A stretch of 23,253 bases of DNA from a virus, in IMG/VR virus record IMGVR_UViG_3300035698_001145, positions 1 through 23,253 of that record. One strand, given 5' to 3'. A program made the position numbers and the translations under genes. Positions 1-23,253 of this stretch are shown one piece after another. The notes beneath the pieces were generated by a model, which saw nothing but the letters and a program-made list of their open reading frames with translations, was not told the DNA's origin and did not search any database. Each line of letters starts with the position of its first letter. The first letter of the stretch is position 1.

Positions 1-174
1 ATGACTGAAATCTCGAGCAGGGTGGCGCGTAGCACAATGGCAGTAATCGACACTGTTGTCCAACGTGGCGGTTTCCGAGGTGAAGAACTGACAACTATCG
101 GACAGTTGCGTGACCAATGTGTCCAGCTTGTTGCAATGGCAGAAGCGGCAGCACAAGCGGCAGCCGAAGAATAA
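1..174 (+). CDS. Small hypothetical protein (57 aa, possibly partial at the left edge)
   Basis: An open frame runs from an ATG at the first base to TAA at 172-174. The 57-residue product is mostly helical in character, with a glutamine/arginine-containing middle (TIGQLRDQC) and an Ala/Glu-rich tail (AAAQAAAEE). I recognise no domain. Because the ATG coincides with the window edge, the true start could lie upstream. A 50-base gap with a good Shine-Dalgarno (GGAG) separates it from gp44, so it probably belongs to the same replication-gene transcript. Function unknown. Confidence 0.55.
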   Translation: MTEISSRVARSTMAVIDTVVQRGGFRGEELTTIGQLRDQCVQLVAMAEAAAQAAAEE

Positions 175-224
175 TCGCTTCTTACACTTCTTACTATATT
201 ATGAACCTCTTGATTGGAGTATAA

Positions 225-608
225 ATGTCTAAAGACTTTTTGTGGGTTGAGCGATATCGCCCAAAAACTGTAACCGAAACTATTCTTCCTAAAGCTATGA
301 AAAAGACATTCCAAGAAATGGTAAAAACTGGAGAATTGCAGAATATGCTTTTCTCTGGTTCTGCCGGTCTTGGAAAAACAACTGTGGCAAAAGCTCTATG
401 TAATGAGCTTGGTCTTGACTATATTGTCATTAATGCATCTGAAGATGGTAACATTGACACTCTCCGCGGTAAGATTAAACAGTTTGCATCTACTGTATCT
501 CTTCAGGGTGGTTACAAAGTTGTTATTCTTGATGAGGCCGACTATCTAAACGCGCAGTCAACGCAGCCTGCCTTGCGCGGCTTCATTGAACAATTCTCTG
601 ATAATTGA
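225..608 (+). CDS. 44: Sliding-clamp loader large subunit gp44, N-terminal part ending at an in-frame TGA
   Basis: This AAA+ ATPase forms the clamp loader with gp62 and opens the gp45 ring onto primer-template DNA. Visible are the N-terminal WVERYRPKTV box, Walker A (GSAGLGKTTVAKAL, about residues 45-58), Walker B (VVILDEADYL, about 98-107) and the start of sensor 1. The frame ends at TGA 606-608 (codon 128), exactly where T4 gp44 has Cys in FSSNCRFILTCNF. Translation continues in the same frame as RFILTCNFKNRII. Without the TGA the gene would span 225-1163 (312 codons, T4 gp44 is 319), so the two pieces are one gene. The start is set by GGAG upstream of the ATG. Mutation, sequence error or read-through are all possible; see findings. 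Confidence 0.93.
   Translation: MSKDFLWVERYRPKTVTETILPKAMKKTFQEMVKTGELQNMLFSGSAGLGKTTVAKALCNELGLDYIVINASEDGNIDTLRGKIKQFASTVSLQGGYKVVILDEADYLNAQSTQPALRGFIEQFSDN
606..608 (+). other. In-frame TGA within gp44 at a conserved Cys codon
   Basis: The TGA replaces a TGT/TGC Cys codon (one base change) between ...QFSDN and RFIL.... The context is TGA-C, the tetranucleotide generally regarded as the leakiest stop in bacteria. No obvious Shine-Dalgarno restarts translation at the downstream TTG (618). Confidence 0.9.
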
Positions 609-617
609 CGTTTTATC

Positions 618-1163
618 TTGACTTGTAACTTCAAAAATCGTATCATTGAACCACTCCATTCTCGGTGCGGTGTGTATGAGTTTAATACGACAAAGAAAGA
701 TATGGCTCAACTTGCGGGCCAAATGCTCGAGCGCACTAAAGTTATTCTTGATACAGAAGGCGTGACGTATCAAGAAAAAGATGTTGCTGAAATTATTTTG
801 AAACACGCACCTGACTGGCGCCGTGTATTGAATGAGATGCAGCGCAACTCAACATCAAAAACTCTTACAGTTTCAAGCATCAAGGGTGGTTCTAATCAAC
901 AGTTTGATGAATTGTTTTCTCATATTAAAGGCAAAGACTTCAAGAAAATGCGCTCTTGGGTTGTCAACAATCTTGATTTAGATACACCAGCAATCATTCG
1001 CGGTATCTATGATCGTATGTATGATAAGGTATCACCGGCAAGTATCCCACAAATTGTTCTTATTCTAGGTGAATATCAGTATAAGGCCGCATTTGTTATG
1101 GACCAGGAACTTAACTTGGTTGCATGCATGACTGAAATTATGGCAGAGGTAACCATTCAATGA
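618..1163 (+). CDS. 44: Sliding-clamp loader large subunit gp44, C-terminal part
   Basis: This is the continuation of gp44 after the in-frame TGA; in-frame sense codons resume at 609. It contains sensor 1 (ILTCNFKNRII), the arginine-finger SRC motif (EPLHSRC) that gives clamp-loader ATPases their name, the lid domain (HAPDWRRVLNEMQ, sensor 2 region) and the C-terminal collar helices (ending MTEIMAEVTIQ). A separate start at the TTG at 618 would be needed if it were translated alone, but no ribosome binding site is visible, so I regard it as the 3' part of one gene. It overlaps the dexA-like start by 4 bases (ATGA), which implies translational coupling and argues the frame is still maintained. 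Confidence 0.9.
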   Translation: MTCNFKNRIIEPLHSRCGVYEFNTTKKDMAQLAGQMLERTKVILDTEGVTYQEKDVAEIILKHAPDWRRVLNEMQRNSTSKTLTVSSIKGGSNQQFDELFSHIKGKDFKKMRSWVVNNLDLDTPAIIRGIYDRMYDKVSPASIPQIVLILGEYQYKAAFVMDQELNLVACMTEIMAEVTIQ

Positions 1164-1774
1164 CCGCATATTCTGGACTAGATAATTGTACCATTTTTGA
1201 TTTTGAAACTCTTTCTGCAAATCCTAGTGATGGGGTTGTTCTCTCAATGGCAATGCTAAACTATGCAGAGGTTCGTTTTACTGGCAATATGCCATATACT
1301 TACCAAGAGCTTTTGGATAATTGTAAATATATTAAATTTGATGTTGAAAGTCAGGTAAAAGCATTTGGCAGAAAGATTGAAAAAGATACATTGGAGTGGT
1401 GGGGCAAGCAAAACGCCGAAGCCAAAAAAGTATTAAATCCAAGTAAAGAGGATCGGCCTATTACTGAATTGCATGACTTCTTTGCTCTTCATAAGGCAAC
1501 AAATATGAAAAAGGTTTTCAGTCGTCGAAATACATTTGATCCAATGTTTGTGAGTTCTATTTGTAAGGCCACTGGATATCCTGATCCATATCCTTGGTGG
1601 GACGTTCGTGATACTATTAGCTATATTGAAGGTATGTCTTTTGGTTCCGATCTTAAAAATAACTTCATGCCAGACGGTCTTGAAGAACACTTTGTTCACC
1701 ACGATCCTCGTCATGATATTGCTCTTGATGTTATGCGCATGCAGACGGTTGTTCAAGCCATTACTGCATTCTAG
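1160..1774 (+). CDS. dexA: DexA-like 3'-5' exonuclease (DEDDh family)
   Basis: A 204-residue RNase-T/DnaQ-fold exonuclease most like T4 exonuclease A. Motif I is FDFET (D14, E16). The family-typical stretch IKFDVESQ followed by DTLEWWGKQNAEAKK matches T4 DexA closely (IKFDLKSQ...STIEWWKNQSPEARK). Further on come WWDVRDT and the final HHDPRHD, giving the catalytic His181 and Asp186. Its likely role is removal of 3'-terminal nucleotides during phage DNA metabolism. The start overlaps the gp44 stop. In T4 dexA lies elsewhere, so its place directly after gp44 is a rearrangement; gp62 follows only about 1.6 kb later. Confidence 0.88.
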   Translation: MTAYSGLDNCTIFDFETLSANPSDGVVLSMAMLNYAEVRFTGNMPYTYQELLDNCKYIKFDVESQVKAFGRKIEKDTLEWWGKQNAEAKKVLNPSKEDRPITELHDFFALHKATNMKKVFSRRNTFDPMFVSSICKATGYPDPYPWWDVRDTISYIEGMSFGSDLKNNFMPDGLEEHFVHHDPRHDIALDVMRMQTVVQAITAF

Positions 1775-1782
1775 GAGATAAT

Positions 1783-2055
1783 ATGCTTACCATTTATACA
1801 AAGGATAAATGCTTTTATTGCAAGAATTTGAAAAAGAATCTTGACAAGTGGGGTATGAACTATCAAGAGATAAATATTTCTAATAGTGCTACTGCTATGG
1901 AGTGGTTTAAGAATGCCGGGCATACAACTGTGCCTCAGTTGTATTTTGATAAAGTTTATGTCCAGCGCGGTGAGTCAACAGCACTCACTAAACAGAAACT
2001 TGAAGAACGCATCGAGCGCATTATGTGGCCCTCAATTGATGGTGGAATAGAATGA
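1783..2055 (+). CDS. Glutaredoxin
   Basis: A 90-residue thioredoxin-fold protein with the dithiol active site C10-F-Y-C13 near the N-terminus, the cis-proline segment TVPQLYF (about residues 48-54) and a C-terminal helix. The length is typical of phage glutaredoxins. T4 NrdC is the functional analogue and reduces ribonucleotide reductase, though the reductase is not in this window. A strong AGGAG precedes the ATG, and the stop overlaps the next ATG (ATGA). A terminal extension (WPSIDGGIE) has no obvious role. Confidence 0.9.
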   Translation: MLTIYTKDKCFYCKNLKKNLDKWGMNYQEINISNSATAMEWFKNAGHTTVPQLYFDKVYVQRGESTALTKQKLEERIERIMWPSIDGGIE

Positions 2056-2591
2056 AATGGTTATCATATATTCATCCAGATCCTAATATAGGAAATGTTA
2101 CATCAGTTTATCTGAATAAAGATAAAACTCTCATAAAAAGACATTATATTAAAGACGGAATTACTGTGTCTGGCAATCCTTCTAGACGCTCACATGAATA
2201 CGTTGATGCAAAGTGGAAAAATGAAACAGACGCACTTATTAGATTTAAAGACAAAGATTGGGTTCCCGAGCTAGTAGAAATTAATGAATCTGAAAGATAT
2301 GTTATTCAAAAATACTATGGCCCTGATTTGCTAATTCAAGGTACACAAGATATACCTGATATTGAAGATCAAGTTGTTGAAATATATGAATATTTTAAAG
2401 AAATTGATGTGTATAAGTTTAATGGTGCATTAACAAATATGACAAAGAAAGACGGCCGGGTAATTATGTTTGATTTTAAATTTATGCGTAAAAGATCTGC
2501 AGATTTAAAGCCCTTTGCGATACAGGAGATTGATGAATGGCTCTATAAAGTAAGTCCGACAATTTCTAATAGATTAAAAGCTTTAGTATGA
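2052..2591 (+). CDS. Uncharacterised protein, possible degenerate kinase-like fold
   Basis: A 179-residue AT-rich gene between glutaredoxin and the PLP-enzyme-like gene, overlapping both by 4 bases. The order of elements resembles small protein-kinase-like or LPS-kinase-like proteins: an N-terminal beta region with a Lys (TLIKRHYI), a helix with Glu (WKNETDALIRF), a hinge-like YVIQKYYGPDLL, then YKFNGALTNMTKKDGRVIMFDF. In the last, an Asn and a DF pair fall where the catalytic loop and metal-binding Asp would be. The classical HxD is not obvious, so activity is doubtful. This is a weak fold-level inference. Leu TTA, Ile ATA and Arg AGA codons are frequent compared with dexA and gp44. Confidence 0.6.
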   Translation: MKWLSYIHPDPNIGNVTSVYLNKDKTLIKRHYIKDGITVSGNPSRRSHEYVDAKWKNETDALIRFKDKDWVPELVEINESERYVIQKYYGPDLLIQGTQDIPDIEDQVVEIYEYFKEIDVYKFNGALTNMTKKDGRVIMFDFKFMRKRSADLKPFAIQEIDEWLYKVSPTISNRLKALV

Positions 2592-3415
2592 CAGTTTATA
2601 GTTTTTGTCCATCACAAATTCTTAATGATTTGTCTAAAATACATTTTAAAAATAAAGGTACTCTTGATGATCTCAACACATATAGGAATACTTGGGTTAA
2701 TTGGATAAAAGACTTCTCGGGCGCTGAAACCAAAAAACAATGGGCTCTTACCAACGGTATTCATGATGCTATTATACATCAAGTTGCGCACAATCATAAA
2801 AAGTTTAATAAGATATATTGGTTCAATACGGATTATAGGTTTTACAAAGTTTTAGTTGAGTGTTATAATAATCAAGGCATAGATAACATTTCTGAGATTG
2901 AACCAAATAGCTATATTATTGTTAGTCAGCCAAATCATGAAGGTAATGTTACTAAATGGTTTAGTGATTTGATAAAACACTGTGAAACAAATGGTTCTAA
3001 AATTTTTTTAGACTGCGCTTTTTATGGAACAACACATGATATTCTTGACACAAGCCTCGAAGTATTTGACGCTGTTGCATTTAGTATTAGTAAAAACTTT
3101 CTTCTTGGTGGCCTTAGAGCTGGTATCGTATTTTCTGATGACTTATCAGAAAGTTTGACTATTCCTCAAGCAAAGGAATTTGGATATAGTTATTATAACT
3201 CTTCTGCCACACAAGTTGTAAATGCTATTCTTCCAAAATATGACGCAAAATATATTACTAGAGTTGCTAAGCCTGTGCAAGAAAAATATTGCAAAGAGAA
3301 TAATCTAATTCCAGCTGATATTTGGATGTGGGCTTTTGACGGCAATGAAAAAATATGCATTACCGATTATATACAAGATGAAATACAGGATAGATTAGAT
3401 AATGAACCCCTTTGA
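2588..3415 (+). CDS. PLP-dependent aminotransferase-like protein (fold type I)
   Basis: The 275 residues match the large domain of class I/II aminotransferases. TNGIHDAIIHQ resembles the cofactor phosphate-binding glycine region. SQPNHEGNV is the strand/loop preceding it. FLDCAFYGTT carries an Asp (D142) expected to contact the pyridine nitrogen. SISKNFLLGGLRAGIVFS carries the Schiff-base lysine (K169) in the usual SK..x.LGG.R.G pattern. The C-terminal small domain is largely missing or replaced, since family members usually have 350-400 residues. The substrate cannot be deduced. The gene is AT-rich like its upstream partner, with which it overlaps (ATGA), and the two may be a transferred pair. 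Its 3' end overlaps gp62 by 14 bases. Confidence 0.75.
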   Translation: MTVYSFCPSQILNDLSKIHFKNKGTLDDLNTYRNTWVNWIKDFSGAETKKQWALTNGIHDAIIHQVAHNHKKFNKIYWFNTDYRFYKVLVECYNNQGIDNISEIEPNSYIIVSQPNHEGNVTKWFSDLIKHCETNGSKIFLDCAFYGTTHDILDTSLEVFDAVAFSISKNFLLGGLRAGIVFSDDLSESLTIPQAKEFGYSYYNSSATQVVNAILPKYDAKYITRVAKPVQEKYCKENNLIPADIWMWAFDGNEKICITDYIQDEIQDRLDNEPL

Positions 3416-3785
3416 ATATGTAAACTCTATTAACTCAACAAAACAAGATATCATGGTTGATGATCTGGCAGAAAAAGCCTATTCATCATATATGGTCAAT
3501 AAGTCTCTGTCATACTTCAACGACACAGCACTTATGGCAAATGAAATGAATCGGCTGTATCATCTTGATAATAAACTTCAATATCATTTTCTTATAAATA
3601 TAGTTAGGAAACGGAAACGCTTTTCTAAATGGAACAAACCTGAATTGATTAATGATGTTGAAGTGGTTAAAGAATATTATGGCTATAGTAATGATAAAGC
3701 TCGCCAAATCTTACCTCTCTTGACATCCGATCAAATACAAATTTTGAGAGAAAAGGTAAGTAAAGGTGGAAAAAGAAGAAAATAA
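3402..3785 (+). CDS. 62: Sliding-clamp loader small subunit gp62
   Basis: The 127 residues are much shorter than T4 gp62 (187) but like the short gp62 of marine T4-like phages. Recognisable are YMVNKSLSYFNDTALMANEMN and the hallmark FLINIVRKRKRFSKW, matching T4 NYLMAAVPRGKRYGKW, followed by a basic tail. It forms the clamp loader together with gp44. Next comes regA, in the conserved T4 order 62-regA, while gp44 is separated from gp62 by four genes. The ATG lies inside the end of the aminotransferase-like gene. Confidence 0.85.
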   Translation: MNPFEYVNSINSTKQDIMVDDLAEKAYSSYMVNKSLSYFNDTALMANEMNRLYHLDNKLQYHFLINIVRKRKRFSKWNKPELINDVEVVKEYYGYSNDKARQILPLLTSDQIQILREKVSKGGKRRK

Positions 3786-4182
3786 CAACGTCCAGTGGAC
3801 TCCATCTGATATGCTCGAGGTATTACTCCAAGAGCCTGATGATTTTCTAAAAGTGAGAGAAACGCTAACACGAATTGGTGTTGCCTCACGAAAAGATAAA
3901 AAACTATATCAATCGTGTCACATTCTGCACAAACAAGGCAGATATTTCATTGTGCATTTCAAAGAATTATTCTTGTTAGACGGCAAGAAATCGAATCTTG
4001 AAGAAAATGATATGGCCCGGCGGAATACAATTACCACACTTCTAAGTGATTGGGGTTTAATTACATTTGCGCAGAAAGATGATAGCCGAGAATTGGCACC
4101 ACTTCGCCAGATTAAGATCATTCCACACAAGGAAAAAGATCAGTGGGAACTGTGTCCAAAATACAATATTGGTAACAAATGA
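3766..4182 (+). CDS. regA: RegA translational repressor
   Basis: RegA binds translation initiation regions of phage early mRNAs and represses them. The sequence is strikingly close to T4 RegA: EPDDFLKVRETLTRIG, LYQSCHILHKQGRYFIVHFKE, the LLSDWGLI region and the end ELCPKYNIGN (T4: KLVPKYTIGN). The frame opens at GTG 3766 with an AAAAGG about 9 bases upstream, overlapping gp62 and giving 138 aa. However, ATG at 3811 gives 123 residues beginning MLEVLLQEPDDF, aligning with the T4 start MIEINLKNPEDF (122 aa). The true start could therefore be 3811, although no good Shine-Dalgarno precedes it. T4 RegA targets include 44 and 45, both present here. Confidence 0.95.
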   Translation: MEKEENNNVQWTPSDMLEVLLQEPDDFLKVRETLTRIGVASRKDKKLYQSCHILHKQGRYFIVHFKELFLLDGKKSNLEENDMARRNTITTLLSDWGLITFAQKDDSRELAPLRQIKIIPHKEKDQWELCPKYNIGNK

Positions 4183-4529
4183 AAGATAAATTAGATAATG
4201 AAGGCTCGAGTTATCACACAAAGATAACTGAAATTAGTCTACTAGAAGAAGAACATAATATTGACATTGTTAAAACTGTAATAAAACAGTTTGATATTCC
4301 TAAGGGGTATATTGTTGAATATGGTGCATGGCGCGGATCTGTTTTAGATGAATTATCTAGAGAATATGGAGCGCATAGGGTTTTTGGATTCGAGATTGGA
4401 AATTTTTTTAATCATCAACAAATTCATAATATTGATGTCAGGCATTTAGCTGGCAATAAGCATTATAAAAAACCTATTGCATTAGCCTGGAATGACTTAT
4501 CTGAGTGGAATGGCTTCTCCTATGGGTAA
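4179..4529 (+). CDS. SAM-dependent methyltransferase-like protein, N-terminal part (frameshifted)
   Basis: The 116 residues begin at an ATGA overlap with regA. Motif I of class I methyltransferases is visible (YIVEYGAWRGSVLDEL, then RVFGFEIGNFF with the acidic residue ending strand 2). The frame stops at TAA 4527-4529 right after NGFSYG. In the +1 frame the protein continues as KQASFDHALNNLVNDGIYIEH, which reads naturally as the downstream half. One extra base around TATGGGTAAG (4522-4531) explains the break. The gene is AT-rich, like other cargo genes here. Substrate unknown. It may be an indel mutation, a sequencing error or, less likely, programmed +1 frameshifting. Confidence 0.7.
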   Translation: MKDKLDNEGSSYHTKITEISLLEEEHNIDIVKTVIKQFDIPKGYIVEYGAWRGSVLDELSREYGAHRVFGFEIGNFFNHQQIHNIDVRHLAGNKHYKKPIALAWNDLSEWNGFSYG

Positions 4530-4680
4530 GCAAGCATCATTTGATCACGCTCTAAATAATCTTGTTAATGACGGAATTTATATTGAGCACAGAGCTTGTC
4601 CGGATTATATTCTTTCACACCCCAATTTGACTCTATTTTATGAGACAAAACATCTTTTATTTTTTAAGTTTAACAAGTAA
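4492..4680 (+). CDS. SAM-dependent methyltransferase-like protein, C-terminal part (frameshifted)
   Basis: This is the +1-frame continuation of the preceding methyltransferase-like ORF. The meaningful sequence starts about 4525 with KQASFDHALNNLVNDGIYIEHR, a strand-helix unit typical of the later half of methyltransferase domains, and ends LLFFKFNK. The ATG at 4492 lies in overlap sequence and has no convincing ribosome binding site, so independent translation is unlikely. The reconstructed protein would be about 165 residues. A T4-late-like promoter follows immediately downstream. Confidence 0.6.
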   Translation: MTYLSGMASPMGKQASFDHALNNLVNDGIYIEHRACPDYILSHPNLTLFYETKHLLFFKFNK

Positions 4681-4685
4681 TTTTT

Positions 4686-4693
4686 TATAAATA
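4686..4693 (+). promoter_or_regulatory. T4-type late promoter motif upstream of hsp20
   Basis: TATAAATA matches the T4 late promoter consensus exactly (recognised by gp55/gp33 with the gp45 clamp in T4). It lies in the 70-base gap between the methyltransferase remnant and hsp20, about 58 bases before the hsp20 ATG. AAGGAG at the ATG is the ribosome binding site. No gp55 gene is in the window, so late use is inferred. Confidence 0.5.
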
Positions 4694-4750
4694 CTACCGA
4701 GTGCAGAATAATCTGGCTCATATCAATCTTGCTTGTAAAAGGAGAAAACA

Positions 4751-5272
4751 ATGACAGGCAGAATTAACGCAACAGCATTTCCACCAGCAGCTTTTGTTGG
4801 ATTTGATCATCTATTTAAAGAGTTAGACCACGTTACTAAACACGCATATGATCACTATCCACCACACAACATCCTGAAGACTGGCGAATCGGACTATCTT
4901 ATCGAATTGGCGGTAGCAGGTTTTAGTCCAGAAGGTATTGATGTTGAGCTACACGACAGAACACTTACTGTCACTGGTGAACACGTTAAACAAGGTCGCG
5001 AGTATATTCATCGTGGTATTTCCACGAAGAAATTCAAACGCACTTTTAGGCTGTCAGAACACGTGCAGGTGCACGGAGCAGATATTCAGGACGGGATACT
5101 AGCAATCAAATTGAAGTATGTTGTCCCAGAAGGTCAGCGTCCTCGTAAAATTTCAATTGGAAAAAACGAGGGTCAAAATGACACACATCCAACTACTGAG
5201 CCAGAGCTACTCCGCGAAACTAATAGCGGATATACTACTCACGATTCCAAAGGCAATCGTACTACTCTTTAA
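4751..5272 (+). CDS. Hsp20-family small heat-shock protein
   Basis: The 173 residues include an alpha-crystallin domain from about 37 to 135: HNILKTGESDYLIELAVAGF, SPEGIDVELHDRTLTVTGEH, FKRTFRLSEHVQVHGADI and the closing DGILAIKL (the G-x-L signature). A C-terminal ISI (IxI motif, in RKISIGK) is the segment that docks on neighbouring dimers in oligomers. The disordered tail is longer than in IbpA. Small heat-shock proteins are common in marine T4-like phages and are thought to protect phage or host proteins during infection. Good AAGGAG precedes the ATG. The 3' end overlaps the next small ORF by 95 bases. Confidence 0.93.
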   Translation: MTGRINATAFPPAAFVGFDHLFKELDHVTKHAYDHYPPHNILKTGESDYLIELAVAGFSPEGIDVELHDRTLTVTGEHVKQGREYIHRGISTKKFKRTFRLSEHVQVHGADIQDGILAIKLKYVVPEGQRPRKISIGKNEGQNDTHPTTEPELLRETNSGYTTHDSKGNRTTL

Positions 5273-5438
5273 AGGCATTGCCAGTTTCTTCAAAGCGCTA
5301 TTCAAAGCAATTATGGACGGGCAACAAGACAAGGCCGACCATTTTATTGCTGATATGCTTCATAAGACAGAATACCGCACGTATCCATATTATGAAGTAT
5401 TGGCAATGGTTAAAGAAAGGAACTTGTCAGATGTTTAA
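5178..5438 (+). CDS. Small protein with a hydrophobic segment, overlapping hsp20
   Basis: I chose the ATG at 5178 because GAGGG (5168-5172) lies 5 bases before it. The frame is open further upstream, but there it is only a shadow of hsp20. The product has 86 residues. Residues about 13-45 (IADILLTIPKAIVLLFKGIA and onward) form a long hydrophobic or amphipathic stretch that could be a membrane segment. The C-terminal half (DHFIADMLHKTEYRTYPYYEVL) is polar and Tyr-rich. No family recognised. The 95-base overlap with hsp20 is unusually long for this genome. An alternative start at ATG 5312 would remove both overlap and hydrophobic segment but has no ribosome binding site. Confidence 0.5.
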   Translation: MTHIQLLSQSYSAKLIADILLTIPKAIVLLFKGIASFFKALFKAIMDGQQDKADHFIADMLHKTEYRTYPYYEVLAMVKERNLSDV

Positions 5439-5574
5439 AAAGATTTGGAACGCAATACGCCCTAAGAGCGAAAGAGAGTGCATTAACTCATATCTTGCCA
5501 ATTCATCAGACTTAGCAGATTTAGAGCGCAGGCTCAAAAAAGTGCAAAATGAAAACCTAAGCGGTTGGATTTAA
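5431..5574 (+). CDS. Small DUF3563-like protein (47 aa)
   Basis: Start chosen at ATG 5431, preceded by AAAGGAAC at suitable spacing and overlapping the stop region of the preceding ORF by 8 bases. The frame is open farther upstream, but that sequence is a shadow. The product begins MFKKIWNAIRPKSERE and contains SYLANSSDLADLERRLKKV, which resembles the DUF3563 pattern of small proteobacterial proteins (a Tyr-Leu-Ala, then Asp-Leu-x-Asp-Leu-Glu-x-Arg). The function of that family is unknown to me. Assignment is by pattern memory only. Confidence 0.65.
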   Translation: MFKKIWNAIRPKSERECINSYLANSSDLADLERRLKKVQNENLSGWI

Positions 5575-5577
5575 TCT

Positions 5578-5613
5578 AATAAATACCTCTGTAGCAATAT
5601 GGAGGTATTTTTA
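5578..5613 (+). promoter_or_regulatory. Stem-loop hiding a Shine-Dalgarno, with late-promoter-like motif; possible terminator
   Basis: AAATACCTC (5581-5589) and GAGGTATTT (5602-5610) form a perfect 9-bp inverted repeat with a 12-base loop, followed by further Ts. The right arm contains most of the GGAGG (5601-5605) that serves the ATG at 5613. AATAAATA (5578-5585), one base from the T4 late consensus, overlaps the left arm. A transcript starting there would begin after the left arm and leave the site open. Read alone, stem plus T-run could also be a weak intrinsic terminator. Confidence 0.5.
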
Positions 5614-5843
5614 TGTCTGAAAAAGATGAAGACCTATACGGCGAGTTGTCAGAGTTTGATTTTATGATGGCAGCAATGTCTGTCTATTGTATGACATCAA
5701 TGGACAAAGAACAATTCTGGACAATCATTAATCATGTAAATGACGGCTTTGAATTCGACACTGCGGTAGAAGCGCAAGAGCAACTACTTGATATTGTTGA
5801 CAGACACAACGAAATGAGTAGACATTTTAAAGGTATGCAATGA
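5613..5843 (+). CDS. Small acidic hypothetical protein (76 aa)
   Basis: The product is acidic, with a Met-rich helix (EFDFMMAAMSVYCMTSMDKEQFW) and a second helix EAQEQLLDIVDRHNEMSRHF. It shows no signal peptide and no recognised domain. A strong GGAGG 7 bases before the ATG lies inside a stem-loop (5581-5610), so translation may depend on which transcript is made. The stop overlaps the next ATG (ATGA), suggesting coupling to the hydroxylase-like gene. Confidence 0.7.
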   Translation: MSEKDEDLYGELSEFDFMMAAMSVYCMTSMDKEQFWTIINHVNDGFEFDTAVEAQEQLLDIVDRHNEMSRHFKGMQ

Positions 5844-6403
5844 GAAATTTTCAAGAGATAGATGATCTTCCAATATATGAGAATCTTTTAGAATCTATAG
5901 ATGATCGTCTTATGTATTGGCTTCATACAAAAGGTCAAATTTGTATTAATACGGTTCCGGGCTATGAGAAAGATTTTATGCTAGGGGCCGGCAGCCTACT
6001 AAAGAATTGGGAGGATAGACAATCTTCATTTGATAATGGAATATCAAAAATTGTTGTTCCCGATAAAAAAGATAGATTTTATGAAATAGATTTTACCGTA
6101 ATGTGTGATCAATTTAAAGAAACACCATTTGAAGATATCTTCAATAAGATTACAAAAAAATATGATACTGTTGGTAGAATTAGACTCTTTAAATCAGATC
6201 CTTTTACGTGCCTTAGTTGGCATAATGATTATAGCAAAAGAATTCATTATCCCATTAAGACGCAGGAGGGCTGTCTTATGATTATTGATGATGAGGTAAT
6301 GCATTTAAATCAAAATACTTGGTATGAAACAGATACAAGCAAAATGCATACAGCCTTGAATTCAAGCAAGGAAAGCAGAGTTCATTTAGTGGCGGTGGTT
6401 TAA
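5840..6403 (+). CDS. Aspartyl/asparaginyl beta-hydroxylase-like 2-oxoglutarate/Fe(II) oxygenase
   Basis: The C-terminal half of this 187-residue protein has the double-stranded beta-helix metal site of the Asp/Asn hydroxylase family. An H128-N-D130 facial motif sits in LSWHNDYSKRIHYPI. A strand follows with EGCLMIIDDEVMHL, then WYETDTSKMHTALNSS with the third ligand H170, and R180 (SRVHLVAV) suited to bind 2-oxoglutarate. The N-terminal 80 residues are not recognisable. Such proteins are common, uncharacterised cargo in marine phages; the substrate could be a protein or small molecule. The gene is AT-rich with many ATA, AGA and TTA codons, unlike gp43 downstream, which suggests separate acquisition. 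Confidence 0.75.
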   Translation: MRNFQEIDDLPIYENLLESIDDRLMYWLHTKGQICINTVPGYEKDFMLGAGSLLKNWEDRQSSFDNGISKIVVPDKKDRFYEIDFTVMCDQFKETPFEDIFNKITKKYDTVGRIRLFKSDPFTCLSWHNDYSKRIHYPIKTQEGCLMIIDDEVMHLNQNTWYETDTSKMHTALNSSKESRVHLVAVV

Positions 6404-6409
6404 TAGATA

Positions 6410-7078
6410 ATGATTTTACAATATAAAGAACAAAAAATAGATTTCTTTGAAAAATTTCCAAAAAATCAAAACAATATAGGTTTACAATTGTCAGGCGGCG
6501 CTGATTCTTCATTACTTTTATACCTATTAGTAAAAATGATACAAGATTCAAATAACATTGATAATAAGAAAATATATCCAATTGTGGCGCATGACATTAC
6601 AACACCAGATGTTAAAGCTTATGATGTTGTTAAAAATGTCATAGATTGGATTGAAGAAAAAACAAAATGCAATTTTATACAACCAATATCTGTGACTCCT
6701 TATTTTAATAATTCTAATATAAAAGATGATGTCATGAGAGCAAACAGATTATATCTTAAACAAAGATACGGTTGCACATATACATTAGATGGAATTACTT
6801 TGGGGATGCCAGGAGATCCAAGATTTGGGTATTGTAATTGGGTTGATGATAATAATATTAAAGGACTCTATACTTTATATCCTCACGAATATCCTTTATC
6901 TACGGTAAATAAGAAATTTGTTGCCGCTCAATATGAGAAATTTGGCATCCAAGATCTTTCATATATCACATATATCACAAATAGTTGTGTTGTAAGTTCT
7001 AAAACTCCTTGTAAGGAATGTTGGTGGTGCAAAGAAAGATATTGGGCGTTTGGATCCTATGATGGGGGTTTACAGTAG
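6410..7078 (+). CDS. PP-loop ATPase with QueC-like zinc site
   Basis: The 222 residues carry the N-type ATP pyrophosphatase loop S28-G-G-A-D-S-S34 after strand IGLQL. Near the C-terminus is a four-cysteine cluster, C193, C201, C204 and C207, in the pattern C-x7-C-x2-C-x2-C followed by ER...AFG. That is the zinc site arrangement of QueC (7-cyano-7-deazaguanine synthase). Some phages use QueC for 7-deazaguanine DNA modification, but QueD, QueE or DpdA-like genes are not in this window. The middle is divergent, so another amidating or thiolating PP-loop enzyme is possible. AT-rich, directly after the hydroxylase-like gene, and followed by a promoter. Confidence 0.72.
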   Translation: MILQYKEQKIDFFEKFPKNQNNIGLQLSGGADSSLLLYLLVKMIQDSNNIDNKKIYPIVAHDITTPDVKAYDVVKNVIDWIEEKTKCNFIQPISVTPYFNNSNIKDDVMRANRLYLKQRYGCTYTLDGITLGMPGDPRFGYCNWVDDNNIKGLYTLYPHEYPLSTVNKKFVAAQYEKFGIQDLSYITYITNSCVVSSKTPCKECWWCKERYWAFGSYDGGLQ

Positions 7079-7097
7079 ACCTAAAATATGATAGAAT
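7069..7097 (+). promoter_or_regulatory. Sigma-70-like promoter for gp43
   Basis: TTTACA (7069-7074), 17-base spacer, TAGAAT (7092-7097) with a TGA extended -10. The -35 lies in the end of the PP-loop gene. The sequence TTTACAGTAGAC plus TAAAATATG is nearly repeated at the promoter at 10849. GGAGG precedes the gp43 ATG. Confidence 0.7.
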
Positions 7098-7118
7098 AAA
7101 TTTAATTATGGAGGTCTC

Positions 7119-9623
7119 ATGACATTTTACACAAACGTTGCCAGATACGGCAGCCAAATTCTATATCGTGGCTATACAGACAACGGCACACCAGTTCAAA
7201 CCAAATATAAATTCAAACCCACAATGTTTGTCAATACACAGAATCCGACCGATTGGTCAACTCTGACTGGCAAACCAGTGGCTCCTATTCAGTTTGAAAA
7301 TATGGGTGAGGCCAAGGATTTTATTAAGCAATATGATGAGATTTCCAATTCGGAAATCTTTGGCACCTCCAACTTCATTCACCAGTTTATCACTGAAAAG
7401 TTTCCGAATGATATCAAGTTCAATCGAAAGAACATCAACGTATTCAACTTTGACATTGAAGTCCACTCCGAGGATGGGTTCCCACTCCCAGAAGAAGCCA
7501 AGCATCCGATCACAGCGGTTACAATTAAGTCCAGTCGGTCGCAGGTTTACCATGTGTTTCACTTTGGTGAGTGGGACAAAGACAAGTCTGAAATGTCTCA
7601 CCTGTTGGTGCAAGAGCATCGCGGCAAAAATGAAATTGAAATGCTTGTCATGCTTATTGAATTCTGGAAAAAAGATTATCCAGATGTTTTAACTGGATGG
7701 CATATTCGTTTCTTTGATATTCCATATCTTATTAATCGTATTATGGTTCTTGGTTCAGAAAAGGCAGCTCGATCTTTGTCTCCTTGGAATCTCGTTGATC
7801 AAAGAATGGTTACACAGTTTAATAATCAGGCAATCACATTTGAAATTAAAGGTATTGCAACACTTGACTATATTGAGCTGTTTAAAAAATTTGGCTATTC
7901 ATACGGCACCCAAGAGTCCTACAAACTTGATCATATTGCCCACACAGTATTAGGTGAGCGCAAACTTTCATATGAAGAATATGGTGATTTGCAGACTCTA
8001 TACCTGAAAAACTATCAAAAATACATTGACTATAACATCAAAGATGTTGAATTGGTTGAGCGCATTGATGAAAAGATGGACTTGATTACACTTGCATTGA
8101 CTATGGCATATCGCGGTGGTGTGAATTATCAAGATACTATGGGAACCACGGCAATCTGGGATAGTATTATCTACCGCGAACTTCATAAGTCTAAAATTGC
8201 TGTTCCTGCAAATGAAAATAAAATCAAAAATCCATATCCCGGTGGCTATGTCAAAGATGTTCATGTTGGTTTGCATGAATGGGTCGTCTCTTTTGACCTT
8301 AACTCACTATATCCTAACTTGATTGTTCAATATAATATGTCACCCGAAACTCTTGTTGGCGGTATTGATGGCACATATATGTCTGGTGTTGATCATTATC
8401 TTGAAAATCCAGTTGATCGGAGAGCAGTGGACTTAAATCTTTCGGTTGCCGCAAACGGTTCTTCATATCGTAAGGATCGCCAAGGGTTTCTGCCTAAAAT
8501 CATTGTTGACTACTACAATGAACGTAAGGCAATTAAAAAGGAGATGCTTGAGGCAGAGCAACAATATCAGATTATGAAAACTGTCGAGCTTGAACGTAAG
8601 ATTAACCAACTTGAAAATCGACAGATGGCTATTAAGATCTTGCTTAACTCTCTTTATGGTGCTCTTGGTAATAGACACTTCCGCTACTTTGATATGCGGA
8701 TGGCCGAAGGTATTACTCTATCTGGTCAGTTGACTATCCGCTGGGCCGAACGCGCTATTAACGGCGAAATGAATCGGATTATGCAAACCAAAAACAAAGA
8801 CTATGTTATTGCTATTGATACAGACTCTGTTTACGTTAGCTTTGGTAAATTTATTGATAAACTAAATCCCGAGAACCCAACCCAAGCGCTTGATAAAATC
8901 TGTAATGATCACTTCCTTCCATTCTTGGAGAAATCATATTCAGATCTTTATACTCATATGAATGCTTATGACAAACGTATGGTTATGGCTCGCGAGGTTA
9001 TTGCTGACCGTGCCATCTGGACTGCAAAAAAGCGCTATATTCTAAATGTTCACAATTCGGAAGGTGTGCAATACAAGGAACCAAAACTTAAGATTATGGG
9101 TATTGAGGCTATTAAATCTTCAACCCCGGCTGCTGTTCGTGAAAAGTTTAAAGATATCTTCCATGTAATTATTAATGGCACTGAAACTGATACACAAAAA
9201 TTCATTAAGGACTTTCGTCAATATTTCTATGGCCTGCCTCCAGAAGAGGTTTCTTTTCCTCGTGGCGTTACTAATATCACGAATTGGTCCGATCGTCAGC
9301 TGACATATAAAAAGGGCACTCCAATCCATGTCCGAGGTTCTCTGCTATATAACAAAGCAGTGAAGGATAAATCATTGGATAAAACTCATGCATTGGTTCA
9401 GAATGGCGACAAAATTAAGTTCTGTTATATGATCCAACCAAATCCTATCAAGGAAAATGTTATTGCATTTCCGGACTATCTGCCAAAAGAACTTGGGCTA
9501 CATAAGTATGTAGACTATGAAAAACAATTTGAAAAAACATTTATTGATCCGCTTTCGCCTATTCTTGATGCTGTTGGTTGGTCGGTAGAGGATCGTATGA
9601 CATTGGACGATTTCTTCGGATGA
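7119..9623 (+). CDS. 43: Family B DNA polymerase gp43
   Basis: The 834-residue replicative polymerase (T4 gp43 is 898) has an intact proofreading domain and palm. Exo I is FNFDIEV (about residue 111) and Exo III is YNIKDVELV. Polymerase motif A is SFDLNSLYPN (about 390), motif B KILLNSLYGALGN (about 506) and motif C AIDTDSVYVSF (about 568). The KKRY element (WTAKKRYIL) follows. The C-terminal end LDDFFG resembles the clamp-binding peptide of T4 gp43 (LFDMFDF), which fits the gp45 clamp encoded downstream. It has its own promoter and strong GGAGG site. The 3' end overlaps a decayed sulfotransferase-like ORF by 4 bases. Confidence 0.98.
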   Translation: MTFYTNVARYGSQILYRGYTDNGTPVQTKYKFKPTMFVNTQNPTDWSTLTGKPVAPIQFENMGEAKDFIKQYDEISNSEIFGTSNFIHQFITEKFPNDIKFNRKNINVFNFDIEVHSEDGFPLPEEAKHPITAVTIKSSRSQVYHVFHFGEWDKDKSEMSHLLVQEHRGKNEIEMLVMLIEFWKKDYPDVLTGWHIRFFDIPYLINRIMVLGSEKAARSLSPWNLVDQRMVTQFNNQAITFEIKGIATLDYIELFKKFGYSYGTQESYKLDHIAHTVLGERKLSYEEYGDLQTLYLKNYQKYIDYNIKDVELVERIDEKMDLITLALTMAYRGGVNYQDTMGTTAIWDSIIYRELHKSKIAVPANENKIKNPYPGGYVKDVHVGLHEWVVSFDLNSLYPNLIVQYNMSPETLVGGIDGTYMSGVDHYLENPVDRRAVDLNLSVAANGSSYRKDRQGFLPKIIVDYYNERKAIKKEMLEAEQQYQIMKTVELERKINQLENRQMAIKILLNSLYGALGNRHFRYFDMRMAEGITLSGQLTIRWAERAINGEMNRIMQTKNKDYVIAIDTDSVYVSFGKFIDKLNPENPTQALDKICNDHFLPFLEKSYSDLYTHMNAYDKRMVMAREVIADRAIWTAKKRYILNVHNSEGVQYKEPKLKIMGIEAIKSSTPAAVREKFKDIFHVIINGTETDTQKFIKDFRQYFYGLPPEEVSFPRGVTNITNWSDRQLTYKKGTPIHVRGSLLYNKAVKDKSLDKTHALVQNGDKIKFCYMIQPNPIKENVIAFPDYLPKELGLHKYVDYEKQFEKTFIDPLSPILDAVGWSVEDRMTLDDFFG

Positions 9624-9757
9624 TATTACCCAAAAATATATTAGTTTTAGCTACTCCTAGAACTGGGTCTACTACTTTACTAAAAGTGTTATCCCACGAT
9701 ATGAAAATTTATCCAGAACTATTAGTGGGTAATAATACGCCTGAAACTAACGATTGA
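9620..9757 (+). pseudogene. Remnant of a sulfotransferase-like gene, N-terminal fragment
   Basis: The ATG overlaps the gp43 stop (ATGA). The 45-codon frame reads MILPKNILVLATPRTGSTTL, then helix LKVLSHDMKIYPELL, and stops at TGA 9755-9757. The strand plus TPRTGSTTL is the PAPS 5'-phosphosulfate-binding loop seen at the start of sulfotransferases. Functional members need about 200 residues or more, so this is a fragment. AT-rich codon use resembles the other cargo genes. A short frame beginning at 9754 probably represents another piece of the same gene. Confidence 0.6.
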
Positions 9758-9858
9758 ACTTAGAAAATTTAAAGGATATGGATAGGTGGTTTGAAAAACT
9801 AATATTAGAATATGGTCATCCGTATCCACAATCAAAACTGAAGAGCAAGAGTAAATAA
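9754..9858 (+). pseudogene. Possible C-terminal fragment of the decayed sulfotransferase-like gene
   Basis: After the stop of the N-terminal fragment, another frame stays open for 34 codons and reads like real protein (LKDMDRWFEKLILEYGHPYP, basic tail). Its stop TAA 9856-9858 overlaps the next ATG (TAATG), as real genes do here. It cannot be identified alone. The simplest reading is that an internal deletion joined start and end of a sulfotransferase gene out of frame. Confidence 0.4.
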
Positions 9859-10559
9859 TGCATTATATTTTTGACGTTGATGGCACACTCACACCGAGTC
9901 GTGGTAAAATGGACCCAACATTTGCAAAATTCTTTGAAAAGTTTTGTGATAAAAACAAAGTGTATCTGGTAACTGGCAGTGATAAGCCAAAGACGATTGA
10001 TCAGATTGGAGAAACAATCTATAACAAATGTCAAAAAGTTTATCAATGTAGCGGATCAGAGGTTTACAATGGCAACACAGTGTGTTATTATGATCCGTGG
10101 AAGATTGATGAATCCTCTTACAATTGGTTAGTAGATGCGCTGGGCGAGTCTGACTTTTCCATTCGAACTGGTAATCATATCGAACAAAGAGTCGGTATGG
10201 TTAACTTTAGTGTCGTCGGTCGTAATGCAAATGCAGAAGAAAGAAAAGTATATATTGAATATGAGGCATGGAATTGTGAGCGCCGACAGATTGCAGATGA
10301 ATTCAATGAAACATTCCCACATCTACAAGCAACTATCGGCGGTGAAACTGGAATAGATATCAGCAAACAAGGCGCTGATAAGAGTCAAATACTAAGAGAC
10401 TTTAACCGAAAAGATAGCATCACATTCTTCGGTGATGCAATGTTTGAAGGCGGCAATGACTATCCGCTTAAAGCAGCACTAGACAAAAGAGATTACTATT
10501 CGTTGTGTATTGAGGTAGAATCCTGGGTATACACATACAACAAACTGAAGGACTTATAA
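9858..10559 (+). CDS. Phosphomannomutase-like HAD-family protein
   Basis: The 233 residues match the HAD-type phosphomannomutase (PMM) family rather than the bacterial ManB type. Motif I is FDVDGTLTPSR with nucleophile D6 and acid/base D8. Motif II is LVTGSDKPK. NFSVVGRNA corresponds to the cap-domain NxSPIGR loop. ATIGGETGIDIS plus GADKSQIL precede FFGDAMFEGGNDYPL, the motif IV metal site (FFGD...GGND in PMM). It could interconvert mannose-6-P and mannose-1-P for sugar-nucleotide synthesis or act as a sugar phosphatase. The TAATG overlap with the upstream remnant and the 1-base overlap with MazG indicate one operon. Confidence 0.85.
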   Translation: MHYIFDVDGTLTPSRGKMDPTFAKFFEKFCDKNKVYLVTGSDKPKTIDQIGETIYNKCQKVYQCSGSEVYNGNTVCYYDPWKIDESSYNWLVDALGESDFSIRTGNHIEQRVGMVNFSVVGRNANAEERKVYIEYEAWNCERRQIADEFNETFPHLQATIGGETGIDISKQGADKSQILRDFNRKDSITFFGDAMFEGGNDYPLKAALDKRDYYSLCIEVESWVYTYNKLKDL

Positions 10560-10858
10560 TGGAAAAATATGTAGAACTAATTACTCAATGGCACCATGAT
10601 CGCAATCTAATCCACGGCAGCACAGACAAAGATCAGTATATGAAATTGATCCAAGAAGCAGGTGAGCTATCCGACAACATCTGCAAGTATCGTGATATCC
10701 GAGATGATATTGGAGATATGATGGTTGTTTTGATTAACATTATGGCTCGCAATAATCTTACAATGGAAGAATGCCTTGCTGTTGCATATGATGATATTAA
10801 AGATCGCAAGGGCAAAATGATTGAAGGTGTATTTATAAAAGAAGCGGATTTACAGTAG
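10559..10858 (+). CDS. MazG-like nucleotide pyrophosphohydrolase
   Basis: The 99 residues form a single MazG/dUTPase-like helical domain. QEAGELSDNI gives the first EExxE-like acidic helix, and IRDDIGDMMVVLINI gives the second metal-binding EhxD-like helix, followed by a third helix. Such single-domain proteins hydrolyse (d)NTPs to monophosphates; phage MazG is proposed to influence host nucleotide or alarmone pools. Starts at the last base of the PMM-like stop (TAATG). The -35 element of the next promoter lies in its final codons. Confidence 0.85.
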   Translation: MEKYVELITQWHHDRNLIHGSTDKDQYMKLIQEAGELSDNICKYRDIRDDIGDMMVVLINIMARNNLTMEECLAVAYDDIKDRKGKMIEGVFIKEADLQ

Positions 10859-10877
10859 ACTAAATATGTTGTATAAT
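10849..10877 (+). promoter_or_regulatory. Sigma-70-like promoter for the glycosyltransferase
   Basis: TTTACA (10849-10854), exactly 17 bases, then consensus TATAAT (10872-10877). Transcription would start near 10884, giving a short leader with GGAG before the ATG at 10901. The core TTTACAGTAGAC-TAAATATG repeats the gp43 promoter with few differences. Confidence 0.8.
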
Positions 10878-10900
10878 ACACATATTAAGATGGAGACATT

Positions 10901-11848
10901 ATGACTGATTTGAACCCAAAATACCCTATCTATATTATTTCAAAAGGTAGGGCAGACACACGCCTAACATCAAAGACTCTTGAAGAGATTAATGTTCCAT
11001 ATCGGATTGTAATTGAAGAATCCGAGTTTGATGATTATGCGGCTGTAATTAATCCAAAGAAAATTCTTACACTGCCTACTGGTTTCAGAGAGAATCCTGC
11101 ATGGGCTTTGCCTGATGCTGAAGGCAGAATCGGTGGGTCTATTCCTGCTCGGAATTTTGTTTGGGATCATTCCACGAAAGAAGGCCACGAACGTCATTGG
11201 ATTATGGATGACAACATGCGCTATTTCTATAGATTGAATCGGAACAAAAAACGGCCCGTGGCTACTGGTTCTATTATTCGAGCGGCCGAAGACTTCACCG
11301 ATCGTTATACAAATGTAAAGCAGTCTGGTTTAAACTATGCCTTCTTCTGTCCCTCTGATATTAAAAGACCTCCATATTATTTGAATACCCGAGTTTATAG
11401 CTGTATTCTAAATTCAAATGATTTGGATCTTCGTTGGAGAGGCAAATACAATGAGGATACGGATCTCAGCCTTCGTATTCTAAAAGAAGGCCATTGCACA
11501 ATGCTATATAACTTTGCTCTTTGCGGCAAGGCAGCCACTCACACAATGAAGGGCGGCAATACCGAGGAAGTCTATAATGTTGGCAAAGAAGAGGATTTTG
11601 ACAACCGTATGGAATTTGCTCAATCACTGGCTAATCAACACCCCGATGTTGTTAAGATAACACAAAAGTGGGGCCGAAATCACCACCAGGTTGATTATAG
11701 CGGATTTATTCAAAAGCCTATTAAAAAAGAAGGTCTATATATTCCTAAGGGCAACCATGAATATGGTTTAACGCTTAAACACATCACTGAAGAAAAGAAA
11801 AATGAAATTTTCTATACTAATGTGAAAGGAGAATCTAATGGGAACTAA
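10901..11848 (+). CDS. TET-associated-type glycosyltransferase
   Basis: The 315-residue GT-A-like protein begins PIYIISKGRADTRLTSKTLEE, typical of the phage glycosyltransferases first noted beside TET/JBP DNA-hydroxylases. HWIMDDNM (about residues 100-107) supplies the DxD-like metal motif, and YNEDTDLSLRIL (about 183) the second acidic motif. In hypermodifying phages these enzymes are thought to glycosylate modified pyrimidines in phage DNA. No TET/JBP or hydroxymethylase gene lies in the window, so the acceptor is uncertain. Has its own promoter and GGAG. Its end overlaps the next ORF by 11 bases. Confidence 0.78.
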   Translation: MTDLNPKYPIYIISKGRADTRLTSKTLEEINVPYRIVIEESEFDDYAAVINPKKILTLPTGFRENPAWALPDAEGRIGGSIPARNFVWDHSTKEGHERHWIMDDNMRYFYRLNRNKKRPVATGSIIRAAEDFTDRYTNVKQSGLNYAFFCPSDIKRPPYYLNTRVYSCILNSNDLDLRWRGKYNEDTDLSLRILKEGHCTMLYNFALCGKAATHTMKGGNTEEVYNVGKEEDFDNRMEFAQSLANQHPDVVKITQKWGRNHHQVDYSGFIQKPIKKEGLYIPKGNHEYGLTLKHITEEKKNEIFYTNVKGESNGN

Positions 11849-12125
11849 TAACGTAGATAAAGTCTCAAGTAATGTTTTTATGATGCTTGATGATGAGGAT
11901 AACACAACACCATATGAGTGGGATAACATGCCAGAATTTGTACAAGAAGATAAAGAAGCATATGACGAAGTTGTTGTTCGTTTTCGAAATCAAGAGGACC
12001 TTGATGCATTTGCCAAACTTTTAGACCAACCAAATCTTATTGGTAAGAAGAAGCGCAAGAAATCCACATATTTTCCTGCAGTTGATCGTAAGGCAAATAG
12101 TTTGCTATTTTGGGTGGATGAATAG
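11838..12125 (+). CDS. Small conserved phage protein (95 aa)
   Basis: An acidic N-terminal half (LDDEDNTTPYEWDNMPEF) is followed by a compact domain, YDEVVVRFRNQEDLDAFAKLLDQ, a Lys-rich turn, STYFPAVD and the end FWVDE. The second part resembles a small alpha/beta domain I have seen in phage proteins, alone or fused to ParB-like/DNA-modification proteins (beta strand, EDLxxFxxLL helix, then W/YFP). No function is assigned. AAAGGAG precedes the ATG, which lies within the end of the glycosyltransferase, so co-expression is likely. Confidence 0.7.
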   Translation: MGTNNVDKVSSNVFMMLDDEDNTTPYEWDNMPEFVQEDKEAYDEVVVRFRNQEDLDAFAKLLDQPNLIGKKKRKKSTYFPAVDRKANSLLFWVDE

Positions 12126-12154
12126 TTTACAGGCGCATTAATATGTGATATAAT
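12126..12154 (+). promoter_or_regulatory. Sigma-70-like promoter, possibly giving a leaderless transcript
   Basis: TTTACA (12126-12131), 17-base spacer, TATAAT (12149-12154) with a TGA extended -10. The usual start distance places transcription at about 12160-12162, the first base of the ATG at 12161. No Shine-Dalgarno exists between the -10 and the ATG. Confidence 0.7.
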
Positions 12155-12160
12155 AATATT

Positions 12161-13117
12161 ATGTTTAGTATGACAATATTCAAACCACCTCGCTGGTGGG
12201 CAGAACAAGAAAGGTATGCCTATGATAATAAAACTCATAGGCGTATGGACTTCAAAACATTTGATGGTCTTGAAAAAATATTATACTCACTATCAAAGCA
12301 ATCAAAAGAAGGTAAACTAGATGCAGAACTTATTTCTCCAGCTATATACGAGCCCGGTACTACTCGAGCCAACAAAAATGTATTGGCTTGGGCAGGTTGG
12401 GCAGCTATTGACGTTGACGATATCAACATTGAAGGTGATGTAAATGATTACGTTCGTGGTCTCATTCCTGACTGGCGCTTTGTTTGTTATAGCACTGCGA
12501 GTTCGCGGCCTGATAAAGTCAAGTTTCGAATCGTTGTGGAACTTGACCGTCATATACCAGTGGAACAAATCAAACACTTCTGGTTTGCACTCCAATCGCG
12601 AATTGACGATGCAGGAGATAAGCAATGTAAAGATCTCAGTCGAATGTATTACGTCCCTGCGGCGTATGCTAGTGCTCACAACTTTATTTTCAGTGACGCT
12701 GGCAGTCCTCTTGTTGTGGATGACCTTCTCACCGCCTATCCCTATGTAGAAAAGCAACGGACTGGATCTTTTCTTGATAGACTTCCGCCGGAAATGGTTG
12801 AACAAGTTATAAATCATCGTAAGAGTGTAATGCAAAATACGGACATTAGATGGACTGGATATCACGACTGTCCGTTCTGGCCACGCAAACTTGCTATTGA
12901 GTATGCGACCATTTCTGAGACTGGTTGGTATCATAAGATGTATCAGATGATGGTTGCAATTGCTGCAAGGGCAATTAAAAAAGAATATCCCATATCCGCA
13001 AAACAAATTGCAGAATTGTGCAAACAGTTTGATATGGAAAACGGCGGCTGGTATGAGAATCGGCCTATTGAAACTGAAGCAGATAGAGCTTTGGAGTATG
13101 CGTATAGGAATACTTAA
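12161..13117 (+). CDS. Primase-polymerase-like protein (AEP superfamily candidate)
   Basis: The 318 residues are arranged like archaeo-eukaryotic primase (AEP) proteins of the BT4734/PrimPol type. AGWAAIDVDDIN (about residue 82) gives the hhDhD metal motif. VCYSTASSRPDKVKFRIVVEL gives the S-x-x-K/R segment with a final strand. CKDLSRMYYVPAAYA gives the third conserved block. The C-terminal 100 residues, with WYHKMYQMMVAIAARAI and repeated helices, resemble PriCT-like domains. It may prime DNA synthesis at the replication fork. A DnaG-type gp61 primase, the T4 solution, is not in this window. Start ATG 12161 sits at the predicted transcription start; an alternative is ATG 12170. Confidence 0.6.
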   Translation: MFSMTIFKPPRWWAEQERYAYDNKTHRRMDFKTFDGLEKILYSLSKQSKEGKLDAELISPAIYEPGTTRANKNVLAWAGWAAIDVDDINIEGDVNDYVRGLIPDWRFVCYSTASSRPDKVKFRIVVELDRHIPVEQIKHFWFALQSRIDDAGDKQCKDLSRMYYVPAAYASAHNFIFSDAGSPLVVDDLLTAYPYVEKQRTGSFLDRLPPEMVEQVINHRKSVMQNTDIRWTGYHDCPFWPRKLAIEYATISETGWYHKMYQMMVAIAARAIKKEYPISAKQIAELCKQFDMENGGWYENRPIETEADRALEYAYRNT

Positions 13118-13962
13118 TGGATAAAATTCTTTTATCTTCTGGTTGTTCTTATACAGATCAGAACTATATGTCTATGGACCATTCCATTCCAGATAATGAA
13201 CGCGGCGGATGGGCAATGTGGCCAGAACTTATGGCAAAAGAATTAAAACTAAAATCAGTTAATGTTGGAGAAAAGGGCAGAGACAATAGTTACATTTTGG
13301 ATTCTATAATAGATGGAATATCTGCTTATGGTGAGTCAATAGACACTATTGCAATACTATGGTCATCTGCCGATAGAATGCCATTTTTTGACAATTCATT
13401 AATACCTTTAGCTGAATTGCATATTATGCTTATGGATTATAGAACAACATCTATAGATGAATGGATGAAAAGATTTGGTTTATCCGATTTGTCTTACACT
13501 GTTATGAATAACAAAAATTTTAATATGAATAAAATGCTGCAAACTTGGATTCAGGCGCCATTAAAAAAATTATTTACAATCATTGAGCTTTGTGATAAGT
13601 TTGGTTACAAGCTTGTAATGGGCCAAGGCGCAGCTTACTTCCAAGAAAAACCTATCAATGATTTGGTAGATGAAGGATACTTTAATACTAAATATAAGAT
13701 TAATACCAAGGATAAAATATCTTACTTTATGTCAAGCCCTCAATTTAATCTATTGGAACAAAGTAGATCAAAGATAGTTGGATGGCCTTTTATGCCAGAG
13801 ATAGGCGGATGGGACTTTGATATTATTAGAGCACAACAACACAATTCTGATAATATACTTACTGTTTCAAATTTGGATTTTCACCCAAATGCTAAGGGGC
13901 AGGAACTCTTTGCCAAAATATTCATAGATCGTTGGAATAAACTACATAGGAATACTAAATGA
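13117..13962 (+). CDS. SGNH/GDSL-like hydrolase
   Basis: The 281-residue product starts ILLSSGCSYTD, where GCS (S11) replaces the GDS nucleophile block. NVGEKGRDNSYI supplies the Gly and Asn of the oxyanion hole, and LDFHPNAKGQELFA near residue 254 supplies the catalytic Asp/His pair (DxxH-like, here D-F-H-P). It likely cleaves an ester, such as an acyl group on a sugar, and would fit the neighbouring sugar-nucleotide genes. No signal peptide, so probably cytoplasmic. AT-rich. Its junctions on both sides share an ATAGGAA-TACT-AATG sequence with the following gene starts. Confidence 0.7.
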   Translation: MDKILLSSGCSYTDQNYMSMDHSIPDNERGGWAMWPELMAKELKLKSVNVGEKGRDNSYILDSIIDGISAYGESIDTIAILWSSADRMPFFDNSLIPLAELHIMLMDYRTTSIDEWMKRFGLSDLSYTVMNNKNFNMNKMLQTWIQAPLKKLFTIIELCDKFGYKLVMGQGAAYFQEKPINDLVDEGYFNTKYKINTKDKISYFMSSPQFNLLEQSRSKIVGWPFMPEIGGWDFDIIRAQQHNSDNILTVSNLDFHPNAKGQELFAKIFIDRWNKLHRNTK

Positions 13963-14417
13963 AAACAGGAATTACTTTTTCAACCTTTGATTTGCTCCAT
14001 GCCGGTCATGTTGCAATGCTTAGAGAAGCAAAGACGGTTTGTGATCATCTTATTTGCGGTCTTCAAGTAGACCCATCTCTTGATCGGCCAGAGAAAAATG
14101 CGCCCATTCAGACACTTGTAGAGCGCTATGTTCAATTGTCTGGTGTGAAATATGTTGATGAAATTGTTTGTTATCAGTCTGAAGATGATGTTGTCGATAT
14201 CCTAGAGATGTTTCCGATTGATGTAAAAATTATGGGCGGTGAATATAAAGATAAGGACTTCACGGGCAAGGATACATGTAAGCGCAAGAATATTCAACTT
14301 TATTTTAATAACAGATCCCACAGATTTAGTTCAAGTGACCTAAGAAAAAGGGTTTCACTTGGTGAGGAAATGTGTTATAATAAACTATCAAACAACATAG
14401 GAAATACTAATGGCTAA
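13959..14417 (+). CDS. TagD-like nucleotidyltransferase (glycerol-3-phosphate cytidylyltransferase-like)
   Basis: The 152-residue protein of the cytidylyltransferase/HIGH superfamily has TFDLLHAGHVAMLREAK carrying the H14-x-G-H17 nucleotide site. GGEYKDKDFTGKD supplies the middle loop, and HRFSSSDLRKRV corresponds to the ISST-x-x-R signature that closes the active site. It probably transfers CMP (TagD-like) or AMP (heptose-type) to a phosphorylated polyol or sugar. The sugar-phosphate substrate cannot be decided from sequence. It sits between the hydrolase and epimerase genes, with ATGA overlap on the 5' side and an 8-base overlap on the 3' side. Confidence 0.85.
   Translation: MKTGITFSTFDLLHAGHVAMLREAKTVCDHLICGLQVDPSLDRPEKNAPIQTLVERYVQLSGVKYVDEIVCYQSEDDVVDILEMFPIDVKIMGGEYKDKDFTGKDTCKRKNIQLYFNNRSHRFSSSDLRKRVSLGEEMCYNKLSNNIGNTNG
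14353..14381 (+). promoter_or_regulatory. Candidate internal sigma-70-like promoter for the epimerase
   Basis: TTTCAC (14353-14358), 17-base spacer, TATAAT (14376-14381), within the end of the cytidylyltransferase gene. The -10 is consensus and the -35 is weak. It would give a 5' leader containing the AGGAAA site before ATG 14410. Confidence 0.4.
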
Positions 14418-15369
14418 AATTGCTATTACCGGCGGCGCTGGTTTTATTGCTTATCATCTGACACAATCTTTGCTTGATGAAGGGCACGAGGTTTGCTCAT
14501 TTGATAATTTTAATGATTATTATGATGTATCATTGAAGGTTGCTCGTCAAAGAAATCTATTTGATCTAGGTGTTGATGTTGCATTTGTTGATCTTAAGGA
14601 CCGCGATGGGGTGAGAAACTTTATTAAGCACCGCAGACCTGATGCTGTAATTCATCTAGGCGCCTATGCCGGGGTTCGACATTCACTCGAAGATCCATCA
14701 CTTTATATTAATAACAATATTGTTGGCACGCAAAATCTCATTGATGCATGTGAAGAATTTGGCATTCAAAATGTTGTATATGCCTCAACATCATGCACAA
14801 TGGCTGGCAACGAATTGCCCTGGAATGAAAATGAAAAGACCGGCTACCAATTGAATCCGTATGGATACACCAAATCAACAAATGAATCCCAATTTATGTC
14901 AAGTTCTCTTGAGAAAGCTATTGGCCTAAGATTCTTTACTGTCTATGGCCCGTGGGGCCGACCAGACATGGCTCTGTTTACATTTACTAAAAATATTGTT
15001 GAGGGTAAACCAATTACTCTGTTTAATAATGGGGATATGATCCGTGACTTTACTTATGTTGATGATATTGTATCGGGCATTAAAATTATTTTAACTAATT
15101 GCCTAGAAGATACAATTCCGGTGAAAAAAGATGTTTACAATATTGGCTATGGTGATAAAGTGCCACTTATGGAATTTGTAGATCATATTGAATCAAATCT
15201 TGGCCGTGCGGCCATTAAAGAATATGCACCCAAACATCCAGCGGATACCCAAGCAACCTGGTCAGATACTACAAAACTACAGGCCCTTGGATATAAACCC
15301 ACTACGCCAATATCTGTTGGTGTAGAAAAATTTGTGACATGGTATAAAGGATATTATAATGTCAACTGA
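14410..15369 (+). CDS. NAD-dependent epimerase, UDP-glucuronate 4-epimerase-like
   Basis: This 319-residue extended short-chain dehydrogenase has the NAD loop G8-G-A-G-F-I-A14, in which the usual third glycine is Ala. It also has the catalytic Y151-x3-K155 (PYGYTK) after ASTSCTM, and FFTVYGPWGRPDMALFTFTKNI, a signature of UDP-glucuronate/UDP-galacturonate 4-epimerases. MIRDFTYVDDIV and DVYNIGYGDKVPLMEFV are typical of the group. With the UDP-glucose dehydrogenase gene 140 bases downstream it could make UDP-glucuronate and then UDP-galacturonate. An 11-base overlap joins it to the small ORF at 15359. Confidence 0.9.
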   Translation: MAKIAITGGAGFIAYHLTQSLLDEGHEVCSFDNFNDYYDVSLKVARQRNLFDLGVDVAFVDLKDRDGVRNFIKHRRPDAVIHLGAYAGVRHSLEDPSLYINNNIVGTQNLIDACEEFGIQNVVYASTSCTMAGNELPWNENEKTGYQLNPYGYTKSTNESQFMSSSLEKAIGLRFFTVYGPWGRPDMALFTFTKNIVEGKPITLFNNGDMIRDFTYVDDIVSGIKIILTNCLEDTIPVKKDVYNIGYGDKVPLMEFVDHIESNLGRAAIKEYAPKHPADTQATWSDTTKLQALGYKPTTPISVGVEKFVTWYKGYYNVN

Positions 15370-15508
15370 ACAAGCAATTGATCAACTATATAATGAAGCT
15401 GCTGTGCACTTTGGTATTACTATCAAAGAACTCAAGCACCGTATTACTGTCGGCGGTGAAACACTTATTCACCAGTATCATACACACAAATATCCAGGTG
15501 GTTTTTAA
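15359..15508 (+). CDS. Small hypothetical protein (49 aa) between epimerase and dehydrogenase
   Basis: ATG 15359 lies inside the end of the epimerase (11-base overlap), with AAAGGA 5 bases upstream, and the TAA overlaps the next ATG (TAATG). The product reads MSTEQAIDQLYNEAAVHFG and ends HQYHTHKYPGGF. It has a helical first half and a His-rich tail. No family recognised. The ribosome binding site, tight overlaps on both sides and codon use like the neighbours make it a likely real gene. Confidence 0.65.
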   Translation: MSTEQAIDQLYNEAAVHFGITIKELKHRITVGGETLIHQYHTHKYPGGF

Positions 15509-16326
15509 TGAAAATTGCAATTATCGGACACGGCTTTGTTGGTAAGGCCGTTGACTATGGATTTAATCATCCAGATGTAGAAAAGATTATTATTGATCCT
15601 CGTGAAGGAACCGATATTCGCCAGTTGAAAGGCCTTGACATTCAGGCATCTTTTATCTGTGTTCCCACTCCTATGGGTGATGATGGCTCAATTAACTCTA
15701 GCATTGTTGAAGAGACGGTAAACTATCTTAAAAACAAATGTATGGGTAATATTATTATCAAGTCAACAGTAACCCCTGATATTATTGATAAGCTTACTTC
15801 TGGTCTTGGCGGAACACGTGTTGTATATAATCCAGAGTTTTTAACAGAGAAAGCTGCAAATGAGGACTTTGTAAATCCTTCTCTCCACGTGTTTGGTGGA
15901 GCTAAGTTTATTACAAAAGAAATCGAGGGGATGTATGACACATATAGTAATTGCAAGCCTTGCCCCGTATATCACATGACCGCAAAAGAAGCATCATTTG
16001 TAAAGTATGGTGTTAACTCATATCTTGCGTCCAAGGTTCTTTGGTTTAACCAGTTCTATGATATTGTAGATTCAAACTATTGTAATTACAACACAGTAAT
16101 TAATGCGATCACAGGAGACCCTCGAGTCGGCGCTTCACATACATCTGTGCCTGGTTTTGACGGCAAACGTGGGTTCGGCGGCGCATGTTTTCCAAAAGAC
16201 ACAGCGGCATTTGTAAACTTTGCGCCTGACTTTACTGTTCTTCGTGAAATCATTGCAGTCAATAATGCAATGCGATCTGGTTATGAGACAGATGACCGTG
16301 AGAAAGAACAGAATATTTCTTTCTAA
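15508..16326 (+). CDS. Short UDP-glucose 6-dehydrogenase-like protein
   Basis: The 272 residues have an N-terminal Rossmann domain (IAIIGHGFVGKAV) and the CVPTPMGDDGSI loop. KSTVTPD, YNPEFLTEKAANEDF and the catalytic GFGGACFPKDT with C227 follow. These are the NAD-binding and central helical domains of the UDP-glucose/GDP-mannose dehydrogenase family, which oxidises C6 of the sugar to a carboxylate. The usual C-terminal UDP-binding domain is absent (full-length members have about 390-430 residues). The end is a natural-looking polar tail followed by a promoter, so this may be a streamlined phage version. Pathway partner: the epimerase upstream. Confidence 0.88.
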   Translation: MKIAIIGHGFVGKAVDYGFNHPDVEKIIIDPREGTDIRQLKGLDIQASFICVPTPMGDDGSINSSIVEETVNYLKNKCMGNIIIKSTVTPDIIDKLTSGLGGTRVVYNPEFLTEKAANEDFVNPSLHVFGGAKFITKEIEGMYDTYSNCKPCPVYHMTAKEASFVKYGVNSYLASKVLWFNQFYDIVDSNYCNYNTVINAITGDPRVGASHTSVPGFDGKRGFGGACFPKDTAAFVNFAPDFTVLREIIAVNNAMRSGYETDDREKEQNISF

Positions 16327-16333
16327 AAACCTA

Positions 16334-16362
16334 TTTACATCAAACACTTAGTAGTGTATAAT
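16334..16362 (+). promoter_or_regulatory. Sigma-70-like promoter for the gp45-uvsX-gp41 cluster
   Basis: TTTACA (16334-16339), 17 bases, TATAAT (16357-16362), in the 63-base gap after the dehydrogenase. GGAG precedes the gp45 ATG at 16390. It is the last promoter seen before the tightly packed gp45, fractured uvsX and gp41 genes. Confidence 0.78.
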
Positions 16363-16389
16363 AAACTTATATTATAAAATGGAGCTATA

Positions 16390-17067
16390 ATGGAACTTAC
16401 TGAAAACACGATGAATTTTCTTCGGAACTTTTCATCAATCAATTCAAATTTTGTTGTTCGTTCGGGCAATAATATTAAAACAATGACAGAGGCCCGGAAT
16501 GTTGTATCCAGTGCTACTCTTAACCAAGAGTTTCCAATGGATTTTGGCATTTATGATCTAGGAGAATTCCTTGGTGTGCTGTCGCTGGTTGATAAACCTA
16601 ATCTTGCTTTTAAAGAGGAATTTGTTACAATTAGTGATAGTTCTGGCCGATCAAAGATTAAATACTTTTTCTCTGATCCAGAAATCTTGACTTCACCCTC
16701 AAGTGATGTTAAAATGCCAAATGCCGATGTGACATTTACTCTTGATGGTGATACATTGGGTCGCCTAAAACGAGCAGCAACTGCACTCGGCCATTCCTCA
16801 CTTGCTGTTGAACCAGATGAAGGTAGTTTGAAACTGAGTATCTTTGATGATAACAATGCCACATCAAATACATATGATACAGTTGTTCCTGGTGAGTATC
16901 CTGAAGGCGCAGAATTTAAATTTATCTTTAATATTTCAAACTTTAAGGTAATTTCTGGTGACTATACGGTTGCTATTTCATCTAAGCTTGTGTCTCACTT
17001 CGGGCATGCCACAGATGACATTAATTATTGGATTGCTCTTGAAAAAACATCCGAGTGGAAAGGCTAA
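16390..17067 (+). CDS. 45: Sliding clamp gp45
   Basis: The 225 residues (T4 gp45 has 228) form the trimeric ring that tethers gp43 and, in T4, also activates late transcription. Recognisable features are the N-terminal helix with LTENTMNFLRNFSSINSNFVV, FPMDFGIYDLGEFLGVLSL, the central KIKYFFSDPEIL, TFTLDGDTLGRLKRAATALG, and the C-terminal ISSKLVSHFGHATDDINYWIALEKTSEW. In T4 gene 45 is directly before gene 44; here it is about 15 kb away and directly before uvsX. It has its own promoter and GGAG. Likely a RegA target, by analogy with T4. Confidence 0.95.
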   Translation: MELTENTMNFLRNFSSINSNFVVRSGNNIKTMTEARNVVSSATLNQEFPMDFGIYDLGEFLGVLSLVDKPNLAFKEEFVTISDSSGRSKIKYFFSDPEILTSPSSDVKMPNADVTFTLDGDTLGRLKRAATALGHSSLAVEPDEGSLKLSIFDDNNATSNTYDTVVPGEYPEGAEFKFIFNISNFKVISGDYTVAISSKLVSHFGHATDDINYWIALEKTSEWKG

Positions 17068-17073
17068 TAATAT

Positions 17074-17979
17074 ATGTCAATTATGGACAAACTTAAAAAG
17101 AATTCAAGACTCAAGTCTACTGACATTTTATCAGAGTCTAAATTCTTTAATGATAAGGAGCAGATTACGACATCTGTTCCTATGATTAACGTCGCTCTTT
17201 CAGGCGATGTTGATGGTGGTCTATCTCCAGGACTTACTGTTCTTGCAGGCCCATCCAAACACTTTAAAACATCATTTGCATTGCTTATGGCTGGCGCATA
17301 TTTGGATGCCAATAAAGATGCTATGATGCTCTTTTATGACTCGGAATTTGGTTCACCTCAGTCATACTTTAAGCAATTCGGTATTGATCCGTCTCGCGTA
17401 TTGCACACCCCAATTACCAATGTTGAAGAACTCAAGTTTGATCTAATCAACCAATTGGAGCAAATTGAGAGAACAGACAATGTTATTGTGGTGATTGACT
17501 CTATTGGTAACCTTGCATCCAAAAAAGAAATGGAAGATGCGCTGAATGAAAAATCGGTTGCGGATATGTCTCGGGCCAAGGCTCTTAAAGGTCTATTCCG
17601 TATGGCAACACCATATTTGGCTATGAGAAATATTCCAATGTTGGCTATTAACCACACATATCAAGAGATGGGACTATTCCCTAAGGCTATTGTTTCTGGT
17701 GGATGTGTTGTTGAAGGAACTAAGATTCAAACACCAAACGGTTTGAAGGAAGTTCAGGATTTTAATGTTGGTGAAAAGGTTGTTACTTTGAATGGCGAAA
17801 TGGAAGTTAGCCATGTATGGAATCCTGATACTCTTGAAGATGGCAATCCAGAATGCTATGAAATTGAATTTGAAGATGGTTACAAAGTAACTTGTTCAGC
17901 AGAGCACAAATTTATTATTGATGGTAACTGGGTTGCTGCTAAAGACATGGTCGAAGAGATGGATTGTGAAATAATTTAA
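17074..17979 (+). CDS. uvsX: UvsX recombinase N-extein fused to N-terminal split intein
   Basis: Residues 1-210 are the N-terminal part of UvsX, the RecA-like strand-exchange protein of T4 phages. They show Walker A GPSKHFKTS (about 59-67), LFYDSEFGSPQSYF, Walker B-like VIVVIDSIGNLASKKEMEDALNE (shown in part), and NIPMLAINHTYQE. T4 UvsX has nearly the same order and wording. After ...IVSGG the protein switches to intein sequence at Cys211 and stops at TAA 17977-17979 after 91 intein residues. The rest of UvsX is encoded from 18836. Function requires protein trans-splicing with that product. Start ATG 17074; ATG 17083 is an alternative. Confidence 0.95.
   Translation: MSIMDKLKKNSRLKSTDILSESKFFNDKEQITTSVPMINVALSGDVDGGLSPGLTVLAGPSKHFKTSFALLMAGAYLDANKDAMMLFYDSEFGSPQSYFKQFGIDPSRVLHTPITNVEELKFDLINQLEQIERTDNVIVVIDSIGNLASKKEMEDALNEKSVADMSRAKALKGLFRMATPYLAMRNIPMLAINHTYQEMGLFPKAIVSGGCVVEGTKIQTPNGLKEVQDFNVGEKVVTLNGEMEVSHVWNPDTLEDGNPECYEIEFEDGYKVTCSAEHKFIIDGNWVAAKDMVEEMDCEII
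17704..17976 (+). other. N-terminal half of a split intein (91 aa)
   Basis: Block A starts with Cys1: CVVEGTKIQTPNGLKEVQDF, then VGEKVVTLNG. Block B is VTCSAEHKFIIDG, with the Thr and His (T-x3-H spacing here) used in the first acyl shift. No endonuclease domain is fused. It resembles the N-halves of the gp41-1 class of natural split inteins (compare ICSEEHLF there). The upstream flank is ...SGG. Confidence 0.9.
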
Positions 17980-17996
17980 AAATATCTGCCACTATA

Positions 17997-18026
17997 ATAG
18001 AGTTTATCTTATATATTAAACTCTAT
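17997..18026 (+). promoter_or_regulatory. Hairpin covering the HNH endonuclease start codon
   Basis: ATAGAGTTTA (17997-18006) and TAAACTCTAT (18017-18026) are perfect 10-bp inverted arms around a 10-base AT-rich loop. The right arm contains the first two bases of the ATG at 18025. TATAAT (17993-17998) touches the left arm, so a transcript started there would lack part of the stem. Confidence 0.6.
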
Positions 18027-18711
18027 GAACTTTCAAAAAATATACGATCAATTGATAAACCACCGTAAACTTAATACTCCAGATGGCTATACAGAAACCC
18101 ATCATATAATACCAAAATGCATGGGTGGTAGTAATACATCTGATAATTTAGTAAAACTAACAGCTAGAGAACATTACATAGCTCACAAATTACTATTTCG
18201 TATACACCGAACTACTAAACTTGCTCACGCGTGGTTCGGTATGTTGAGAGTTGGTAAGGGACAGCAGCGTGAATTCAATTCGAGGATGTATGAACAAGCA
18301 TCAGCAGCAAGGGCTAAGATTATGAGTGAAAACTCTAAAGGTGCAGATAATCATTTCTTTGGAAAGACTCACACTGAGGAAACAAAACGCAAGATTAGTG
18401 AAGCTAATAAGGGCCGCGTTAAAACTCAGAAGGAGATTGACAATTGGGTTGATAAGGTTGCTAGCAAGTCAAAAAGTAATGAGCACAAGTCTAAGATAGG
18501 ACGTAAAGGCCTTGTCATGTTGCAGAACATTAACACCGGTGAGGTAGTTAGAGTTTCTCGATCAGATGCTGATGGTATGATGGGCGATTGGGCGAATCCT
18601 CGTAAACTCAACCCAGAAACGAAGTATAAATGTGATCACTGTAGTGTGATCACAACCCCAGCAAACTTAAAGAGGTGGCACAATGACAACTGCAAGCAAC
18701 GTCCCGTTTGA
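18025..18711 (+). CDS. Free-standing HNH homing endonuclease inside the fractured uvsX
   Basis: The 228 residues have an HNH nuclease core at the N-terminus: YTETHHIIPKCMGGSN (H26, H27), then SDNLVKLTAREHYIAH (N41, H50). A NUMOD3-type DNA-binding motif follows (about 109-135: NHFFGKTHTEETKRKISEAN). Then come a NUMOD1-like stretch (LVMLQNINTGEVVRVSRSDA) and a C-terminal zinc-finger-like CDHC...H...C, as in other phage HNH enzymes. It is not fused to the intein but lies between the two intein genes, where it would drive homing of the whole arrangement into intein-free uvsX. No clear Shine-Dalgarno; a hairpin hides the start codon. Confidence 0.92.
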   Translation: MNFQKIYDQLINHRKLNTPDGYTETHHIIPKCMGGSNTSDNLVKLTAREHYIAHKLLFRIHRTTKLAHAWFGMLRVGKGQQREFNSRMYEQASAARAKIMSENSKGADNHFFGKTHTEETKRKISEANKGRVKTQKEIDNWVDKVASKSKSNEHKSKIGRKGLVMLQNINTGEVVRVSRSDADGMMGDWANPRKLNPETKYKCDHCSVITTPANLKRWHNDNCKQRPV

Positions 18712-18832
18712 ATCCCTCGATAATGATTTATACTTTAAGTATCTTGAACAAGCTGATAAGTTGATATCTAAGGGATATTATGATACAATGAATTGGCTAA
18801 ACAAATTTATATTACTCGTCAGAAGGAAATGA
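18683..18832 (+). CDS. Small ORF (49 aa) in the fractured uvsX locus
   Basis: ATG 18683 lies in the last codons of the HNH gene (29-base overlap), with AGAGG about 9 bases upstream. The TGA at 18830-18832 is 3 bases before the C-intein ATG. The product, MTTASNVPFESLDNDLYFKY then LEQADKLISKGYYDTMNWLN and a basic hydrophobic end (FILLVRRK), looks like a helical small protein. No family recognised. Its termination next to the AAGGAAATG of the C-intein gene could couple translation of the second uvsX half. Confidence 0.5.
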   Translation: MTTASNVPFESLDNDLYFKYLEQADKLISKGYYDTMNWLNKFILLVRRK

Positions 18833-18835
18833 AAA

Positions 18836-18952
18836 ATGAAAGTTAAAACAATTAAGCGGGTGGGTCGCAAGCCAGTATACGACCTATCAATTAATAGTGA
18901 CAATTACGATGAACAACAATATGTTCTAGAAAATGGTGTTGTAACCCATAAC
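18836..18952 (+). other. C-terminal half of a split intein (39 aa)
   Basis: Block F is RVGRKPVYDLSINSDNY and block G is ENGVVTHN, followed by Thr as the +1 extein nucleophile (codon 18953-18955). Penultimate His and terminal Asn, both needed for Asn cyclisation, are intact. With the 91-residue N-half the intein totals 130 residues, a minimal splicing domain without an endonuclease insert. Confidence 0.9.
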
Positions 18953-19378
18953 ACAGGAATTTATTATTCAGCAGATAATATCTGGATTCTTGGCCGTCGT
19001 CAGACAAAAACTGGCACAGAAGTAACTGGCTATGATTTTGTTATTAATGTAGAAAAGTCTCGATATGTAAAAGAGAAATCCAAAATTCCTATCTCTGTAT
19101 CTTGGGACGGCGGTGTTGAAAAATACTCTGGCTTGCTTGAAGCCGGGATGGCAGGTGGTTATGTTTCTAAGCCAGGTGCTGGTTGGTATTGTCGTGTTGA
19201 TCAAGAGACAGGCGAGTTGGTTGATCCTAAGAAACGCGAAAAAGATACTAAGTGTGCTGAGTTCTGGGATCCAATCTTTGCCGAAACAGACTTTAAAGAG
19301 TTCTTGAAAAAGCAATACCAGATTGGTCATAAATCTCTTGTTGATATGGATGCTATTATTGAACAAGAAGGCGAGTAA
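18836..19378 (+). CDS. uvsX: C-terminal split intein fused to UvsX C-extein
   Basis: Residues 1-39 are the C-terminal intein half, ending in His38-Asn39. Residues 40-180 are the C-terminal part of UvsX: TGIYYSADNIWILGRRQ, FVINVEKSRYVKEKSKIPI and GGYVSKPGAGWYC. They match T4 UvsX (TGPMYSADTVFIIGKRQ, FVLNVEKSRTVKEKSK) immediately after the point where the first half leaves off. Trans-splicing joins 210 + 141 = 351 residues, an ordinary UvsX length. AAGGAAATGAAA precedes the ATG. The stop overlaps the next ATG (TAATG). Confidence 0.95.
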   Translation: MKVKTIKRVGRKPVYDLSINSDNYDEQQYVLENGVVTHNTGIYYSADNIWILGRRQTKTGTEVTGYDFVINVEKSRYVKEKSKIPISVSWDGGVEKYSGLLEAGMAGGYVSKPGAGWYCRVDQETGELVDPKKREKDTKCAEFWDPIFAETDFKEFLKKQYQIGHKSLVDMDAIIEQEGE

Positions 19379-19686
19379 TGAAAACATTTAATGAGCCACA
19401 GACTCTAAAAGAAAATGTTGATTATGAGTTGATTCCAAGTGAAGGCGAAAATTGGGACGTTCGCCTTCTCACTGGAGACTTCACAGAAACAGTTATTCAA
19501 TACAAAGAATTGCGTGTGGATGAAACCGAAGAGCACCTGAAGTTTAACTTTGAAATTGTTTCATCTCCTGATCTTGGTCTTACGGATGAAGAATATGGTT
19601 TACAAAAGCGTGTAGGTGATGTATTATACTCTATACTGGAAACCGCAGACGAGACTGCAAATAAGGAAAATAATGATAAACGCTAA
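19378..19686 (+). CDS. Conserved hypothetical protein between uvsX and gp41 (102 aa)
   Basis: An acidic protein reading ENVDYELIPSEGENWDVRLL, then TGDFTETVIQYKELRVDE, LKFNFEIVSSPDLGLTDEE and VGDVLYSILETADE. It appears to be a single beta-rich domain with a C-terminal helix. I associate similar sequences with the uvsX-gp41 neighbourhood of marine T4-like phages but know no function. TAATG overlap with the uvsX stop and a 14-base overlap with the gp41 start place it in the replication operon. Confidence 0.75.
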   Translation: MKTFNEPQTLKENVDYELIPSEGENWDVRLLTGDFTETVIQYKELRVDETEEHLKFNFEIVSSPDLGLTDEEYGLQKRVGDVLYSILETADETANKENNDKR

Positions 19687-21040
19687 CATTGAGCAAACAG
19701 TATTACGCAATTTGTTGGTTAATGAAGGGTATATGCGGCGTGTATTGCCCTTCATTAAACCGGAATATTTTGAGGGAGTATATTCAAATCTATTTAAAGA
19801 GGTAGCTAAGTTTGTTGCCAAATACAATAAACTGCCCACAGCCGAAGCATTCAAGATTGAACTTGATGATAATCAAACAATGTCAGATGAGCATTATCGC
19901 CATGCAGTAGAAATCATTCCTGAAATCTTTAAGGTTGAGGAGATTGATGATGAGTGGCTTTATAACAAGACAGAAAAGTGGTGTCAGGATAGGGCTCTAT
20001 TCAACGCAGTTATGGAATCTATTTCCATTATTGATGGCAAACACCAAGACTTAACCAAAAATGCATTACCAGATATTCTAACCAAAGCACTATCTGTATC
20101 ATTTGATACAAATATTGGTCACGACTACCTAGAGAATATTAATGAACGGTATGATTTCTACCATGCCCAGGAAGAAAAACTGCCATTTGATCTAGATATG
20201 TTTAACCAGATCACAAAAGGCGGTCTATCTAATAAGTCATTGAACATTGCTCTTGCTGGGACTGGTGTTGGTAAATCATTGTTTATGTGTCACGTGGCAG
20301 CTGGTGCACTGAATGAAGGTAAAAATGCTCTATACATAACACTAGAAATGAGTGAAGAGCGCATTGCAGAACGTATTGATGCTAACTTGCTTGATATTCC
20401 TATTGGCGAAATTGATACACTTTCAAAAGAAAACTTCATTGAAAGAGTAAGTAGACTTAAAACTAAAACCAATGGCAAACTGATTGTTAAAGAGTATCCG
20501 ACCGGTTCGGCAAATTCAAATCATTTTAGGGCATTACTAAATGAATTGAAACTCAAAAAAGGTTTTGTTCCCCACATTATCTTTATTGATTATCTTAATA
20601 TCTGTGCATCTGCACGTGTAAAAATGGGAGGGTCGGTTAATACATATTCATACATTAAAGCAATTGCAGAAGAACTACGCGGCCTTGCAGTCGAATTCAA
20701 CCTACCGATCGTCTCTGCAACGCAAACGACTCGCACAGGTTTTTCTAGCTCTGATCCTGGGCTTGAAGATACGTCCGAGTCTTTTGGACTACCCGCAACA
20801 GCAGATTTGATGTTTGCTCTTGTGTCCAATGAAGAACTGGAAGCACAAGGCCAAATTATGGTCAAACAATTGAAAAATCGCTATAATGATCCTAATAGTA
20901 ATAAAAGGTTTGTTATCGGTATTGATAGAGCCAAAATGCGTCTAACAGATGTTGATGGTGCTACAGATGGACTTGTTAATGATACACCAGTATTTGACAA
21001 CTCCAAAATGGAAGAACGTTTCTCAGATTTTAAACTATAA
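19673..21040 (+). CDS. 41: Replicative DNA helicase gp41 (DnaB family)
   Basis: Start chosen at ATG 19673 (MINANIEQTVLRNLL) because AAGGAAA precedes it and T4-type helicases begin here. The frame is open to ATG 19616, but that part shadows the previous gene. The resulting 455 residues compare with 475 in T4 gp41. Walker A is GTGVGKSLF (about 196). The DnaB H1a region ALYITLEMSEERIAERIDANLLD (in part), Walker B HIIFIDYLNIC, and H3 PIVSATQTTRTG follow; an arginine finger is expected near NRYNDPNSNKRFVIGIDRAKMR. It forms a 5'-3' hexameric helicase at the phage fork. Confidence 0.95.
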   Translation: MINANIEQTVLRNLLVNEGYMRRVLPFIKPEYFEGVYSNLFKEVAKFVAKYNKLPTAEAFKIELDDNQTMSDEHYRHAVEIIPEIFKVEEIDDEWLYNKTEKWCQDRALFNAVMESISIIDGKHQDLTKNALPDILTKALSVSFDTNIGHDYLENINERYDFYHAQEEKLPFDLDMFNQITKGGLSNKSLNIALAGTGVGKSLFMCHVAAGALNEGKNALYITLEMSEERIAERIDANLLDIPIGEIDTLSKENFIERVSRLKTKTNGKLIVKEYPTGSANSNHFRALLNELKLKKGFVPHIIFIDYLNICASARVKMGGSVNTYSYIKAIAEELRGLAVEFNLPIVSATQTTRTGFSSSDPGLEDTSESFGLPATADLMFALVSNEELEAQGQIMVKQLKNRYNDPNSNKRFVIGIDRAKMRLTDVDGATDGLVNDTPVFDNSKMEERFSDFKL

Positions 21041-21057
21041 CCCTAAGGAGATATATT

Positions 21058-21363
21058 ATGGGTAAAGGTAAAGGCGGCAAGTCGAAAGGCTTTATTTCAC
21101 AGGGCAAGCACTCAAACGTGAGTGTTGGCACAAAAGCGGCGGCTCGCTCTGCTTATAAAGCATCTGGCCAACGCCTACTAAACCAACTTGACGCAAGCCG
21201 CAAAGGTAAGCGCACCAAGATTGTAATGGAAAATCCTAACAAAGAGGAAACTAATCGCCAGTTTATCTCTGTTGAAGGTAAGCAGTGGTTTAAACCGGAA
21301 TTTGCTCCAGAAAAGAGTAAGAAGAAGAACAACGCACTAGCCTCGGAGTATGACATCGCATGA
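21058..21363 (+). CDS. Small basic hypothetical protein (101 aa)
   Basis: Very rich in Lys, Gly and Ser. The start MGKGKGGKSKGFISQGKHSN and the stretch KAAARSAYKASGQRLLNQLDASRKG suggest a nucleic-acid-binding or virion-associated protein, but no domain is recognised. A strong AAGGAG precedes the ATG and its stop overlaps thyX (ATGA). It follows gp41 by 17 bases and is probably co-transcribed. Confidence 0.75.
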   Translation: MGKGKGGKSKGFISQGKHSNVSVGTKAAARSAYKASGQRLLNQLDASRKGKRTKIVMENPNKEETNRQFISVEGKQWFKPEFAPEKSKKKNNALASEYDIA

Positions 21364-22040
21364 AGTATGCAGAACCAAATGCATTTCTAGTAGTTCAACC
21401 AGCGGCTGCAGAGGAATTTAAGGAGCACTTTGATGACACACTTGAGCTTATTGCCTACTGTGCCCGAGTATCTAACCCAGCTAACCAGTTCAACAACGAA
21501 AGCGGAGAAAAACTCGTCCGATACCTCGTTAAACACAAACACTGGTCACCACTTGAGATGTGTAACGCCACAATCGGCATCGACACGACGAGGGACATTG
21601 CGCGGCAGATCCTCAGACACAGAAGCTTCTATTTCCAGGAGTTTAGCCAGCGCTACGCCGATCCTAACGACCTTGATGTTTCCTTTGTTCTAAGAGAAGC
21701 GCGACTTCAAGATCCCAAGAATCGTCAGAATAGCATTGCAAATTCTGATAAGGAGCTTGAAAAAACTTGGGCTATGAAACAGACTCAGATCATTCACGAA
21801 GCAAAACTTGCATACAAATGGGCTATTGATAATGGAATTGCAAAGGAACAAGCACGGTGTGTTCTTCCAGAAGGCAATACCGTAAGTAAAGTGTATATGA
21901 ACGGCACTTTACGATCCTGGGTTCACTATGTTGAATTGCGCTCTGGGAATGGGACACAAAAGGAGCATATTGAAGTTGCTCGATGTGTTGCAGAAGCAAT
22001 CTCTAAAATCTTCCCTATGATTGATGAGTTTGTTGAATAA
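21360..22040 (+). CDS. thyX: Flavin-dependent thymidylate synthase ThyX
   Basis: Converts dUMP to dTMP using FAD, NADPH and methylenetetrahydrofolate. The ThyX signature RHRSFYFQEFSQR (about residues 86-98) fits the RHR-x7-S-x-R consensus; the Ser usual after RHRxx is Tyr or Phe here. HWSPLEMCNATIGIDTTRDIARQIL precedes it (in part), and ARCVLPEGNTVSKVYMNGTLRSW contains the substrate-binding region. The 226-residue length is normal. T4 itself uses ThyA, so ThyX is a feature shared with cyanophages and other marine T4-like phages. ATGA overlap with the previous gene. Confidence 0.96.
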   Translation: MKYAEPNAFLVVQPAAAEEFKEHFDDTLELIAYCARVSNPANQFNNESGEKLVRYLVKHKHWSPLEMCNATIGIDTTRDIARQILRHRSFYFQEFSQRYADPNDLDVSFVLREARLQDPKNRQNSIANSDKELEKTWAMKQTQIIHEAKLAYKWAIDNGIAKEQARCVLPEGNTVSKVYMNGTLRSWVHYVELRSGNGTQKEHIEVARCVAEAISKIFPMIDEFVE

Positions 22041-22052
22041 TATTTAAAAAAG

Positions 22053-22110
22053 TGGTTTACATTCCTTAAATATGGTTTATATAAATAACTATAAAAAGGA
22101 ATGTAAACCA
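22053..22110 (+). promoter_or_regulatory. 15-bp inverted repeat around a late promoter, sequestering the sleB ribosome binding site
   Basis: Left arm 22053-22067 and right arm 22096-22110 are perfect reverse complements of 15 bases (core GGTTTACATTCC / GGAATGTAAACC). The 28-base loop contains TATAAATA (22080-22087), identical to the T4 late consensus. The right arm holds AAGGA and the A of the ATG at 22110. The left arm holds a TTTACA 18 bases before TATAAA, so it may also act as a sigma-70 -35 element. Confidence 0.75.
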
Positions 22111-22586
22111 TGAGAGCAGTAAACATAATGTCTGGAATGATTAACGGAACTATTATTGGACTTACACTTGCGGGTTGTGTGGCATTTAGTGAAGCAAAAG
22201 CAGCCCAACTTGAGTGTCTTGCAAGAAATATTTACTTCGAGGCAAGAAGTGAATCAGTGGAAGGTCAACGAGCAGTTGCTCACGTCACTATGAATCGTGT
22301 AGAACATAGCTATTGGCCGAATACGGTTTGTGAAGTTGTTTATCAACCTTACCAGTTTTCTTGGACACATCTTGTAAAAGATCAAGTTCCGTTTGATAAA
22401 AAGTTATATGCAAAGGTTTACAAAGTCGCGGAAGAAGTGTATAATAAAGAACACAAAGACAACACAGATGGGTCTACATTCTATTATGCAGATTACATTG
22501 CAATGCCTCATTGGGCAAAACAGATGGAAAAGGTTGGTCAAATTGACACACACATTTTCTTTAAATGGGATGGAACTTGGGACTAA
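22110..22586 (+). CDS. SleB-like cell-wall hydrolase (Hydrolase_2 family)
   Basis: The 158 residues start with a hydrophobic signal-like segment (GTIIGLTLAGCVAFSEAKAA; cleavage after AKA is plausible, or a lipobox-like LAGC). The SleB/CwlJ domain follows: LECLARNIYFEARSESVEGQ with the catalytic Glu region, AVAHVTMNRV, WPNTVCEVVYQPYQFSW, and an Ala/Tyr-rich C-terminal part. The family cleaves peptidoglycan, probably as a lytic transglycosylase. It may be the phage lysis enzyme, exported by the host. Expression appears controlled by the inverted repeat and TATAAATA just upstream. ATG 22128 and 22137 are possible alternative starts. Confidence 0.9.
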   Translation: MRAVNIMSGMINGTIIGLTLAGCVAFSEAKAAQLECLARNIYFEARSESVEGQRAVAHVTMNRVEHSYWPNTVCEVVYQPYQFSWTHLVKDQVPFDKKLYAKVYKVAEEVYNKEHKDNTDGSTFYYADYIAMPHWAKQMEKVGQIDTHIFFKWDGTWD

Positions 22587-23087
22587 ATGAAACTACTTGT
22601 TATTGGACATGGAAGACACGGCAAAGACACGGTATCAGAACTACTTGATAAACATTGGAATATGCCGTTTGAGAGTAGTTCCCGCTTTTGCTCAAAGCTT
22701 TTTATCTTTGATGCATTAAAAAATAAGTATGGATATGCGACAGAAGAAGAATGTTATGCCGACAGACATAGCCACAGAGAATTGTGGTATAATATGATCT
22801 GCGAATACAATCTTCAAGACCCCGCAAAACTAGGCAGAGAAATATTTACTCACAACAATATCTATTGTGGGCTTCGGAATAAAAGAGAATTCCATGCAAT
22901 GAAGAACACTGGTGTGTTTGACTATGCAATCTGGGTTGATCGGTCAGATCATCTACCTGATGAAGATAAGAAGAGTATGAGCCTTGAGCCTTGGATGGCA
23001 GATTATGTCATTGATAATAATGGATCATTGGATCAACTTAAAAGAAATGTGGATGATTTGATGAATTATCTACCAAAGCATAGATGA
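22587..23087 (+). CDS. Deoxynucleoside monophosphate kinase (gp1-like)
   Basis: The 166 residues have a P-loop G7-H-G-R-H-G-K-D-T15 (Walker A) and ESSSRFCSKLFIFDALKNKYG. RHSHRELWYNMICEYN resembles the T4 gp1/dNMP-kinase pattern, and the acidic IWVDRSDHLP follows. T4 gp1 has 241 residues, so this is a shorter form. It would phosphorylate dNMPs, including dTMP made by the neighbouring ThyX, to diphosphates. The ATG directly follows the sleB stop; ATGA links it to the next small ORF. AT-rich. Confidence 0.8.
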   Translation: MKLLVIGHGRHGKDTVSELLDKHWNMPFESSSRFCSKLFIFDALKNKYGYATEEECYADRHSHRELWYNMICEYNLQDPAKLGREIFTHNNIYCGLRNKREFHAMKNTGVFDYAIWVDRSDHLPDEDKKSMSLEPWMADYVIDNNGSLDQLKRNVDDLMNYLPKHR

Positions 23088-23203
23088 AGTATACATTTTA
23101 CGATTCGAATGGGTGTATCATAATTATTACACATGATAAAAACATTGGTATTAGGTATGTACAAAGTACCGGAAATGTTATAAATTACATATGTAAACGT
23201 TGA
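23084..23203 (+). CDS. Small hypothetical ORF (39 aa), possibly frame-disrupted
   Basis: ATG overlaps the dNMP kinase stop (ATGA). The frame reads MKYTFYDSNGCIIIITHDKN then IGIRYVQSTGNVINYICKR and stops at TGA 23201-23203. In the +1 frame, sequence from about 23184 continues open (YVNVEKTWTHSGPGGGTGQK) to TAA 23250-23252 and looks more protein-like than the last residues of the first frame. An indel near 23180 may therefore have split a protein of about 55 residues. No family recognised. Confidence 0.4.
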   Translation: MKYTFYDSNGCIIIITHDKNIGIRYVQSTGNVINYICKR

Positions 23204-23253
23204 AAAGACGTGGACACATTCTGGACCTGGGGGCGGTACCGGGCAAAAATAAC

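Follow-up and report, generated by a model that had tools for sequence, protein, structure and literature searches.

The window, by which we mean the whole stretch of DNA analysed here (23,253 nucleotides), covers positions 1-23,253 of the IMG/VR record IMGVR_UViG_3300035698_001145. From its gene content, which includes gp44, gp62, RegA (PF01818), Hsp20, gp43, gp45, an interrupted UvsX and gp41, the phage can be regarded as T4-like, and the nearest named phage is C48C1. The uvsX gene (17074-19378) is split by an intein-like insertion with an HNH/NUMOD3 endonuclease ORF at 18025-18711. The gene order gp41-thyX-(x)-sleB-dNMP kinase is common to the IMG/VR relatives, the nearest of which (L095) shows 88% identity in gp41 and 61% in sleB, and the start position of sleB is the same in relatives. 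The sleB product is a PF07486 enzyme and does not belong to PF00959, the T4 lysozyme family, in agreement with the preliminary description, which had taken the hydrolase to be unrelated to T4 gene e. As for an alternative lysin of the PF00959 family, none was detected in the three relative contigs G002, G003 and G004 (73, 78 and 160 kb), and one was found in C48C1. The beginning of the sleB product (22110-22190) is a hydrophobic N-terminus with an LAGC lipobox-like motif, and the SleB N-termini of several relatives carry IIGC, LGAC or LIAC, a pattern which suggests export of the lipoprotein or signal-arrest type. The features of the region are collected in Table 1.

Table 1. Genes and leader features of the thyX-sleB region in the window.
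Feature	Position	Strand	Basis
thyX, flavin-dependent thymidylate synthase; co-directional upstream gene, source of putative read-through	21360-22040	+	PF02511, E 1e-39
Left arm, TGGTTTACATTCCTT	22053-22067	+	half of perfect inverted repeat
TTTACA inside left arm, putative -35 box of the clade early (sigma70-type) promoter	22056-22061	+	consensus strand bias; same box in relatives' sleB leaders
Inner weak stem around promoter box, 7 pairs, G-U included	22071-22093	+	RNA fold
TATAAATA, T4-type late promoter box	22080-22087	+	exact motif match; clade strand bias
Predicted late +1; leader AAAAAGGAAUGUAAACC-AUG	22093	+	T4 rule; inferred
Right arm, AAGGAATGTAAACCA, holding Shine-Dalgarno AAGGA and A of start codon	22096-22110	+	sequence, repeat search, fold
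sleB-like cell wall hydrolase / endolysin, 158 aa	22110-22586	+	PF07486, E 5e-26; PHROG 938 endolysin, E 2e-26

The 69-nt gap between thyX and sleB harbors a perfect 15-bp inverted repeat whose arms are separated by a 28-nt spacer. It is the sole perfect repeat of at least 15 bp in the window when loops of up to 60 nt are allowed, and no such repeat appeared anywhere in 300 dinucleotide-preserving shuffles of the window. When the read-through leader was folded as RNA, the stem formed at -24.9 kcal/mol (z -7.6) and the start region was buried. The preliminary description had stated that the repeat buries both the AAGGA and the AUG of sleB; this holds fully for the Shine-Dalgarno sequence (22096-22100), which lies entirely within the right arm, and nearly for the start codon, of which A22110 alone belongs to the perfect repeat while U22111 pairs with G22052 (G-U) in a longer fold. 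The right arm has another ATG at 22101, where start and stop codons adjoin (AUGUAA) and a Shine-Dalgarno sequence would have no space. No terminator-like site is listed on the + strand of the gap, and no Rfam family matches the stem. An intrinsic terminator was ruled out, as no U-tract follows the stem, and an invertible promoter switch was set aside, the segment being just 28 nt and an inverted copy not being seen.

During the accessibility analysis, we computed dGopen, the predicted cost of opening the region from -15 to +3 around the start, with the T4 gene e leader as positive control. For sleB, the cost was 17.8 kcal/mol in RNA reading through from thyX and 1.8 kcal/mol in RNA starting at 22093, which bears out the earlier claim that a transcript begun in the loop frees the ribosome binding site (RBS). 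The control gave a comparable picture, with 15.0 kcal/mol in the read-through RNA against 3.9 kcal/mol, and 1.4 kcal/mol from its second late promoter, so the likeness to gene e that had been drawn from the sequence stands up in the computation. Among 199 genes with a Shine-Dalgarno sequence in the window and the three relative contigs, the sleB start was the most deeply buried (rank 1), and the sleB leader also ranked first for pairing of the RBS with the upstream side when compared over the 130 TATAAATA sites that are followed by a gene in the fetched loci taken together. Hiding of the RBS in the read-through RNA is therefore well supported by the folding model. The second most buried start of the 199 is that of a pyrimidine-dimer-glycosylase-like gene (PF03013; L415:6347-6420, minus strand), which has a near-perfect RBS-hiding repeat with the early promoter TTGACA..TATAAT in its loop.

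With reference to the promoter in the loop, the exact T4 late motif named in the preliminary description was recovered. Since the T4 rule places the box at -13 to -6 of the start (PMC2988020), the predicted late start is A22093, in line with the earlier estimate. Taken by itself, the late motif may be a product of chance, because the loop is very AT-rich: the probability of TATAAATA in a loop of such composition is 4% (mononucleotide) to 11% (Markov), and the window's total of four exact copies does not exceed chance. The weight of the motif consequently comes from its position and its clade-wide strand bias and not from its mere presence. Over 335 kb of the clade, it occurred 52 times on the gene strand and 10 times on the reverse strand, a bias absent for the reversed pattern in the longer records. 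In the relatives' contigs it lies 24-75 nt upstream of the genes for tail sheath, gp20, the gp21 region and other late genes. The distance from the box to the ATG is bimodal over all loci, with 11 cases at 11-13 nt, few at 14-22 and most at 23-57, and the 30 nt observed for sleB falls within this main mode of the late genes. The search for late factors succeeded in part: gp55 homologues (PHROG 234, late sigma factor), 58-62% identical to that of phage C48C1, were found in all three relative contigs; gp33 was not identified. The record, a 23-kb fragment, does not include the late genes, and the window's own gp55 is accordingly not visible. The presence of gp55, together with strand-biased TATAAATA before structural genes, indicates from gene content and motif placement that the clade has a T4-type late transcription system, which makes a late promoter plausible here, and late timing of the internal promoter is probable.

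On these grounds, the sleB leader is most likely a promoter-in-hairpin translation gate of the T4 gene e kind placed on an unrelated lysin. Early transcripts from the gp41-thyX operon would run on into sleB, and the read-through RNA, carrying both arms, would fold the 15-bp stem and prevent ribosomes from loading on sleB. Polymerase programmed by gp55 would most likely start within the loop at TATAAATA, at about 22093, and the resulting RNA, devoid of the left arm, would leave AAGGA and AUG free for translation. The lysin would thus be made late, with the avoidance of early lysis as the presumed benefit. We consider it probable that sleB is not translated from the read-through messages and that the translated RNA arises from a gp55-dependent start near 22093; the read-through itself, the start position, the late polymerase as the active one and the benefit of avoiding early lysis are what we infer. 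The observation made in the preliminary description is confirmed and its interpretation as a whole is partly supported; the internal promoter is likely, though not proven, to be late, and early and late elements overlap in the leader sequence.

This overlap gives rise to the main alternatives. The clade's early promoter motif, found before replication genes, is TTTACA-N17-TATAAT (24 against 2 by strand; T or G before the box), and the TTTACA of the left arm reads as its -35 box, a conserved role that the passing mention of this box in the preliminary description had missed. The first six bases of TATAAATA are TATAAA, a possible weak sigma70 -10 box, 18 nt from TTTACA. The gate could accordingly be real with an internal promoter that is mainly the clade's early sigma70-type (-10 TATAAA or TATATA), TATAAATA being incidental or secondary, in which case the stem would just uncouple sleB from thyX read-through and impose no late timing. 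We regard this as unlikely, though several observations speak for it. Most related sleB leaders have an early-type promoter at the corresponding spot, with a 17-nt spacer and without TATAAATA, and TTTACA with 17-nt spacing to the -10 box is kept in L087, L092, L098, L133, L134, L345, L383 and the L325 group. The early score of the window's leader (13.3, beside a late score of 12.6) has a background p of 0.004; in G004, a denV-like gene has its RBS hidden by a repeat whose loop encloses a clear early promoter; and an early promoter is predicted for the lysin-like gene of Melnitz (PMC9004378). Against it, the spacer in the window is 18 nt, the -10 box lacks the last T and the score stands at the 10th percentile of the clade early promoters of the training set, whereas the late box is perfect. 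A further reading, which we hold to be quite improbable, is that overlapping early and late promoters keep free transcript available for much of infection, with the silencing of operon read-through as the sole role of the stem. Both elements do share one box in the window, and a weaker early and late form, TATAAGTA, occupies the corresponding position in the L086/L325 group. Overlapping early and late control at one start region has been discussed for RB49 and S-PM2 and proposed for their 'middle' genes, though an RBS-hiding stem is not in their description (PMC2984593). Of the two halves, however, the early one is weak in the window, and dual use is itself a proposal. A start from either promoter, at or after the loop, would leave the RBS free, and a weakened early promoter over the late box may yield some earlier free transcript. 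Judged by its motifs, the sleB leader resembles an early promoter site that has shifted towards late use, or else a site of the RB49 and S-PM2 kind where early and late promoters overlap.

Readings that dispense with the gate fare worse. The repeat might be a protein-binding RNA or DNA site (RegA), an RNase III site or a thermosensor, which appears very unlikely. RegA is encoded in the window, and AUGUAA, the core in the RegA SELEX consensus (PMC3014915), occurs in the right arm at 22101-22106, but the sites that RegA binds lack structure (PMC3014915), and the aligned leaders of relatives do not contain AUGUAA; the lack of an Rfam match and of a U-tract also counts against such other functions. 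That the repeat arose by chance and has no function is scarcely credible: the stem is indeed not conserved in the nearest relative, yet the shuffled windows contained no such repeat, and this one coincides exactly with the RBS and encloses a promoter.

The promoter-in-hairpin gate remains our preferred reading, and its distribution among relatives was examined. The preliminary description had looked to relatives for conservation and covariation of the arms. An exact arm search of IMG/VR returned no copies from which covariation in the window's own stem could be read. In L095, the closest relative, TATAAATA is missing and a strong stem is absent, the burial being weak (z 1.4), and the gated arrangement is not conserved in the close relatives in the way that it is among T-evens. 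RBS burial by unrelated arms, beyond that of shuffled upstream sequence, was noticed in L133, L134, L086 and L325 (z 3.2 to 4.8), whereas significant burial was absent from L087, L092, L104, L106, L108, L112, L345 and L006. The 11-bp stem of L133 (TCCTGCCTCGG/CCGAGGCAGGA) was recovered in a pattern search solely from its own record and an unrelated GC-rich record. Six leaders of the L325 group keep the stem that pairs with the Shine-Dalgarno sequence, with one two-sided change among five outer pairs, a covariation not beyond shuffles (70/500). In the SleB tree, leaders that bury the RBS are scattered over several branches amid non-burying ones, a pattern that fits repeated gain and loss and not one conserved element. 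An invariant 24-nt ATAGTATAAGTACTATAAAAAGAGG-like block with a near-palindrome lies upstream of sleB in L325 (2470-2500), L422, L423, L424, L426 and L429, and the proteins downstream of it diverge by as much as about 30%. In a sister SleB clade (L326:2483-2497, L328:2243-2257, L329:2483-2497 and L331:2483-2497; also L335 and L336), the late box lies 4-5 nt before the sleB ATG, with the variants AATAAATA in L335 and a box overlapping the ATG in L336. These sleB starts show no clear Shine-Dalgarno sequence, and the two features together predict a leaderless late lysin mRNA.

Among the marks of gated leaders of the T4 gene e type are 5' ends that have been mapped and a roughly 100-fold repression of translation. 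By computation, the sleB leader resembles them in that the Shine-Dalgarno sequence and AUG are sequestered in the read-through RNA, and in that the late box is so placed that the left strand is missing from the predicted transcript, whose RBS is then free. Such an RBS gate is documented for T4 e, soc, 49 and I-TevI (PMC3014915; PMC2988022), the gene e leader having been described by McPheeters in 1986 (reviewed in PMC3014915), and a survey of gene e leaders noted that many T4-type phages are without gene e (PMC3014915). As in T4 gene e, where TATAAATA lies within or just after the left strand of the stem, a late lytic enzyme is situated within an early operon, and the opening costs of the two read-through RNAs are similar. 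Unlike the T4 enzyme, the window's hydrolase has an export-like N-terminus; its leader has one perfect late box where T4 e has two, its left arm carries an early -35 box, and homology between the leader sequences was not seen. The sleB gate works like the T4 e gate and is not homologous to it. The leaders of T4 I-TevI/II/III and segB and of Aeh1 mobE also have an RBS-hiding hairpin in early or middle read-through RNA with a late promoter inside (PMC2988022), these genes, in contrast to sleB, being homing endonucleases. At L095:4918-4967, a hairpin (CTATCCTAT-TATAAATAGAA-ATAGGATAG) with a late box in its loop precedes an HNH endonuclease gene (at 4965), possibly a case of this T4/Aeh1 homing-endonuclease type. 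In the one literature library searched, this gate on a PF07486 lysin was not reported, an absence there that is not proof.

The export-like N-terminus raises the prospect that the enzyme may act without the holin gate that guards T4 lysozyme, and such a lack would make translational timing more important. We put forward, as a tentative and rather doubtful proposal, that the lysin genes of this clade have been proofed against operon read-through in several separate ways, namely by unrelated stems (window, L133, L134 and the L325 group) and by the leaderless late message of the sister clade; if so, the lysis clock would be set by a repeatedly reinvented 5'-end design. If the sleB gate operates as proposed, a sequence-only rule, a promoter inside an RBS-hiding stem, would locate late genes that lie isolated within the early operons of uncultured phages. 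The gene e gate of T4 would then be no quirk of one lysozyme lineage, and unrelated lysins in early operons would be seen to arrive at the same solution.
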